From: Parvularcula sp.
GTDB lineage: Bacteria > Pseudomonadota > Alphaproteobacteria > Caulobacterales > Parvularculaceae
Length of the DNA: 64,000 bases
Direction: 5' to 3'
Assembly: GCA_002704915.1 (NCBI GenBank)
Contig: PAIP01000034.1
Location: forward strand, 131,827 to 195,826
Below the pieces are notes generated by a model, which worked only from the letters and a program-made list of their open reading frames with translations, searched no databases and had not been told where the DNA came from. A program made the position numbers and the translations under genes. Positions 1 to 64,000 of the stretch are shown in pieces (position 1 is the stretch's first letter; each line of letters starts with the position of its first letter).

Positions 1-1074
1 ATGGGCGCCTTTCTTGGCGCTTTCGGAGAAGAGAATGCCGTTATTGGCGAGAATGCCCACGGGAAATCCATGCAGCCGGGCAAAGCCGGTGACAAGTGTT
101 GAGCCGTAAAGAGGCTTGAACTCATCGAAATCGGAACCGTCCACAAGACGCGCGATGATTTCGCGCGCATCATAGGGTTTGCGTCCCTCCGCTTCGACGA
201 CGCCGTAAAGTTCTTCCGGGTCGTAAAGAGGCGGATGCGGGTCCGCCATGACGATGTCACCGAGTTTCACCCAGTTGAGGCGGCCGACGATCTGGCGTGC
301 GATGCCCAGCGCGTGGTCGTCGTCTTCGGCGAGATGGTCGGCGACGCCGGAAATCCGAGTATGGGTGTCGCCGCCGCCGAGATCTTCGGCCGAAACGACT
401 TCGCCGGTCGCAGCTTTGACGAGCGGCGGGCCGCCGAGAAAAATCGTGCCCTGCTTCTTGACGATCACCGCTTCGTCCGACATCGCCGGGACATAGGCGC
501 CGCCGGCCGTGCAGGAGCCGTGGACAACAGCGATCTGCGGGATGCCTTTCGACGACATCTGCGCCTGATTGTAAAAGATGCGGCCGAAATCGTCCTTGTC
601 CGGAAAAACCTCGTCCTGCATGGGGAGGAACGCGCCGCCGCTCTCAACGAGATAGATGCAGGGCAGGCGGTTTTCGAGCGCGATCTCCTGCGCGCGCAAA
701 TGCTTCTTCACCGTCATGGGGTGATAGGTGCCGCCTTTCACCGTCGGGTCGTTGGCGACGATCATGCACTCGACATTAACGATGCGCCCGATGCCGGCGA
801 CGACGCCGGCGCTCATCACGTCGCCCGAATACATGTCCCAGGCGGCGAACTGGCCGATTTCGAGAAACGGCGACCCCTGATCGAGAAGCCTCGTGACCCG
901 TTCTCTGGCGAGAAGCTTGCCGCGTGATTTGTGCCGCTCGGCGTAGCGCGCCCCGCCGCCCTCGGCCACGCGGTCCATATTGGCGCGGAGTTCGGAAACC
1001 AGGGCCCGCATGGCCTTATCATTGGCGGCAAAGCCCTCGGAACGGGGGTCGATTTTTGACTGTATGACCGCCAT
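1..1074 (-). CDS. mccB: Methylcrotonoyl-CoA carboxylase beta subunit (carboxyltransferase), 3' part cut by the window edge
   Basis: The reverse strand reads continuously for 358 codons from an ATG at 1074-1072 to the window edge. The protein opens [15 protein letters not shown] and contains carboxyltransferase features: [10 protein letters not shown] near residue 50, the acyl-CoA-binding [12 protein letters not shown] stretch, [14 protein letters not shown] and [14 protein letters not shown]. This family is the biotin-dependent carboxyltransferase subunit that converts 3-methylcrotonyl-CoA to 3-methylglutaconyl-CoA in leucine breakdown. Full-length members are about 535 residues, so roughly a third is missing. 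A GGAGAGG ribosome site lies just before the start. The gene is divergent from isovaleryl-CoA dehydrogenase, the preceding enzyme of the same pathway, which supports the substrate choice over propionyl- or geranyl-CoA carboxylase. Confidence 0.93.
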
Positions 1075-1169
1075 TGGCCTCTCCGGGACCTCCCTGTCTG
1101 TTCGCGTCATCCGCAGGACCAGCCTTTCAGGGCCCCGGACGGCGCTCAAATTCTTTCTTTCCCAGCCTT

Positions 1170-1207
1170 TTATCATGGGTTGTCCGACAATCTCAAGATA
1201 TGATAAT
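1170..1207 (+). promoter_or_regulatory. Candidate promoter and FadR-type operator of the leucine-catabolism operon
   Basis: TTGTCCGACAA at 1180-1190 is a perfect inverted repeat fitting the TNGT-N3-ACNA pattern typical of FadR-subfamily GntR repressors. It overlaps a plausible -35 (TTGTCC, 1180-1185) placed 16 bases before GATAAT (1202-1207). A second inverted pair, TTATCAT at 1170-1176 and ATGATAA at 1200-1206, brackets it. A GntR regulator is encoded just downstream at 2450. The operator role is inference. Confidence 0.5.
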
Positions 1208-1270
1208 AGGAGGAAAGTCAAGAAATCATCACCGGCCCGAACTTGGGGGAGCCGGCGGAGGAGACATTCC

Positions 1271-2443
1271 ATGGCTCGCTTGAACAGCCTTGCCTTCAAT
1301 TTCGGTCTCGATGCGGAAATCGAGGAAATGCGCGACATGATCGCCCGCTGGGTCGATGATCGGCTCGCGCCGCGCGCGGCGGAGATCGACGAAAAGAATG
1401 AATTCCCGCGCGACCTCTGGCCGGAGCTTGGGGAGCTCGGACTTCTTGGCATCACCGCCGATCCGGATTTCGGCGGCACGGGGCTCGGCTATCTGGCGCA
1501 TTGTGTCGCCATGGAGGAAATCTCGCGCGGTTCAGGTTCCGTGGGGCTTTCCTATGGCGCCCATTCCAATCTCTGCGTGAACCAGATCAGCCTCAACGCA
1601 TCAAAGGAACAGAAAGAAAAATATTTGCCGAAACTGATCTCGGGGGACCATCTGGGCGCGCTTGCCATGTCCGAGCCGGGCGCCGGGTCCGATGTCGTCT
1701 CGATGAAGCTGAAGGCCGAGAAGAAGGGCGACCGCTACATCCTCAACGGCAACAAGATGTGGATCACCAACGGGCCCACGGGCGATGTTATCGTCGTCTA
1801 CGCAAAGACCGACCCGGAAAAAGGCTCGCGCGGCATATCGGCGTTTATCGTCGAGAAAGGCTTCAAGGGGTTTTCGACCGCGCAGAAGCTCGACAAGCTC
1901 GGCATGCGCGGCTCCGACACGGGCGAGCTCGTTTTTGAAGACTGCGAAGTGCCGGCGGAAAATCTGATGGGCTCCGAAGGCGATGGCGTGCGCATCCTGA
2001 TGAGCGGGCTCGACTACGAGCGTACAGTGCTTTCGGCGGGTTCGCTCGGCATCATGCAGGCCTGCATGGATGTCGTCGTTCCTTACATTCACGACCGTAA
2101 GCAGTTCGGAAAATCCATCGGCGAGTTCCAGCTCGTGCAGGGCAAGGTCGCCGACATGTACACCACCATGAACGCCTGCAAGGCCTATGTTTATGCGGTG
2201 GCGCAAGCCTGCGACCGCGGCGAGACCACGCGCCAGGATGCGGCGGGCTGCATTCTTTATGCGGCGGAAAAGGCGACCCAGGTGGCGCTCGACGCAATCC
2301 AGCTCCTCGGCGGCAATGGCTATATCAACGAATATCCGACGGGCCGCTTGCTTCGCGATGCGAAGCTCTATGAGATCGGCGCCGGCACCAGCGAGATCCG
2401 CCGTATGCTGATCGGCCGGGAAATTTTTCAAAAGAGCGCGTAA
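1271..2443 (+). CDS. ivd: Isovaleryl-CoA dehydrogenase
   Basis: A flavin-dependent acyl-CoA dehydrogenase of 390 residues, the usual length. It should oxidise isovaleryl-CoA to 3-methylcrotonyl-CoA, the substrate of the divergent carboxylase. The start at 1271 is chosen for the GGAGGAG site seven bases upstream and the [11 protein letters not shown] opening, although the frame is open further 5'. Visible features are [12 protein letters not shown] (FAD/substrate loop), the WITNG motif and the C-terminal [12 protein letters not shown]. In isovaleryl-CoA dehydrogenases the catalytic Glu sits in the helix reading LDYER (Glu250 here), while the position used by medium-chain enzymes is replaced by Gly. 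Both hold here, which separates it from short- and medium-chain enzymes. It is the first gene of an operon with the GntR regulator, six bases downstream. Confidence 0.93.
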
Positions 2444-2449
2444 CTTTTT

Positions 2450-3175
2450 ATGAGCAGCCACAAATTCAAGACGCTCGACCGCGAACCCGTCTATGTGAAG
2501 GTGAGCCGCGCCATCGAGCAGGAGATCGTCTCCGGCGCGCTGCCCGAAGGCGCGCTGTTGCCGACGGAAGGCGAGCTTTGCGAACAGTTCGGGGTGACGC
2601 GGTCTTCCGTGCGCGAGGGCATAAGGCTGTTAGAGCAATCGGGCCTGGTGGAGCGCGGGCCCGCCAAGCGCCTTGTGGTGCGCGCGCCGAAAATTTCCGA
2701 AATCGCGGCGACGGCGAGCCGCAGCCTCGCCCATGGCGGCGCCACCTTCCGCGAGGTGTGGGAAACATTGGCGCTTTTCTATCCCCAGGCGGCGCGACTC
2801 GCTGCGACACGCCTTGCCCCCGATGCCATCGGTGAGCTTAAAGACATTAATCAGCGCCTGCGCGACAGTGAAAACGGCGATGTGACGGTCGACAGCGCCG
2901 TGGCGTTTTTCCAGACCATCGCCGCCGGTCTCGACAACCGGGTGATGCTCGCCATGCTGCAGTCGCTCAACATCATGATCGGGGCGAGCCTCGCGCATGT
3001 GATTGGCGAGACGCCGCGGGCGAAAACCCGCATCGTGGAAGCGCAGCAAAAAATCATCGCCGCCCTTGAGGCAGGCGATGAAGACAAGGCGGCGGAATGG
3101 ATGTCCCGCCATATGGACGATCTCATGCGCGGCTATCAGGTGGCGAAGGCCGATCTTGACGCGCGCATTCTTTAG
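2450..3175 (+). CDS. GntR-family transcriptional regulator, FadR subfamily (FCD domain)
   Basis: A 241-residue regulator with an N-terminal winged helix (residues about 12-80, including VKVSRAIEQEIVSGALPEG and FGVTRSSVREGIRLL) and an all-helical C-terminal FCD-type ligand domain from about residue 100. FCD regulators usually bind acyl-CoA or organic acids and repress catabolic genes. It follows ivd by six bases, so the two are co-transcribed, and the divergent promoter region carries a FadR-type inverted repeat at 1180-1190. Local autoregulation of leucine catabolism is therefore likely. The ligand is unknown; isovaleryl-CoA or a related acyl-CoA is a guess from context. The start has little Shine-Dalgarno signal, in keeping with coupling to the upstream stop. 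Confidence 0.85.
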   Translation: MSSHKFKTLDREPVYVKVSRAIEQEIVSGALPEGALLPTEGELCEQFGVTRSSVREGIRLLEQSGLVERGPAKRLVVRAPKISEIAATASRSLAHGGATFREVWETLALFYPQAARLAATRLAPDAIGELKDINQRLRDSENGDVTVDSAVAFFQTIAAGLDNRVMLAMLQSLNIMIGASLAHVIGETPRAKTRIVEAQQKIIAALEAGDEDKAAEWMSRHMDDLMRGYQVAKADLDARIL

Positions 3176-3245
3176 CAGTTCGCGCGCTTTTCCCACGCCC
3201 GCCCTCGTTTTATGATCGCGCCTCGCAACCGGCGAGGCGGTTTCC

Positions 3246-4082
3246 ATGAAAGTCATCCCCACGGGAGAATCTTGCGGCGCGCTTGTCACCGGCGTCGACC
3301 TTACGCATCCGCTTTCAGACAGGGTTGTTTCGGATATCCGCGCGGCGTGGCTTGAGCATCATGTGCTCGCCTTTCCCGATCAGGCGATGAGCGACGACGA
3401 TCTCGAACGCTTCACGCTGTATTTCGGCCCTTTCGGCGACGATCCGTTCATCGCACCGATCCCGGGGCGCAAACACATCATCGCCGTCAAACGCGAGGCG
3501 GACGAGACGTCGCCGATATTCGCCGAAAGCTGGCACACGGACTGGAGTTTTCAGGAGAAGCCGCCGGCGGGCACCTGTCTTTTCGGGATAACGATTCCGC
3601 CCCATGGCGGCGACACCCACTACGCGAACCAGCATCTGGCGCTTGAACGCATGCCGGATGAATTGCGCAAAAAACTCGAAGGTAAAATCGCCATTCACTC
3701 CGCGCGCATTCCTTATGCGAAAGGCGGCGTCTATGGCGACGAAGACAGGAAGACGCGGTCCATGGATATCCGTGCGTCGGATGACGCGCTGAAAGCGGAA
3801 TCCCGCCACCCGATCGTGGCCAAACATCCCGAGACTGGCCGGGAGAGGATTTACGGCTGCATCGGCTACATCACCGGCTTCGCCGAGATGGAGCCGGACG
3901 CTTCCATGGCGCTCCTCGCCGAACTCTATCAGTGGCAGACGCGCGAGGAATTCATCTACAAACACAAATGGAAGCCGAACATGCTTGTGATGTGGGACAA
4001 CCGATCGGTCCTTCACCGCGCGACCGGCGGTTATGAAGGCCATTCACGGCTGTTGCACCGTACGACCATCGGCGCGGGTTAG
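3246..4082 (+). CDS. TauD/TfdA-family 2-oxoglutarate-dependent dioxygenase
   Basis: A 278-residue cytosolic non-haem iron dioxygenase. The metal triad is visible: His97 and Asp99 in ESWHTDWSF, and distal His257 in [12 protein letters not shown], followed by the 2-oxoglutarate-binding Arg268 in [10 protein letters not shown]. The family hydroxylates taurine, 2,4-D and other carboxylates or sulfonates with loss of CO2 from 2-oxoglutarate. No sulfonate ABC transporter is adjacent, so the substrate cannot be assigned and the name taurine dioxygenase is not warranted. It stands 70 bases after the GntR gene with its own GAGGCGG site, and its stop overlaps the convergent thioesterase stop by four bases. 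Confidence 0.88.
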
Positions 4083-4507
4083 GTGGTGATTTTTTCGAGC
4101 GCCGTGCGAAGCGCCGGCGGCAGGCTTGCCGGCCGCCGTGTTTCCCGGTCTACATAAACATGCACGAAGTGACCCTCTGCAGCGGGCGCGTCTTCGCCTT
4201 TTTTGATAATCGCCAATTCGTAGCGCACCGATGAATTGCCAATCTTCGCGACGCGAAGCGCGCCGTCGAGTTTTTGCGGAAATTCCAGCGGCGCGAAATA
4301 TTTGCAACCCGTCTCGACGACCAGGCCGATTACGGCTCCGTCATGAATATCGAGCGCGCCTTCCGCGATCAGATACTCGTTCACGATGGTGTCGAAATAA
4401 CCATAATAGGCGACGTTGTTCACATGGCCGTAAATGTCGTTGTCGGCCCAGCGCGTTTGCAGCGGCAGGACATGTCTGTAATCGGCGCGGGTCGTTTGAG
4501 TTTTCAT
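4079..4507 (-). CDS. Acyl-CoA thioesterase, hotdog fold (4HBT/YbgC type)
   Basis: A 142-residue single-domain hotdog protein. The motif [21 protein letters not shown] matches the 4-hydroxybenzoyl-CoA thioesterase signature in which the Asp acts on the thioester. Such enzymes release free acids from acyl- or aryl-CoA in the cytosol. The start at 4507 is preferred over an in-frame codon 45 bases upstream because its ATG overlaps the TGA of the DUF3052 gene (ATGA), indicating translational coupling. It is the last gene of the operon 6077-4079 (alcohol dehydrogenase, DUF3052, thioesterase). The substrate is not evident. Confidence 0.85.
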
Positions 4508-4932
4508 TTCTTTCTGTCTTTCACCGGAATCACCAGTTTCAGCCCCGACCATGTTTCGTCAACCGCGCATACCTTGACGTCGACGAGGCCGGTTTCGAGG
4601 GCGAGCCGCCGCACCGTGTCTTCGGTGACGGAGGAGGGAACGCCGGAGGATTTTTTCGGCCAGGAAACCCAGATCATGCCGTCCTGGGCGAGTTCGTCTT
4701 TCAGCTTGGGCAAGGTGTTGGCGAGTTGCGCTGCGCTGGAGGTGAAGAAATGCGCATAGTCGTAAGGCCCGCCATTGACGCCGCGGGTCGTTTTCGCCGT
4801 TTTGACCCGGCCCCAATTCTTGAAGCCTGCAAGCGCCGGGATGGCGTCGGGAATCGCAACGAGCAGCGCCGCCTGTCCGTCCTTGACGCCGAGTTTTTTG
4901 AGGAGCGGCGTTCCGGAATATCCGGCGGTCAT
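4504..4932 (-). CDS. DUF3052-family protein
   Basis: A 142-residue soluble protein opening [19 protein letters not shown], the characteristic beginning of DUF3052 proteins, followed by a short alpha/beta domain with [10 protein letters not shown] near the middle and [11 protein letters not shown]. No catalytic motif is evident and the family function is unknown to me. Its ATG shares one base with the TGA of the upstream alcohol dehydrogenase (TGATG), and its own stop overlaps the thioesterase start, so all three are translated as a coupled unit. That coupling suggests a role with acyl or alcohol substrates of the neighbours. Confidence 0.8.
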
Positions 4933-6077
4933 CAAAGAACTTCCGTATAGAGGGCCAGCGCGTCGTCATAAGTGACGGGACGCGGATTGTTTTTCATGAG
5001 GCGCTCGATCTTCGCAGCGTCCTCGGCGAGTTTCGGCAGGACATTATGCGAGACGCCCACATCTGAAAGCCGGTTTTTGACGCCGGTCGCGGCGCAGATC
5101 TCGACCATCTTTGCGACAAAGCTTTCGGCGCGCATTTGGAAATCGCCGGTTCCGTCAGCGCCGACAATATCGCCAAGCTCGGCGTAAAGGGGCGCTGCGG
5201 CGGGAATGTTGAACTTCAACACTGGCGCCAGCATCAGCGAATTGGCGAGCCCATGGGGCACATGAAAATGCACGCCGAGCGGATAGGCCATGGCGTGAAC
5301 AGCGGCGCAAGGCGCGTTCGCGAAGGCCTGCCCCGCCAGCATGGCGCCGAGCAGCATCGCCTCGCGCGCCTCAATGTCGTCGGGCGTATCGCAGGCGCGC
5401 TGAATATTGGCGGAAAGGAGCGCCAGCGCTTTTGTCGCCAGCGCGTCAGAGACCGGGTTTTTTTTCAGTTTCGTCGTATAGGCTTCGATGGCGTGGACCA
5501 TGGCGTCAATGCCGGTGGCGCTTGTGACATGGCGCGGTTTCGACAGGGTCAGCGAGGCGTCGAGGATAGCGAGGTCTGCATAAAGCTGCGGCCCCAGCAC
5601 GCCGACCTTTTGATCGTCTTCGGTGGTGATGACGGAGATATTGGTGACTTCGGAGCCGGTGCCGGCCGTGGTCGGGATCAGCGTCAGCGGAACGCGGTCC
5701 CCTTTCACTTGATCGATGCCGTATATCTCTTCGAGGCTTTGTGTTGAGTTGATGAGGCAGGCGATGACCTTGGCCGTATCCATGGAGGAGCCGCCGCCGA
5801 AACCGATGACGCCGTCGGCCTTGTGCGCCCGCGCCGCCTCGATGGCGCCCTTCACTACTTTCGCCGGCGGGTCCGCCTCGACCCCGTCGAATAGCGCGTA
5901 ATCGAGACCCGCCTTTTCGAGGCCTTTCAAAGCGCCGTCGATCAGCCCCGCGCTGATGACGCCCTTATCCGTGACGACAAAGGGCCGCGTCATGCGCGAT
6001 TTGACGATCTCGCCGAGCCGCGCCGCCGCGCCGGTTTCGAAAATGATGTTCGGGACGGTGTCGAAGGTGAAGTTCAT
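4932..6077 (-). CDS. Iron-containing alcohol dehydrogenase
   Basis: A 381-residue group III alcohol dehydrogenase. It shows the NAD-binding GFGGGSSMDTAK stretch (about residue 95), TTAGTGSEVT, and metal-ligand regions DAMVHAIEAYTTK and AVHAMAYPLGVHFHVPHG containing the conserved Asp and His residues. The family oxidises primary alcohols or reduces aldehydes with NAD(P)H; some members are maleylacetate or lactaldehyde reductases. The start at 6077 (MNFTFDTVPN) is chosen for a GGAG site about eight bases upstream; another in-frame start lies 15 bases earlier. It leads the coupled operon with DUF3052 and the thioesterase. A palindromic repeat sits just upstream at 6091-6147, so the promoter must lie inside or beyond that repeat. 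Confidence 0.88.
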   Translation of the reverse strand: MNFTFDTVPNIIFETGAAARLGEIVKSRMTRPFVVTDKGVISAGLIDGALKGLEKAGLDYALFDGVEADPPAKVVKGAIEAARAHKADGVIGFGGGSSMDTAKVIACLINSTQSLEEIYGIDQVKGDRVPLTLIPTTAGTGSEVTNISVITTEDDQKVGVLGPQLYADLAILDASLTLSKPRHVTSATGIDAMVHAIEAYTTKLKKNPVSDALATKALALLSANIQRACDTPDDIEAREAMLLGAMLAGQAFANAPCAAVHAMAYPLGVHFHVPHGLANSLMLAPVLKFNIPAAAPLYAELGDIVGADGTGDFQMRAESFVAKMVEICAATGVKNRLSDVGVSHNVLPKLAEDAAKIERLMKNNPRPVTYDDALALYTEVL

Positions 6078-6090
6078 TTCTTCTCCGCTC

Positions 6091-6147
6091 ATCCCCGCGA
6101 AAGCGGGGATCCATAAAACCTTGACTGGATTCCCGCTTGCGCGGGAA
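6091..6147. repeat. Paired-hairpin REP-like intergenic repeat
   Basis: Two perfect hairpins about 20 bases apart: CCCCGC-GAAA-GCGGGG at 6093-6108 and TTCCCGC-TTGC-GCGGGAA at 6130-6147, bracketed by ATCC and GGAT. This layout (ATCCCCGC...GCGGGGAT, TGGATTCCCGC) is a common dispersed repeat in alphaproteobacterial genomes. It lies between the alcohol dehydrogenase start and the amidohydrolase stop. Confidence 0.8.
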
Positions 6148-6168
6148 GGATCGGCGGGCGGGGAGGCT

Positions 6169-7923
6169 TCAATGAAACCTCACTAGCCGACCTGGCCGGG
6201 CCTTTGTCACTTCATCATTGGCGACGACCTGTTCGCCATTAACGAAAGTGGCGCGGTAGCCGGAGACGGGTTGTAACAGGCGCTGGCCGCCGGCGGGGAG
6301 GTCTTTCACCATGCGCGGCGGCCCTAAACGCAGCTTCTCATGATCAATGATGTTGATGTCGGCTCGCATGCCCACCTTCAAACGCCCGCGATCTTTCAGA
6401 CCCAGATAATCGGCGCCGTCGGCGGTGAGCATCTGGATCGCGCGGGACAGTGAAATCTTCCCGTGGTCACGATCGCGGCACCAATGCGTCAGCAGATAGG
6501 TTGGAAAACTCGCGTCGCAGATCGTGCCCACATGGGCGCCGCCGTCGGAAAGACCGGGCAGGGCCTTCGGATGGGTCAGCATGGCGTGGACATTGTCATA
6601 GTTGAACTCGGTATAGTTGTAGATGGGGAAATAGATGAGCTGCTTCCCGTCAAGCTCCAGAAGCGTGTCATAGAGTTTCTCCATCGCCGAAACGCCGTCG
6701 CGCCGGGCTTCGGCGCCTAAAGACTGATCCTGCGATTGTTCATAGTCAGGGTCTTCACCGAGGCGGAAGAATTTGTTGGCTACAAGCTCAATCGCCGCGA
6801 TCATGGTGTCGGCGATGGGCGGCACGGAGGAGCCGGGCCCCGCGAGCTTTACCGGCGTTTCGGAAAGGCATTTCTTTTTGAACTCCGGATCCCGCATGAT
6901 CGCGACCCGTTCTTCCAGCGGCTTGTCCTTGATGGCGATATAGCTCGGCTGCGCCATGATCGGGTGGAAGGTGCATTGCAGGCCCTGGAAGACGCCGATG
7001 GCCCGCGGCGCGACCTGCACGTTGAAATCGACGCCTTCCTTATTCAGACGGTCCGTTTCGTCGAGGATGCGTTTCCAGTCATTGGACGCCATGTCCCGCT
7101 GCATCAGGGAAATGGAGGCCGGCTTGCCATTCCCGGCGCGCACGAAACTCTCGACGATCTTGAACTCGTCGTGGAACTGGTCGCCCTCGCGCTCCAGATT
7201 GAAGTCGTTGACGATCTGAAGGACGCCGTGATCGAGATCGGCGAGGGCGCCGGCAAGCGCCGTCAGCTCTTTCTCGCTCGCTTCCGCGCTCGGCGTCCAC
7301 TCTCCGTCCGCGGTGCGGTGGACGTCGGTGCGGCCGATGGAAAAGCCGGCGGCGCCCGCCTCCATGGCTTCGCGCACAATTTTCTGCATTTGCGCGATGT
7401 CCTCATCGGTCGCCTGTTCATAGGCGCTGGCGCGTTCGCCCATGGCATAGACGCGCACCGGGTCGTGACCGATCATCACGCCGAAATCGATGGTGTGCGG
7501 CGTTGCGTCGATGGCGTCCATATATTCGGGGAAGCTTTCCCAGTCCCAGGTGAGGCCTTCATGCAGGGCGGTGCCGGGGATGTCTTCAACGCCTTCCATC
7601 AGGCGCACAAGCCGGTCGTGGTCCGACTTTTTCACCGGCGCAAAACCGACGCCGCAATTGCCCATGATGATGGTGGTGACGCCGTGATTGACCGAGGGCT
7701 TTAATTCCTGATCCCACGAAATCTGACCGTCATAATGGGTATGCAGGTCGATAAAGCCCGGCGTGACGATGGCGCCGTCTGCGTCGATCACCTGTTTCGC
7801 GTCGCCCGAACAGGCCCCGATTTCCGCGATCTTGCCGTCCTTCACGCCGATATTGGCGTGGACGGGCGCGCCGCCGTCGCCGTCATAGATAAGACCGCCG
7901 GTGATTTTGAAATCAAAAGTCAT
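6169..7923 (-). CDS. N-acyl-D-amino-acid deacylase family amidohydrolase
   Basis: A 584-residue cytosolic metal-dependent amidohydrolase of the D-aminoacylase/AtzF-like group (COG3653). It shows FIDLHTHYDGQISWD near residue 60 (HxH metal ligands), a TIM-barrel body, and PGLSDGGAHVG near residue 460 carrying the conserved Asp, followed by a beta-sandwich end reading GMRADINIID. The family hydrolyses N-acyl-D-amino acids or related amides. The start at 7923 (MTFDFKITGG) overlaps the stop of the upstream BASS transporter gene as ATGA. The last few codons lie next to the REP-like element at 6091-6147, so the C-terminus may have been altered by it. The transporter may import the substrate or export a product. 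Confidence 0.85.
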   Translation of the reverse strand: MTFDFKITGGLIYDGDGGAPVHANIGVKDGKIAEIGACSGDAKQVIDADGAIVTPGFIDLHTHYDGQISWDQELKPSVNHGVTTIIMGNCGVGFAPVKKSDHDRLVRLMEGVEDIPGTALHEGLTWDWESFPEYMDAIDATPHTIDFGVMIGHDPVRVYAMGERASAYEQATDEDIAQMQKIVREAMEAGAAGFSIGRTDVHRTADGEWTPSAEASEKELTALAGALADLDHGVLQIVNDFNLEREGDQFHDEFKIVESFVRAGNGKPASISLMQRDMASNDWKRILDETDRLNKEGVDFNVQVAPRAIGVFQGLQCTFHPIMAQPSYIAIKDKPLEERVAIMRDPEFKKKCLSETPVKLAGPGSSVPPIADTMIAAIELVANKFFRLGEDPDYEQSQDQSLGAEARRDGVSAMEKLYDTLLELDGKQLIYFPIYNYTEFNYDNVHAMLTHPKALPGLSDGGAHVGTICDASFPTYLLTHWCRDRDHGKISLSRAIQMLTADGADYLGLKDRGRLKVGMRADINIIDHEKLRLGPPRMVKDLPAGGQRLLQPVSGYRATFVNGEQVVANDEVTKARPGRLVRFH

Positions 7924-8846
7924 GTGCGTTTCCTGTGAGCCTTTTGAGAGTCGATTGTTCTGTAGAGAAGGATCATAACGCCCCCGGAAAAGAAGTGCCA
8001 AACGCCCCATACAGCGGCGATGGCCGCCGCGCCGCCAAGCCCCTTTAGCTGCGCCAGCAGAAGAACGATGGCGAGGCCAGCATTCTGGATGCCGACTTCG
8101 AAGGCGAGACTGCGGCGCCTTGGCGCGCTGGCGCCCAGAAGCCGCCCGACGCCGGCGCCCAGCGCGAAAGCCGCGCCGTTATGCAGGGCTACGGGTATGA
8201 GAATAAGCGACCAGGCGGGGAGGAGAGCGCCCGTCAGCTTGATGAAGCCGTCAAGAATGACGACGGCGAGAATGGCGGCGCCGAAGAGCGCGAGCGGCTT
8301 GCGGACTTTTTCCGCCGCTGCGGAGTAATAGCGTGCGGCGATCATGCCGAGGGTCAGGGGCGCGGCGAGCATGACTGTCGTCTGGAGGACAAAGGAGAGC
8401 CGGTCGAAATTGATGGTGTCGAGAAGCTCCGCCGTGGGCGGGTAGAGTGCGGACCAGAAAAGAATGGCGGCCGGCGTCCATAGGGCGGCGACGACGCTCG
8501 ACCCCGCCGTGAGAGAGACCGAATAGGCGGTGTCGCCGCGCGCGCTCCAGGTCATGAAATTCGATACATTGCCGCCGGGACAGGCGGCGACGACGATCAT
8601 GCCGAGCGCGATGGAGGGATGGGGGGCGAGGGCTGTGACGAGCAAAAGCGTCATCAGCGGCAGGCCGATCAGTTGCGCGGCGAGCCCGCCCCAGAACAGT
8701 TTCGGATCGCTGCGCAGAAAAGAAAAGTGCTCGGTTTTAAGGCCGAGCGCGATGGCGAAGATCATGATGATGATCGCCGCCGCCAAGAGTGCTTGCGACG
8801 AAGGCGATAGCGCGATCGTCAATTGATCGAGTGAGTCGGGGTTCAT
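7920..8846 (-). CDS. Bile acid:sodium symporter (BASS) family transporter
   Basis: A 308-residue inner-membrane protein with about nine or ten hydrophobic segments. The family motif is seen in IVVAACPGGNVSNFMTW, corresponding to the CPGG-xxSN sodium-site region, and GAAFALGAGVG follows in the second half. BASS proteins carry organic anions with sodium; pantoate, pyruvate and bile acids are known substrates of relatives. The gene is coupled by an ATGA overlap to the downstream D-aminoacylase-like gene, and it lies seven bases after the DUF3429 gene, so all three are one operon. The substrate is not defined by sequence. Confidence 0.87.
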   Translation of the reverse strand: MNPDSLDQLTIALSPSSQALLAAAIIIMIFAIALGLKTEHFSFLRSDPKLFWGGLAAQLIGLPLMTLLLVTALAPHPSIALGMIVVAACPGGNVSNFMTWSARGDTAYSVSLTAGSSVVAALWTPAAILFWSALYPPTAELLDTINFDRLSFVLQTTVMLAAPLTLGMIAARYYSAAAEKVRKPLALFGAAILAVVILDGFIKLTGALLPAWSLILIPVALHNGAAFALGAGVGRLLGASAPRRRSLAFEVGIQNAGLAIVLLLAQLKGLGGAAAIAAVWGVWHFFSGGVMILLYRTIDSQKAHRKRT

Positions 8847-8853
8847 AGCCGGA

Positions 8854-9336
8854 TCAGTAATAACCCCAAAGCAGAAGCCGGCTCATAATTAATAGCAGTG
8901 AGATGACCGCCCAGAAAGTGAGACGCAGCCGCAGCGCGCCATACCATTTCGGAAAGACGCCCGCACTGACGGCTGCAAGGTCCCGCAGCAGAAGGTAGCC
9001 CAGCAAGATCGCAATGATGAAATGGCGCCATGCGTCGCCGAGATAAAAGACGCTGTCGGGAATGATCGCTGCGAAGCTTACGAGCGTGATCAATTGCCCC
9101 GGAATAAAGGATTCCTGCAATTTCTGTCCCGGATTGAGCGTCGCCCCTGCTCCGGCGCCGGCGAGATAAGCGACAATGACAGCGCCATAGACAAGCGCGA
9201 TCTGTTGAAAATTAAGCGCGATATGTTGCGGAACGACGGCCGGGCTCAGCCACAGGGCCGAAGCGGCGAAAACGAAGGGCGCAAGGCCGTACAGGCCGAG
9301 CTGCGTCATCTCCGCTTTTTGCCGGTTCTTCGCCAT
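8854..9336 (-). CDS. DUF3429 family membrane protein
   Basis: A 160-residue inner-membrane protein with about five hydrophobic segments and the conserved end FPKWYGALRLRLTF that marks DUF3429. The start at 9336 (MAKNRQKAEM) is preferred to the longer reading because of a GGGAGGGG site five to eight bases upstream. The biochemical role of the family is unknown. It is the first gene of the operon with the BASS transporter and amidohydrolase. Confidence 0.8.
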   Translation of the reverse strand: MAKNRQKAEMTQLGLYGLAPFVFAASALWLSPAVVPQHIALNFQQIALVYGAVIVAYLAGAGAGATLNPGQKLQESFIPGQLITLVSFAAIIPDSVFYLGDAWRHFIIAILLGYLLLRDLAAVSAGVFPKWYGALRLRLTFWAVISLLLIMSRLLLWGYY

Positions 9337-9383
9337 TTGCCCCTCCCCAACGCCACTGACCCGGAGATCATAGACCAAAAAGC

Positions 9384-10130
9384 CTATTTGCGGAATGCAA
9401 GGCTTGCGGCCCAGCCCGCGATCAGCGACAGGGCGACGCAAAAAATCCCATAGGATACAGGCCTTTGGTGCGCGAAATCGTAGATGCGCCGTTCCAGCCC
9501 GACGCGGTTGACGGCGAGCGCTGTTTCGTCTGCGCCGATCAGCTCGCCATTACGGAACAGATAGACCGCAACGTCATATTCACCCACCGGCGTGTTGGCG
9601 GGGAGGCGCGCCGTGATGGTGAAGAGCGCGCCTTTCTTGAAATCAATGCCGCCGACATGGGTGCGATAAAGACCGAGCTCTTCGGCCTCGGTCAGAAAAG
9701 CGCTTCGGTAGAGGTTGATATTCTCCGCAGATGTCGGCGCATGCGGGTCGACCGCTATATCGAGATGGTCCGCATCGAGACGGTGCAGGTCCTGCAAGGG
9801 CAGCGGCGCAATATCGCCCACCGGTTTGGTGGCGTAGGTGAGATAGAGGCCCGGCGCGTTTTCAATGGCGTGGGCGGGACCCGGGGTCCAGATAAGATTT
9901 TTCTTCCTCATCTGCCTGACTTCGAATCGCGCCTCCGGCCCTTTGATAACGGAAACGATATCGACCGATGCCGGATCTTCGAGGCCGGTCACCGCGCCGA
10001 ACAGGGTGAGGCGGGCGCCGGCGAATCCTGTGTCCACTTCGATCAGATCTTCCGTGAGCGCGACTTCGATTTCCGCGGCTTTAGCCGTGGCGCCCATCAT
10101 GACGAGAATGACGAGGAGATGTTTGATCAT
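9384..10130 (-). CDS. TIGR02186 family membrane-anchored periplasmic protein
   Basis: A 248-residue protein with a signal peptide (MIKHLLVILVMMGATAKA), a beta-rich periplasmic domain (about 20-215) and a C-terminal membrane helix ending in FRK. It fits TIGR02186, an alphaproteobacterial family nearly always found beside a TauE/SafE permease, as here. Conserved-looking stretches include VDTGFAGARLTLFGA and LYRSAFLTEAEELGLY. Its ATG overlaps the permease stop as ATGA, so the two are coupled. A role in sulfite or sulfonate export together with the permease is inferred from context only. Confidence 0.83.
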   Translation of the reverse strand: MIKHLLVILVMMGATAKAAEIEVALTEDLIEVDTGFAGARLTLFGAVTGLEDPASVDIVSVIKGPEARFEVRQMRKKNLIWTPGPAHAIENAPGLYLTYATKPVGDIAPLPLQDLHRLDADHLDIAVDPHAPTSAENINLYRSAFLTEAEELGLYRTHVGGIDFKKGALFTITARLPANTPVGEYDVAVYLFRNGELIGADETALAVNRVGLERRIYDFAHQRPVSYGIFCVALSLIAGWAASLAFRK

Positions 10131-11044
10131 CGCGCGCCGTCCACGATGAAAAGCGAGGCGGGCGGCAGAGCAAGGCCGATGAGAAGGCGCGCGCAAACGC
10201 CGAGCACCAAAAGCGCGAGCAGCGCGCGCAGATGTTCCGCTTTCAATCTGACGCCGGCGCGCACGCCAAGCTGCGCGCCCACGACGCCGCCCGAAAGCAG
10301 CAACAGGGCCAGCGCAATATCCACGGTCTGGTTGGCGGCCGCATGCAAGATGGTCGTGATGGCGGTGACGAAAATAATCTGAAAAAGCGATGTGCCGACC
10401 ACCACATTGGTGGGCATATTGAGGATGTAGAGCATCGCCGGCACCATGATGAAGCCGCCGCCGACACCCAGCATCGAGGCGAGAATGCCGATCAGAAACC
10501 CCAGCACAATCGGCGCAAGCGGACTGATATAAAGGGAGGAGGCCCGAAACCGCATGGCGAAAGGCAGCGCCGCCAGCCATGCCGGGCTGCGACGTCTGCG
10601 GGCGCGTTTTTTTGTTTCCTCCGGCGAGCGCAACAGCGTGCGGATGCTCTCCCACAACATTAAAGCGCCGATGGCCCCGAGAAAAATCACATAGGAAACG
10701 GCGATCAACGTATCGACCTGACCCGTCTCAATGAGCCTCCGGAAAAGCAGAACGCCGATCACAGAGCCGACCGCGCCGCCTGCGACCAGAAAGCCGCCCA
10801 TCTGGAAGTCGACCGTTTTTCGCTTCAAATGGGCGGCGACGCCCGAAACGGAGGAGGCCACGATCTGCGAGGCTTCCGTGCCCACGGCGACGGCGGGCGG
10901 AATGCCGTAAAAGATGAGGAGGGGCGTCATCAGAAAGCCGCCGCCAACGCCGAACATGCCGGATAAAAATCCGACGGCGGCGCCCATGGTGATCACGACA
11001 AACGGATCGACGGGCATCTCCGCAATGGGGAGATAAAGCTGCAT
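10127..11044 (-). CDS. TauE/SafE family anion permease
   Basis: A 305-residue inner-membrane permease with two homologous halves, each beginning with the family glycine signature: GFLSGMFGVGGGFLMTPLL in the first and IGILASMLGVGGGFIMVPAM in the second. TauE/SafE proteins export sulfite, sulfoacetate or related anions. The start at 11044 (MQLYLPIAEM) puts the first helix in the usual place; a TTG codon 81 bases upstream in the same frame is an alternative, and neither has a strong ribosome site. It is coupled to the TIGR02186 gene downstream. Confidence 0.87.
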   Translation of the reverse strand: MQLYLPIAEMPVDPFVVITMGAAVGFLSGMFGVGGGFLMTPLLIFYGIPPAVAVGTEASQIVASSVSGVAAHLKRKTVDFQMGGFLVAGGAVGSVIGVLLFRRLIETGQVDTLIAVSYVIFLGAIGALMLWESIRTLLRSPEETKKRARRRRSPAWLAALPFAMRFRASSLYISPLAPIVLGFLIGILASMLGVGGGFIMVPAMLYILNMPTNVVVGTSLFQIIFVTAITTILHAAANQTVDIALALLLLSGGVVGAQLGVRAGVRLKAEHLRALLALLVLGVCARLLIGLALPPASLFIVDGAR

Positions 11045-11154
11045 GAAGGCCGGCGCGCCCCCTGAACGCACTGTTACGACGAGCGATTGCGCTGCGTTAT
11101 AGGCGCGCAGACGCCTGTTGAACAAGCAAAGCCGGGCGGAGAAAGGGCGACCTT

Positions 11155-14079
11155 TTAACCGGCCTGAGTGTTGAGGTTGGCGTCTTCGTCGGCGGGGCGG
11201 GCCGTCCAGGCGGCGACCTCCTCGTCAATTTCGGCGCGCGTTTCCGGCGAGAGGGCGACGGCGACGCCGGCCGCAAGGGGTTGCGCTTGTTCATCGCCAT
11301 TTCGCGCGGCGAGGGAATACCAGTAATAGGCTTTCCCCGCATCCTGAACGGACGATCCGCCTTCATCGCTTGGATGATAGATCGCGCCCAGATTGTACTG
11401 GGAGTCCACAAGGCCGAAATTCGCCGCCTGTTCGAACCAGGCGATGGCTTCCTGGCTGTCGGCGGGGCCGCCATCGCCGCGGGCGGTCATGACGCCGATG
11501 CGGTGCATGGCCAGCACGTTTCCGCCATTGGCCGCGCGGCGGAACCACAGACGCGCCTGACCCAGATCCTGTTCAACGCCCTGGCCTGTTTTGTAGAGTT
11601 CGCCAAGCTGGAGCTGCGCCGGCGGATAGCCGAGCGCCGCCGCGTCCTGCAACTGGGCGATGGCTGCGCCGGCTTCGGTTTCGCTGCTGGCGGCACCGAG
11701 CGCATCCATGCTTTGTGCGTAAAGAGCGGTTGGGTCGACCGCGGGCGCTTCCGGCACGCTCGGCAGGCTGGCGGTCTCATCGGGGGCCGTTTCCGGCTGC
11801 GGTGTTGAGGTTCTTTCAACCGCCGGCGTCGGGCTTTGCGTTTCGCCGTCGGGGCTAAACATGAAATCCTTCACAAGATAGACGAGCGCCGCGACGGCGA
11901 GAAGGATGGCGACCCCGAGCGCAATGGTCAGCGGCTTGGCGGATGTGGTTGACCGCAAGGTTTCCAGCGCTGCGCGGTCGCCATTGCGGCGGCGCTCCTC
12001 CGCCCTGTCCTCATCGGAAGGCGGCGTTCGATCCAGAAGAGTCGTATCGTTGTCTTCGCTCTCGTCATCCTTGTTGCGGCCAAGGCGCGACCGGGCGGCG
12101 GCGAGGGCGGCGGTGATCTTGCCAAAGCGGCCTTGCGGGCTTTCTTCTTCCAGGCCGGCGTCATCATCATCGACAAATGATTGCGCTGGCGCCTCGCTCC
12201 TGGGGGCCGGAGCATCCGGTTCGACCGGCCGTTCGTCTTGAGCGTCGTCGCCGGCTTCTTCTGCCGCGCGTTTCTGGCGCGCGCGCGCCGCAAGGATGGC
12301 GCGTTGTTTCGCCGTTAGCTGGCTGCGTCGCGGGCGCCGGCTTGCTGTGTCGCCTTCGGCTTCGCGGGCGGCTGCGGCGCGTGCGCGCTCGCGCGCAGCT
12401 TTCAGCATGTCTTCCTTGGTTGCGGGTTTTTCGGCAGGCGCAGGTTGGGGGCGCTGCGCCGGTGGTTCGTCCGTATCGACGGCCATGGCGGAGGCAAGCG
12501 ACGCCGTGTTCGGCGCCTGCTCATCTTCTTCCTCATCATCGCCAATCGCGGACTCCGGTTCTTCCGTCTCCGCAGCGGCGCCGGCAAGCTCGTCTTCTTC
12601 CTCGTCGCTGTCGTCGGACAGACCCTCGCCGGTAAGGGCGCTTCTCACTTCGGCAAGCAGCGCCTCCGCGTCGTTCATCTCTTCGTCATCGCCGTTATCG
12701 TCATCGTCCGCGCTGACAGTGATGTCTTCGTCCCCAGGGTCTTGCGTTTCCTCTTGCGCGTCATCGTCGATCTGAAAACTGAAATCCTCGACCGGCTCTT
12801 CGTCGTCGGCCTGTTCGTCGAACGCTTCAGGCTCGTTATCGGCTTCAGCGGCGTCTTCCGCCTCATCGGCGAAGGCGAAGGGGTCTTCCTCAGCGCTGTC
12901 GTCTTCCGCTTCCATGGCGGCGACGGCTTCCTCGATTTCATCGACAACATCATCGAGGTCGTCGCTGTCAGGCGCGGCGGTGGGTGTCGCTGCTGCGGGG
13001 GCGGCGGCTCCGGTTACAGCGGGCCGGGGCGCCGGCTCCGCCGCCGTCTCGCTTGCCGCTTGGGTTTCGTGCGCAGCGCGGTCCAATTCTTCGAAGCGGC
13101 CTTGCATCTCTTCAAGCGAGCGTTGCAGCGCGTCGAGTTTTTCGTCGGTTTCCGACCGCGCCGAGGCGAGCAAGGCTTCCACATCCGGGCCGCTGCTGTT
13201 TTCATCGCTTGCAAGCTGCGCGCGCACTTCCGCAATGGTCTCGGTGACTTTTTCCACGCCGTCGGCGCTGCGCTTCTCCGCGGCCTCAATCTGGCCTGAC
13301 AGTTTGGCGATGGTTCCTTCAAGGGCGCGGATCTGGTCTCCGCCGCGTTTGATTTCATCCCCGAGAACCCTGAGGCGCGCGCCGGTGCGTTCGACAAATT
13401 CCGGATCGGCGGATTCGGCCGCTTCATTTTTCAGCTCGGCGGCTTCTTGCGCAATGCGCTCAGCATTGGCGACGCGCTCGGCGAGATTTTCAATAGCCGA
13501 TTTTAAAGGTTCGATCTCCGCAGGTTCGCTGGCCCCGCCGTCGCCAATCCTGTCAATGCGCTCTGCAAATTCCTGCAATTGCGCCTCGGCGGAGTCGAGC
13601 CGGTTGAGCGTTGTGCGCTGAGCGTTGTTGAACTGGATCGCGACTTGAGAAACGGCTTTTTCGAGCGCTTTTAAGGCGTCGATACGGCCGCGATCGCTTC
13701 CGGCGCGCTCCAGCTTGTCGAGACGCTGAACCACGTCCTGGTAGGAGCCTTCGGCCGGCTTCACCCGTTCCAGGCGTTGAACGCGTTCCACAAAGCCGCC
13801 CATATTTCGGGTCAGTTCGGTGACGGCGGCGGCGTTTTTCGATTCCGCTTCGACGACGCGATTGCGCAGATATTCGATTGCGGTGACGATGTCGCGAAGC
13901 TTCAGGCCCTCGACTTCGGTGTCGGAGAGGGCGCCTTCATCGCCGCCTTCCGCCTGGCTGTAGATCATCTGGTTCAGCCATTCGCCCACCGTCATGCCTT
14001 CGCGCCGGGCGGCTTCTTTTGCTGTCTCGCGCGCGTCGCGCTCAATGCCTTTGACGCTCCAGGGCGCGTTCGATTTCAT
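11155..14079 (-). CDS. PodJ-like polar localization protein with coiled coil, membrane helix and Sel1 repeats
   Basis: A 974-residue protein. Residues 5-35 (APWSVKGIERDARETAKEAA, then REGMTVGEWLN) match the N-terminal signature of PodJ and related polarity factors. Residues about 60-340 are Ala/Glu/Arg-rich with heptad character (coiled coil). About 350-690 is very acidic, low-complexity and rich in Asp, Glu and Ala. A membrane helix (TIALGVAILLAVAALVYLV) lies near 715-735, followed by a periplasmic part with about three Sel1 repeats (YPPAQLQLGELYKTGQGVEQ, NVLAMHRIGVMTARGD, DSQYNLGAIYH). PodJ of Caulobacter has the same order plus a C-terminal peptidoglycan-binding domain, not seen here. A CtrA-type box and a GANTC site lie 150-180 bases upstream. 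A role in pole organisation is likely but inferred. Confidence 0.8.
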   Translation of the reverse strand: MKSNAPWSVKGIERDARETAKEAARREGMTVGEWLNQMIYSQAEGGDEGALSDTEVEGLKLRDIVTAIEYLRNRVVEAESKNAAAVTELTRNMGGFVERVQRLERVKPAEGSYQDVVQRLDKLERAGSDRGRIDALKALEKAVSQVAIQFNNAQRTTLNRLDSAEAQLQEFAERIDRIGDGGASEPAEIEPLKSAIENLAERVANAERIAQEAAELKNEAAESADPEFVERTGARLRVLGDEIKRGGDQIRALEGTIAKLSGQIEAAEKRSADGVEKVTETIAEVRAQLASDENSSGPDVEALLASARSETDEKLDALQRSLEEMQGRFEELDRAAHETQAASETAAEPAPRPAVTGAAAPAAATPTAAPDSDDLDDVVDEIEEAVAAMEAEDDSAEEDPFAFADEAEDAAEADNEPEAFDEQADDEEPVEDFSFQIDDDAQEETQDPGDEDITVSADDDDNGDDEEMNDAEALLAEVRSALTGEGLSDDSDEEEDELAGAAAETEEPESAIGDDEEEDEQAPNTASLASAMAVDTDEPPAQRPQPAPAEKPATKEDMLKAARERARAAAAREAEGDTASRRPRRSQLTAKQRAILAARARQKRAAEEAGDDAQDERPVEPDAPAPRSEAPAQSFVDDDDAGLEEESPQGRFGKITAALAAARSRLGRNKDDESEDNDTTLLDRTPPSDEDRAEERRRNGDRAALETLRSTTSAKPLTIALGVAILLAVAALVYLVKDFMFSPDGETQSPTPAVERTSTPQPETAPDETASLPSVPEAPAVDPTALYAQSMDALGAASSETEAGAAIAQLQDAAALGYPPAQLQLGELYKTGQGVEQDLGQARLWFRRAANGGNVLAMHRIGVMTARGDGGPADSQEAIAWFEQAANFGLVDSQYNLGAIYHPSDEGGSSVQDAGKAYYWYSLAARNGDEQAQPLAAGVAVALSPETRAEIDEEVAAWTARPADEDANLNTQAG

Positions 14080-14619
14080 GGCTGTCCACCGTCATTCGCT
14101 GGGGCGATCTCCCCTCCCACCCGGACTGAAAAGCGCGGTCCCCATGCGCTGGCTTCAGGCCGAACAGGTCACCGTTAAGCTGCTTCGCGGCAGGCGCAAA
14201 GCCTTAAAGGGACAGGAAAAAGCACCGATTATTAATGAAACGTTAACGCTGATTCGCAGGCCGTGAGGGCATGAAATGACCGGCGGTGGAAAACCGGCGC
14301 CGAGCCCGGGCCCGATAGGCCGCTTTCCAACGCTGCTGCGCATTTCCGGCGATCCGGGCGGGGAGCGATAGGACTGTCATGGCTCAGCCCCTTTCAGGGG
14401 GCGCTCCCATGGCGGAGAACCGCTCGCTCCCGTGGGGCTTTTAGGAGCGGCGTTCATAGCTCCCGTTCCATTGGCGGTCCGGAAAGATGCGTCAGGCTTT
14501 GACGCCGACCTGCCGAGCCGATTCTGGAATTTTTTAGCGTTTGCTTCAGGGCCGCTGTCGGACCTGATCTGTATTGGCTTTCCGCGTATCAAGAAAAGCG
14601 GATATGGCGCCGAAACAAA
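14080..14619. other. Gene-free stretch upstream of the PodJ-like gene
   Basis: About 540 bases with no convincing gene. It holds a CtrA-type box and GANTC site (14232-14255), presumably the promoter region of the PodJ-like gene, and a small CCCC-TTTCA-GGGG hairpin near 14388-14400 among CGCTCCC/GGAGCG repeats. Short open frames here lack ribosome sites or recognisable protein features. Confidence 0.5.
14232..14255 (+). promoter_or_regulatory. CtrA-type box followed by a CcrM (GANTC) site
   Basis: TTAA-TGAAACG-TTAAC at 14232-14247 matches the full CtrA consensus TTAA-N7-TTAAC, and GATTC at 14251-14255 is a CcrM methylation site four bases further. They lie upstream of the PodJ-like gene, whose relatives are cell-cycle controlled. 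Binding is inferred. Confidence 0.65.
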
Positions 14620-16014
14620 TTATTTAGAGCATTTGACGCTCGTGGTTCCGCCTGCAACGCCGGGACAATGCAAGCTTATTTGGGCGACACGCGCTGCGTT
14701 GTCGTCCACTAAAATCACCTCCGCCGAAATGTCGAAAGCTTCATAGGGGTCAATCGGCGGGCCTGCGGATTGTGTGACCGTGACGGACGTTATCGCAACC
14801 CCTTCAGCGACGAATTCCGAATGGGGCATTAGCTGACAACTCTCCGCTCCATTATATGACAGTTTCCATTCCGAAAGCATATCAGGCATATAAACGAGGC
14901 AAATGAGGGCTTGCCCATATTTTCCCGTGACGGGATTCTTCTCGCCCGTGGTTCCCAGCGCCACCACGAACCAATCCGCGGGATCCGCTTTCAGATTATA
15001 CTGTCGAAAATCGTCACGAAAGCGAGCGAGGGAATCCATTCCGCGAATACCGTATGAAGTATAATTATTGTCTGTCGTGATCATCCGGTAAGTCGTCGAA
15101 TATGCTCCCGGCGCAGGGTGCTGATCGCCGATATTGTTGTGGCCAAGAATCGGTCCGCGCATGCCGATCACAAATCCCGGTTTTGTTGAGCCAGAAGCCT
15201 CAAAATTTGTGTTTCCCGCAATAGCGATGCCTTCGACGTTTAATCCGCCTTCGGTTTCCGCCCTGCCATAGGGGCTTGTGCTGAACATATTCCAATTAGT
15301 CGTGCTGAGCACCCAGCTTTCCACATCTTTCGATGCGGGCGGTTTAACTATCGACATATTTACGGCTTTTGCGTTCTGAAAACTCAGCGGTAATGCCGGG
15401 TTCGATGCTTTCAACTGAAGACGGTACGCCTGTTTGCGATCGAGATATTCTCTGTCGGTGCCGGCTCTTTTATACCTCGACAAAGAGGATATGGCGTAAA
15501 ACGCCATGTCTTCGGCACTGGCGTTGTAGGCGATGCCTTCCAGATCAAAAAGCGGAAAAGTTGCGCGCTGCTGGGCGTCCAGCAAGATGGGGTAAGCGAC
15601 AATATTTCCTTTGCTGTCGCGGCCTTCGATGGCCGTGGGGTGAAATGCAAAAATCGCATAGGCTTTCAAACGGTCGTCGCCGAACCGAGTTTGGCTGATC
15701 TTGATCAGTTCATTGACGTTATCCGTGACGCCCAGAAAGATTTCGGCTTGACCAGACTTGGCGACCGTCACGCCGGACGGTTCGATTGGCATGTCATCAT
15801 ATTTAAAAGCAACAATCTTGGGACACGCATCCGCGACTGGACTCCTCCAGCAATAAAACAAGTCATTGCCAGACACCGCCGCTTCTTGTTGGGACGTCCC
15901 CGCTTCGCTTTCGTCGGAGCCTGTTTCGATGTTTTCGTTTGTCGATATGTTGGATTGGCAACTTGCAAGAAAAACCGTCAGCAGTATTGGAATAAAAAAT
16001 TTGAAAATATTCAT
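14620..16014 (-). CDS. Lipoprotein with DUF3616-like features
   Basis: A 464-residue protein with a lipobox (LTVFLASC, lipidated Cys19) followed by a Ser/Glu-rich linker to about residue 50. Two stretches resemble the signatures of DUF3616 beta-propeller-like proteins: FPLFDLEGIAYN...YAISSLSRYK near residue 150-175, and LNVEGIAIAG...FVIGMRGPILG near 255-285. The match is from memory of the family pattern and is moderate. Base composition is clearly more AT-rich than the neighbours, suggesting recent acquisition. A GGGGAGAAAAT site precedes the ATG. The protein stands alone between the PodJ-like gene and the hybrid kinase. Function is unknown; an envelope-bound esterase or binding role is possible. 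Confidence 0.7.
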   Translation of the reverse strand: MNIFKFFIPILLTVFLASCQSNISTNENIETGSDESEAGTSQQEAAVSGNDLFYCWRSPVADACPKIVAFKYDDMPIEPSGVTVAKSGQAEIFLGVTDNVNELIKISQTRFGDDRLKAYAIFAFHPTAIEGRDSKGNIVAYPILLDAQQRATFPLFDLEGIAYNASAEDMAFYAISSLSRYKRAGTDREYLDRKQAYRLQLKASNPALPLSFQNAKAVNMSIVKPPASKDVESWVLSTTNWNMFSTSPYGRAETEGGLNVEGIAIAGNTNFEASGSTKPGFVIGMRGPILGHNNIGDQHPAPGAYSTTYRMITTDNNYTSYGIRGMDSLARFRDDFRQYNLKADPADWFVVALGTTGEKNPVTGKYGQALICLVYMPDMLSEWKLSYNGAESCQLMPHSEFVAEGVAITSVTVTQSAGPPIDPYEAFDISAEVILVDDNAARVAQISLHCPGVAGGTTSVKCSK

Positions 16015-16247
16015 ATTTTCTCCCCTATATTTTAAATCAGTTTAAACAATTTTGCTGGGGAACGGCAATCTTTTTAGGATTTATTTTGTCGATAACATGT
16101 ATGGTAATGGAAATATTTGATTTTCGAGCTGTCGAGCCTAATCCCACCCTGCGGCATCCAAGACAGATTCCGGACCGGCCGGGGCGTTGCACGCAATTGC
16201 TGCGATCGCACATGGGTGTCGATGGGGCGCAGGGAGGCGCGGGCTGA

Positions 16248-18320
16248 TCAGGCTGCGGCTTGCGCCGCGACGCGCATCCAGTGAGTGAGCCGTTCTTTCA
16301 GGCGCGCCGCGGAAAGTGGCTTGGAGATATAATCGTCCATGCCGGCGGCGAGGCATTTTTCCTTGTCGTCTTTGAGGGCGTGCGCGGTGATGGCGATGAT
16401 CGGCGTGTGCCGGCCGCTTTCAGCCTCGGCTTCGCGAATCGCCCTTGCCGCATCGAAGCCGTTCATTTCCGGCATGGAAACATCCATCAGAATGACGGAG
16501 GGCTGTTGCTCGGCATAGAGCGCCAGCGCCTCGCGCCCGTTATGGGCGATTTTGAAGCTGACGCCTGCTTCCTTGAGAATATGGGTGATGACGAGCCGAT
16601 TGACCTCATTATCCTCGGCCACAAGCACGTCGAGGCCGGAGGAAGGCGTCGCCGGTTCGGCTTTCTGAGACGGTTTGGGTTCTGGCGCGCCGGGTTCCGA
16701 GGAGGGCTCTTGCGTTGCCTGTTTCGGCTCCGCCGCAGCGTTCTGCGCGCCGGCTTTTTCCTGAAGCACGCGCACAACCGTTTCGAAGAGGCGAGAGGCC
16801 CGCGCCGGTTTCGTCAGATGCGCATTGACCCCCAGCGACATGAAGCCCGCCCCGCCCGTAGCCTCGTCGACGGAGGTCAGCATGACGATGGGAAGGTCTT
16901 TCAGCGTGGGATCGGCCCTTACGATCATGGCGAGATCGGCGCCGGTCATGCCCGGCATGTGATGGTCGAGAATGACAAGGTCCGGAAGGCCAGCATTCTC
17001 ATCGCGCAAAGCGACAAGACCTTCCTGTGCGCTTTCATAGAGAGCGCTGTCGAAGCCCCAGCTTGTGAGCTGTTCCTTCAGAATCTGGCGGTTCACTGCA
17101 TTGTCATCGATGACCGCGATGCGCGCGCCGGAAAGATCCACCGGCGCCAAAGCCGGTTTTTCTTCCTCTTCATGCACCGGCAAGGTGATGGAAAACCAGA
17201 AGGTCGATCCTTCGCCGGGCGTGCTTGTCACGCCGATTTCGCCGCCCATGAGGTGGACGAGCGAGGCGGAGATGGCGAGACCCAATCCCGTGCCTTCATG
17301 CTTGCGAGTCGCGGAATCGTCGACCTGGCTGAATTTGTCGAAGATGTTGGCGCATTTGTCTTCCGGAATCCCGATCCCGGTGTCCTCGATCTGGAAGGTC
17401 AACTTGTAGCCGCCTTCGGCAGGCTCCCCGGAAAGGTCGGCCAGGATGTGGCCTTCATCCGTGAATTTCGCCGCATTGCCCATGAGATTGGTGATGATCT
17501 GGCGCAGACGGCCCGCGTCGCCGACAAACATACCGGGTAAGTCCGGCTGGACGCGTACAGCAAGTTCGAGATCTTTCTCGACCACACGAGATGAAATCAG
17601 GAGCGCCACATCCTCGACGGCTTCGGCGATGGAGAACGGGGCCGGATGCAGTTTTAACTGACCGGCGTCGATTTTCGAAAAGTCGAGAATGTCGTTGATG
17701 ATGGTCAAAAGCGCCTCGCCCGATTTCAAAATCGTCGAGGCGTAAGTCGCTTGCGTTTCATCGAGCGTTGTTAAGGACAGCAGCTCCGCCATTCCCATAA
17801 CGCCGTTCATCGGGGTGCGGATTTCATGACTCATATTGGCGAGGAAGGCGGCCTTGGCTTTTTCGGCCGCTTCGGCCCGCCGCTGCGCATTTTTCAGAAC
17901 GGAGATGTCGGAATAGGTCACGATGATGGCGCCGTCTTCGTCTTCGATCGCTTCAATCAAAAGATGGCGGTCATTTTCCAGCGACCATGAAATACGAAAC
18001 TTTCCCTTTTCCCGGATTTGCCGGAGAGTTTCATTTTTCATTTCATCGACAAGGGAAGCCTTGCCGGGCAGATGCGTTTCCAGCATCGCCTTCATCATCA
18101 CGTTCCATGGCGTGCCCGCGGCGGTGACCCCTTCCGGCAGGTCGTAAAATTCCGCAAGCTGCCGGTTGCAGAACAACAATTTGTCGTCCTTGACGATATA
18201 GAACATCTGCGGCATCGCATGCACGGCAGTCACGAGCATTTCGTGCTCATCGGCGAGCGCCGCGATCGCGTCTCGATCGCCAAGAAGACTGTCGATATCA
18301 ATCTGCCGTTGCCTGGTCAT
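16248..18320 (-). CDS. Hybrid sensor histidine kinase with PAS and two receiver domains
   Basis: A 690-residue cytosolic hybrid kinase with no membrane segment. Order: PAS-like domain (about 25-140), HisKA with phospho-acceptor His165 in NMSHEIRTPMNG, HATPase_c (about 265-380; N-box NLMGNAAKF, G1 EDTGIGIPEDK, G2 HEGTGLGL), receiver 1 (400-515) with Asp452 in LVILDHHMPGMTG, a Pro/Glu-rich linker, and receiver 2 (563-680) with Asp613 in VILMDVSMPEMNG and the conserved Lys in YISKPL. Such kinases pass phosphate through receivers to a separate Hpt protein, none of which is encoded here. The signal is unknown, presumably cytosolic and sensed by PAS. It is transcribed alone. Confidence 0.92.
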   Translation of the reverse strand: MTRQRQIDIDSLLGDRDAIAALADEHEMLVTAVHAMPQMFYIVKDDKLLFCNRQLAEFYDLPEGVTAAGTPWNVMMKAMLETHLPGKASLVDEMKNETLRQIREKGKFRISWSLENDRHLLIEAIEDEDGAIIVTYSDISVLKNAQRRAEAAEKAKAAFLANMSHEIRTPMNGVMGMAELLSLTTLDETQATYASTILKSGEALLTIINDILDFSKIDAGQLKLHPAPFSIAEAVEDVALLISSRVVEKDLELAVRVQPDLPGMFVGDAGRLRQIITNLMGNAAKFTDEGHILADLSGEPAEGGYKLTFQIEDTGIGIPEDKCANIFDKFSQVDDSATRKHEGTGLGLAISASLVHLMGGEIGVTSTPGEGSTFWFSITLPVHEEEEKPALAPVDLSGARIAVIDDNAVNRQILKEQLTSWGFDSALYESAQEGLVALRDENAGLPDLVILDHHMPGMTGADLAMIVRADPTLKDLPIVMLTSVDEATGGAGFMSLGVNAHLTKPARASRLFETVVRVLQEKAGAQNAAAEPKQATQEPSSEPGAPEPKPSQKAEPATPSSGLDVLVAEDNEVNRLVITHILKEAGVSFKIAHNGREALALYAEQQPSVILMDVSMPEMNGFDAARAIREAEAESGRHTPIIAITAHALKDDKEKCLAAGMDDYISKPLSAARLKERLTHWMRVAAQAAA

Positions 18321-18474
18321 AGCCGGCTTTCCCTGAGGCGCTTTCTCCCACGGCGACGGTCTTCCGCCGCTTCGCCGGGCCGATTATGCTTAGGAAATCC
18401 TTTACGGAGGGTAACGGCCGCGCCTTATGCGTTTTCCAATGCAGACGAGCCTTGAAGGTCGCGGGCTTCAACCA

Positions 18475-18489
18475 TTAATAGAGCCTTAA
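18475..18489 (+). promoter_or_regulatory. Possible CtrA-type box
   Basis: TTAA-TAGAGCC-TTAA (18475-18489) has both half-sites at the right spacing but ends in G instead of the consensus C. It lies about 105 bases before the acyl-CoA dehydrogenase start and 155 bases upstream of the divergent hybrid kinase. Weaker than the other three boxes in this window. Confidence 0.35.
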
Positions 18490-18592
18490 GCCGGATCGCC
18501 TGCTGCCTTTCAGGGATGAAATTCCGCCCTGATGCGGGCAATATGCTCAGCAATTCGCTTTTTACGGCTAACCCGAGACCGAAGGACCAGTT

Positions 18593-20377
18593 ATGACCAC
18601 CTATAATGCGCCCCTCAAAGACATGCAGTTTGTCCTCAATGACGTTCTGCAGATCTCGAAATATTCGAACCTGCCCGGTTTTTCAGAGGCGAGCGAGGAT
18701 GTGGTAGAGGCGATCCTGGAAGAGGGCGCGAAGATGGCGTCCAACGTCCTGCATCCGATCAATCATTCCGGCGACAAGGAAGGCTGCACCCGGCATGAGG
18801 ACGGATCGGTGACGACGCCCAAAGGCTTCAAGGAAGCCTATGAGATCTACAAGCAAGGCGGCTGGCAGGGGCTGTCTTTCGATCCTGAATATGGCGGCCA
18901 GGGACTGCCTTACATTCTTGCGGTGGCGGTTTCGGAAATGGTCTCGGCGGCGAATATGGCGTTCGGCATGTATCCGGGGCTCGCCCGCGGCGCCGCAGAT
19001 GCAATTTACGCCCATGGCACGGACGAGCAGAAACAGAAATACCTGCCCAATATGATCGCCGGCGAATGGGGCGGCACCATGAATCTGACCGAGCCCCATT
19101 GCGGCACGGATCTCGGCCTTCTGAAATCGAAAGCGGTTCCGCAAGGCGATGGCAGCTACAAGATTTCGGGCCAGAAGATTTTCATCTCCGCCGGCGAGCA
19201 CGACCTCACCGAGCAGATTATTCACCTGGTGCTGGCGCGCATCGAAGGCGCGCCGGAAGGGGTCAAAGGCATCTCGCTGTTCATCGTGCCGAAATTCCTT
19301 GTGAACGAAGACGGATCGCTTGGCGAGCGCAATGGCGTGACCTGCGGCTCCATCGAAGAAAAGATGGGCATTCACGCAAACTCCACATGCGTGCTGAATT
19401 ACGACGACGCAGTAGGCTATCTTCTCGGCGAGGAACATAAGGGCCTGCGCGCTATGTTCACCATGATGAACGAAGCGCGTCTCGGCGTCGGCCTTCAGGG
19501 CATGGCGATTTCCGAAGTCGCCTATCAGAATGGCGCCGCCTACGCCAAGGACCGGCTTCAGGGTCGCGCGCTGACTGGCGCAAAAGAGCCCGAGAAACCG
19601 GCCGACCCCATCATCGTACATCCGGATGTGCGCAGGATGCTCATGGATCACAAAGCCTTCACCGAAGGCGCGCGGGCCTGGATGTACTGGTCTGCGCTTT
19701 GGGGCGACCTCCACACCAAGGCGGAGGATGAAGGCACCCGTCAAAAGGCTGACGACTATATGGGCCTCATGACGCCGGTCCTGAAATCCTATCTCACCGA
19801 CCGCGGGTACTGGCACGCCACGAACGCGCAGCAGGTGCTGGGCGGTCATGGCTACATTCAGGAATGGGGCATGGAACAATTTGTGCGCGATGCGCGCATC
19901 GCCATGATCTATGAAGGCGCGAACGGCATTCAGGCCCTCGACCTTGTGGGCCGCAAGCTGCCGAAAGACGGCGGCCGGGCGATGATGACGTTCTTCGCCG
20001 ACATCGATGAATTCGTGAAAGACAATGAAGGCAATGAAGAGCTGAAGCCGTTCCTCGAAGGGCTTACCTCGGCGAAGGCCGATCTCACCGAAGCGACGCA
20101 ATGGTTCATGGCGAACGCCATGCAGAACCCGAACAATGCAGGCGCCAGCTCCATGGATTATCTCTGCCTGACCGCACTGACCTGCCTCGCCTTTGCCTGG
20201 GCGATGTCGGCGAAGGCCGCCATGGAAAAAGCGGATTCGGGCGACGACTTTTATAAGAACAAGCTCATTACGGGGAGATATTTCCTCGATCGCGTGCTGC
20301 CGGAGAAGTCAGCGCATCTCGCGAAAATCAAATCGGGCTCTGAAACGATGATGGCGCTCGCCGCGGAGGCGTTTTAG
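18593..20377 (+). CDS. Acyl-CoA dehydrogenase, DmdC/large FadE-like type
   Basis: A 594-residue flavoprotein, longer than classical acyl-CoA dehydrogenases because it carries an N-terminal extension (residues 1-40, starting YNAPLKDMQFVLNDVL) and a helical C-terminal domain (about 465-590). These mark the subfamily that includes 3-methylmercaptopropionyl-CoA dehydrogenase (DmdC) and several long-chain enzymes. Core motifs are MNLTEPHCGTDLG, KIFISAGEHD and the active-site region ARIAMIYEGANGIQALDLVG with probable catalytic base Glu441. It acts in the cytosol in beta-oxidation or related acyl-CoA oxidation. The substrate is not settled; no dmdB or dmdD gene is next to it, so a DMSP role is not claimed. 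Confidence 0.9.
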   Translation: MTTYNAPLKDMQFVLNDVLQISKYSNLPGFSEASEDVVEAILEEGAKMASNVLHPINHSGDKEGCTRHEDGSVTTPKGFKEAYEIYKQGGWQGLSFDPEYGGQGLPYILAVAVSEMVSAANMAFGMYPGLARGAADAIYAHGTDEQKQKYLPNMIAGEWGGTMNLTEPHCGTDLGLLKSKAVPQGDGSYKISGQKIFISAGEHDLTEQIIHLVLARIEGAPEGVKGISLFIVPKFLVNEDGSLGERNGVTCGSIEEKMGIHANSTCVLNYDDAVGYLLGEEHKGLRAMFTMMNEARLGVGLQGMAISEVAYQNGAAYAKDRLQGRALTGAKEPEKPADPIIVHPDVRRMLMDHKAFTEGARAWMYWSALWGDLHTKAEDEGTRQKADDYMGLMTPVLKSYLTDRGYWHATNAQQVLGGHGYIQEWGMEQFVRDARIAMIYEGANGIQALDLVGRKLPKDGGRAMMTFFADIDEFVKDNEGNEELKPFLEGLTSAKADLTEATQWFMANAMQNPNNAGASSMDYLCLTALTCLAFAWAMSAKAAMEKADSGDDFYKNKLITGRYFLDRVLPEKSAHLAKIKSGSETMMALAAEAF

Positions 20378-20383
20378 TCTCCG

Positions 20384-20977
20384 GTGAAAATCCTTCTGTT
20401 CGATCTCGGCGGGGTCGTGGTGGATTACCGCGGCCCCGAACGTCTTGCGGCCCTGACAAAGGGCGCCATGTCGCTGGACGAAGCCCGCGAGGCGCTGTCA
20501 ACATCCGTCAATCTTCACGCCTTTGAGCGCGGGGAAATCGCGCCGGCGCTTTTCGCGCACAACGCCGTTGCGGAATGGCGCCTTGAGGTGACGCCGGATT
20601 TTTTCATCGCCGATTTCGAAACCTGGCCCGAGCGTTTCCTGCCGGATGCGCCGGATATCATCCGTTCCCTGAATGACCGGTTCCGGCTCGCCTGCCTGTC
20701 GAATATCAACATTCCCCATTGGCGTCAGGCCAAGGCGCTTGGATTGCCGCCCCTGTTTGAGCAGGCGTTTCTCTCGCATGAGATGGGCGCGCGCAAACCG
20801 GAGCCGGATATTTATCAGCGGGTGATTAACAGGCTTGGCGTTGACGCCGATGACATTTGCTTTTTTGACGATTCCAGAAGCAATATCGATGCTGCGCTGG
20901 AACATGATTTGAAGGCGTTTCACGTCACGCCCGAAGGCGGAATCGAGCAAGCGTTGAAAGACGCCGGCGTGATTTGA
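20384..20977 (+). CDS. HAD-family hydrolase (YihX-like phosphatase)
   Basis: A 197-residue HAD subfamily IA protein. Motif I is LLFDLGGVVVDY, with the nucleophile Asp but Gly at the usual second Asp position, as in YihX-type sugar phosphatases. Motif II is CLSNIN, motif III Lys lies in GARKPEPDIY, and motif IV is FFDDSRSNIDAA. It probably dephosphorylates a small phosphorylated metabolite in the cytosol. The start is GTG at 20384, six bases after the acyl-CoA dehydrogenase stop, so the two are co-transcribed; the functional link is not obvious. Confidence 0.85.
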   Translation: MKILLFDLGGVVVDYRGPERLAALTKGAMSLDEAREALSTSVNLHAFERGEIAPALFAHNAVAEWRLEVTPDFFIADFETWPERFLPDAPDIIRSLNDRFRLACLSNINIPHWRQAKALGLPPLFEQAFLSHEMGARKPEPDIYQRVINRLGVDADDICFFDDSRSNIDAALEHDLKAFHVTPEGGIEQALKDAGVI

Positions 20978-21024
20978 TGTTTGAGTGTTGCTAACGAATT
21001 TTTCATTCTTCGCAGCAGTAGCGT

Positions 21025-21040
21025 TTAAGGCTTCGTTAAC
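21025..21040 (+). promoter_or_regulatory. CtrA-type box upstream of a small unknown gene
   Basis: TTAA-GGCTTCG-TTAAC (21025-21040) is a full match to the CtrA consensus. It lies about 160 bases before the 63-residue gene at 21201. Between them is a GGGCGG-TTTCGAT-CCGCCC hairpin (about 21072-21090) that may end the upstream transcript. Regulation is inferred. Confidence 0.55.
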
Positions 21041-21200
21041 GGGGCAACGGCATGACATTGCACCAAGCGGGGGGCGGTTTCGATCCGCCCGGCTGATTTA
21101 CTTTCTGTTTACGAAAAATATCAGGATGCGGACGGAACGGCTCTCACAAAGGCGCTGTTGCGAGACTATTAACCATGTCCAAGCGTAAGGAGAAAGAGAA

Positions 21201-21392
21201 ATGCGCAAACCCACTTATAATTTCGAAGTCATGGGCGACAATGGCAAGGTTCTGCGTCGCTGTACGCAGTCCTGTCACAATATTGGCGCGCAGGCGCGGA
21301 CTTTCGACTTGTTGCGGAAAACGCCCGGCGCCGTCGCGGTATTCGGTTTCGAAAGAAGCGGCCGTCATGTCCACGCCGCCTATCGCGACTGA
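21201..21392 (+). CDS. Small conserved-looking hypothetical protein (63 aa)
   Basis: A 63-residue basic soluble protein beginning MRKPTYNFEVMGDNGKVLRR. It has two cysteines (Cys22 and Cys26 in RCTQSCHN) and ends FERSGRHVHAAYRD. Support for being real is an AAGGAGA site seven bases before the ATG, a CtrA-type box 160 bases upstream and its position as a free-standing gene between the HAD and DUF885 genes. I do not recognise the family. The C-x3-C-H arrangement could bind metal but may be chance. Confidence 0.6.
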   Translation: MRKPTYNFEVMGDNGKVLRRCTQSCHNIGAQARTFDLLRKTPGAVAVFGFERSGRHVHAAYRD

Positions 21393-21541
21393 GCGGGAGA
21401 CCGCGAAAGAGCCTTGATGCGAAGCTGAGCCCTTTTTTCCATCGTTTCGGCGCACGGCGATTGCCGCCTCCGCCGAAACCTATAGGATGCGCCGGATTTC
21501 TGGGCGCTTTCCGCCCGGGGCAATGGAAAAAGGGGCGCCAG

Positions 21542-23419
21542 ATGCGTTTAGCTATCGGGTTATTAATGGGAGCGGCGATGCTTGCCGGCTGCGGCGAGCA
21601 GAATACGGCCGTGAAAGAGACACCGGCGGTTGGAACCGCGGCGGGGGAACAAACCGCAGCAAGCGCGGAGGAAATCCAGTCCGAAACCGCGCGGCTCAAT
21701 CAGTGGTTTGACGAAAAATTTGAAGAACAACTCGACTTCAGCCCGATGCAACGCACGTTTCTGGGCGACAAGAAAGATTACGACAAGATCGACGATCTTT
21801 CCGAAGAGGCGCAGGACGAACAGCTTGAATGGCAACGCCAGACGGTCGAGGAGCTGAAAGCGAATTTCGACCGGTCGAAACTGACGCCGGAAGCGCAGAC
21901 CTCCTACGATGTCTGGATCTATCAATATGAACGCGCCGCTTCGGCGGACAAGTTTCGCCGCAACCAATATGTGTTCACGCAGATGCAGGGGCCGCAGGCG
22001 TTTCTCGCCCAGTTCCTGATCGCCTTCCACAAGGTTGATGAGCCGTCCGACATGGAGGCTTACATTTCCCGGATCGGCGGCGGCGCCCGCGCGTTGGGCC
22101 AGCTTCTTGAAACGGCGAAACTGAATGCTGAGGCCGGTTCGCGCCCGCCGCTCTTTGCGTATGAGGGCGTGCTTGAGCAATCCCGCGCCCTGATTACCGG
22201 CGCGCCTTTCGAGGGCGAGGGCGACAGCCCGGTCTGGGCGGACGCCAAGTCGAAGATCGATGGGTTGTTGGAAGCTGGCAAAATCGACCAGGCGAAAGCG
22301 GATGAATTTAAAGAGGCCGCACGCACCGCGCTGATCGAAGAATGGAAACCGGCCTATCAGGAACTCATCGACTGGTTCGAAGAGGACAAGGTCAATGCCG
22401 ATGAAATCGCCACCGGCGTCGGCAAAAACCCCAATGGCGTCGATTATTATGCGGACCGCCTCAAGGCGTCGACGACAACCGACATGACGGCGGACGAGAT
22501 TCACGAGCTCGGCCTGTCGGAAGTCGCGCGCATCAAGGCTGAAATGGAAGCCATTAAGGAGCAGGTGGGTTTCGACGGCACGTTGCAGGAGTTTTTCGTC
22601 TTTGTGCGGGACGACCCGCAATTCTATTACCCGAACACCGATGAAGGGCGTCAGGCCTATATAGACGCCGCGACGGAGCATCTCGATTACATTGGCGGGA
22701 AACTCCCGGACTATTTCGGCATCCTGCCCAAGGCGGACCTTGTCGTGAAACGCGTGGAGCCTTTCCGCGAACAGGACGGCGCCGCGCAGCATTACTTCCC
22801 GGGGACGCCCGACGGCTCGCGTCCCGGTGTTTACTACGCGCACCTCTCCGACATGAGCGCCATGCCGAAGCCGCAGCTCGAAGTGATCGCCTATCACGAA
22901 GGCAATCCCGGCCATCACATGCAGATTTCCATCGCGCAGGAATTGACCAGCGTGCCGAAATTCAGAACCCAGGCCGGCTTTACGGCCTATTCCGAAGGCT
23001 GGGGGCTTTATTCGGAATTGCTGGCGAAAGAGATGGGCGCCTATGAGGACCCCTATTCCGACTTCGGACGTCTGACCACCGAAATCTGGCGCGCCATCCG
23101 TCTCGTTCTCGACACCGGCTTTCACTCAAAAGGCTGGACCGAGGAGGAAGGCGTTCAGTATTTCATGGAAAATTCGCCGGCGGCCGAAGGCCAGATCCGG
23201 TCGGAAGTTCAACGCTACCTCGTCTGGCCGGGCCAGGCGACGGCTTATAAAGTCGGTATGCTGAAAATTCTCGAACTCCGTGAGGAAGCCAAAGCCGAGC
23301 TTGGCGACAAGTTCGATATTCGCGGATTCCATGACACGGTGCTGGGCGGCGGCGCCTTACCGCTCGACATTCTGGAACGCCGGGTCGACGAGTGGGTCGC
23401 CGAACAAAAAGAGGGCTAA
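21542..23419 (+). CDS. DUF885 lipoprotein, putative envelope metallohydrolase
   Basis: A 625-residue protein with a lipobox (MGAAMLAGC, Cys17) and the DUF885 domain over most of its length. The metal-binding signature AYHEGNPGHHMQISIAQEL lies near residue 455-475, with further conserved stretches YFPGTPDGSRPGVYYA before it and TAYSEGWGLYSE after it. DUF885 proteins resemble M32-like or gluzincin peptidases and are thought to be peptidases of the periplasm or outer membrane. The start at 21542 is chosen because it places the signal peptide at the N-terminus; the frame is open 81 bases further. It stands alone and converges on the GNAT gene. Confidence 0.87.
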   Translation: MRLAIGLLMGAAMLAGCGEQNTAVKETPAVGTAAGEQTAASAEEIQSETARLNQWFDEKFEEQLDFSPMQRTFLGDKKDYDKIDDLSEEAQDEQLEWQRQTVEELKANFDRSKLTPEAQTSYDVWIYQYERAASADKFRRNQYVFTQMQGPQAFLAQFLIAFHKVDEPSDMEAYISRIGGGARALGQLLETAKLNAEAGSRPPLFAYEGVLEQSRALITGAPFEGEGDSPVWADAKSKIDGLLEAGKIDQAKADEFKEAARTALIEEWKPAYQELIDWFEEDKVNADEIATGVGKNPNGVDYYADRLKASTTTDMTADEIHELGLSEVARIKAEMEAIKEQVGFDGTLQEFFVFVRDDPQFYYPNTDEGRQAYIDAATEHLDYIGGKLPDYFGILPKADLVVKRVEPFREQDGAAQHYFPGTPDGSRPGVYYAHLSDMSAMPKPQLEVIAYHEGNPGHHMQISIAQELTSVPKFRTQAGFTAYSEGWGLYSELLAKEMGAYEDPYSDFGRLTTEIWRAIRLVLDTGFHSKGWTEEEGVQYFMENSPAAEGQIRSEVQRYLVWPGQATAYKVGMLKILELREEAKAELGDKFDIRGFHDTVLGGGALPLDILERRVDEWVAEQKEG

Positions 23420-23426
23420 AGCCTTC

Positions 23427-23454
23427 GGGCGTCCTTACACGCGCAAGGACGCCC
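23427..23454. terminator. Hairpin between convergent DUF885 and GNAT genes
   Basis: GGGCGTCCTT and AAGGACGCCC form a perfect ten-base-pair stem with an eight-base loop, just after the DUF885 stop and overlapping the last codons of the GNAT gene. No U-run follows on either side, so termination strength is uncertain. Confidence 0.45.
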
Positions 23455-23728
23455 ATTCCGGCCGCCGCTGGAAGAGCTTGTCCACATAAGGACATTTTGG
23501 ATGGATGCGCAGATTGTACTCCTGCGCTTCGGCGACGGCGCGCTCAGTCAGGGTGCGGGCGATGTTTTTGCCACGCGCTTCCGGCGGCGTGTAGGTGTGG
23601 TCGATCACCATTGCATCGTCATCGCGCAGCCAATAGGTGAGTTCCGCTTCTCCGCCGTCAACCTTCGCCCAGAAACGGCCGACGCCGTCTTTTTGATAAT
23701 GTTGGATTTCCAGTGTTTCGTCTGTCAT
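23435..23728 (-). CDS. GNAT-family N-acetyltransferase, YidJ/COG2388 type
   Basis: A 97-residue minimal GNAT protein. The central stretch AMVIDHTYTPPEARGKNIARTLTERAV contains the acetyl-CoA-binding R-G-x-x-x-A-R-T pattern of the short COG2388 group, and the C-terminus reads RIHPKCPYVDKLFQ, also typical (CPYV motif). Substrates of this group are unknown. The start at 23728 (MTDETLEIQH) is chosen because the upstream 43 codons lack family similarity. Its 3' end overlaps a strong hairpin shared with the convergent DUF885 gene. Confidence 0.83.
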   Translation of the reverse strand: MTDETLEIQHYQKDGVGRFWAKVDGGEAELTYWLRDDDAMVIDHTYTPPEARGKNIARTLTERAVAEAQEYNLRIHPKCPYVDKLFQRRPEWASLRV

Positions 23729-23799
23729 GGCTGTGCTCCGCGAAAGGTTCAAAAAGCATACACAGTTAACAGACAGCGCGCGAGACGGTCCGGTTCCGG

Positions 23800-24216
23800 T
23801 TAAGATCGTTTGATGGGCAGGCTCGCGGGATCGAGGTCTTTTAATTCGCACTCCCATACAGTGATCACTCGCCAGCCAAGCTTTTCGAGTTCTTTTGCGT
23901 TCTTTTTATCCCGCGCTTTGTTGCGGGCGATTTTCTCTTTCCAGTAATCGGCGTTCTGTTTCGGCTGCCGGTTTCCGCGCTTGCACCGATGACCATGCCA
24001 GAAACAGCCATGGACAAAGACAACGGTTTTATGTTTCGGAAAAACGAGGTCCGGCTTTCCCGGCAAATCCTTCACATTCAGCCGGTAGCGAAAGCCGAGC
24101 GCATGCAGCTTTTTGCGTAAAGCCACTTCCGGCTTGGTGTCGCGCCCCTTGACGGGCCGCATGACTTCCGAGCGCTTTTCTTTCGTGAAAACGTCGGTGG
24201 ACTTTGTTTTCGTCAC
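23800..24216 (-). CDS. vsr: Very short patch repair (Vsr) mismatch endonuclease
   Basis: A 138-residue endonuclease of the Vsr family. Key regions are RSEVMRPVKGRDTKPEVALR at the N-terminus, GKPDLVFPKHK with the catalytic Asp, VVFVHGCFWHGHRC with the His and zinc-ligand residues, and YWKEKIARNKARDKKN. Vsr nicks beside T:G mismatches that arise when 5-methylcytosine deaminates, so it normally partners a cytosine-5 methyltransferase. That partner is immediately upstream: the GTG start overlaps the methyltransferase TGA (GTGA), giving translational coupling. Confidence 0.92.
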   Translation of the reverse strand: MTKTKSTDVFTKEKRSEVMRPVKGRDTKPEVALRKKLHALGFRYRLNVKDLPGKPDLVFPKHKTVVFVHGCFWHGHRCKRGNRQPKQNADYWKEKIARNKARDKKNAKELEKLGWRVITVWECELKDLDPASLPIKRS

Positions 24217-25349
24217 GCCGCTCTGCGCGCTTTGGCGCCAGCAAGCGCAGGCTCGAACACCGTCTCGGCAAGCCAGCGCACCACGGGAACGGCGACGCCG
24301 TCGCCGCAGAGCTTCAGGGCCGCGTTCGTGCTTTGCGGGAGGATGTACTCTTCGGGCAATCCCATGAGCCGGGCCGCCTCGCGCGGCGAAAGAAGACGTG
24401 AGCGAACGTCGCTATTTTCGATGGCGAAGACGATCTGGCGCGACGAACCACCCGCAGGCGTTCTCAAACAGCCTGCAAGTCCGTCAAAGCGGGCCTCGAC
24501 GCGCTGAACCGGTTCGCCGTTTTCAATGCGGGTTCTGCGAAAGGCCGCTCCGGCGCGGCGCGCGCCATGTTTGACGATATTGTCGAGGCGGGCGCGCTGA
24601 TGCGGCGCCATCATCGCGATGAGCTTCTCGGTCTGTTCGCGAGAATGCCAGTCCGGCGCATCCCAGTCGATGATGTCGGAGAGGCGTGCATTGCGCGAAA
24701 GCCGCGGTGCGGCGCCGAGCCAGAACCATTGCGCTTTCGCTGTTTTCGAAAGTTGAGCTTGTGCGGCCGCCAGCGCGGTCGGCGCTGTATCTTCAGAGAA
24801 CGGGGACGCAGCCTTCGGCGGCGTCAGGCCCGGCGCAAATCCCAGAATGAACAGCCGCGGCCGCGATTGCGGCGTGAAATGTTTCGCATCGAGCGTCGCT
24901 GCTGTGACGGCGTAACCGGCTTCCGCCATCAATTCGATCACACAGGCGAAATCGCGCCCGCCATTGGAGGTGAGCAGCCCTGAGACATTTTCGATGGCGA
25001 TGATGCGCGGCGCGCGGCGTTCGGCGATCAGCGCTTCAATCAGCGACCAGAAAGGGAAAAACGCGCCGGAGCGCCGGGCGCTCATGCCGCCGCGCGCGCC
25101 GGCGAGGGACAGATCCTGACAGGGAAAGGAGCCCCAAACGAGGTCAACTCTCTCGCGCGGCAGATCGCTGCCGGAGATTTGCGCAATATCCCCCTCGATC
25201 AGATCGTCGCCGCCGAAATTGGTGCGATAGGATGCGCATTTTTGCGGGTCGAGATCATTGGCGAGAAGGCAGCGCCACGCGTCGCCTAATCCCAGACGCG
25301 CCATGCCGCCGCCGGCGAAGAATTCAAGAAAGGTTTTTTTCGAACTCAT
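24213..25349 (-). CDS. DNA (cytosine-5-)-methyltransferase
   Basis: A 378-residue C5-cytosine methyltransferase with ordered motifs: I LEFFAGGGMARLGL (7-20), IV GSFPCQDLS with catalytic Cys77, VI ENVSG (120-124), VIII QSRPRLFILG, IX SPREAARLMGLPEE and X GDGVAVPV. The target-recognition region between VIII and IX is short, and the sequence specificity cannot be read from it. The start at 25349 (MSSKKTFLEF) is a compromise; in-frame starts 30-39 bases upstream are equally possible because no clear ribosome site is present. It is coupled to vsr. No restriction endonuclease gene is adjacent, so the pair looks like an orphan methylation and repair unit. Confidence 0.88.
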   Translation of the reverse strand: MSSKKTFLEFFAGGGMARLGLGDAWRCLLANDLDPQKCASYRTNFGGDDLIEGDIAQISGSDLPRERVDLVWGSFPCQDLSLAGARGGMSARRSGAFFPFWSLIEALIAERRAPRIIAIENVSGLLTSNGGRDFACVIELMAEAGYAVTAATLDAKHFTPQSRPRLFILGFAPGLTPPKAASPFSEDTAPTALAAAQAQLSKTAKAQWFWLGAAPRLSRNARLSDIIDWDAPDWHSREQTEKLIAMMAPHQRARLDNIVKHGARRAGAAFRRTRIENGEPVQRVEARFDGLAGCLRTPAGGSSRQIVFAIENSDVRSRLLSPREAARLMGLPEEYILPQSTNAALKLCGDGVAVPVVRWLAETVFEPALAGAKARRAA

Positions 25350-25560
25350 CTTGTGTGATGTTATCTTTATCCGCCGCATTCTCGCCATATTCCAACAGAG
25401 CTGCGCGAGACCGCCTTATTTGCGTCACGATTGCCGCGTTTCCGCCTCAATTCAAGCGACGAATATCAGTCTCGTGAACATCTTTACATTGACCCCACAT
25501 GCCGCGTCACGCAAAGTATGAATGGGCGCTAAGGGGGCTCGCTTTCCAAAGGAGAGGCGA

Positions 25561-26721
25561 ATGCCCTGGATGGGAATCAAACCGTTTCCGGTTTTAAAAA
25601 CTGCGGCGGTCGTGATCGCCACGACTGTTGGGCTCGCTTTCGCGGCGCCTGCGTCCGCAGCGCAAAAAACAACAACAATCGCCGCCGGGGTTTCGCCGGC
25701 GCCGGTGCAACTCGCCATGCTTGAAGATCGTGACCGCAATCGCGGAGAACGGTCCGGCCGCCGCGGCGGCGAGCGTTCGCGCGGAGACCGTTCTTCAGAG
25801 CGGCGGGCGCGCGTCAGAGGCGATGAACGGCGCGAACAATATCGAAATCGCAGCAACGATCGGAGATCGGGCCAACGCAGCGGCGAGCGCCGCCGGTCCG
25901 CTAACGCCAATGACCGGCGCAGCGGAGAGCGCCGCAGCGGAGACCGTCGCGCCGGCAATAATGATCGTCAGCGCCGCGCCGGGGGCAATGACGGCAGCCG
26001 TCGCGCCGCAGGCAATGACAATCGACGCCGTGCAGCCGGAGACGACAGCCGTCGGGGCCGCAGTGACGGCGTGCAGCGCCGGCAGCGCACCGCGGACAAT
26101 TCCGGCGGGCGGCGCGACGGCGCGCGGGACGGTCGGCGAGACGGCTCCCGGGACGGCGGACGCGATGGACGCCGGGACGGTTATCGCGACCGGCGCCGGG
26201 ATAGCGATCATCGTTCAGGCCGGGGCGACCGCAGACATGACAGCGGCAGAAAATATCGGGACGGGCGCCGCGACGGCTATCGGGACGGCCGGCGGGACGG
26301 TCGCCGTGACGGCTATCGCAATGGCCGCCGCGACCAACGCTATGCGGACCGCCGTTATCGGGACCGCGGTCATGGCGCGCGCCGTTACAAACAGCGCCGT
26401 CACGGCTCATACCGCCATCCGTCAGTACGCTATGGCGGCAAACGCTATCGTCACGGACATGGGCCGCGCCGCGGGCACGGCTACTGGTGTTCCCACCACA
26501 ATATTTTCCATTACCACAGAGGATACGATCCCTTTGGCTGGCTTTATGTGAGCTTCGGCTGGGATCTTTATTCCTGGGATTACATCGGCAATTGCGATGT
26601 GGTCTCACAGACCTTTTATCGCGGCCGCCGCCGCTATGAGGAGGTTGCGCTTCTTTGCTACGACGCCTGGGGCTTCGGCTATATCAAGCCCGGCAGCCGG
26701 CGGGTTTATCGAAGCTACTAA
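25561..26721 (+). CDS. Secreted Arg/Asp/Gly-repeat protein of unknown function
   Basis: A 386-residue exported protein. Residues 1-33 form a signal peptide ending ASA-A. Residues about 55-320 are extremely basic low-complexity sequence built on repeats such as RRDGYRDGRRDG, RRSGERR and NDRRSGER, with Arg the dominant residue and Asp and Gly next. A His/Tyr/Arg-rich transition leads to a distinct aromatic C-terminal domain (about 320-386) holding HGYWCSHHNIFHYH, FGWLYVSFGWDLYSW, three cysteines and ending RRVYRSY. The start at 25561 has a GGAGAGG site four bases upstream. I do not recognise the family. Charge suggests binding to polyanions such as nucleic acid, LPS or cell-wall acids. A strong terminator follows at 26739. 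Confidence 0.78.
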   Translation: MPWMGIKPFPVLKTAAVVIATTVGLAFAAPASAAQKTTTIAAGVSPAPVQLAMLEDRDRNRGERSGRRGGERSRGDRSSERRARVRGDERREQYRNRSNDRRSGQRSGERRRSANANDRRSGERRSGDRRAGNNDRQRRAGGNDGSRRAAGNDNRRRAAGDDSRRGRSDGVQRRQRTADNSGGRRDGARDGRRDGSRDGGRDGRRDGYRDRRRDSDHRSGRGDRRHDSGRKYRDGRRDGYRDGRRDGRRDGYRNGRRDQRYADRRYRDRGHGARRYKQRRHGSYRHPSVRYGGKRYRHGHGPRRGHGYWCSHHNIFHYHRGYDPFGWLYVSFGWDLYSWDYIGNCDVVSQTFYRGRRRYEEVALLCYDAWGFGYIKPGSRRVYRSY

Positions 26722-26738
26722 CTTATCGATTCGGTCTG

Positions 26739-26772
26739 AAACGGGCGCTCTGTCAGGGGCGCCCGTTTCTTT
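26739..26772 (+). terminator. Intrinsic terminator of the RDG-repeat gene
   Basis: AAACGGGCGC and GCGCCCGTTT form a perfect ten-base-pair stem with a ten-base loop, followed by CTTTATT, 18 bases after the RDG-repeat gene stop. Confidence 0.85.
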
Positions 26773-26886
26773 ATTGGCGGACCGCCACGCGGCTGATTCG
26801 TCCGCATTGACCGCGCGCCCCGACTCTGTGGACAAGAACCGGTCATTTAACCCTTTTCTTTTACGCGCTGCGCAAGACCGCCCGTC

Positions 26887-27891
26887 ATGTTCAAAAACAC
26901 CGCCATCGCCGCCGGGATAGCCATTTGGGCTTTATGCGCAACGGCGCTCGGCGCGCCGGGGCAGGGGCTCGACGATGTGCAGGTGGGCGAGAAGGGGCTG
27001 CAGACCCGCATTGCGCTTATCTGCGACGGACCTTGCGGGCTCGAAAAACGCGGCGACGGGATTTTCTTCCTGCGCGGCGTGACGGCGGATTTGTCCCTCG
27101 ATCTTTCAACGCGCAGCCGCAACATCGCCGGGTTCACCATGACGCCGGATGCGGAGGGCAGTCTGCTCAATGTCGCTTCGCGGCGCATCCTGGAATACGC
27201 CAATACAAAATCCTGCACGATTGCCGGACGGCCGGCCACATGCGTCGATCTCTTTTACGCGGACGCCACGGCGCGCCAGGCCGAACTGGCGACGCCGAGC
27301 CTTGCGCAGAACAAGCCCGCAAAAGAGGCCGCTCCAGAACCGGCCCCCAAGCCTGCCCCCAAGCCTGCCCTTCGCGAAAGCGCGCCGGATCGGCTGTCGC
27401 GCTTCGCTTCGCTCGGGCCGCCGGAACGGTTGCAACCGCCAACGCCGGCGCGTCTAGCGAGCGTGAGGTCCGTGCAAAAGCCGGTGGAAGCGGACAAGCC
27501 CGTGATCCGCGAGGAAAAGCCCCTGCCGTCGCCGCGCCCGCAGAAGTTCGATTACGCCGGCCAGGTCGAGGCGCTCCTCGGCAAGACGCTCACGCCCGGC
27601 TATTGCGCCTCGGCGCGCGCGACCCTGCAAAGCGACCCCTGGGCCTTGGGCGCCATGGTCGACACCGGCCTGTGTCAGGCGGCGGCCGGGAAGTCCGAGG
27701 AAGCCGACGCCACGCTGGCGCGCATTCTCGAATATACGCCCGACAATTACGAAGCCTATGTGGGGCGCGCGCTGATTGCGCTGCAGGCGGGGGAGAAAAG
27801 CGTCGCCCGGCGGTATTTCCAGAACGCGCTCGACGCGCCGCCGCCCATGGAGGAATCCTCGCGCATCGTCGCCGCCATGCGCGGTCTTTAA
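26887..27891 (+). CDS. Periplasmic protein with Pro-rich linker and C-terminal TPR-like region
   Basis: A 334-residue protein with a signal peptide (MFKNTAIAAGIAIWALCATALG, cut near residue 22). An N-terminal domain (25-135) has two cysteine pairs, CDGPC and SCTIAGRPATC. A proline/alanine/lysine linker follows (about 140-215, with EPAPKPAPKPA encoded by short tandem DNA repeats). The C-terminal domain (220-334) contains TPR-like helices (AAAGKSEEADATLARILEYT, NYEAYVGRALIALQAGEKSV). No catalytic motif is seen. The mixture resembles envelope scaffold proteins, but I do not recognise the family. The gene stands alone. Confidence 0.72.
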   Translation: MFKNTAIAAGIAIWALCATALGAPGQGLDDVQVGEKGLQTRIALICDGPCGLEKRGDGIFFLRGVTADLSLDLSTRSRNIAGFTMTPDAEGSLLNVASRRILEYANTKSCTIAGRPATCVDLFYADATARQAELATPSLAQNKPAKEAAPEPAPKPAPKPALRESAPDRLSRFASLGPPERLQPPTPARLASVRSVQKPVEADKPVIREEKPLPSPRPQKFDYAGQVEALLGKTLTPGYCASARATLQSDPWALGAMVDTGLCQAAAGKSEEADATLARILEYTPDNYEAYVGRALIALQAGEKSVARRYFQNALDAPPPMEESSRIVAAMRGL

Positions 27892-28193
27892 GGCGGCGCA
27901 TAAAGTTCCGGGCGTTTCATCAGCATCATCTCTTCATCCTGAGGAGCCCAACCTTCCTTCGTCCTTCGAGTCCCGCGCGCCCCGGCCGCGAAGGCGGCCA
28001 TATTATGATTGCGCGCGTTTGCGCGCGAGGCGCGCCCTCAGGATGAAGGAGGGTTGAGCGTCTCGAAGGACCATGATGTTGATGAAACGCCAGCGCTTAG
28101 TTCCGTAACAGCTTGGTGAGGCTGCATTTGCGCGCCTTGACCGGTTGGAGGCCGGCGCATAGCGTTCCGGCCCCATGAAAAGGAGAGAAACCC
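27892..28193. other. Gene-free stretch filled largely by a palindromic element
   Basis: About 300 bases between the TPR protein and the GST gene. The first 200 bases are occupied by the inverted-repeat element at 27911-28091. The remaining 100 bases precede the GST gene and should hold its promoter. No small gene is evident. Confidence 0.6.
27911..28091. repeat. Palindromic element with terminal inverted repeats (MITE-like)
   Basis: The ends are GGCGTTTCATCAGCATCAT (27911-27929) and its inverse at 28073-28091, matching at 18 of 19 positions. Inside, the modules TTCATCCTGAGG and TCCTTCGAG occur once in each arm in opposite orientation. The CTGAGGATGAAGG/GTCTCGAAGGA modules are a common dispersed repeat in alphaproteobacteria. 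It has no coding capacity. Confidence 0.75.
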
Positions 28194-28808
28194 ATGGCCA
28201 ATCCAATAAAAATCATCGGCGTTCCGTTTTCGCAGAATGTCAGAAAGCCTCTGGCCGTTGCGCATCATCTGGGGCTTGAGGTGGAAAACCCGCCGCTGGC
28301 GCCGAACGATCCGTCCTTCAAGGAGCTGCACGCGGCGGGCCGCATTCCCGTGCTGGACGATGACGGCTACCGGATCTGCGAATCGAACGCCATCATGATC
28401 TATCTTTGCTCCAAGACGAAGAATGATCTGTACCCGGAAGAGGCGAAAGCGCGCGGTCTCGTCAATCAGTTTCTGTTCTGGGACGTGGCGCACTGGACCC
28501 CGGCCTATCAGCCGATCCAGTTCGAGCGCCTTGTAAAAGGCATGCTCGGGCTCGGCGAGACCGATGAGGCGGTGGTCGAGGCGGCCCTGCAGCGTTTCGC
28601 GCGCGAGGCGGCCTATCTTGAGGGGGCGCTTGCGGGCAAGAGCTGGCTCGTGGGCGACGGGGCGACGCTCGCCGATTTCGCCGCCGGGGCGGGGCTCACT
28701 CATGCGGCCGCGATGGGCCTTCCCCTTGAGGACTTTCCCAATATCCGCGCCTGGAACGACCGCGTGCAGGGCCTTGAAGGCTTCAAGAAAACCGAAGTGA
28801 AGATGTAA
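28194..28808 (+). CDS. Glutathione S-transferase family protein
   Basis: A 204-residue cytosolic GST. The N-terminal thioredoxin-like domain (1-80) has VPFSQNVRKPLAVAHHLGL with a Ser at the active-site position, the cis-proline in RIPVLDDDGY and the glutathione-binding ESNAIMIYL. The C-terminal helical domain has the N-capping region GATLADFAAGAGL. Such theta-like GSTs conjugate or reduce electrophiles. A GGAGAG site lies eight bases before the ATG. It converges on the MmeI-like gene with no intervening gap. Confidence 0.9.
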   Translation: MANPIKIIGVPFSQNVRKPLAVAHHLGLEVENPPLAPNDPSFKELHAAGRIPVLDDDGYRICESNAIMIYLCSKTKNDLYPEEAKARGLVNQFLFWDVAHWTPAYQPIQFERLVKGMLGLGETDEAVVEAALQRFAREAAYLEGALAGKSWLVGDGATLADFAAGAGLTHAAAMGLPLEDFPNIRAWNDRVQGLEGFKKTEVKM

Positions 28809-28810
28809 CG

Positions 28811-31681
28811 CTACTGAGCGGCCGCGCGGCTCTGGTTCAGCTCGAACAGGCGCTTCAGGATTTCGTCGTCGGTCAGCGTTCCGGCGTCGAAATCCGCCTC
28901 CCAGCCATAGCTGTAAGCGACCGCCCTGTCGAGCGCCTTATGCGCATGGTCGAGCCAGGCCGGGCGTTCATTATAGAGATTGGTGAGCGTGCGTTTCTTC
29001 AGGATTTTTTCCGCCTTTTCATCGACGGGCAGGATGCGGTCGGGATAGCCCTCAACGACTTCCGGCACGCGTTTCACAAGGTCCGGCGGATTGAGCCAGT
29101 TCTCGCGCAGCTCGTTCAGCTTCGCCGCCGCGTCCGCGATGCGGATGGCGCGCGGATCGTCGGCATAATCCGCGGCCGGAATGTCCGGCGTCAGTCCCTC
29201 GGGGAAGGGGAAGGTTTCGAAACAGTCACCAGGCGTATAGACAGGGTCGTTTCCGACGCCGTGAAACTGACATGTTGCTAAAGTCCACAGTTCATGGAAT
29301 TTGCTTGAGAGAATTCCGAAATAGAGGTCTGTTTCATTATCGATAAGTATCACCCGCGTATCCGGTATGATGCCGCTTTCAGCCCAACGAAATAGGCGGT
29401 GTTTGATGACAAGACCGGTTACAAGGAGTCTTGATTTGTCTCTGATAACATCGCGCGCAGTATCTCCGGACCGGCGGAATAGCCACCAGTTTTCTTCAAG
29501 CCGTTTTTCGCGATTGTTTTCCCGGTTGATTTTAAGTCTGTCAGCGACCAACCTAAAAGGTAATTCAAAGAAAGACGCATTATCCTCGTCGAAGCCAAAA
29601 AAATCGATGATCCACTTTTCAGTTGGGCGGCCAATTAGATCGCGGACGGTATAATACGGTTTGACGACGCATTGATTTCGCTTTCCGTTTGGGTTGGTGG
29701 GGGCGGAAAGCAGTGACGAGGCAAGATCGCGCGATATATCAAACGGACCGCCTTTCTCTATTCCCCGTACAGCTTTTTTTTTGTTTGCAAGAAGAGCTTG
29801 CTTCATTGATAAATTGAAGCCTAGAGCTTTCAAATCAGGCGTGATAGCTGGGACGTTTGCCCCATCAAGCATCCTCTTTCTATCTTTATCAACATCGCAT
29901 ATGATCACGGAGACTCTCACGTCTGCGCCGTCAACAACCCAAGGTTCGTCACTCATTGCAAATACAATCGGGGCAAGAGTGTACAATGCTTCCGCAGCGT
30001 GTGAGTCTTTTGGGCTTCTAATCATATTTGTAGCCACGAAGCCTACCCGTATCGTATTTCTTGAGATGTGCTCGCTGGCTTTTAGGAACCAGTAAGTTAC
30101 CAGATTAATCGCACTTCCTGTCCCTAGGATTATCGAGCGGAGCTTGTTGACATAATCTTCGCCCAGCCGGTTAAGCATCCACTTTGCACCCAAAAACGGC
30201 GGATTCCCGACAATCACATCCGCATCGGGCCATTGGGCCTCGCGCCATTCGCCGGTCGCCTGGTCCTGTTCGATCAGGGCGTCGCGGCATTCGATATTGT
30301 TGAGCGGTCTCAGGATCGGGTTGCGCGCCGCGTCGAAACCGTTGCGGCGCATCCACTGGATTTCGCCGATCCAGATGGAAACGCGGGCGAGCTCCGCCGC
30401 ATACGGATTGATCTCGATGCCTTTCACCGCCTCCGGCCCGACGCGGGGGAAGCCGCGGGGCAAACCAAGCGCCTCGGCGTCGAGATTAACCTTGTGCTCA
30501 AGGTCTTTCAGCGCCGTCAGGGAAAGGTTCAGAAAATTGCCGGAGCCGCAGGCGGGGTCGAGCACGCGGAAATCGACGAGCTTTTCGATGAAATCCCGAT
30601 GCAGCTTCACCGCCGCCTTGTGGGCCCGCGTCGCCGCCGACGCCGATTTCGCTTTCCCTTCCTTGGCGAGTTGTGCGGCGATCTTTTCCTTCGTCGCCTC
30701 CCATTCCGCCGTTAAGGGATCGACGATCACGGGATTGACGATCATCATGATCTTGTCGCGGTCGGTGTAATGGGCGCCGAGCTGCGACCGCTTTGACGGG
30801 TCGAGCCCGCGCTCGAACAGCGTGCCGAGGATCGACGGGTCGATATCCTGCCAGTCGAGCCGTGCGGCTTTCAGCGTCAGCTCGATATCGTCGGCGTCGA
30901 GGGGCAAAGCGAGATCGTCATCGAAGAGCCCGCCATTGAACCACTCGATCTTTTCAAAGCCGACGCGCCCGCCCTTGTCCTTCATGGCGGCGAAAAGCTG
31001 GCGTGCATTCTCCTCGAACTCCTGTGGCTTCCTCGCGCACATTTCCAGCATTCGGGTGAAGATCGCGTCGGGCAGGAGCCCCGCATCCTCCGCGAACATG
31101 CAGAAGACGAGGCGGTTGACGAAATGCGCCACCAGCTGCGGGTCATGCCCGCGCTCGCGCAGGCGCTGGGCCAGCGCCGAAAACTCGTTCGCCGCATCGG
31201 CGGTGAGCTGGGTGCGCGTCTTTTTGGGTTTCAGCTTTTCCGGATCGGCGAGGACCGCGCGCAGGATGTCGCGCTTGCCCGCGTCCCTTAAATCCTCAAG
31301 CTCCAGCGCATGGTTTTCCTGAACCGTGTTGGTCCAGTTGGTGCGGATGATGATTTTCTTGGTGTCGGAAACAACCAGCAGCGGCGGATTTTCAAGCGCG
31401 ACGGAGTAGGTCAGTAATTGCCGATAGGCGCGGTCGAGGTCTTTGTGCGGGCCCTTATACTCCCAGCCGAAATGGCCGCGCCGCCAGACATCGGCGAAGC
31501 CCTGGCCGCCGGTCGCCTTGGTGGCGCCCTTCTCGAAGCAATATTCCTCGCCCTTCTGGTCGATATCCGTGGGCTTGGGCTCGCCAAGGAGATCGCAGAG
31601 ATCGTTGAAATGCGACTGCGCGGCGGCGCTCTCCTTCAGCTCCGAGCGGGTCCATTTGCGGATGAAATCTTCTGGCGTCAT
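28811..31681 (-). CDS. MmeI-like single-chain restriction-modification enzyme (type IIL/IIG)
   Basis: A 956-residue protein matching the MmeI layout: N-terminal PD-(D/E)XK nuclease (Asp64, Glu74 and Lys76 in GFADVWRRGHFGWEYKG, the same D-x9-ExK spacing as MmeI), a helical linker (150-300), an N6-adenine methyltransferase with motif I LDPACGSGNFL (374-384) and motif IV NPPF (493-496), then a target-recognition region and a C-terminal helical part. It should both methylate and cut DNA at one asymmetric site. The nuclease triad is intact, so it is probably active. The start at 31681 (MTPEDFIRKW) follows GGGGAAAG. Bases about 29260-30180 (residues roughly 500-807) are clearly lower in GC than the flanks, hinting at exchange of the specificity half. 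Confidence 0.88.
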   Translation of the reverse strand: MTPEDFIRKWTRSELKESAAAQSHFNDLCDLLGEPKPTDIDQKGEEYCFEKGATKATGGQGFADVWRRGHFGWEYKGPHKDLDRAYRQLLTYSVALENPPLLVVSDTKKIIIRTNWTNTVQENHALELEDLRDAGKRDILRAVLADPEKLKPKKTRTQLTADAANEFSALAQRLRERGHDPQLVAHFVNRLVFCMFAEDAGLLPDAIFTRMLEMCARKPQEFEENARQLFAAMKDKGGRVGFEKIEWFNGGLFDDDLALPLDADDIELTLKAARLDWQDIDPSILGTLFERGLDPSKRSQLGAHYTDRDKIMMIVNPVIVDPLTAEWEATKEKIAAQLAKEGKAKSASAATRAHKAAVKLHRDFIEKLVDFRVLDPACGSGNFLNLSLTALKDLEHKVNLDAEALGLPRGFPRVGPEAVKGIEINPYAAELARVSIWIGEIQWMRRNGFDAARNPILRPLNNIECRDALIEQDQATGEWREAQWPDADVIVGNPPFLGAKWMLNRLGEDYVNKLRSIILGTGSAINLVTYWFLKASEHISRNTIRVGFVATNMIRSPKDSHAAEALYTLAPIVFAMSDEPWVVDGADVRVSVIICDVDKDRKRMLDGANVPAITPDLKALGFNLSMKQALLANKKKAVRGIEKGGPFDISRDLASSLLSAPTNPNGKRNQCVVKPYYTVRDLIGRPTEKWIIDFFGFDEDNASFFELPFRLVADRLKINRENNREKRLEENWWLFRRSGDTARDVIRDKSRLLVTGLVIKHRLFRWAESGIIPDTRVILIDNETDLYFGILSSKFHELWTLATCQFHGVGNDPVYTPGDCFETFPFPEGLTPDIPAADYADDPRAIRIADAAAKLNELRENWLNPPDLVKRVPEVVEGYPDRILPVDEKAEKILKKRTLTNLYNERPAWLDHAHKALDRAVAYSYGWEADFDAGTLTDDEILKRLFELNQSRAAAQ

Positions 31682-31818
31682 GGGGGCGCGATCTTTCCCC
31701 GGTTTCCCGCCCCCGTCCATAGAGCGTTGCCGCCTGACTGCGCCCGCTTGACCGGGGCGGCGTTTTCCGGTGCAACCTCCGCAACACGCCCTCAACAGCA
31801 AGAGCCCGCCGGAGCCCC

Positions 31819-32757
31819 ATGGCCGACCCGACCCAAAAGACCTTTCAGGACCTCATTCTGACGCTTCAGGATTACTGGGCGAAGAATGGCTGCGTCATTC
31901 TCCAGCCCTATGACATGGAGATGGGGGCGGGGACGTTTCACCCGGCGACGACCCTGCGCTCGCTGGGGCCCAAGCCCTGGAACGCGGCCTATGTTCAGCC
32001 CTGCCGGCGCCCCACCGACGGGCGCTATGGCGCCAACCCGAACCGGTTTCAGCATTATTTCCAGTTTCAGGTGGTCCTGAAGCCGAGCCCTGACAATATT
32101 CAGGAGCTCTATCTCGGGTCTTTGGACGCCATCGGCGTTGATCGCAGCGTGCATGACATCCGTTTCGTTGAGGACGACTGGGAAAGCCCGACGCTCGGCG
32201 CCTGGGGCCTCGGCTGGGAAGTCTGGTGCGACGGCATGGAGGTGACGCAGTTCACTTATTTCCAGCAGGTGGGCGGCTTCGACTGCAAGCCCGTGACGGG
32301 CGAGATTACCTATGGGCTCGAGCGTCTCGCCATGTATGTGCAAGGCGTCGATAACGGGTTCGATCTTGTTTATGGCGGCGCAAAGCCGGACGGTTCGCCC
32401 TTCACCTATGGCGATGTCTTCCACCAGAACGAAGTCGAACAGTCGGCCTATAATTTCGAACTCGCCAACACGGAAATTCTTTTCCGCCAGTTTAAAGAGG
32501 CGGAGGAAAACTGTCAGGCGATCATCGAGGCCGGCAAAAAAGACGGCAAGGCCTATCCGCTGCCCGCCTATGAGCAGTGCATCAAGGCGTCTCATCTGTT
32601 CAACCTGCTCGATGCGCGGGGCGTCATCTCCGCGACCGAACGCCAGTCTTACATCCTGCGCGTCAGGACGCTCGCGAAAGCTTGCTGCGAGGCGTGGCTC
32701 GATAGCCCGCAAGGGCGCAGCGAAGGCGCGGGCGTCGTGGATTATGCGGAGGCTTGA
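31819..32757 (+). CDS. glyQ: Glycyl-tRNA synthetase alpha subunit
   Basis: A 312-residue class II synthetase subunit of the bacterial alpha2beta2 type. Diagnostic stretches are [51 protein letters not shown] and [12 protein letters not shown]. It activates glycine and charges tRNA-Gly together with GlyS. A GGAG site lies just before the ATG. In many alphaproteobacteria glyQ and glyS lie close; here glyS is about 4.6 kb downstream in the same direction, with small accessory genes in between. Confidence 0.97.
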
Positions 32758-32760
32758 GCG

Positions 32761-33231
32761 ATGACCGTTGCGCTTCCCCTCGAAGGCGGATGCCAGTGCG
32801 GCGAGTTACGCTACGAACTTTCCGCCGCGCCCATGACCCTTTACGCCTGTCATTGCACGAACTGTCAGAAACAGACGGGCAGCGCCTTCGTGCTGTCGAC
32901 CATTATTCCTGAAGCCGCTTTCAAATTCACGCATGGCAAGCCCGGTAAAACGACGTGGAAATCCGACGCCGGCAATCCGCGCTATGGCTATTACTGCAAG
33001 GATTGCGGCAGCCGCATCGCCAACGGCCAGGAGGGCGGCCCGCCTTTTTTAAGCCTTCGCGCCGGCACATTCGACGATACGTCCTGGGTGCGTCCCGCCG
33101 GGCATATCTGGGTGAAAAGCGCGCAAAGCTGGATCAAATTCGACAAGGACGATCTCCTTTGCGATACGCAGCCTACGGATTACGGGCCTTATCTGGAGCG
33201 ATTCCGCAGTTTCGGACTTTTCGCCGCCTAG
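32761..33231 (+). CDS. GFA/CENP-V-family zinc protein
   Basis: A 156-residue GFA-family protein, named for glutathione-dependent formaldehyde-activating enzyme. The zinc-binding cysteines are clear: GGCQCGELRYE, YACHCTNCQKQTGSAF and YYCKDCGSRIAN. The family binds two zinc ions and may handle glutathione or S-hydroxymethylglutathione adducts; most members are uncharacterised. It starts three bases after the glyQ stop and so is in the glyQ transcript. A hairpin repeat sits seven bases after its stop. Confidence 0.9.
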   Translation: MTVALPLEGGCQCGELRYELSAAPMTLYACHCTNCQKQTGSAFVLSTIIPEAAFKFTHGKPGKTTWKSDAGNPRYGYYCKDCGSRIANGQEGGPPFLSLRAGTFDDTSWVRPAGHIWVKSAQSWIKFDKDDLLCDTQPTDYGPYLERFRSFGLFAA

Positions 33232-33237
33232 CGCCGG

Positions 33238-33264
33238 GCGAAAAAGTGGATGCCGGTTTTTCGC
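33238..33264. repeat. Short palindromic repeat (GCGAAAAA...TTTTTCGC)
   Basis: GCGAAAAA (33238-33245) and TTTTTCGC (33257-33264) flank GTGGATGCCGG. This GAAAA-GTGG-CCGG-TTTTC pattern is a known dispersed intergenic repeat in alphaproteobacteria. Placed just after the GFA stop, it may also end the glyQ transcript. Confidence 0.6.
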
Positions 33265-33412
33265 ATTACCGGCGCGGCTACTAAAATTTAAGTCGCATCC
33301 GGATTATTCGCACTCGCAGCATTGAATTGTGCGGCGCACGGATGAATTCATCATTGCCCGCTTCCTGCGCGGCGCGGTAAACTCCCTCTCAGACTAACAG
33401 AGGGAGGGTTTC

Positions 33413-33823
33413 ATGCCCAAAATTCTCGGTTTGAATATTGTCGCAGTGATCGTGGCGTCGGTGGCGTTCTTTCTCGTCGGCTGGCTGTGGTACGGCATTT
33501 TGTTCATGGACGCCTATATGGAATATATGGGCATCTCGCCTGACGAGGCGGGCGGGTCTTTCGATATCTGGATGGCCGGCGGCTTTCTCATCACCATCAT
33601 GCAGGTGATCGGTTTCGGCCTCGTCCTGAAATGGAAGGGCGACGCGAGCCCCATGGCCGGGGCGATGACGGCGGCGGTGTTGTGGTTCTTCCTCGCGCTG
33701 CCGTTCTCCATGTACGCCTATCTCTACGGGCCGGCGCATGACTCGACCATGCTGATGATCGACGCCTCGCATTTGCTCGTAGGTTGGGTCGTCTCGGCGG
33801 TGGTGCTGCGCTTGATTAAGTAA
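33413..33823 (+). CDS. DUF1761 family membrane protein
   Basis: A 136-residue inner-membrane protein with four hydrophobic segments (about 8-30, 48-70, 80-98, 108-132). The first helix has FFLVGWLWYGILF, the signature of DUF1761 proteins. No function is known. A GAGGGAGGG ribosome site precedes the ATG, and a strong terminator follows at 33850, so it is probably monocistronic. Confidence 0.82.
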   Translation: MPKILGLNIVAVIVASVAFFLVGWLWYGILFMDAYMEYMGISPDEAGGSFDIWMAGGFLITIMQVIGFGLVLKWKGDASPMAGAMTAAVLWFFLALPFSMYAYLYGPAHDSTMLMIDASHLLVGWVVSAVVLRLIK

Positions 33824-33849
33824 GGCCGGGTTGTCATTTTATGGAGAAG

Positions 33850-33873
33850 GGGCGGCGGCCGCGCCGCCCTTTT
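33850..33873 (+). terminator. Intrinsic terminator of the DUF1761 gene
   Basis: GGGCGGCG and CGCCGCCC form an eight-base-pair GC stem with a four-base loop, followed by TTTTCTTGTTT, 27 bases after the DUF1761 stop. Confidence 0.8.
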
Positions 33874-33891
33874 CTTGTTTAGGGGTTTGAC

Positions 33892-34647
33892 ATGGCGTTG
33901 ACGGCGCCGAAACGAAAACGCCGCAAGGGGCGCAAAAAGAAAAAGCAGAAGCCGCAGAATCGCCTGCGGCTTATTCTGCGCGCGAGCGGGTTTGCGGCGC
34001 TGGCGCTTGTCGGCGGCTCGGTCCTGTGGGCGGGGCTTTACGCAATCGCTTCGCCGCCGGGCACTTTGCTCATGCTCCAGCGGAAGCTGTCGGGCGATGT
34101 GATCCAACACCCCTGGACGCCGCTTGAGGAAATCTCGCCGCATCTCGTGACGGCGGTCATCGCGGCGGAGGATACGCGCTTTTGTCTTCACAACGGCATC
34201 GACTTCGAGGCCATCGACAAGGCGCTGGAAGAAAAGAAAAAGGGAAAGCGCCTGCGCGGGGCCTCGACGATATCGCAGCAGACGGCGAAAAACGCCTTTT
34301 TCTGGAATGGGGGCGGCTGGCTCAGGAAGGGCGGCGAGGCCTGGATGACGGTCCTTATTGAAAGCATCTGGCCGAAACACCGGGTGATGGAAGTCTATCT
34401 GAACATCGCCGAGTGGGGCGACGGCAATTTTGGCGCCGAAGCGGCGGCGCAGGCGCGGTTCGGGAAGAGCGCCAAGGATTTAACGTCATATGAGGCGGCC
34501 CTCCTTGCGAGCGTTCTGCCGAACCCGCATAAATGGCGCGTCGACCCGCCGGGGCCTTATGTGCGCTCGCGCAGCCATACGATCCGCTCACGGATGGATC
34601 AGGTGCGGCGCGACGGGCTCGATGCGTGTGTGCTGAACGCAAGATAG
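33892..34647 (+). CDS. mtgA: Monofunctional biosynthetic peptidoglycan transglycosylase
   Basis: A 251-residue GT51 enzyme. It begins with a very basic cytosolic tail (KRKRRKGRKKKKQK), then one membrane helix (about 31-52) and the periplasmic glycosyltransferase domain with the family motifs AAEDTRFCLHNGIDFEAI (catalytic Glu in the first), GASTISQQTAKNAFFW, and KHRVMEVYLNIAEWG. It polymerises lipid II into glycan strands without a transpeptidase domain. It is followed nine bases on by the ABM-like gene with a TAGGAGGCC site, so the two may share a transcript. Confidence 0.95.
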   Translation: MALTAPKRKRRKGRKKKKQKPQNRLRLILRASGFAALALVGGSVLWAGLYAIASPPGTLLMLQRKLSGDVIQHPWTPLEEISPHLVTAVIAAEDTRFCLHNGIDFEAIDKALEEKKKGKRLRGASTISQQTAKNAFFWNGGGWLRKGGEAWMTVLIESIWPKHRVMEVYLNIAEWGDGNFGAEAAAQARFGKSAKDLTSYEAALLASVLPNPHKWRVDPPGPYVRSRSHTIRSRMDQVRRDGLDACVLNAR

Positions 34648-34656
34648 GAGGCCTGT

Positions 34657-34983
34657 ATGAGCATCATGGTGATCGCCTGTTACAGGCCGAAATTTGGAAA
34701 AGAAGCGGAGCTTCATGATCTGATGAAAATCCATCTGCCGGTCTTGCGCGCAGAAGGGCTGGTTGACGAGGGTCCGTCGCTTTGCGGGCGCGCGGATGAC
34801 GGAACCTATGTGGAAGTCTTTTGCTGGGTATCCCAGGACGCCATCGACGCAGCCCATGAAAATCTCAATGTGCTCGCCATGTGGGAGAAATTCGCAGAAG
34901 CCTGCGACTATGTGACAATCGGGGACCTGCCCGAAGCGAAACAGATGTTTTCGGCTTTTGCACCTGTCGATCTCTCGTCATAA
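34657..34983 (+). CDS. Antibiotic biosynthesis monooxygenase (ABM)-like protein
   Basis: A 108-residue protein whose single ferredoxin-like domain fits the dimeric alpha-beta barrel class: MVIACYRPKFGKEAELHDLM at the start, a central beta region TYVEVFCWVS and the helix ENLNVLAMWEKFAEAC. ABM-like proteins range from quinol oxygenases to haem-degrading enzymes; nothing here decides between them. A near-perfect AGGAGG site lies six bases before the ATG. It follows mtgA. Confidence 0.7.
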   Translation: MSIMVIACYRPKFGKEAELHDLMKIHLPVLRAEGLVDEGPSLCGRADDGTYVEVFCWVSQDAIDAAHENLNVLAMWEKFAEACDYVTIGDLPEAKQMFSAFAPVDLSS

Positions 34984-35013
34984 GGTGCCCCCGCAGCCGC
35001 TATGTGAAAGACA

Positions 35014-35574
35014 ATGATGCGATTATTGCAGCTTTTTCTGATGGCCGCCTTCATGGCGGCCTGCGCGCCAAAGGGCTACACGCCCTATTATGCGACGCCG
35101 GGCGATCCGGCCGGTCAACCGGATTACGATGAGTTTACGCTGAAGCGCACGGCCTGTTTCGGCTTTTGCCCGGTCTATGATGTGACGGTCTATGAAAACG
35201 ACGTCCTGATTTTTCACGGCGAGGGCTTCGTCGCTGAAACCGGCGGCGCGGTAAGCAAGCGCCTGCCGAAAGGCTCCTTCAAAAAACTGATCGACATCGC
35301 CAAGACACATGAATTTTCAGAGTACGACGCAAGCTATCCCAATGAGGCGGGCGACAATTGCGGCCCCATTCCGACAGACATGCCGAGCATTATTATCTCG
35401 TTCGACGCCAAGCGCCTCAATCATGAAGTGAGCCTCTATCAGGGTTGCAGTTTCGATGGTCGCGAAAACTTCGACGAGATGGTTCTGGAGATGGATGCTG
35501 TGCTCGGCATAGAGGACTGGATCGGCCCGCGCGAGGATTTTACGGCGCGGAAGAATAGAGAGACCTATGCCTAA
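35014..35574 (+). CDS. DUF6438 lipoprotein
   Basis: A 186-residue protein with a lipobox (LMAAFMAAC, Cys17) and a domain opening LKRTACFGFCPVYDVTVYEND, the hallmark of DUF6438 (R-T-x-C-F-G-x-C-P-x-Y). Two further cysteines (NCGPIP and YQGCSF) may pair with these. It is a likely envelope lipoprotein of unknown function. Its 3' end overlaps the SMR transporter start by eight bases, making it the first gene of a tightly packed four-gene run to 36683. Confidence 0.82.
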   Translation: MMRLLQLFLMAAFMAACAPKGYTPYYATPGDPAGQPDYDEFTLKRTACFGFCPVYDVTVYENDVLIFHGEGFVAETGGAVSKRLPKGSFKKLIDIAKTHEFSEYDASYPNEAGDNCGPIPTDMPSIIISFDAKRLNHEVSLYQGCSFDGRENFDEMVLEMDAVLGIEDWIGPREDFTARKNRETYA

Positions 35575-35902
35575 GGTTTATCTCTATCTCGCCATCGCCA
35601 TTGTGGCCGAAGTCATCGCCACAAGCGCGCTGAAAGCGTCGGATAATTTCTCAAAAATGCTGCCGTCGATCCTCGTCATCGGCGGCTATGGCGTTGCGTT
35701 CAACTATCTGTCGCTGGTCGTGAAAGAGCTCCCTGTGGGCATGACCTACGCCATCTGGTCGGGAGCCGGAATCGTCCTTGTCGCTCTGGTAAGCATGGCG
35801 GTTTATCGTCAGATCCCCGATCTCGCCGCCTGGGCCGGCATGGGGCTCATCATTGCCGGCATTATCGTTCTCAATCTCTTTTCGAATATGGGAGGTCATT
35901 GA
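35567..35902 (+). CDS. Small multidrug resistance (SMR) family transporter
   Basis: A 111-residue inner-membrane protein with four helices. Helix 1 carries the essential proton/substrate Glu in VAEVIATSALKAS (Glu15), as in EmrE, and VGMTYAIWSGAGIV in helix 3 is the family signature. It exports cationic compounds by proton antiport as a dimer. The sequence is of the EmrE/QacE rather than the SugE/Gdx type, judged by the TYAIWSGAG motif. It overlaps the gene before by eight bases and the gene after by one. Confidence 0.92.
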   Translation: MPKVYLYLAIAIVAEVIATSALKASDNFSKMLPSILVIGGYGVAFNYLSLVVKELPVGMTYAIWSGAGIVLVALVSMAVYRQIPDLAAWAGMGLIIAGIIVLNLFSNMGGH

Positions 35903-36240
35903 TGGCGAGACTCTTTTGGCTTCGTGTGGCGGGCGCCGCAACCGGTGTGGCGACGGCGGCGAATGTGCTTGCAGGCCTGATGGAGGTTCCCGAATTCGTC
36001 GTTCCCGATCTGCTCATCGGGGCATTTCTTGTATCTGCGGCGTTTCTTCCTTCCCCGGTGCGCGCCCGTCTTAGCTTGATTTCGGCGAACGCATTTGCCC
36101 TTGGTGTATTTTCCGTCGCTTTGGCGCAACAAACCGCGCCGGGCGAAACCCCCAATCCCGGACTCGTTATCGTGATGATTGTCGCCGCCGCATCCATGGT
36201 CCTTTTGGCGGTGTCTCCGCAATCGAAAGCGCGCGCATGA
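35902..36240 (+). CDS. Small membrane protein of unknown function
   Basis: A 112-residue inner-membrane protein with three or four hydrophobic segments (about 6-25, 33-50, 57-75, 88-105). No family motif is recognised. The ATG at 35902 shares one base with the SMR stop (TGATG) and has a GGGAGGT site; its own end overlaps the thioesterase start as ATGA. The coupling supports it being real and co-expressed with the SMR transporter. Confidence 0.72.
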   Translation: MARLFWLRVAGAATGVATAANVLAGLMEVPEFVVPDLLIGAFLVSAAFLPSPVRARLSLISANAFALGVFSVALAQQTAPGETPNPGLVIVMIVAAASMVLLAVSPQSKARA

Positions 36241-36683
36241 CCTTTACGACTTCCGAACGCCATACCGACATCCTGAACGGCTATAAGGCCGGCGGGTCGC
36301 GCTTCAACGACTGGGCGCAGGAAAAGCTTGGTCATTTCGTTCTGACCGACTGGTCCTGGGGGCGCATCGCCATGCGCTGGGATATCGACGACCGCTTCAT
36401 CATGCCGGACGGCGTAATGTTCGGCGGGCATGTGGCGTCGGTGGCTGACCATGTGGCGGGGCTGACGGCCATGACCGTGCTGACCGACAATCGCGAGCGG
36501 TTTCGCACCTCGCGGCTTGAAACCAACTATTTTCGCCCCCTGACGGCGCCTCTTGCCAGGATTGAAGGGCGGGTCACCAATGCGTCCGCCAGTCTTATTC
36601 ATGTGGAAGCGGATTTTCTGAATGGCGACGAAAAGCTTGCGGCGCGCATCTACGCAGTGCAGGTGCGGCGGATGACGGGCTAA
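36237..36683 (+). CDS. PaaI-family thioesterase (hotdog fold)
   Basis: A 148-residue hotdog-fold protein with the PaaI motif region GVMFGGHVASVADHVAGLTAM, the usual HGG being GGH-shifted but in the same helix, and LETNYFRPL in the next strand. PaaI-type enzymes hydrolyse acyl- or aryl-CoA thioesters. It is translationally coupled (ATGA) to the small membrane protein before it. Its 3' end overlaps the convergent membrane gene by four bases. Confidence 0.83.
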   Translation: MTFTTSERHTDILNGYKAGGSRFNDWAQEKLGHFVLTDWSWGRIAMRWDIDDRFIMPDGVMFGGHVASVADHVAGLTAMTVLTDNRERFRTSRLETNYFRPLTAPLARIEGRVTNASASLIHVEADFLNGDEKLAARIYAVQVRRMTG

Positions 36684-37279
36684 CCGTCCCCGTTCAAGGC
36701 AGCGATGTTTTTGTCCTGCATTTTCACCAGTAATTGCTCCCGCGAGGCAAGTTCGGAAAATGCAACCGCGAGCGGTTGCAGGGTGGGCGCCTGATTTTCC
36801 GCGACAAACATTTCCGGTCTGATCATCAGTTCCGAGACGCGCTCATAAAGATCGAACACGCTCGCCTGCTGGTGATCGTATGTTGTCGCCAGCGCCTTCG
36901 CCGTGGCGTAGTCGAACCGGCCGACAATGCCCCGGTCTTTTGCAAGCTGCCAGGAGACGCTCTGGGGCAAACGGTCGATGATGATCGAGCCTCGCAGCAC
37001 GTCGAGCTCGCTGAAGATTTCCATGGGCGTTCGGGGATCGTCCGGCGCCACGTCTTCAATGGCGGCTGAGAGCGCTGTGCTGACGTCACGATGATAGGCG
37101 GGAATGCCCTCCAGAAGCTCGCGGTTTTCTATCAGTTCCGCGCTGATATCGGCGATCGCCTTGCGCTCGTCAGCGGCCTCGCCCGATCGCACGCGCCATT
37201 CATTGACGCCAAGGGCCAATAGGATCGAGAAGACGATTAAAAGCCCTTCTCCGAGGAAATAGCTGATCGGTTTCTTCAT
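36680..37279 (-). CDS. Membrane-anchored protein, DUF6090-like
   Basis: A 199-residue protein with one N-terminal membrane helix (EGLLIVFSILLALGVNEWRV) followed by a helical, probably periplasmic, domain rich in Glu, Asp and Ala. The arrangement of a short cytosolic start, a helix ending in N-x-W, then a helical domain with DISAELIENRELL resembles DUF6090-type proteins. No function can be given. It is divergent from glyS, 84 bases apart. Confidence 0.65.
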   Translation of the reverse strand: MKKPISYFLGEGLLIVFSILLALGVNEWRVRSGEAADERKAIADISAELIENRELLEGIPAYHRDVSTALSAAIEDVAPDDPRTPMEIFSELDVLRGSIIIDRLPQSVSWQLAKDRGIVGRFDYATAKALATTYDHQQASVFDLYERVSELMIRPEMFVAENQAPTLQPLAVAFSELASREQLLVKMQDKNIAALNGDG

Positions 37280-37363
37280 GCCGCCCCTCCGGTTTTGACG
37301 GGAAGACTAACTAATTTCGCCCTCTATTGCACAGGCCCAAAACCCCGCTTAGAACCCCCGCCC

Positions 37364-39625
37364 ATGTCAGAATTGCTTCTCGAACTGTTCTCCGAAGAGA
37401 TCCCTGCGCGCATGCAGGGACGCGCCGCCGCCGACCTTGAAAAGGCGGTGGGCAAGGCGCTGATGGACGCCGGCTTCATGCCCGAAGGGGTGAAGGGCTT
37501 CGCCGGGCCCCGGCGCCTGACGGTCGCAGCAGCGGGCATCCCCGCGCGCCAGCCGGACCGGCGCGAGGAGAAAAAGGGCCCGCGCGTGGGCGCCCCCGAC
37601 AAGGCGGTCGAGGGCTTCCTGAAATCGGCGGGGCTGACCTCGCTCGATCAATGCGAACAGCGCGAGGACAAAAAGGGCGCCTATTGGGTCGCGGTGATCG
37701 ACCAAAAGGGCCGCGACACGGGCGAGCTCATCGCCGAGTTTATTCCGCAAATCGTGCGCGGTTTTTCCTGGCCGAAGTCCATGCGCTGGGGCGACGGCGA
37801 GTTGCGCTGGGTGCGCCCGTTGCATTCCATTCTCTGCGTCTTCGATGGCGAGGTGGTGAATTTCGAAATCGACGGAATCAAGTCGGGCGACAAGACGCAA
37901 GGTCATCGCTTCCTGGCGCCGGGTGAGATTCAGGCGCGGTCTTTCGAATCTTATGCGGCGGCGTTGAAAAAAGCCAAGGTCATTCTCGACGCTGAAGAGC
38001 GCAAGGAGATGATCGCCGGCGACGCCGCGACCTTGTGCAGGGCGCAGGGGCTCGAGCTTGTGGACGATCCGGGCTTGCTGAATGAAGTCTCAGGCCTTGC
38101 CGAATGGCCGGTCCCCATGATGGGCTCTTTCGACGAAAAATTCCTGAGCGTGCCTGATGAAGTGCTCACCGCCTCCATGCGCGGGCACCAGAAATATTTT
38201 TCGGTGAAGGACCCGGAGATCGGGCGGCTCGCGAACAAGTTCGTCTACGTCGCGAATATCGAGGCGCCGGACGGCGGCGCCGCCATGCGCGAAGGTTATG
38301 AGCGCGTCCTGACCGCGCGTCTTTCCGATGCGTGGTTCCTTTACAATCAGGATTTGAAGCGCTCGCTCGAAAGCCGCGTCGACGACCTGAATAACGTGAC
38401 CTTCTTTGAAGGGCTGGGCAGCATCGGCGACAAGGCGCGCCGCATCGCTGCGCTGGCGAAAGAGATCGCGCCATCCGTGGGCGCCGATCCGGCCGCGGCG
38501 GAACGCGCCGCGCTGCTCGCCAAGGCAGACCTTGTTACGGGCATGGTCTATGAGTTTCCGGAACTGCAAGGGGTGATGGGCCGGTATTATTACCTGGCGC
38601 AGCACAGTTACTCCTCCCCCGTTCACGGGGGAGGTGTCGAGGCCAAAGGCCGAGACGGAGGGGGCGATAGCGCAAAAGCCCCCTCAGTCACGCCGGATAA
38701 ATCCGGCGCGACAGCTCCCCCGCAGGCGGGGGAGCAGGAAGCCCAAGCAATCGCCGACGCCATCCGCGATCATTACAAGCCCGCGGGTCAGGATGATGAG
38801 GTGCCGACCGCACCGATCAGCGTCGCTGTCGCGCTCGCCGACAAGATCGACACGCTGACGGCGTTCTGGGCCATCGATAAAAAACCGACGGGCTCGAGCG
38901 ATCCGTTTGCGCTGCGAAGGGCTGCGTTGGGTGTGATAGGGATTGCAATTGAAAACAGCATCCGTCTTCAGTTGACAGCAATCATTGATAATACGGCTTG
39001 GCATTCAATGCCGGGAACAGGTGCAATAGGCGCTCAAGCAATCGGTGCGGCATCTATTGGTGGGGAAGAATCTGTTCATGCAAGCTCAAGTGATCTTCTC
39101 TCATTCTTCCACGACCGCCTAAAAGTCTACCTCCGCGACAAGGGCTTCAAGCACGACCAGATCGATGCGGTGCTGACCGATGCGGATGGCAATCTGCAGG
39201 ATGATCTGGTTCTGATTGTCGCGAAACTCGAAGCGCTGGCCGACTTCCTCAAAACCGATGACGGCGCCAATCTCGCGGCGGCCTACAAACGCGCGGGCAA
39301 CATTCTCAAGGCCGAGGAAAAGAAAGACAAGAAACCCGCTGATCCGGACGCCGTCGATGAAAAGCTGTTGAAAGACGCGGAAGAAAAGGCGCTTTACGCC
39401 GCCATGAAAGACGCGGAAGGCGCCGTCGAAAAAGCCGTCGCAGCGGAAGATTTCGAGGCCGCCATGTCCGCGCTCGCGAAACTGCGCAAGCCGCTCGACG
39501 CGTTCTTCGAAAAAGTCACGGTCAACGCCGATGACGCAAAACTCCGCGCCAATCGCCTGTCGCTTCTTGCGCGTCTGACCGCCGCCACGGCAAGAGTCGC
39601 CGATTTCTCGAAGCTGGAAGGCTAA
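37364..39625 (+). CDS. glyS: Glycyl-tRNA synthetase beta subunit, with a translated repeat insertion
   Basis: A 753-residue GlyS beginning MSELLLELFSEEIPARMQ, with family stretches FSWPKSMRWGDGELRWVRP, SMRGHQKYF, FEGLGSIGDKARR, the HD-like region PISVAVALADKIDTL and DPFALRRAALGV. It pairs with GlyQ for tRNA binding and proofreading. Between LQGVMGRYYYLAQ and AIADAIRDHYKP lie about 45 residues (HSYSSPVHGGG... to ...PPQAGEQE) that are absent from typical GlyS; they are encoded by a palindromic repeat (38611-38734). A second patch at about 38925-39110 (IENSIRLQLT to SSSDLLSFF) is AT-richer and longer than usual. The frame remains open throughout, so the product is probably functional. The start at 37364 is chosen because family similarity begins there. 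Confidence 0.95.
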   Translation: MSELLLELFSEEIPARMQGRAAADLEKAVGKALMDAGFMPEGVKGFAGPRRLTVAAAGIPARQPDRREEKKGPRVGAPDKAVEGFLKSAGLTSLDQCEQREDKKGAYWVAVIDQKGRDTGELIAEFIPQIVRGFSWPKSMRWGDGELRWVRPLHSILCVFDGEVVNFEIDGIKSGDKTQGHRFLAPGEIQARSFESYAAALKKAKVILDAEERKEMIAGDAATLCRAQGLELVDDPGLLNEVSGLAEWPVPMMGSFDEKFLSVPDEVLTASMRGHQKYFSVKDPEIGRLANKFVYVANIEAPDGGAAMREGYERVLTARLSDAWFLYNQDLKRSLESRVDDLNNVTFFEGLGSIGDKARRIAALAKEIAPSVGADPAAAERAALLAKADLVTGMVYEFPELQGVMGRYYYLAQHSYSSPVHGGGVEAKGRDGGGDSAKAPSVTPDKSGATAPPQAGEQEAQAIADAIRDHYKPAGQDDEVPTAPISVAVALADKIDTLTAFWAIDKKPTGSSDPFALRRAALGVIGIAIENSIRLQLTAIIDNTAWHSMPGTGAIGAQAIGAASIGGEESVHASSSDLLSFFHDRLKVYLRDKGFKHDQIDAVLTDADGNLQDDLVLIVAKLEALADFLKTDDGANLAAAYKRAGNILKAEEKKDKKPADPDAVDEKLLKDAEEKALYAAMKDAEGAVEKAVAAEDFEAAMSALAKLRKPLDAFFEKVTVNADDAKLRANRLSLLARLTAATARVADFSKLEG
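38611..38734. repeat. Palindromic repeat element inserted in frame within glyS
   Basis: Starts with CCTCCCCCG-TTCA-CGGGGGAGG (38613-38634), continues with GGCC-AAA-GGCC, paired GGGGGC/GCCCCC, CGCCGGAT-AA-ATCCGGCG, and ends with CTCCCCCGC-AGGC-GGGGGAG (38715-38734). Such CTCCCCCG...CGGGGGAG multi-hairpin units are usual intergenic repeats in this bacterial group. Here the unit is read in frame as a Gly/Pro/Ser/Ala-rich loop. Confidence 0.85.
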
Positions 39626-39649
39626 ACGCGCTGCGGGGCGCCGATTTGC

Positions 39650-40117
39650 TTATTTCAGCACCGTATGGTTTTCGAATTTCGCGGCCATCACTTGGCTGTA
39701 TTCAGAATTGAAAGCAAAGTTTGCAAGCGCCCAGCCTTCTGAGGTCTTCACGTAATCCAGTCGCCAGAAGAACCACGCGTTTCCTCCGAAATGAGTATAA
39801 GCATAAACTTGGCGCATAACTCCCGCATTATCGATTTCTTCAATGATTTCCACCATGGGTTTTCCTTCCTTGTTCAGGAATGAATCCATCATGGACAGGG
39901 TTTGTTCTATTTGCAGGTTGCTATAGCCGAAATCATTTAAGAACTTTCGTAAAGGCTTAGTGCCATCTTTGGCGATTGCTTCAAGCAAGTCTTCAACGCT
40001 TTCCCGCGGGTTTTGTGTAATTTGCACCTTCACATCTGCTTGCGCGAATGCAGTAGGTGCCAGTACGCCTGAAAACAAAATGGCCAGCATGCCAATAATA
40101 GCGTTTCTGCTTCTCAT
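39650..40117 (-). CDS. Exported protein of unknown function
   Basis: A 155-residue protein with a signal peptide (SRNAIIGMLAILFSGVLAPTAFA). The mature part is alpha/beta with a conserved-looking C-terminal half, FWRLDYVKTSEGWALANFAFNSEY, that resembles small NTF2-like or DUF4019-like periplasmic domains; this is a loose resemblance. Base composition is lower in GC than the neighbours. The ATG at 40117 is preferred because AGGG lies eight bases upstream; an ATG 15 bases earlier is possible. Confidence 0.65.
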   Translation of the reverse strand: MRSRNAIIGMLAILFSGVLAPTAFAQADVKVQITQNPRESVEDLLEAIAKDGTKPLRKFLNDFGYSNLQIEQTLSMMDSFLNKEGKPMVEIIEEIDNAGVMRQVYAYTHFGGNAWFFWRLDYVKTSEGWALANFAFNSEYSQVMAAKFENHTVLK

Positions 40118-40160
40118 TCTATGATCCCTCATGTTTGAGATTTAACAATCGCTTTTAATC

Positions 40161-41651
40161 CTAATCCTTATACCCCGCCGCGCGTTCGGCGCTCGGGAAA
40201 AACAGAAACGCCAGCATCAGAATATAGGGCGCATAGTCCCATGAGATCGCGAGCGCCCAGACATCGGAAAAGATGCTGGCGTTTTTCAATACGGCGTCGC
40301 GCGGCGTAATCGTGGAAAGGCCGGGAACGAACTCCGCATCGACGACCGACTGCCGGCGCGAAACCTTTTCCGGTTCTTCCGGCGGCGGCGGCGGATTGAA
40401 GAGCTCCTTGAAAATATCGAGCCCGCGGGCGGGCGACAGTTCCGCCGCCGATTTCAACGGCACCGGCGGCTTTTGCAGTTTCTGCGACCGGATTAGCGAT
40501 TCCAGTGCGCCTTCGACTTGCTCGGCATATTCATTGATCGCGCGCGACTGCGCGGCGGTGACGCGCGTCGGTTTCGGATTGGCGCGGTCGAAACTGTCGA
40601 GTTGCTGGTCGAGAAAGCGCTCGATGCGCTTGTCATGGCGCCAGCGATTGAGGACGCTCGCAAAATCGTTGAAGGCGCTCTCGAATTGACGGTTCCAGCG
40701 GTCCACATTGTCATAGGCGTTGCGCGACAGCATGCGCTTTAATTCGTCGGTTTTCGTGGCGCAGATCTCCGGATCGTAAGGATTGAGCCCGGACGGATCG
40801 GGCGCGGCGAGCATCGCGGCGACGCTTTCTTCAAGGCCGCGATACCAGTCGGCGAGCCCCAGGTAATAATCGGTGACGGGACCGGCGCCCGCGGCGCCCG
40901 ACTGCGCGCCGCCATCGCGTTCGCCGCCGGCGACGCGCGTCACGTCGCGAACCGAGAGACGCAGATCTTCAAGGAAGAGATAATCGTTCTGGCGGTAACT
41001 CGTGATGCCGGCGCATTCGCCGGCGAGCCGGTCGATCTCGAAAGTGTAGGTGTGGCGCACCGCGTCGACGCCGCCAATGCCGACCACCGTGGTCCAAGTG
41101 GAGACGAAAAACAGAATTGTCGCCAAAAGGGGAACGACCAGAAAGAGTTTGATGGCGCGTTCGATGAAAAAAAGGATGTCGCCGACAAAGCCGCCCTTGA
41201 GGCCGCGAAACCAGTCGCGATGCCTTACGAAATCCGCGCCGCCGACCCAGATGGCGACGGCAAGGCAAAAGACGAAGACGCCGAAGGCCGGCGGCAGGAT
41301 CGAATTGCGGAAGATGTCGGCGGATTCCTGTGAGGTGATGAGGCCGAAACCGATGGCGGAGCTGATGGCGCTGAAAAAGCCGGCGGTGATCGCGACCACC
41401 ACGAATAGACGGTTGAAGAGGGAGGAGCCTTTGAGCCGGGGCGAGGCGAGGGCCCCGATGAGGACGAGCCCGATCACCGCGATCACGGCGCTTGCGCCGG
41501 CGGCGGCGGTAATGGAGACGCCGCCAATGGCGCCTGAATCCTGCGCCATCGCCCCGGAAAAACCGGCGGCGCCCGCCATCAGCGTGATTGCAAGGCCGGC
41601 GCGCGCGCTCATGCGGCTGCGACCGCTCGTGTCACCGTGTCTCCGCCCCAT
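40161..41651 (-). CDS. Multi-pass membrane protein of unknown function
   Basis: A 496-residue inner-membrane protein. Hydrophobic segments lie at about 17-35, 45-68, 82-105, 118-140 and 165-190, then a long helical soluble domain (about 200-400, with DYYLGLADWYRGLEESVAAML and WNRQFESAFNDFASVLNRW), a proline linker (PPPPPEEPEK) and a C-terminal membrane segment (YAPYILMLAFLFF). A GAGGGG site precedes the ATG at 41651. The layout suggests a membrane-anchored helical bundle, possibly periplasmic, but I do not recognise the family and no enzyme motif is seen. Confidence 0.72.
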   Translation of the reverse strand: MGRRHGDTSGRSRMSARAGLAITLMAGAAGFSGAMAQDSGAIGGVSITAAAGASAVIAVIGLVLIGALASPRLKGSSLFNRLFVVVAITAGFFSAISSAIGFGLITSQESADIFRNSILPPAFGVFVFCLAVAIWVGGADFVRHRDWFRGLKGGFVGDILFFIERAIKLFLVVPLLATILFFVSTWTTVVGIGGVDAVRHTYTFEIDRLAGECAGITSYRQNDYLFLEDLRLSVRDVTRVAGGERDGGAQSGAAGAGPVTDYYLGLADWYRGLEESVAAMLAAPDPSGLNPYDPEICATKTDELKRMLSRNAYDNVDRWNRQFESAFNDFASVLNRWRHDKRIERFLDQQLDSFDRANPKPTRVTAAQSRAINEYAEQVEGALESLIRSQKLQKPPVPLKSAAELSPARGLDIFKELFNPPPPPEEPEKVSRRQSVVDAEFVPGLSTITPRDAVLKNASIFSDVWALAISWDYAPYILMLAFLFFPSAERAAGYKD

Positions 41652-41888
41652 CGAATTCCCCTCATGCCCCTGCCTGGACGGGGGCTGGCGGCCCAGCCTA
41701 ACACGGAAAAAAAAGTGGTGAATAGTTATCCACGACTTTGGGAGGGGGCTTATAGTACGGTGTTGAAAGAAATGACCAAACCGGCGCTATGCGGCAATTT
41801 CCGGCTTGGATGTTGCACTGCGGCGCCCTAAGGCACACACTGGTCCCCGAAGCGGACCGCGGGACTGATAAAGACAGGCGGAGACCCG

Positions 41889-44579
<2,691 letters not shown>

Positions 44580-44648
44580 AGCGTTAACAAGCTCGTGACC
44601 GTATAAAAAGTCATTTAAAAACAATGTGTTACTGAGTCAGTCTTGGGG

Positions 44649-44664
44649 TTAATAAAAGGTTAAC
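44649..44664 (+). promoter_or_regulatory. CtrA-type box upstream of the SleB-like gene, with nearby GANTC
   Basis: TTAA-TAAAAGG-TTAAC (44649-44664) is a full CtrA consensus match; GAGTC at 44634-44638 is a CcrM site 10 bases before it. It lies 183 bases before the SleB-like start, with a terminator-like hairpin in between (44723-44743). Confidence 0.65.
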
Positions 44665-44722
44665 GCACGCGCTTTTCGTTTGTAAAACCTCTTTGCGGGC
44701 GCCATATTCCGCCTCACGAGGG

Positions 44723-44743
44723 CGCGCCACGGGCGCGTTTTTT
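44723..44743 (+). terminator. Intrinsic terminator between the CtrA box and the SleB-like gene
   Basis: CGCGCC-ACG-GGCGCG followed directly by six T residues. It is 140 bases after the ppdK stop and could end that transcript, but it also lies downstream of the CtrA-type box, so it may act as an attenuator or end a short leader RNA. Confidence 0.7.
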
Positions 44744-44846
44744 GCGTCTTACGAGATTGGCAAGACTTTTAGGGCGAGCTTTGTCGTTGAGCATCGGCCC
44801 GGGTAAGGCGCTCGCCATAGTGACGTGAACTGAAAGACGAATTGAA

Positions 44847-45620
44847 TTGAAAGACGGACACGAACATCACGGATTTGAGGTCAACTGGACTCTCAGAAGC
44901 CTTGCGGCAGCGGGTCTGTTGTCGATATGCGCCGTGGCGAGCGCCATGAGCGCGACGGTGAATGCAAACCGCGCGGAAGAAGAGCGCAGGCGTCAGGCTT
45001 CCATCGAGCAGGAAGCCGAACTGGTCGCGGATCTCGCCACCTACCTCGCCGCGGAAACCGCCGCTGCACGAGAAGCCATGGAAGGCCCGCGCCTCAAGCC
45101 GGCGAAACCGACCCCGGCGGTTCTGGATGCTGAAGATCCGATCGAAGCGTTGACGTCGTTCGATTTTACCGAACTGACCATGGCCAAGCTTGACGCCGAA
45201 GAACGTAAATGTCTTGCGCAGGCGATTTATTATGAAGCCCGGTCCGAGCCCCGCATCGGTCAGCTCGCCGTCGCCGATGTCGTGCTGAATCGCGTGGCTA
45301 GCCGCGTTTATCCGAATTCGATCTGTGAAGTTGTTTTTCAGGGGTCGGAACGCCGCACAGGCTGTCAGTTTTCCTTCACCTGCGACGGCTCCATGCATGC
45401 GCGCCTTAACAAGCGCAAATGGAAAGAATCCGAAGACCTCGCCGGCGCCATTCTCGCCGGACTGCGCAGTCCGATCAGCCGTAATGCGACCCACTATCAC
45501 GCGAATTACGTGACGCCCCACTGGGCCGACACATTGACGCCGACGGCGACCATCGGCACGCATAAATTCTACAAATTCCCGAGCCGTCGCACCGTCGCCG
45601 CGGCGCCGGCCGCGATGTAA
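44847..45620 (+). CDS. SleB-like cell wall hydrolase
   Basis: A 257-residue protein with an N-terminal membrane anchor (about 14-34, SLAAAGLLSICAVASAM), a Glu/Ala/Arg-rich helical stretch, and a C-terminal Hydrolase_2 (SleB) domain (about 115-245) containing CLAQAIYYEARSEP with the catalytic Glu, QLAVADVVLNRVASRVYP, CQFSFTCDG and ATHYHANYVTPHW. The family are peptidoglycan lytic transglycosylases or hydrolases; in Gram-negatives they act in the periplasm on growth or division. The proposed start is TTG at 44847, with no strong ribosome site, and should be verified. The CtrA-type box upstream suggests cell-cycle timing. Confidence 0.85.
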   Translation: MKDGHEHHGFEVNWTLRSLAAAGLLSICAVASAMSATVNANRAEEERRRQASIEQEAELVADLATYLAAETAAAREAMEGPRLKPAKPTPAVLDAEDPIEALTSFDFTELTMAKLDAEERKCLAQAIYYEARSEPRIGQLAVADVVLNRVASRVYPNSICEVVFQGSERRTGCQFSFTCDGSMHARLNKRKWKESEDLAGAILAGLRSPISRNATHYHANYVTPHWADTLTPTATIGTHKFYKFPSRRTVAAAPAAM

Positions 45621-45673
45621 TCAGCCGGAGACTTTCTCCTCAGCTTGCTCTTAAGCGGGCGCCAGGACAGAGA

Positions 45674-46513
45674 ATGCCGACAGCGCAAACACCAAAGGTC
45701 GTCGCGCTTCTGCCAGCCTGGAACGCAGGAGATTTCATTACTGAAACTCTGCAATCGCTTGCGGCGCAATCCTGGCCGAATTTCGAAGTGCTGGTTTCCG
45801 TCGATCAATCAACGGATGAAACCGCTGATATATGCAAGCGTTTTGCAACGGATGATGACCGGTTTAAGATAATCGAACAGAAAGAACGCCTTGGCTGGAT
45901 CGGCAATGTGAATGCGTTGTTGGATGCAGCGGAGGGCGATTATTATCTCATCGCCTATCATGATGACGTTTTGGATCCGGCGCATGTTCAATCCTTGGCG
46001 CCGTTATTAGATTCGCGTCCTGAGGCTGTCGTCGCCTATGGCGACATTCGCGCTCATTATCTGACAGGCGATGTGATAGAGCGCGCCTATTACGAGATTG
46101 ACGGCGTGCGCGATCCCGCGCAAAGGGCAGGGTCTATCATTCGCCGGAAGGGCTACTGGTCAACGCCCAATCACGGCCTCTTCCGCGCTTCGGCCGTTGA
46201 GGCGACGGGTGGTTTTCGCCGCCACAGCGGGGGCGAATTCAGCGCCGATTGGCCATGGCTTCTGAAGATGGCGCTGCTGGGCGAATTCGTGCGTGCGCCG
46301 TATTTTCTCTGCGACAAATATTATAAGTCAGCCAGCCTTTCGCATAATTGGAGCTGGGACTTCAGAGAGTTTGCAGGCGTGTTTGAAGAGTGCGCGCGCG
46401 TCATCAGGGCTTCGGCGCTCCCGGTACCCGTCAAGGCGCGGCTGTCAGCATTGCTCGCGGCGGAATTTTTGAAAGAGCAGGGGCGCAAAGGTTTTGCAAA
46501 TCTCAAGCGATGA
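45674..46513 (+). CDS. Glycosyltransferase family 2
   Basis: A 279-residue GT-A fold glycosyltransferase. It begins VVALLPAWNAGDFITETLQSL, with VLVSVDQSTDETADIC for nucleotide binding and the metal-binding YLIAYHDDVLDP. The acceptor-side region includes STPNHGLFRASAVEATGGF and SADWPWLLKMALLGEF. No membrane segment is present. The donor and acceptor are not defined, though surface polysaccharide is usual for such enzymes. It follows the SleB-like gene by 53 bases and may be co-transcribed. GC is somewhat lower than in flanking genes. Confidence 0.88.
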   Translation: MPTAQTPKVVALLPAWNAGDFITETLQSLAAQSWPNFEVLVSVDQSTDETADICKRFATDDDRFKIIEQKERLGWIGNVNALLDAAEGDYYLIAYHDDVLDPAHVQSLAPLLDSRPEAVVAYGDIRAHYLTGDVIERAYYEIDGVRDPAQRAGSIIRRKGYWSTPNHGLFRASAVEATGGFRRHSGGEFSADWPWLLKMALLGEFVRAPYFLCDKYYKSASLSHNWSWDFREFAGVFEECARVIRASALPVPVKARLSALLAAEFLKEQGRKGFANLKR

Positions 46514-46537
46514 TAAGCGTGGGCGCCGGGACGCTCC

Positions 46538-47491
46538 TCAAAGGCACATTTCATCGCCTTCTTCGGCGACGTTAAATCCAGCTTGCCTGACCTTTTTCCG
46601 TGCGGGCGAACCTGGCGTCAGCAAGGGGTTCGTGTGGTTCAAATGGATGAAATGAACTTTTTCCTTTTCTTCCAAAGGCAAAGGTTCAAATCGCGCCATG
46701 GAGTGACTGACAGTCGGGTGCGGAATTTGCGACATGTCGCGGCCCGGCAATTCATCGCCTGAATAAAAGGTTGCGTCGAGAAAGGCGAAATCCACGTCGG
46801 CGATCATATCCTCGATGCGTGGTCCTTTTTCGTCCCATTCCTCCCAGCTATCGATATCGGGAAGATAAATTGCGGACTTTTCCGGCCCCTCAATGCGAAA
46901 CCCGATTACTTCGGAAAATTCCTGACGGTGCGGGACGAGAAAGGGCGTTACGGAAATTCCTTGCGCGAGCGTTTCCGCCTCGCCATCTTCCATGATCGCC
47001 GCAAAAATATTGTGATAGGCGAGAAGCTGCGACCAGGGGCCGTTTTGCGCAAGGAAGTCCGCCATGCGCGGCATGGCGAAAACCTGAATGTTTTGCGCGC
47101 CCGCCGCTTCATGTCCGAACATCATCAACCCCGCATAATGGCCGATATGCGCGTGCGTCAGAAACACGCCGTTCAGATGCGTTGGCCTTTCTGTCGGCGC
47201 CGCTTCATTCAAGGCATGAAGCTGAAACTTTATGTCGGGCGTGGCGTCGAACAGCCAGCGTTTCGGTTTTTCTCCGCGTCGGTCGATGAGCGCCAGCGAT
47301 GTCGCATAGCGCTGAAGCGATGGATCGGTCCACGCTGGATCGTCCGGATTGCCGATCTGCGGTTTTCCGGCGTCCTGCGCGACGCCGAGGACCAGCAGAG
47401 AGACATCGCATTGTCTTGCCTGCCGGGATGCTTCTTCCGGGGCGCAGGCGGCGGCAAGAAATAGCGCAGAAAGAGCCAGGAGCCTCTTCAT
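46538..47491 (-). CDS. PqqB-like metallo-beta-lactamase-fold lipoprotein
   Basis: A 317-residue protein with a lipobox (LFLAAAC, Cys16) and an MBL-fold domain resembling PqqB: LLVLGVAQDAGKPQIG at the start, FDATPDIKFQL, and VFLTHAHIGHYAGLM in place of the usual HxHxDH, so the Asp is Gly. FLDATFYSGDEL and VHFIHLNHTNPLL supply further metal-ligand candidates. True PqqB is cytosolic and a different loop; no other pqq genes are here, so a role in PQQ is unlikely. It is probably an envelope hydrolase or oxygenase of unknown substrate. It follows nadC by nine bases and may be part of the nad transcript. Confidence 0.8.
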   Translation of the reverse strand: MKRLLALSALFLAAACAPEEASRQARQCDVSLLVLGVAQDAGKPQIGNPDDPAWTDPSLQRYATSLALIDRRGEKPKRWLFDATPDIKFQLHALNEAAPTERPTHLNGVFLTHAHIGHYAGLMMFGHEAAGAQNIQVFAMPRMADFLAQNGPWSQLLAYHNIFAAIMEDGEAETLAQGISVTPFLVPHRQEFSEVIGFRIEGPEKSAIYLPDIDSWEEWDEKGPRIEDMIADVDFAFLDATFYSGDELPGRDMSQIPHPTVSHSMARFEPLPLEEKEKVHFIHLNHTNPLLTPGSPARKKVRQAGFNVAEEGDEMCL

Positions 47492-47500
47492 GGGCCAAGA

Positions 47501-48352
47501 TTAAAGGAAATCGAGCCCCAGATCGAGATTGGGCGCGGAATGGGTGATCCAGCCGGAGGAAATGACATCGACGCCGGTTTCGGCAATGGCGCGCACGGTC
47601 TCTATGGTGACATTGCCTGAGGCTTCCAGCACGGCGCGGCCTTTATTGATCTCGACGGCGCGCTTCAAATCGGCGGGGGCCATATTGTCGAGCAGGACCA
47701 CATCGGCGCCGTTCGCCAATGCTTCTTCAAGCTGGCCGAGGCTGTCGACTTCAATCTCGATCTTGACCATATGGCCCACAGCTTCGCGTGCATCGGCGAG
47801 GGCCTTTGCAATGCCGCCGGATGCAGCGATGTGATTGTCCTTGATCATCACGGCGTCATAAAGCCCGAAGCGATGGTTATGCCCGCCGCCGCAACGGACG
47901 GCGTGTTTTTCGAAGGCGCGCAGGCCGGGCGTTGTCTTTCGCGTGCAGACAATCTTTGCTTTTGTTCCTTTGACGGCGTCCACAAGCGCCGCGGTCGCGG
48001 TGGCGACGCCCGAGAGATGTCCCATGAAGTTCAAGGCGACGCGCTCCCCGGAAAGAACGCCGCGCGCAGGCCCTTCAATAGAAAGAATGACATCGCCTTT
48101 TTGAACGCCCGCGCCATCGTCTTTCTCAATTGCCGTTTCTATTGCGGGATCGGCCAAACGGAATGCTGTGAGCGCCGCGTCGACGCCAGCGATCACGCCG
48201 GGCTTGCGGGCGGCAATGACGGCTTTGGCGTTTGCATCCGTCGGGATGGTTGCGTTCGTCGTAATGTCGCCCGCGTCGCCGAAATCTTCTTTCAGCGCGT
48301 GGGCTACGGCGTCTTCGACGACCAGCGGCGATAACCGGGCGATCATGCTCAT
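47501..48352 (-). CDS. nadC: Nicotinate-nucleotide pyrophosphorylase (quinolinate phosphoribosyltransferase)
   Basis: A 283-residue type II phosphoribosyltransferase. It converts quinolinate and PRPP to nicotinate mononucleotide, the last committed step of de novo NAD synthesis. Signature stretches are ALKEDFGDAGDITTNATIP, LNFMGHLSGVATAT, TRKTTPGLRAFEKHAVRCGG, HRFGLYDAVMIKDNHI and EASGNVTIETV. Its ATG overlaps the nadB stop as ATGA, so the two are translationally coupled. Confidence 0.96.
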   Translation of the reverse strand: MSMIARLSPLVVEDAVAHALKEDFGDAGDITTNATIPTDANAKAVIAARKPGVIAGVDAALTAFRLADPAIETAIEKDDGAGVQKGDVILSIEGPARGVLSGERVALNFMGHLSGVATATAALVDAVKGTKAKIVCTRKTTPGLRAFEKHAVRCGGGHNHRFGLYDAVMIKDNHIAASGGIAKALADAREAVGHMVKIEIEVDSLGQLEEALANGADVVLLDNMAPADLKRAVEINKGRAVLEASGNVTIETVRAIAETGVDVISSGWITHSAPNLDLGLDFL

Positions 48353-49881
48353 GCTTCGTCTTCGTAAAGGTGAGTGGCGGCGATTTCCGTGTGAAAGGCT
48401 TCGTCGTCTTTTCCCGGAAAATCGCTGCGGAAATGGCCGCCGCGCGATTCCTCACGGGCGAGGGCTCCTTGCGCGATCAGTTCCGCGGTGACGAGCGCGC
48501 TTTTCAGGCCGCTGGTCATGTTTTCGCTTTCGTGCATTTTGTGGATCAGTTCAAGGAGGTCGGCGAGCCCTTCGCCCTCGCGGATAAGCGCGCAGTGTTC
48601 GGTCATCGCCTTTCTGAGTTTCATCATCTCACCAGCGGGCGCGGGCAGGGGCGATATTTCCATGCGGTCGCCGGGCGCGCCTGCTTCTTCCGAGAGTTCA
48701 ATGGGCGCCTCGCGCAATTGGTCTGCGATACGTGCGCCGAAAACGATGGCTTCGAGCAGGGAATTGGAAGCGAGGCGGTTGGCGCCGTGAACGCCGGTGG
48801 AGGCGACTTCGCCCACAGCCCAGAGCCCGAGGATGCTGGTCCGCCCGTCGAGATCTGTTTCGACGCCCCCCATATGGTAATGCGCCGCCGGGGCGACCGG
48901 CATGAACTCCGTACGCGGATCGATCTTCGCCGCCTGGCACGCTGAAAAAACAGTGGGGAAAGCGTTGGGGAATTTGGCGCCGATGGCGTCGCGTGCATCC
49001 AGAAAAGCGCCGCGTCCGGCCTTGATTTCCGCTTCCACGGCGCGGGCGACAATATCCCGCGGCGCAAGGTCCCCGTCGCGGTGGTAAGTCGCCATGAACG
49101 GCTTGCCGTCCTTGTTGACGAGGACGGCGCCATCGCCGCGCAGGGCTTCGGTAGCAAGCGGCGCCGGGTCGAGCCCGATGTCGAGCGCCGTCGGGTGAAA
49201 CTGTACGAATTCCGGATCGCGGATCATGGCGCCCGCGCGCGCCGCAAAGGCGAGCCCGTGTCCTTGCGCCGGCTTCGGATTGGTAGTGACGGCGTAAAGC
49301 CCGCCGAGCCCGCCGGTCGCGAGCACGGTTTCCCCCGCCTCAAAGGCTTCGCGTTCGCCGGCTTCGACATCATAGACGAGAGCGCCGCCGACCACATTGT
49401 GATCGTCGATCAGCAAATCTTCGACGACGATGCGTTCGAGAATGGTAATATGTTCTGAGCGCCTCGCGGCGGCGATCAGCGCTTTCATGATCGCGGCGCC
49501 CGCCTGATCGCCGGTAGCGTGAACGATGCGGTCGCGGCAATGGGCGGCCTCGCGCCCAAGTTTCAGGGCGCCGTTTTCATCGCGGTCGAATTCAACGCCG
49601 AGGCGCAACAAGTCTTCCACCGCTACCGGTCCGGCAGTGGCGAGAATATGCGCCGCTTCCGGATCGACAAGTCCTGCGCCCGCCTGCATCGTGTCGGCAA
49701 AATGGAGGTTCGGCGTATCGTCCGGGCCGACGGCGGCGGCGAGCCCGCCCTGCGCCCAGGGCGTGGCGCCGCCCTCGCCGAGCGGGCGAGCCGTGACGAT
49801 GGTCACCGGGCGCGGCGCCAGCTTCAGCGCCGTATAAAGCCCCGCAACGCCCGCGCCGATGATGAGGATGTCGGAACTCAT
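48349..49881 (-). CDS. nadB: L-aspartate oxidase
   Basis: A 510-residue flavoprotein that oxidises L-aspartate to iminoaspartate for NadA. The FAD-binding dinucleotide fold opens ILIIGAGVAGLYTALKLA. Family regions include TPWAQGGLAAAVGPDD, HATGDQAGAAIMKALI, DPEFVQFHPTALDIG, HYHMGGVETDLDGRTSI and GVHGANRLASNSLLE. The length is normal. It begins one base upstream of the stop of the membrane gene at 49882, which separates it from nadA. It is coupled to nadC. Confidence 0.96.
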   Translation of the reverse strand: MSSDILIIGAGVAGLYTALKLAPRPVTIVTARPLGEGGATPWAQGGLAAAVGPDDTPNLHFADTMQAGAGLVDPEAAHILATAGPVAVEDLLRLGVEFDRDENGALKLGREAAHCRDRIVHATGDQAGAAIMKALIAAARRSEHITILERIVVEDLLIDDHNVVGGALVYDVEAGEREAFEAGETVLATGGLGGLYAVTTNPKPAQGHGLAFAARAGAMIRDPEFVQFHPTALDIGLDPAPLATEALRGDGAVLVNKDGKPFMATYHRDGDLAPRDIVARAVEAEIKAGRGAFLDARDAIGAKFPNAFPTVFSACQAAKIDPRTEFMPVAPAAHYHMGGVETDLDGRTSILGLWAVGEVASTGVHGANRLASNSLLEAIVFGARIADQLREAPIELSEEAGAPGDRMEISPLPAPAGEMMKLRKAMTEHCALIREGEGLADLLELIHKMHESENMTSGLKSALVTAELIAQGALAREESRGGHFRSDFPGKDDEAFHTEIAATHLYEDEA

Positions 49882-50448
49882 TTAGTTTTGTGGCGCCTCT
49901 GCAATTTTCCGAGCTCTTTGAACAAGCGCTACATGCCGTTTCCACAAGAAGTGTAATCCGAAAAGTGGTATCATGTAGGAAGCTGCTACACTTGGAAGAT
50001 CGGCATTGTACATATTTAAGCTGCGCTCTGACCTGATTAGCGCGCTGGTGACTAATATCGAAAGAGCCAAGTAGCCAACAGAATAGATAGCCCCTGCGAA
50101 TTGAAACACAAATTCAATATCGGCGTAGGCTGGCTCGTCGGCTTCGGTTGGTATGAAGCCAACCAGAGTGCCCAACATATAAATCAAACCAATAATACAG
50201 CAGGCAATGATTATACCGGTCAGGACATCATATTTGCGTAATGCGAATACGGAAACGTCCAGAAAATTTTTCGATAGCCACCTATGGGAAATCCACATCC
50301 ACACAATTTGGATAAGGATGGCTGCACTCACAGTGATAAAACACAAGGCGAATGCTACCCGTGCTGGCGCCAAGAAAAATGCGGTTATGGCGGTTGCCGA
50401 GAAGCCAACCAGAAGTGGCCAAAAAGGCAACGGCTTCGAGAGAAGCAA
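49882..50448 (-). CDS. Membrane protein of unknown function inserted in the nad operon
   Basis: A 188-residue inner-membrane protein with about four hydrophobic segments (10-27, 33-52, 72-95, 110-135) and a short C-terminal cytosolic tail. It is markedly more AT-rich than nadA and nadB on either side. Its stop abuts the nadB start directly, so it is transcribed with them. No family motif is recognised. It may be an acquired gene fixed inside the operon; whether it affects NAD metabolism is unknown. Confidence 0.68.
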   Translation of the reverse strand: MLLSKPLPFWPLLVGFSATAITAFFLAPARVAFALCFITVSAAILIQIVWMWISHRWLSKNFLDVSVFALRKYDVLTGIIIACCIIGLIYMLGTLVGFIPTEADEPAYADIEFVFQFAGAIYSVGYLALSILVTSALIRSERSLNMYNADLPSVAASYMIPLFGLHFLWKRHVALVQRARKIAEAPQN

Positions 50449-50511
50449 TTTTTCCGATGCCTGATCGATAAAGGGTTCGGAAAAAAAGTTATCTGTGTGA
50501 CTTAGCAGGTG

Positions 50512-51615
50512 CTAACTCCGCGCCTCGACCGCCGCGACTTCCGGCGCATGCTGATGATTATACATGGATTGCCGTTTGAGCGGCAGGGCGATCATCCGTT
50601 CGATGGGGCGGCGCGCCTTTTCGATGATCTCCGGATCGATGGTCACCTCATGCTCCATGGTCTGGAGCGAGCGCAGAATCTTCGGCAGGCTGATCATCTT
50701 CATGTAAGGACAAAGATTGCAGGGCCGGACGAAATTCACATTCGGATTTTCGAGCGCCACATTGTCCGACATCGAACATTCGGTGATCAGCACCACATTG
50801 TTCGGCTGGTTTTCTTTCACGTAATTCGACATGCCACTGGTGGAGCCGGCGAAGTCGGCCTCGGCCAGAACATCCGGCGGGCATTCGGGGTGGGCGAGCA
50901 CGATGACGCCCGGATTGCCTTCGCGGATTTCGCGAATGTCTTCGGCGGTGAACCGCTCATGCACTTCGCAGGCCCCGGCCCAGGTGACGATCTTGATGTC
51001 GGTCATGGCCGCGACATTGCGCGCCAGGAACTGGTCAGGGATCAGGATCACCGTGTCCGTGCCGAATTCCTTCGCGGCGTGTTCAACGACTTCGACCGCG
51101 TTGGACGAGGTGCAGCAGATATCGGTCTCGGCTTTGACGTCCGCCGTCGTGTTCACATAGGTTACGACCGGCACGCCCGGATATTTCTGTTTCAACAGCC
51201 GCACATCGGCGCCGGTGATCGACGAGGCCAGCGAACAGCCGGCCTTCGGGTCGGGGATCAGCACCGTCTTGTCCGGGCATAGGATTTTCGACGTCTCCGC
51301 CATGAAGTGAACGCCCGCTTGAACGATGACGTCCGCATCCGACTTCGCCGCTTCCTTGGCGAGCTGGAGCGAGTCGCCCGCGAAATCGCCGACGCAGTAA
51401 AAAATCTCAGGCGTCATATAGTTATGCGCCAGGATGACCGCGTTCTTTTCTTTTTTGAGATCGTTAATGGCGGCGATATAGGGCGCCATCACGCGCCATT
51501 CGATTTCCGGGATCGATTTGGCGACGCGCGGGTAGAGGTGATCGGTCTTCGCCTTCACCTCATCGGTGTAAGGCAGCGCCGGTGTTTTCAACTCGGGTCC
51601 AGAAGCGTCAGGCAT
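50512..51615 (-). CDS. nadA: Quinolinate synthase
   Basis: A 367-residue iron-sulfur enzyme that condenses iminoaspartate with dihydroxyacetone phosphate. Visible regions are [67 protein letters not shown] and [14 protein letters not shown], which hold the cluster cysteines and active-site residues. A GGGAGGCGA site precedes the ATG. An inverted repeat (51673-51691), a candidate NadQ operator, sits 58 bases upstream. Confidence 0.96.
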
Positions 51616-51672
51616 GTTATCGCCTCCCTTGGTCGCCTGAATTTACGCCCAGGCTTGGCTTGAATAAGCAAT

Positions 51673-51691
51673 TATGCTCAACTAGAGCATA
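51673..51691. promoter_or_regulatory. Perfect inverted repeat upstream of nadA, candidate NadQ operator
   Basis: TATGCTC-AACTA-GAGCATA is a perfect seven-base inverted repeat with a five-base spacer, 58 bases upstream of nadA, overlapping its likely promoter. A NadQ-type regulator gene lies 1 kb away at 52648. The pairing of site and regulator is inference. Confidence 0.6.
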
Positions 51692-51846
51692 TATAGGCCG
51701 AAAAAATCAGCCCGCAAGGGCTGAAGGGCGGCAACCTAGTGGAAAACTCATCGCCGTCAACAAATCGGTGCGCTATCGTTCGCAACACCGGACAAACAGG
51801 CGACAACGGCTTCCTTTTCCTGCAACGCCAGTCGAATTTGTAAGCC

Positions 51847-51876
51847 TTGACTTACCAATAATTGGTCTTTATTGGT
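51847..51876 (+). promoter_or_regulatory. Promoter and probable operator of the arsR gene
   Basis: TTGACT (51847-51852) and TATTGG (51870-51875) are spaced 17 bases. Between them is the perfect palindrome ACCAATAATTGGT (51854-51866), and ATTGGT repeats at 51871. The start codon is only six bases after the -10, so transcription would begin at or near the ATG, giving a leaderless mRNA. The palindrome is a candidate ArsR autoregulatory site. Confidence 0.55.
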
Positions 51877-51881
51877 TAGTG

Positions 51882-52187
51882 ATGGCTTACGAAAGTAAAT
51901 TCGAAGCGCTGGCGGTCCCGACGCGGCGAGCCGTTTTCGAAAGGCTGAAAGGGGGACCGGCTTCGGTCGGCGCCTTGGCGGCGGACCTTCCCGTATCGCG
52001 CCCTGCGGTTTCCCAGCATTTGAAGGTCCTGAAAGACGCGGGGCTCGTGACCGAACAGCGCGAGGGCGTGAAACGCATCTATCGCGTCGATCATGATGGC
52101 TTGCGTGAGATGCGCGATTATTTCGACCGCTTCTGGGGCGAAGCGCTGGATGCCTACAAGCGCTCACTGGAAACAAAAGATGGGTAA
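51882..52187 (+). CDS. ArsR-family transcriptional regulator
   Basis: A 101-residue winged-helix protein. The helix-turn-helix lies at about 28-58 (SVGALAADLPVSRPAVSQHLKVLKDAGLV), followed by the wing GVKRIYRVD and a final helix. No metal-binding cysteine motif is present; the protein is of the type commonly paired with AHSA1/SRPBCC genes, as here. The ATG at 51882 is preferred because a good promoter and operator lie immediately upstream. It is divergent from nadA and followed nine bases on by the SRPBCC gene. Confidence 0.9.
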   Translation: MAYESKFEALAVPTRRAVFERLKGGPASVGALAADLPVSRPAVSQHLKVLKDAGLVTEQREGVKRIYRVDHDGLREMRDYFDRFWGEALDAYKRSLETKDG

Positions 52188-52196
52188 GGGAGGGAC

Positions 52197-52643
52197 ATGA
52201 CCGTCATGGAAAATATCGAACCGGTTGTAAAAAAACTGTCGCTCAATGTCTCGGCGGAAAAAGCATTCCATCATTTTACGGCGAACATTCATCTGTGGTG
52301 GCCGCTCTCCGGTCATTCTCTCTCGCTGGCTGACGCCGAAAGCGTTGTCTTTGAGGCGTATGATGGCGGACGCATTTACGAAGTCGAAAAGTCGGGACGC
52401 GAACGCGAGTGGGGGCGCGTGCATCATTGCGATGCGCCGCATCGCCTGATTTTTTCCTGGGTGCTGGAGGCGCCGGAAAAAGCAACGGAAGTCGAGATCG
52501 AATTCGCCGATCAGGGCGATGGAAAATCAACGCTGACGCTTATTCACCGCGGTTGGGATAATCGTGAGGACGGCGCCGAGTGGCGCGGCAATTACGATAC
52601 GGGCTGGGAAGGGGTGCTTTCGCTTTTCGTCACGTCGTTCTGA
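52197..52643 (+). CDS. SRPBCC/AHSA1-family protein
   Basis: A 148-residue START-like ligand-binding domain: VKKLSLNVSAEKAFHHFTAN at the N-terminus, GRIYEVEKSGREREWGRV in the central sheet, and the C-terminal helix GNYDTGWEGVLSLF. AHSA1-type proteins bind hydrophobic ligands or act in stress response, and are usually regulated by a partner ArsR gene. A GGGAGGG site precedes the ATG, nine bases after arsR. The ligand is unknown. Confidence 0.87.
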   Translation: MTVMENIEPVVKKLSLNVSAEKAFHHFTANIHLWWPLSGHSLSLADAESVVFEAYDGGRIYEVEKSGREREWGRVHHCDAPHRLIFSWVLEAPEKATEVEIEFADQGDGKSTLTLIHRGWDNREDGAEWRGNYDTGWEGVLSLFVTSF

Positions 52644-52647
52644 ACGC

Positions 52648-53673
52648 CTAGTCCCCGGGCCTGCGCAGGCGCGGAATGGCGAGGCCCGCAGCGGCGCGAT
52701 CCTTGAGGCCCGCCCGGTCGACGCGGAAGAGGGCGGCGGGCCGTCCGCCGGTTTCGCCGGTGCTTTCGCCGGTGGGTTCGACAAAGCCGGACTTCTCGAC
52801 GCTGCGGCGGAAGTTCTGTTTGTGGAATTCAAAGCCGACAATGGCTTCCACCGTGCGCTGAAGTTGTAAGAGGGTGAAAGACGCCCCCATCATTTCGAAA
52901 ATCACGGGCCGGTATTTGAGTTTGCCGCGCAAGCGCCCGATGGCGGTCGCCAGAATGCGGCGGTGGTCGGAAATCATGGGAACGCCGACATCGCCTTTGC
53001 CGGGAATATCCCCTTGCGGCGGTTCCAGCCCGGCCGTCTCGCGATCGCGCCACGCCTCGATGACGATTCCCGCCTCATACATCAACTCATAGCGGTCGAG
53101 CGTGCGTTCTTCCTCCCAGCCGAAGCCGCCGCAGCCGAAGGACAGATTCACGCGCATCTTCCGCGCTTCGCGCACATCGGCTGTTTTTCCGCGCCGGGCC
53201 CAGATGTCGAGCGCCGGCATGATCCGATCCCGGAGGATTGGCGGCTCGCCGCCGCGCCAGTCTTCCCAAGGAAAATAGGAGTACCAGTCGGCCCACAATG
53301 CGTCGGCCGTCAAAAGTTCCGCCGGAGAGGGGGCCAGCGCCAGATAGCCGACTGAGACAACGCGCTCCCCCTTGCCGCCGGCAAGGGCGGCCGCCGGCGC
53401 CTCGCGGCCCTTGTCCCCGAAGGTGTAAAGTTGCTCCACATAGCCAAGTGTGACTTGCGTCTGACGCTCCACCCATTCGCGCATGCCGATTTCGAAGGTG
53501 CGATGGCGCTCCGGGTCGAAGGGGCCATAGGGAAGGGCAAGGTCGCGCTTTTCCCCCTCAAGCGGCGCGCGCACGCACAAGACTTCGGGGTGGTCTCCGT
53601 CCACCACCGCGATCACCGCATTCAGCGCGATGGCGACATTGGAAATCAGCGGCGGCGAGGGGGCGTTCTCCAT
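52648..53673 (-). CDS. nadQ: NAD regulator of the NadQ type (Nudix-like domain plus winged helix)
   Basis: A 341-residue protein. The N-terminal part (about 10-150) has Nudix-like fold sequence (VIAVVDGDHPEVLCVRAPLEG, LPYGPFDPERHRTFEIGMREW) without the catalytic Nudix box, and the C-terminal part (about 235-330) has a winged helix (GRLRGKLKYRPVIFEMM, HKQNFRRSVEKSGFVEPTG). This matches COG4111, annotated as the NAD regulator of alphaproteobacteria. It would sense an NAD-related metabolite and repress nadABC. The gene follows the phosphatase gene by 18 bases and lies 1 kb from nadA. Assignment rests on family memory, not on experiment. Confidence 0.75.
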   Translation of the reverse strand: MENAPSPPLISNVAIALNAVIAVVDGDHPEVLCVRAPLEGEKRDLALPYGPFDPERHRTFEIGMREWVERQTQVTLGYVEQLYTFGDKGREAPAAALAGGKGERVVSVGYLALAPSPAELLTADALWADWYSYFPWEDWRGGEPPILRDRIMPALDIWARRGKTADVREARKMRVNLSFGCGGFGWEEERTLDRYELMYEAGIVIEAWRDRETAGLEPPQGDIPGKGDVGVPMISDHRRILATAIGRLRGKLKYRPVIFEMMGASFTLLQLQRTVEAIVGFEFHKQNFRRSVEKSGFVEPTGESTGETGGRPAALFRVDRAGLKDRAAAGLAIPRLRRPGD

Positions 53674-53691
53674 GCCGCTGTCTATGCGGAT

Positions 53692-54183
53692 TTACGGGGC
53701 CGCAGGCAAGGTCACAACTGGCGCGCAAACGGTGGAGCAGCAGGGACAAAGGTCCAGAATCGCGCCGACCATGCGGTCGTCGCGCTCGAGCAGCCTGTCG
53801 GCTTCCGAGACGAGACGCAGATTGGGGTCGGCATGGGGCGCGGCTGCGCGCAGGCGCGCCGCGATTTTCTCCTCGCACTCCCCGGCGTTGCGAGCGCATA
53901 ACAGGACATAAGCGATGGCCATGGAGCGCGCGACGCCCCGATGACAATGAATGAGAATGTTCTCGTCGCTTGTCGTCCAGTTTTTTGCAAATTCCAGAAT
54001 GGAGGCGGCAATGTCCTTTTCGCAGGCGGCGGGGTCGAGCCTTAGATGCCGCTCCTTTGGAAGTTGACGGAAAGGCTCTGGCACGGCGTCGTCGCTGTCG
54101 AGAATAGAAATGACATAGCCCGGCTTACAGCGCGCATGGGCGTCTGCGGCGGCGGCGAGCGAGCTGACAATCACTGACGGCAT
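53692..54183 (-). CDS. Protein-tyrosine/dual-specificity phosphatase-like protein
   Basis: A 163-residue protein with the phosphatase signature ILIHCHRGVARS, giving the Cys80-x5-Arg86 active site. A general-acid Asp is plausible in the loop around LDSDD or LRLDPAA. This is COG5350, found in alphaproteobacteria beside the NAD regulator. It may dephosphorylate a protein, phosphoinositide-like or nucleotide substrate. It is co-transcribed with nadQ, 18 bases apart. Confidence 0.83.
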   Translation of the reverse strand: MPSVIVSSLAAAADAHARCKPGYVISILDSDDAVPEPFRQLPKERHLRLDPAACEKDIAASILEFAKNWTTSDENILIHCHRGVARSMAIAYVLLCARNAGECEEKIAARLRAAAPHADPNLRLVSEADRLLERDDRMVGAILDLCPCCSTVCAPVVTLPAAP

Positions 54184-54351
54184 TTTACAGCAAGAACGGT
54201 TTTCCTGACGGATCCAGTTTCATGGCGCCGGACATTAGACTACCCGGACCATATTTTCGATGTCCTAATTAGGCGTTTCAATGGCTTGGGAGAATAGAGG
54301 ACCCGCTCACAGGCGCTTGAGGCGCAAAAATGTGACCGTGCAATCGGAGCT

Positions 54352-54957
54352 TCAGGCGGCGGGGCGGGCTTCCGACAGCTCGGCGAAACGCTTCAGATAG
54401 GCGTCCTGCGCCTCCAGCGTGGTCATGGCCGTCAGGGTGACGGGGGTGACGCCTTTCGGCTCGCCGAAAAATTTGCGCGCTTCCTGCGGATCGAAGCCGG
54501 CGAGCTGCACCGCCTCGAAATAGGCGCAGGCCTGATCGGCGCGCTTGATCAGCCTTTCGACGGTTTCCGGCAAATGCGCCGGAATCCCGAAGCGCAGATG
54601 AATCGCCTGCATCAGCCGGCTCTCAATGATTTTATATTGTCCCCCGAGCTGCGCCTTGAAGGGCGAAATCATGTCGCCGATGACGAATTCCGGCGCATCG
54701 TGAAGCAGCGCGGCGAGGCGCCATTTCACCGGCCAGCCTGGTTTCAGCTCGCCGCAGAAGGTTTCGACGATCAGCGAATGCTGCGCGACGTTGAACGGAA
54801 TGGCGCCTTTGGTTTGTCCGTTCCACCGGGCGACCCGCGCAAGTCCGTGCGCGATGTCCTCAATCTCAACGTCCACAGGCGAAGGATCGAGAAGATCGAG
54901 CCGGCGGCCTGAAAGCATGCGCTGCCAGGCGCGGGGCGGTGTTGAGTTTGCGGACAA
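54352..54957 (-). CDS. HD-domain phosphohydrolase (YfbR/COG1896-like)
   Basis: A 201-residue protein with HD motifs: His60 in FNVAQHSLIVE, His86-Asp87 in AALLHDAPEFVIGDMISPFK, and a later Asp in KRADQACAYFEA. The metal-binding pattern is complete. YfbR-type enzymes are 5'-deoxynucleotidases; related HD proteins cleave other nucleotide phosphates. The start is TTG at 54957 with AGGA upstream. The phosphatase gene lies 168 bases downstream on the same strand, and this three-gene grouping (HD, phosphatase, NAD regulator) suggests a nucleotide-related function. Confidence 0.87.
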   Translation of the reverse strand: MSANSTPPRAWQRMLSGRRLDLLDPSPVDVEIEDIAHGLARVARWNGQTKGAIPFNVAQHSLIVETFCGELKPGWPVKWRLAALLHDAPEFVIGDMISPFKAQLGGQYKIIESRLMQAIHLRFGIPAHLPETVERLIKRADQACAYFEAVQLAGFDPQEARKFFGEPKGVTPVTLTAMTTLEAQDAYLKRFAELSEARPAA

Positions 54958-55076
54958 GGATCAAAATTCCTGCAGCGACTGGACAGCCGCCCTAGCAAAC
55001 GGCTCCTGGCCCGGCAAGGGCCGCTCCGCGGCTGCCTTGCCTTGTTCAACTCATACTGTGATCTAAGACCGGTAGC

Positions 55077-55307
55077 CTAAGTTGATTTACGGTCTTCCTC
55101 GTCCTTCAGGTGTTCGGCTTCTTGCTCGAACGCCTCGCGCTCATGCGCTTTATATTCCTTCGGGTGTTTATACATCTCATGTGTCGCATTCTCGCTGAGA
55201 TTGCGCATGCGCTGCGAGCGCTTTTTGCTTTTCAGAACACCCCATGCGATGGCGGCGGCGAGCAGCACAGTCGCGACGCCATAGAGAATTTCCCATGAAA
55301 GTTCCAT
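55077..55307 (-). CDS. Small membrane protein with charged C-terminal tail
   Basis: A 76-residue protein with one N-terminal membrane helix (about 4-22, EILYGVATVLLAAAIAWGVL) and a highly charged tail rich in Lys, Arg and Glu (KKRSQRMRNLSENA, HEREAFEQEAEHLKDEEDRK). The ATG at 55307 has a GGAG site seven bases upstream. I do not recognise the family. It faces away from the small membrane gene at 55525. Confidence 0.6.
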   Translation of the reverse strand: MELSWEILYGVATVLLAAAIAWGVLKSKKRSQRMRNLSENATHEMYKHPKEYKAHEREAFEQEAEHLKDEEDRKST

Positions 55308-55524
55308 GTCATGCTCCTTTCGGCGGACAATGGACAGAACATGGGGAATGCTCCGGAAGTTCCTGTTTTCGCGGTTTTCCGGCCTTCTGATCGATAAACT
55401 GGGCCTTTCCTGCGCCGAAGCGGCTTGAGACCGGCGCACCGGGGCGCCAATATTTAGATGAGTACAGCGTATCCAAATCAACAAAGAAAAGGCGAGCGGT
55501 GGGCCGCTCGAAAGGGGTGCGATT

Positions 55525-55896
55525 ATGGCGAATGAATATTCGGAAACTCAGCGTTCGGGCGGTCTCGCCTGGCTTTATGCGCCAGTTATCTTGATCCTGT
55601 TTCTGGGCGGCGCCTTGTCCGTGGGCGCTTATCTTTACGGCGATCCGCAACTGACCATTGTGGAGTCGATCGCCGCCGGTTTCGGCGGTCTGGCGGGCAT
55701 TATCATCGGGCTTTTCGCGGCGCTTTTCGGCGTCATTCTCGGTCTGATCGGCGCGTTAATTGGCGTTGTCGCTGCGGGTGGCGCAGTCGCCATGACCTTG
55801 TTCATTATCGGATCGCCGATTTTGGCGATTATCCTGCTCTTCCTGCTTATGCGGAAGTCAAAATCCGACTGTCCCGATCCTGCGGCTCATCGATAA
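55525..55896 (+). CDS. Small multi-pass membrane protein
   Basis: A 123-residue protein with about three membrane segments (15-37, 46-80 as a Gly/Ala/Ile/Leu-rich pair, 86-110) and short charged ends. Glycine-rich hydrophobic runs such as GLFAALFGVILGLIGALIGV resemble packed helices. No motif identifies a function. An AAAGGGG site lies upstream of the ATG. It is followed by hairpin repeats and a strong terminator. Confidence 0.65.
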   Translation: MANEYSETQRSGGLAWLYAPVILILFLGGALSVGAYLYGDPQLTIVESIAAGFGGLAGIIIGLFAALFGVILGLIGALIGVVAAGGAVAMTLFIIGSPILAIILLFLLMRKSKSDCPDPAAHR

Positions 55897-55917
55897 TACA
55901 AATAACCGGCCGCCCAG

Positions 55918-55990
55918 TTTCCGTAAGGAAACGCAGCGCAAAAATCTTCCGTAAGGAAACGCAGCGCGAAAAAGTTTCCGGGAGGAAACG
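55918..55990. repeat. Tandem hairpin repeats (three copies)
   Basis: Three repeats of TTTCCGTAAGGAAACGCAGC or a close variant begin at 55918, 55946 and 55975. Each starts with a TTTCC-GTAA-GGAAA or TTTCC-GGGA-GGAAA hairpin. The third is shortened. They lead straight into the terminator at 55991. Confidence 0.75.
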
Positions 55991-56022
55991 AAAAAGCCCC
56001 CGCAAGAGCGGGGGCTTTTTTT
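55991..56022. terminator. Bidirectional intrinsic terminator
   Basis: AAAAAGCCCCCGC and GCGGGGGCTTTTT form a perfect 13-base-pair stem with an AAGA loop, followed by TTA. It serves the convergent genes at 55525 (+) and 56053 (-). Confidence 0.92.
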
Positions 56023-56052
56023 ATTGAGATGTTTTGCGATTGAAGGTCGCCG

Positions 56053-58170
56053 TTATTGCTGCGGCTCTTCCTCTTTCGTCTCTTCAGCCGGCGGGGCTTT
56101 CTTCTTGCCGAAGATCGCGTTGAGACCTTCATTGATCAGGGTTTCTTCGGTCGACCGGGCGCTGGTTTCGCTATCGCCCTGTTGCTGATCGTCGCTTTGC
56201 TCTTTCGGCTTTTTCTGTCCGCCGATGATGCCTTCGATGATCGACCGGGCCGGGTCCTGCTCCTCGCCTTCACCCTCTTCACCGTCGGCGGATTCGTCGC
56301 CTCCTCTGGAAAACACATCCTGGAGCGTGCGTTGCAGCCCGGTGCGCGCCAGCGTTTCGGCGTCGACCCCCATGGTCGGCTTGGAAAATGTGCCGCCCAC
56401 GCGTACGGGGATCGTGATGGTCCGCCCGCCTTCCTGCCCTTCGAGAGTGGTGGAGCCTTTGGGCAGGAGCCTCAGATCGATGGTCTGTTCGGCGAGATTG
56501 ATCGTGCCTTGTCCGGTCATGGAAAGATAAGGTCCTTCCAGCCGGATCGTCGGCGCGGAGACGAGACCGTTAGCGATGGAGAAATCGGAAAGAAACTCCG
56601 AGAAATCCGTTTGTTGCGCCGGTCCGCGCGCTTCGGCGACAGCGCGCTGCAGGGCCGCCGGATTGAAGCCCTCGGAAAACTCCCCGACCGCACGCACCAG
56701 CCCGGCGATGTTCACGCCTTTCAGGGCGCCGTCGGAAAGGTCGAACCCGCCGGAGCCGTCGACAGTGCGCATGATCGCCGCCTGACTGGCGCCGGTTGCG
56801 GTGAAGTTCAGCTTGAACGAACCCAACCCCAGAAGGTTGTCGTGTTTCATCAGATCCTTCGAGAAGGGTTGCGCCTGCACCGCGCCCACATCGAAATTGC
56901 CGGCGAAGGAGGGCGTTGCGCCGCGGGCGTTCACCACCATCCGGCCCGAGCCCTGTCCGCCATACATGGAGAGTTCCGGGATCTCGGCAGTGAGCCGGCC
57001 GGCGTCGACGATCAGCTTGATGCGGCTTTCGCCGAATTCTAGATCGTTGATGTAAATCGCATTTGTCGAAATGTCGAAATCAGCATCGATATTGTTGAGG
57101 CTGGCGAAGTCCATCTTGTCTTCGGACCATTCGGGAAAGCCTTCCGCATTTTCCGCCGGCGGCGGCATATAGGGGCGCAGGTCCAGTTTGTCCGTAGACA
57201 GAACGCCGCTGGCCTTCGGCCTGGCGCCCGCCCAGTTGAGGGTCATGGCGCCTTGCGCCGCGATCTCGTCGAAATTGATCGTCGCGTTTTGCAGCCTGAC
57301 GGAAGTCTCGCCGCCATCCACATCGCCCTTGAGCGAGAGCTTGTCGAAACCGGGGGCCTCGGCGAGTTCGGTACCCGCAAGCGCTGCGAAAGCGGGAAGG
57401 TCCGGCGCGGAAAGGCTTGCCGGGCCTGAATAGCTGAGACCGTCTTTCATGGAGAGGGAAAGATCGGCGCCGATTTTCGCCTCGCCCACTTCAAGATCGA
57501 GTTTCAGATTGCCCGGCTCTTCGTCCATGATGTTCTGAAGGGTCGTCAGCACCATGTCGATGCGCGCCGGTTCGCCCTGAAACTGCATCTCGCCATTGAC
57601 CTCAAGCGGCTCGGAAAGGCTTTTCAGGACCACCGTCATATCGATGTCCTCGGCGACATAGCTTTGTCCCGCGGCGAGATCTTCATAGCGGGCGGCGCCG
57701 TCGACAATGCGCACATCGCCAAGTTTCAATTCGCGCGCGCTGTTGTCATCGTCTTCAACCTGGGACGCCGCCTCAGTTTCCGATTGGGCGAGGTTCCAGT
57801 TGACCGAGCCGTCCTGTGCGCGGATGAGCCTGATGTCCGGACGCGTCAGTACGAAGCGGTCGATCTCCACGCTGTCCGACAGAAGCGGCAACAGCTTTAC
57901 GCCGATGTCGGCCTCTTCCACGCGGGCGAGATAGTCGCCGGAAAATCCGTCGGCATTGGCGATCACAAGATCGGTGACGTGAAACGCCGTGCGCGGAAAA
58001 ATCCGGAAAGAAAGATCGTCGCCAAATGTCACCTCTCGTCCCAGCGCATTCGAGGCTTGCGTTTCGATGCGTCCCTTGAAAGCGGCGACAGGAATAAGCC
58101 CCGGCAGGAATAGGATGATCGCAAGCGCAAGGGCGACGAGGGCGGCGAGAATAAACAGGATGCGGTTCAT
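56053..58170 (-). CDS. AsmA family protein
   Basis: A 705-residue protein with one N-terminal membrane helix (MNRILFILAALVALALAIILFLPGLIPVAAFK) and a long beta-rich periplasmic part of repeated strands, ending in a charged, Glu/Lys/Gln-rich tail. The AsmA opening FKGRIETQASNALGREVTFGDDLSFRIFPRTAFH and the later LEGPYLSMTGQGTINL strand are typical. AsmA-like proteins are thought to act as bridges for lipid transport between the membranes. The length is close to the family usual. It is monocistronic, facing the small membrane gene across the terminator. Confidence 0.92.
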   Translation of the reverse strand: MNRILFILAALVALALAIILFLPGLIPVAAFKGRIETQASNALGREVTFGDDLSFRIFPRTAFHVTDLVIANADGFSGDYLARVEEADIGVKLLPLLSDSVEIDRFVLTRPDIRLIRAQDGSVNWNLAQSETEAASQVEDDDNSARELKLGDVRIVDGAARYEDLAAGQSYVAEDIDMTVVLKSLSEPLEVNGEMQFQGEPARIDMVLTTLQNIMDEEPGNLKLDLEVGEAKIGADLSLSMKDGLSYSGPASLSAPDLPAFAALAGTELAEAPGFDKLSLKGDVDGGETSVRLQNATINFDEIAAQGAMTLNWAGARPKASGVLSTDKLDLRPYMPPPAENAEGFPEWSEDKMDFASLNNIDADFDISTNAIYINDLEFGESRIKLIVDAGRLTAEIPELSMYGGQGSGRMVVNARGATPSFAGNFDVGAVQAQPFSKDLMKHDNLLGLGSFKLNFTATGASQAAIMRTVDGSGGFDLSDGALKGVNIAGLVRAVGEFSEGFNPAALQRAVAEARGPAQQTDFSEFLSDFSIANGLVSAPTIRLEGPYLSMTGQGTINLAEQTIDLRLLPKGSTTLEGQEGGRTITIPVRVGGTFSKPTMGVDAETLARTGLQRTLQDVFSRGGDESADGEEGEGEEQDPARSIIEGIIGGQKKPKEQSDDQQQGDSETSARSTEETLINEGLNAIFGKKKAPPAEETKEEEPQQ

Positions 58171-58409
58171 AAAACCTTCGCATTAACCATGATGTGGAAA
58201 GCAGTCTCCTCATACCGCATTCACGCGGGCGCGAGAACCGGTTTCAGCGTTAATTCGGCGTGGTGCAGACCTGCCCGCTGCGGCCGCACACAATATGTAA
58301 ATAGTTGTTTCGCCATGTGGTTCCAAGCTAGGCTGGACTAAGGCGTCTCGCGCGGCCCCGCGGATGACAACGGGTGGGGCGGCGAAGCGCCGCAAAAGAG
58401 GGGCGACCT

Positions 58410-59251
58410 ATGAAACTTCCTGTGTTCACGGCTTTCGGGGCGGCAATCGCTTATGTCACCAGTCATTTCCTCACACTGCTGCGCATTGTCTGGCTGCCGG
58501 CGCTTTTGCTGACGGGCGTCACCTTTTATCTGATGCCCGCTGCGATTGAGGCGCAGATGAGCATTGCGATGACCGAGCCCGGCGCGCCCCCGGACGCGGC
58601 GGTGTTTGCGGCGATCGCCGAAAGCTTCAAATGGACCGGCGTCATTTATCTCGCTTCGGCGATTTTTTATCCCATGCTGATCGCGGGCGTTCTGAAACAT
58701 CTTTTGCGCGGCGCCGCGCCGCGGCTGCCCTTTTACCTTCAATTCGGCGCCGGGTCGTCGGCGTTATCGGCGCGATCCTGTCCGAGGCGGCAGGCGGTCT
58801 TGTCGTCTTGCTTCTGATGATCGCTTTTGTCGTCGCAATGATCTGGTTCTCGCTGCGGCTGTCGCTCATCTTTCCCGCCTCCGTCTCCGAGCGCACCGTT
58901 GGTGTCGTGCAGTCGTGGAACGCGACAAAGGGAGCGGCCTGGTCGCTCTTTTTCTACTGGTTCCTGTGGATGATGGTGCTGGCCTTTCTGGGCGGCGCCT
59001 ATGCGGTCTTTAGCGCGGGCGACATGTTCAGCTACATCCCGGAGATGATCGCCGCCGGCGGCGACGAAGCGGCCATCGCGGAAATCGAACAGCGCATGCT
59101 GGAGGCGCAGATGGGCATGTTCGACCGCTCGCGCCCGGGCTTCTGGGTCCATGCGGGCGCAACTTACATCTATATGATGTTGAACATGGTCTTGTGGTCG
59201 GCCGCGGCAGGCGTTGCCTGGCGTTATCTCGCGGGCGAGGAGCGGGCGTAA
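58410..59251 (+). pseudogene. Integral membrane protein disrupted by a one-base frameshift
   Basis: Two overlapping frames together spell one plausible membrane protein of about 280 residues. The first (from ATG 58410, MKLPVFTAFGAAIAYV) gives membrane segments at about 15-45 and 70-90 up to RLPFYLQFGA (near 58749). The second, offset by one base, continues with RRVVGVIGAILSEAAGGLVVLLL, further membrane segments and the end WRYLAGEERA. A single missing base near 58750-58755 would account for it. This could be a true mutation or a sequencing error. No slippery sequence is obvious at the junction. The intact homolog family is not identified. Confidence 0.7.
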
Positions 59252-59260
59252 GACAAGCGC

Positions 59261-60100
59261 TTATTCCGCCGCGTCCGCGGTCTCCTCGGCCGGGCACCCG
59301 AGCCCGTTTTCAACGCCGTCCATCAGGAGTTCGGCGCCGCTTTGCTCCCACAGGGGATCGATCTTGTGGCCTTCCCGGCGATATGTCTTGGCGTAAACCG
59401 GATGCCCCGCTTTTTTCAGGCGCCTCACCACCGTCTTGTGGCGCGCAAGGAACGAGGCGTCTTTCTCGCCCACATACATGACGACGCAAGTCTTGTTGAG
59501 GCCGCTCAGAAGTTCGTATTTCCCGTTGCGCAGATAGCCGGGATAGGTCGTGATCGAGGCGACCCATTCGGGATGTCTTGTGCCGATATGTAAGGACGAC
59601 CGCCCGCCATTGGAAAATCCCATGAGGTGAAACCGTTCCTCCGACATGGGCAGTCGCGCCGCCAGCGTTTCAAAGAGGGCGGGGAAATGATCTTCGCCCC
59701 GCGCCACGAAGGTGCAGGAATAACAGGGCGCGACCGGCGACACGAAAATGAACCCGCGTTTAACCGCCTCGCGCGCAAGGTTGGAGGTCAGCATGCTGGC
59801 GACGTCGCGGTCTTCCTGTCCGCCGCCGACGAAATAAAGCAGCACCTTGTGTCCCGCCGGCTCGAGTTCCGCGGGCCGTAGAATATAGACGGTGAGATCG
59901 TCGAGCCCGTCGAAAGAAAAGACGACGCGATGGGCGATGGGCCCGGCGCCGTCTTGAGCAGCGCCAGGCGCGGCGTCTTGCGCTTCAGGCTGTTGCGCCG
60001 CCGCCGCCGGAAAAAACGCGCCCGGAAAGACCAGGCCAAGCGCCCATGCCGCCATGGCGGTCGCAAGACTCGCTCGAATTTTGTTGCAGTCTCGTCTCAT
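59261..60100 (-). CDS. Exported alpha/beta hydrolase (esterase-like)
   Basis: A 279-residue protein with a signal peptide (ASLATAMAAWALGLVFPGAFF...AAA). The alpha/beta fold has oxyanion-side VLLYFVGGGQEDRD, nucleophile Ser in LMGFSNGGRSS (GxSxG), an Asp candidate in YVGEKDASFL and the His in RREGHKIDPLWE. It resembles PHB depolymerase/esterase D-type hydrolases. The start at 60100 is preferred because the signal peptide begins there; in-frame start codons exist 114 bases upstream. The substrate is unknown. It ends nine bases from the convergent frameshifted membrane gene. Confidence 0.83.
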   Translation of the reverse strand: MRRDCNKIRASLATAMAAWALGLVFPGAFFPAAAAQQPEAQDAAPGAAQDGAGPIAHRVVFSFDGLDDLTVYILRPAELEPAGHKVLLYFVGGGQEDRDVASMLTSNLAREAVKRGFIFVSPVAPCYSCTFVARGEDHFPALFETLAARLPMSEERFHLMGFSNGGRSSLHIGTRHPEWVASITTYPGYLRNGKYELLSGLNKTCVVMYVGEKDASFLARHKTVVRRLKKAGHPVYAKTYRREGHKIDPLWEQSGAELLMDGVENGLGCPAEETADAAE

Positions 60101-60407
60101 GCCGCCCCAAAGATTGTTTTCGCCGGAGAGTGTGGCCTGTTCATAACGAAAGCACAAAAGCGCCGAGACGATGATGCGCAAAAACGACAGAGCCCATGCT
60201 TCCCCGAAGCGCACGCCTTCGCCCGACTTATTTCAAGGGGTATACGCGATCAGATTCGCAATCAGTAGCCTCAATGGGTCACAAATCTCCAGATTGCAGG
60301 GAGTCGCCTTATGCAGATGTGATCTGCAGATGTTGGGAGCCCCCAATAGCTATCGGATCGCCGGCGGCGTTCAGGCAACTTGGCGCGAAAACAATCGAGA
60401 CCATCGC
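60101..60407. other. Gene-free stretch between the efflux operon and the esterase gene
   Basis: About 300 bases without a convincing gene. It holds an inverted repeat, TGCAGAT-GTG-ATCTGCA, at 60312-60328, and a short TTGGG/CCCAA hairpin close by. It should include the esterase promoter and the end of the efflux transcript. No clear terminator with a U-run was seen. Confidence 0.5.
60312..60328. promoter_or_regulatory. Perfect inverted repeat, possible operator
   Basis: TGCAGAT-GTG-ATCTGCA is a perfect seven-base inverted repeat with a three-base spacer. It is about 210 bases upstream of the esterase start. No regulator gene is adjacent, so the assignment is tentative. Confidence 0.3.
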
Positions 60408-61646
60408 CTAGTCGATAGGCGTGAGGGATTTTCCAAAACTGCCATTTAGTATGGCGAGGGTGAGGTAAGCCCGTTCGGCGGCGACGCGATAGTCGACAAG
60501 CGCCTGCTCGGTCATTGTCAGGGTGCGCCGCGTTGCTGTCAGGTCGCCCAGATTGACGGCGCCCATGGCGTAGCCCTTTTTGAGACGATCCATGGCGTCG
60601 CGCGCCGTGCGTACCGATGCTTCCGCATTGCTGAGATTTCTGGCGGCGATTTCGGCCGCGCGCTTCGCCTGACCGAAGCGGCGCTCGGCGTCGAGTTCTG
60701 CGGCTCTTAACCGCGCCACAGCGGCGACCGCCTGGCTGCCCGCTTCGGCGGCGGCGGCGCGGCGCGCCCGTCCGCCCAGGGGAATGGACACAGTGGCCAT
60801 GAGGCTTGTTTCATTGCCGCCAAATTCATTGGCCACCTGAACGCCGAATGTAGGGTCGGGCAGCCGGTCGAGCCGGGCGCGTTTGGCTGTGGTTTGCATC
60901 TGGTCCAGCGCGAGCTGCGCTTCGCGCACGGCGGCCGATTCGAAGCCATTTGCATCCAGCAAAGCCGTAATGCGGGTCGCATCCCAGCCGAGTGCGTCGG
61001 GCGTTGCCGGCAGGACGAGGGCCGGAAAAGCAGCGGCGAGATTCGCCTTTGCATTCTCGGCCTCGTTCGCTTTCCGGTCGGCTTCAAGGCCCAACAGACC
61101 GGCTTCCGCGCGTAGCTGATCCACATAGATCCTGCGGCTGGCGCCCAGTTCAACCGCTTTTTCTTCCGCCCCGGCAAGTTGACGCGCATCATCGGCGAGG
61201 CGTCTCGCTGTCCGGGAAGCTTCGTCGGCGGCGCGCCAGTCAGTCCAGAATGACACGAATTCCAGCAAAGCGTTCCGGCGCGCTCTCTCGTAAGCGGCGC
61301 CGGCCTTTTCAATTTCCAGCGACGCCAGCTCCCTGTCGGCGCCGCGTTTGCCAGGCAGGCGGACTGTGCGGCTAAGCCCGGCGCTCCACTCCGTGTATTC
61401 GCTGTCGCCCATGGCGGGATCGTCGACTGTCCGGCGGCCGCCGCTTCCCGACACGATGACTTCATAGTCGCCAACGCGCAATCTCTTTGCCGTTGCGCGC
61501 GCACGGTCGAGATCCGCTTTCGCCGCCATGACCATGGGCGATGCGTCGACCGCCTCTGCGATGAGCGTTTCAGGCGGCATGGCGGCGGCCGGCGCGCTAA
61601 ACGCCGCGATCACAAAGGCATTTGTCAAAATAATCAGCTTACGCAT
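60408..61646 (-). CDS. TolC-family outer-membrane efflux protein
   Basis: A 412-residue outer-membrane factor of the CzcC/CusC type, with a signal peptide (MRKLIILTNAFVIAAFSAPAAA). The mature chain is two repeats of long helices, typical of outer-membrane efflux proteins: LPGKRGADRELASLEIEKAGAAYERARR in the first and IPLGGRARRAAAAEAGSQAVAA in the second. ATG 61646 is taken as the start; it lies inside the last codons of the DUF3240 gene, so they overlap by eight bases. It would complete a tripartite efflux pump with the CusA-like transporter upstream. Confidence 0.87.
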   Translation of the reverse strand: MRKLIILTNAFVIAAFSAPAAAMPPETLIAEAVDASPMVMAAKADLDRARATAKRLRVGDYEVIVSGSGGRRTVDDPAMGDSEYTEWSAGLSRTVRLPGKRGADRELASLEIEKAGAAYERARRNALLEFVSFWTDWRAADEASRTARRLADDARQLAGAEEKAVELGASRRIYVDQLRAEAGLLGLEADRKANEAENAKANLAAAFPALVLPATPDALGWDATRITALLDANGFESAAVREAQLALDQMQTTAKRARLDRLPDPTFGVQVANEFGGNETSLMATVSIPLGGRARRAAAAEAGSQAVAAVARLRAAELDAERRFGQAKRAAEIAARNLSNAEASVRTARDAMDRLKKGYAMGAVNLGDLTATRRTLTMTEQALVDYRVAAERAYLTLAILNGSFGKSLTPID

Positions 61647-61956
61647 CAATCAACCGTCCAAAATCTTCGACAGGCTCCATCCAGTAGGAGATCTGCGGCC
61701 GGGGACAGGCGATGCGCACGGCCTCGGTCACGCTCTCGATGCGGTCCTGCGCCAGAACGAGGATGAACATCGATGTTCGAAGCGCGCCGCGAACGCGCTC
61801 GACCGCAGACGCCGGCTGTAAGGCGCCGCCGCGGCCATGGGCTTCGATAATCGTGTAGCCGGGCAGCGGCGGCTCGACGGCGTCCAGTGCGTCGGCGAGC
61901 GCCGCCTCGATTTCACGCGGGCAGACGATTGTCAGCTTGCGAAGGGGCGGGCCCAT
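61639..61956 (-). CDS. DUF3240-family protein of a metal-efflux operon
   Basis: A 105-residue soluble protein resembling DUF3240, a PII-like ferredoxin-fold family often found in heavy-metal RND operons. Conserved-looking stretches are LTIVCPREIEAALADAL, ALQPASAVERVRGALRTSMF and ISYWMEPVEDFGRLID. It probably senses or modulates the pump, but no function is established. It overlaps the CusA-like gene by 25 bases on one side and the TolC gene on the other, so all three are tightly coupled. Confidence 0.75.
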   Translation of the reverse strand: MGPPLRKLTIVCPREIEAALADALDAVEPPLPGYTIIEAHGRGGALQPASAVERVRGALRTSMFILVLAQDRIESVTEAVRIACPRPQISYWMEPVEDFGRLIDA

Positions 61957-64000
61957 ACGACCTCCGTATGTAGAGCGGCGGCGTCGCGCTCGGCGCCGAA
62001 GCGGCGATACAACAACGGCAACAGGAACAAGGTGAGGATGGTGGAGGAAACGAGCCCCCCAATGACGACAATCGCGAGCGGGCGCTGGATTTCCGATCCG
62101 GGCCCCGAAGCGAAGAGCAGCGGGACGAGACCGAAGGCGGCGGTGGTGGCGGTCATCAGAACCGGACGCAGCCGGCGCACGCCGCCCTGCTTCACCGCCT
62201 CGTCGACGCCAAGGCCGAGGGCGCGCAAATCGTTGAAGTAGGTGACGAGAACAAGTCCGTTCAGAACCGCGATGCCGAGCAGTGCGATAAACCCGACCGA
62301 GGCGGGAACAGACAGATATTGCCCGGACAGGCTCAGCGCGATGATGCCGCCTACCAGCGCAAACGGAATATTGAAGAGAATAAGGACGGCCTGGCGGAGC
62401 GAGCGCAACGTTGCGAACAGGACGACAAAGATCAGCGCCAGCGACAGCGGCACCATGACCGAAAGCTGTGCGGCGGCGCGCTGCTGATTCTCGAACTCGC
62501 CGCCCCAGGTCAGCCGGTATCCGGCGGGCAGGGGGCCCATGGCGGCGACGGCGGCCTTCGCATCCTCGACAAAGCTTACAAGATCGCGGCCCGAAACGAA
62601 TGCCTGCACGACCGCATAGCGCGAGCCGTTTTCGCGATCCACAGCCGCGAGCCCTTCGGCGCGTTCGACGCGCGCCACTTCAGAGAGAGGCGCCGTGCCG
62701 CCATTGGGTGTTACGAGTCTGGCGTCCTCAAATCCGTAGACGTCTGATGCTGTATCCGCGTCGGCGCGGATGATGATCGGCGTGCGCCGGCCGGGTTCGA
62801 TCACTTCCCCGGCGCGCACGCCTTCGAGGCGCGCACGCAATTCGTCCTGTATGGAAACGATGTCGAGGCCCAGACGTCCGGCGCGTTCCGGGTCGATATC
62901 GATCTGGAGATATTCCGCGACATCGTTGGATGTGGTGAAGACATCGGCGGCGCCGCGAACGTCGGTCAGCGCCGTCTCGATTCGACCGGCAAGATCGGCG
63001 AGCGTGGCGCCGTCGGGCCCGAATATCTTCACGGCGACATCGCCGCGCGAGCCGGTGAGCATTTCCGAAACGCGCATTTCAATCGGTTGGGTGAAGGAGG
63101 TTTCGATGCCCCGGAACTCCTCCATGACGGCGCGCATTTCGCCGACAAGCCATTCGGTGTCGGCGCCACGCCATTCCGACCGCGGGGCGAGCTCCAGGAA
63201 CATGTCGCTTTCATTAAGGCTCATGGGATCGAGACCAAGCTCGTCGGAGCCGACCCGGGCGATGACATGCTTCACCTCGGGCACGCGCTCGATCAGCGCC
63301 TGCTGAATGCGCATGTCGTCAGCCTGGCTCTGGTCGAGATTGATGGATGGCAGCGACGCCGCCTGCATCACGACGGCGCCTTCATTCATGGTCGGCATAA
63401 ATGTCTTGCCGACCGAGAGGTAGCTGATGATAGCCAGAACAATCGCGCCGCCGGCTGCGGCGTAAACCGGCCAGGAGCGGCGCATGGCCGCGCCCAATAA
63501 ACCTTCATAGGCAGGCGTGATGAAATGCATAACCGGCGCTTCCTTGACCCGCGCCCGCTTCAACAAAAAGGCGGCGAGCACGGGGATCAGCGTCAGCGCA
63601 AGAATAAGCGCGGAGCCGAGCGCGAAAATGATGGAAAGCGCGACGGGCGCGAACAGTTTCCCTTCAAGTCCCTGCAAGGTGAGGAGCGGCATGAATACGA
63701 GACAGATGATCAGCGTGCCAGCCGCCGTCGGCGCCGCGACTTCTCCCGCGGCGCGATAAATGACATGCAGCTTGTCGGCGCGGCCGCCTTCGTTCAGACG
63801 TTCAACCGCATTTTCAGTGACGACGATGGCGCCGTCGACGATCATGCCGATGGCGATGGCGAGACCGCCGAGACTCATGAGATTGGCCGACATGCCAAAG
63901 CTGCGCATCAGAAAAAAGCAAGCAAGGGCGGAGAAAGGCAGGATCAGCGTAACGACAAGCGCCGCCCGCAAATTGTTCAAAAAGAGAAGCAGCAATCCAA
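61932..64000 (-). CDS. CusA/CzcA-type RND heavy-metal efflux transporter, 5' end cut by the window edge
   Basis: The C-terminal 689 codons of an inner-membrane RND pump; full-length members are about 1,030-1,050 residues. Visible are the helix 4 region GGLAIAIGMIVDGAIVVTENAVERL, with the Asp of the proton relay in the HME-RND family, periplasmic sheets (ETSFTQPIEMRVSEMLTGSRGDVAVKIFG) and the second set of helices (SGQYLSVPASVGFIALLGIAVLNGLVLV). The helix 4 sequence lies between the Cu/Ag (CusA) and Zn/Co/Ni (CzcA) patterns, so the metal is not assigned. The periplasmic adaptor (CzcB/CusB) is presumably beyond the window. Confidence 0.9.
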   Translation of the reverse strand, partial: GLLLLFLNNLRAALVVTLILPFSALACFFLMRSFGMSANLMSLGGLAIAIGMIVDGAIVVTENAVERLNEGGRADKLHVIYRAAGEVAAPTAAGTLIICLVFMPLLTLQGLEGKLFAPVALSIIFALGSALILALTLIPVLAAFLLKRARVKEAPVMHFITPAYEGLLGAAMRRSWPVYAAAGGAIVLAIISYLSVGKTFMPTMNEGAVVMQAASLPSINLDQSQADDMRIQQALIERVPEVKHVIARVGSDELGLDPMSLNESDMFLELAPRSEWRGADTEWLVGEMRAVMEEFRGIETSFTQPIEMRVSEMLTGSRGDVAVKIFGPDGATLADLAGRIETALTDVRGAADVFTTSNDVAEYLQIDIDPERAGRLGLDIVSIQDELRARLEGVRAGEVIEPGRRTPIIIRADADTASDVYGFEDARLVTPNGGTAPLSEVARVERAEGLAAVDRENGSRYAVVQAFVSGRDLVSFVEDAKAAVAAMGPLPAGYRLTWGGEFENQQRAAAQLSVMVPLSLALIFVVLFATLRSLRQAVLILFNIPFALVGGIIALSLSGQYLSVPASVGFIALLGIAVLNGLVLVTYFNDLRALGLGVDEAVKQGGVRRLRPVLMTATTAAFGLVPLLFASGPGSEIQRPLAIVVIGGLVSSTILTLFLLPLLYRRFGAERDAAALHTEVVWARPFAS

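What the first reader, a model, noticed from the sequence alone, without database searches (positions are those of the whole stretch)
38611..38734. Intergenic palindromic repeat translated in frame inside an essential tRNA synthetase gene
The repeat has five hairpins and the look of an intergenic mobile repeat, yet it is read as about 45 residues of a Gly/Pro/Ser/Ala-rich loop inside GlyS without breaking the frame. This recalls Rickettsia palindromic elements, which insert into protein-coding genes. It may show that this alphaproteobacterial repeat also makes peptide insertions.
Basis: partly seen in the sequence, partly recalled or inferred. Interest (0 to 1): 0.75.

Follow-up and report, generated by a model that had tools for sequence, protein, structure and literature searches.

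The report
Palindromic repeats repeatedly inserted in GlyS
A short hairpin-forming DNA repeat that normally sits between genes has become an extra loop in an essential protein-building enzyme, and related bacteria carry different such repeats in the same loop.

Summary
Confirmed, and larger than reported. Window 38611-38734 is a five-hairpin palindrome (z -8.9) with 25 matches in its own genome, read in frame inside glycyl-tRNA synthetase beta (GlyS). The sister genome G005 has the ordinary 11-residue loop.

Across the order, 382 of 398 genomes gave a GlyS match. In at least 69 the same loop measured 29-84 residues. Of 68 inserts, 52 have hairpin z <= -3, against 3 of 136 flanks. Peptides differ between lineages, and three inserts searched back matched other places in most carriers tried. 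In 64 of 64 single-contig cases both GlyS halves share one open frame. Of 315 matching genomes of the class outside the order, two gave double matches and neither looked repeat-derived.

Other genes are hit: one squalene-hopene cyclase site carries the repeat in 5 of 48 genomes. It works like Rickettsia palindromic elements but is not filed as one. Best reading: mobile palindromes survive where they read as a disordered loop. Whether the GlyS site is targeted or merely tolerant is open.

The parts
37364..39625 (+). glyS, glycyl-tRNA synthetase beta subunit, 753 aa, with the repeat translated inside it
   Evidence: Pfam tRNA_synt_2f 2.4e-186 and DALR_1 1.7e-11; TIGR00211 glyS 762 bits; E. coli GlyS 7yse_C 6.1e-113, aligned on both sides of the insert
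38611..38734 (+). palindromic repeat of about 124 b, read in frame as about 42 residues
   Evidence: 25 matches in own genome; fold z -8.93; in-frame reading
38608..38740 (.). outer inverted repeat that closes the element: arms 38608-38639 and 38709-38740, 78% complementary; the minimum-energy fold pairs these arms instead of hairpins 1 and 5
38610..38637 (.). hairpin 1, CTCCCCCG..CGGGGGAG type
   Evidence: same hairpin at the start of most own-genome copies
38641..38651 (.). hairpin 2, GGCC/GGCC stem
   Evidence: fold
38651..38692 (.). hairpin 3, arms 38651-38665 and 38678-38692
38687..38712 (.). hairpin 4, arms 38687-38698 and 38701-38712
38714..38735 (.). hairpin 5, GCTCCCCCGC / GCGGGGGAGC
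38591..38755 (+). whole extended GlyS loop (55 residues; 11 in sister genome G005), mostly predicted disordered
   Evidence: loop, coordinates checked on the sequence; AlphaFold2 pLDDT <50 for residues 417-453, between helices 399-415 and 455-469

Best explanation
A resident, non-autonomous palindromic repeat (MITE/REP-like, 25 matches here) inserted into glyS. It survived because it keeps the frame, holds no stop in that frame, and reads as a Gly/Pro/Ser-rich, disordered loop between two helices of GlyS. Related genomes carry different repeats at the same point, so this loop (and one in squalene-hopene cyclase) takes up such repeats recurrently. Shown: the repeat is multi-copy, it is in frame, the sister genome has the short loop, the site recurs with different hairpin-forming inserts, the open frame is kept. 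Predicted only: that the loop is disordered. Inferred: that the repeats move by transposition in trans, that the inserts are close to neutral, and that the recurrence comes mainly from an unusually tolerant site rather than from targeting.
For: 25 matches in the own genome. Short loop in sister G005, support 100/99. Loops of 29 aa or more in 68 of 113 parsed GlyS, a set enriched for carriers, plus G338 at 46 aa: at least 69 of 382 matching order genomes. Hairpin z <= -3 in 52 of 68 inserts against 3 of 136 flanks. Three inserts searched back: e.g. 67 matches in G268, 53 in G235, 31 in G182. Both GlyS halves report one open frame in 64 of 64 single-contig cases. G+P+S+A are 55% of the inserts against 30% of the flanks, hydrophobic residues 12% against 33%. 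Low-confidence loop in the model. Further in-frame cases: E2 linker, phosphodiester glycosidase and, from two contig ends, squalene-hopene cyclase in G000; a second GlyS site, an E2 linker and RsmE in G268.
Against: No insertion event was seen, and by eye no target-site duplication. A Y1 (REP-type) transposase was found in only 3 of 24 genomes tested, 3 of 12 carriers and 0 of 12 non-carriers, so the mover is unknown. Ten of 68 long loops have hairpin z above -2, and some (G113, G312, G209, G223, G011) do not look like repeats. The G268 insert had no match in carrier G281 and the G152 insert only one in carrier G357. The disorder call rests on an 18-sequence alignment. Pure tolerance does not easily explain why one loop is used in about a sixth of the order.
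Confidence: 0.72

Rival explanations
1. Targeted landing: the glyS and squalene-hopene cyclase sites are preferred by the insertion machinery, or repeats already there are exchanged for other resident repeats by recombination, so that the site works as an exchangeable peptide cassette.
For: Same loop used by different repeats in five families of the order. In squalene-hopene cyclase all five visible inserts have the same orientation and frame. In one clade (support 100/100) G007, G009 and G019 share the flank YLAES, but G019 holds a different repeat from the other two. Of 8 in-gene copies counted in two genomes, 3 are in GlyS, though both genomes were chosen as GlyS carriers.
Against: No common target motif was seen by eye; no systematic motif search was made. 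Frame and orientation bias is also expected from selection, since other frames give Arg/Leu-rich peptides or stops in many copies. The E2 genes hit in the two genomes are different paralogs (25% identity; only the G268 one passes the PDH E2 cut-off), so they are not a shared target gene.
Confidence: 0.18
2. The insert is kept because it does something: the hairpin in glyS mRNA regulates translation or stability, or the peptide alters GlyS.
For: Similar inserts are shared by related genomes, e.g. G046/G076/G088/G050 and G063/G080/G037. In the own family the residue at the loop start is Y or H in 11 of 12 loops longer than 11 and A in 23 of 23 eleven-residue loops, which suggests structural adjustment.
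Against: Sequence and length differ widely between carriers, and sister genomes do without. No Rfam family matched 38300-39000 up to E 1.
Confidence: 0.06
3. Not an insertion but an old low-complexity loop that happens to resemble repeats.
For: GlyS has a second variable region (residues about 540-575) whose length varies without obvious repeats.
Against: 39 of the 45 shorter loops among 113 parsed are exactly 11 residues, as are 39 of the 80 named loci (4 long, 2 misparsed, 35 not parsed). The inserts searched back match other genomic places.
Confidence: 0.02
4. Assembly or binning artefact of metagenome-assembled genomes.
For: Many genomes are drafts; in G000 the assembly breaks inside the cyclase copy (contigs C57/C53).
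Against: Genomes in one contig carry inserts (e.g. G268, G182), Aquisalinus flavus CP042288 has the same loop as G182, and the cyclase insert lies within one contig in G025.
Confidence: 0.01

Closest known systems
Rickettsia palindromic elements (RPE)
   Same: Palindromic repeats of 105-146 b found between genes and also in frame inside conserved protein genes; one product shown to be translated and active (PMC2229807, section 9 read).
   Different: Described there for Rickettsia, as insertions in many unrelated genes (44 in R. conorii: PMC10969869, passages). Here one loop of one gene is used by different repeats over an order.
Intragenic REPs of the GTAG and CGTC super-families
   Same: Short palindromes inside coding genes, including tRNA synthetases in X. 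oryzae, E. litoralis and S. alaskensis; different REPs lie at about the same site in recB of two Xanthomonas species (PMC3733652, section 15 read). Which synthetases is in a supplement that I did not see.
   Different: REPs are 20-40 b units tagged with GTAG or CGTC (abstract; part of section 4); the window unit is 124 b and carries neither tag at its ends.
CIR, CcrM-associated intergenic repeats of Caulobacter
   Same: About 110 b repeats with inverted arms in related bacteria (PMC2229807, passages).
   Different: CIR carry GANTC and were reported there as not found inside genes, with stops in all six frames. Here GANTC occurs in 5 of 25 copies (130 b from the match start), and frames are open in 24 of 25.
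RU/ERIC repeats of enterobacteria
   Same: MITE-like repeats whose reading frames are maintained inside annotated genes (PMC2759123, abstract and section list).
   Different: Other hosts; the section list names single cases in varied genes.

Membership tests
Rickettsia palindromic elements | palindrome of about 105-146 b | tested here: met
   124 b, five hairpins, z -8.93
Rickettsia palindromic elements | multi-copy, and in frame within genes | tested here: met
   25 matches; GlyS, E2, glycosidase, and cyclase from two contig ends
Rickettsia palindromic elements | sequence similarity to RPE families | not tested
   RPE sequences were not at hand; Ogata 2002 was not held
Rickettsia palindromic elements | host in Rickettsiales | tested here: not met
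   nearest named relatives are Marinicaulis and other Parvularculaceae
GTAG/CGTC REPs | GTAG or CGTC tag at one end, 20-40 b unit | tested here: not met
   the window copy starts CTCCTCCCCC and ends GGGGGAG; 124 b
CIR repeats | GANTC motif | tested here: not met
   5 of 25 copies hold GANTC; the window copy does not
MITE | terminal inverted repeats | tested here: met
   outer arms 38608-38639 / 38709-38740, 78% complementary
MITE | target-site duplication and a source transposase | tested here: inconclusive
   no duplication evident by eye at the GlyS junctions; Y1 transposase in G000 but in only 3 of 24 genomes; other transposases not searched

The most novel reading that the evidence does not exclude
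One loop of an essential tRNA synthetase is an order-wide landing and exchange site: whichever palindromic repeat is resident in a genome is captured there in frame and can be swapped for another, so the lineage carries a renewable, repeat-derived peptide cassette in GlyS.
Probability: 0.2. Interest if true: 0.88.

Novelty: new variant of a known kind. Interest (0 to 1): 0.72.

Why it matters
Protein-coding palindromes are described in Rickettsia as scattered over unrelated genes. Here a single loop of an essential enzyme is filled repeatedly by different repeats across five families of one order, with empty sisters beside full ones. That gives natural before-and-after pairs to ask how selfish DNA becomes protein, whether sites are chosen or merely tolerated, and how a new peptide is adapted.

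Tried and rejected
REP-type transposase as the mover: Y1_Tnp in 3 of 24 genomes (3 of 12 carriers, 0 of 12 non-carriers), so not a general explanation. Known RNA: no Rfam match up to E 1 in 38300-39000. Order-wide tree on 175 columns: 26 changes of state, but 61 of 110 inner branches are under 80, so I rely on the 35-row tree of 685 columns without the loop (9 changes; they cannot tell gain from loss). The rows of both trees were not a random sample.

Open frames over other copies: in G000, 6 of the 10 frames scanned had no Pfam match, and in G268 7 of 10; these were not counted as genes. In L013 and L260 the repeat lies before the recognised domain and was not counted. Other frames were not scanned, so in-gene counts are lower bounds, as are copy counts (not all first-look candidates were scored).

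A shuffle run timed out without output and was repeated smaller, with 40 shuffles. Not counted: G260, G368, G272 (halves on two contigs), G359 (one half), G055 (one frame, loop not parsed), G250 (loop 18). G338 (46 aa) was parsed only and has no z value. L064 (loop of G247) was dropped and L069 (loop of G182) was not in the parsed set. In one search, 79 genomes had two or more matches; G026, G169, G369 and G381 were not followed because one of their matches was strong and unbroken. Outside the order I looked at the loops of G543, G456, G411 and G641 only.

Correction on re-check: I first took the E2 genes hit in G000 and G268 as one gene; they are different paralogs. I therefore lowered targeted landing from 0.20 to 0.18 and the novel reading from 0.22 to 0.20, and raised the function rival from 0.05 to 0.06.

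Prior art: nine searches. In the listings and the passages read I saw no report of a recurrent GlyS site; the library lacks most subscription journals, and supplements were not open to me.

Full report
The observation. Window 38611-38734 is a 124-base palindrome with five hairpins inside an outer inverted repeat. It folds far better than shuffles: -88.8 against a mean of -51.85 kcal/mol, z -8.93, 0 of 200 as good. It lies in frame in a 753-residue protein with Pfam tRNA_synt_2f and DALR_1 and NCBIfam glyS. That protein aligns to E. coli GlyS on both sides of the insert: query 4-410 and 458-751 to chain 6-417 and 421-688 of 7yse_C.

It is a repeat and an insertion. The unit has 25 matches in the own genome, itself included. 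The GlyS sister G005 (support 100/99 in a 35-row tree built without the loop) has ALEQNEPAEIA, 11 residues, where the window has 55. Among the 80 named loci, my pattern gave an 11-residue loop in 39 and a long loop in 4; it misparsed 2 and missed 35. The nearest named relatives are Marinicaulis and other Parvularculaceae.

The same loop is hit repeatedly. An insert-free query from G004 matched 382 of 398 genomes of the order, 79 of them with two or more matches. I re-searched 69 handles: in 64 both halves lie on one contig, and in 64 of 64 they report the same open frame; 63 of these have the long loop (G055 unmeasured) and G250 has 18 residues. From distinct genomes, chosen to include the carriers and some insert-free relatives, I parsed 113 loops: 68 of 29-84 residues, 39 of exactly 11, six others of 10 to 21. 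G338 (46 residues) makes 69 measured carriers. They lie in five families. The peptides differ: HPEVPAKRASKDG in G009, HPTPALPSRGGRDA in G268, VIPAGAQRKAGTQ in G235, SPLPLDGEGVGGWG in G343, SPLAGEGREGG in G172.

The inserts are hairpin DNA. Of 68 inserts, 52 have z <= -3 and 58 z <= -2 (median -4.5); of 136 flanks 3 and 13 do (median -0.39). Ten inserts are not hairpin-like by this measure; some may be decayed or of other origin. Three inserts were searched back. The G009 insert: 8 matches in G009, 8 in G007, 4 in G020, 31 in G182, 26 in G383, 16 in G289, 11 in G047, 1 in G000 (carrier of another repeat), and 1 and 0 in non-carriers G004 and G005. The G268 insert: 67 in G268, 37 in G159, 26 in G246, 6 in G238, 0 in carrier G281, 9 in non-carrier G065. 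The G152 insert: 7 in G152, 9 in G119, 6 in G193, 53 in G235, 1 in G357, 2 in non-carrier G056. The counts include the query's own place and both strands of some palindromes, so places are fewer.

The state changed often. On the 35-row tree, insert against no insert needs at least 9 changes, with supported full/empty sisters G000/G005 (100/99), G019/G026 (100/98) and G182/G033 (100/100). Because the empty loops keep the standard 11 residues, repeated gain seems likelier than repeated exact loss; exchange of gene segments could also restore an empty loop, and I cannot exclude it.

It was not seen outside the order. In a class-wide draw 320 of 385 genomes matched, five of them of this order. Of the other 315, two had double matches: G456 (second copy on another contig; plain loop) and G543, whose loop of about 26 residues resembles that of its congener G411 and by eye not a repeat. 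Since G411's similar loop gave one match, inserts of some 15 extra residues escape this test.

Other genes. In G000 the repeat is also in frame in an E2 acyltransferase, between lipoyl and E3-binding domains (L002), and in a phosphodiester glycosidase (L006). In squalene-hopene cyclase, contig C57 ends inside the repeat in frame, and C53 begins inside it and continues the cyclase in frame. G025 shows the whole in-frame cyclase insert on one contig, frame 718 residues. An insert-free cyclase query matched 51 of 398 order genomes, 48 at E <= 2.4e-33. Six were split at the site. The repeat is visible in one frame in G025, G019, G009 and G032, from both contig ends in G000, and in G017 the contigs break there with no repeat visible: 5 of 48, all in one orientation and frame. 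In G268, of 26 places carrying its repeat (my reading), two are in GlyS, the known loop and a second site nearer the C-terminus, one in an E2 linker and one in RsmE. The two E2 genes are different paralogs. Thus 4 of 25 and 4 of 26 copies lie in recognised genes, as lower bounds.

Structure. An AlphaFold2 model from 18 sequences (mean pLDDT 78.1, pTM 0.50) gives pLDDT below 50 for residues 417-453, between helices 399-415 and 455-469; Foldseek matches it to solved GlyRS. The inserts are 55% Gly, Pro, Ser and Ala against 30% in the flanks, and 12% hydrophobic against 33%. Low confidence may also reflect the shallow alignment, so 'disordered loop' is likely, not proved; I did not compute surface exposure. 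In the own family the first loop residue is Y or H in 11 of 12 loops longer than 11 and A in 23 of 23 eleven-residue loops, a hint of structural adjustment.

How it works. Most likely these are non-autonomous mobile palindromes that land widely; in genes only those survive that keep the frame, lack stops and read as a small-residue loop. That GlyS is hit so often needs either an unusually tolerant loop or a preference of the mover. My weight is on tolerance, but shared flanks with different repeats (YLAES in G007, G009, G019) and the uniform orientation in the cyclase leave targeting or exchange open. The mover is unknown: Y1 transposase in 3 of 24 genomes, other transposases not searched.

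What is known. RPE of Rickettsia do the same in frame (PMC2229807 section 9; PMC10969869 passages). REPs of the GTAG/CGTC kinds occur in genes, tRNA synthetases included, and recB of two Xanthomonas species carries different REPs at about one site (PMC3733652 section 15). The window unit has neither tag. Caulobacter CIR repeats were reported as not intragenic (PMC2229807 passages). So the kind is known; a single loop used across an order by different repeats was not seen in my nine literature searches (listed under Tried and rejected).

Noticed in passing
L154 (G268), residues about 815-870 of the translated frame: A second copy of the same repeat in the same GlyS, nearer the C-terminus.
   Followed up: partly
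L152 (G235), after HDLIDAVFALG: GlyS of G235 has a further odd Gly/Ser/Ala-rich stretch, possibly a third insertion site.
   Followed up: no
window about 38938-39104 (GlyS residues about 526-580): A second GlyS region of very variable length between genomes, without obvious repeat character; low model confidence at 544-573.
   Followed up: no
own-family GlyS, first residue of the loop: A in 23 of 23 eleven-residue loops, Y or H in 11 of 12 longer loops; looks like a recurring compensating change.
   Followed up: partly
G000 contigs C57 end and C53 start: The assembly breaks inside the repeat within the squalene-hopene cyclase gene.
   Followed up: yes
G113 GlyS loop (L140): 71-residue loop without hairpin character (z 0.3); origin unknown.
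   Followed up: no
G000:C36:23750-24103 (L262): A Y1 (REP-type) transposase on the same contig as the window.
   Followed up: no
G026 contig C59:3800-6099: A second, divergent GlyS in two pieces, one with a stop in the frame, beside the one on C123; paralog, transfer or bin contamination.
   Followed up: no
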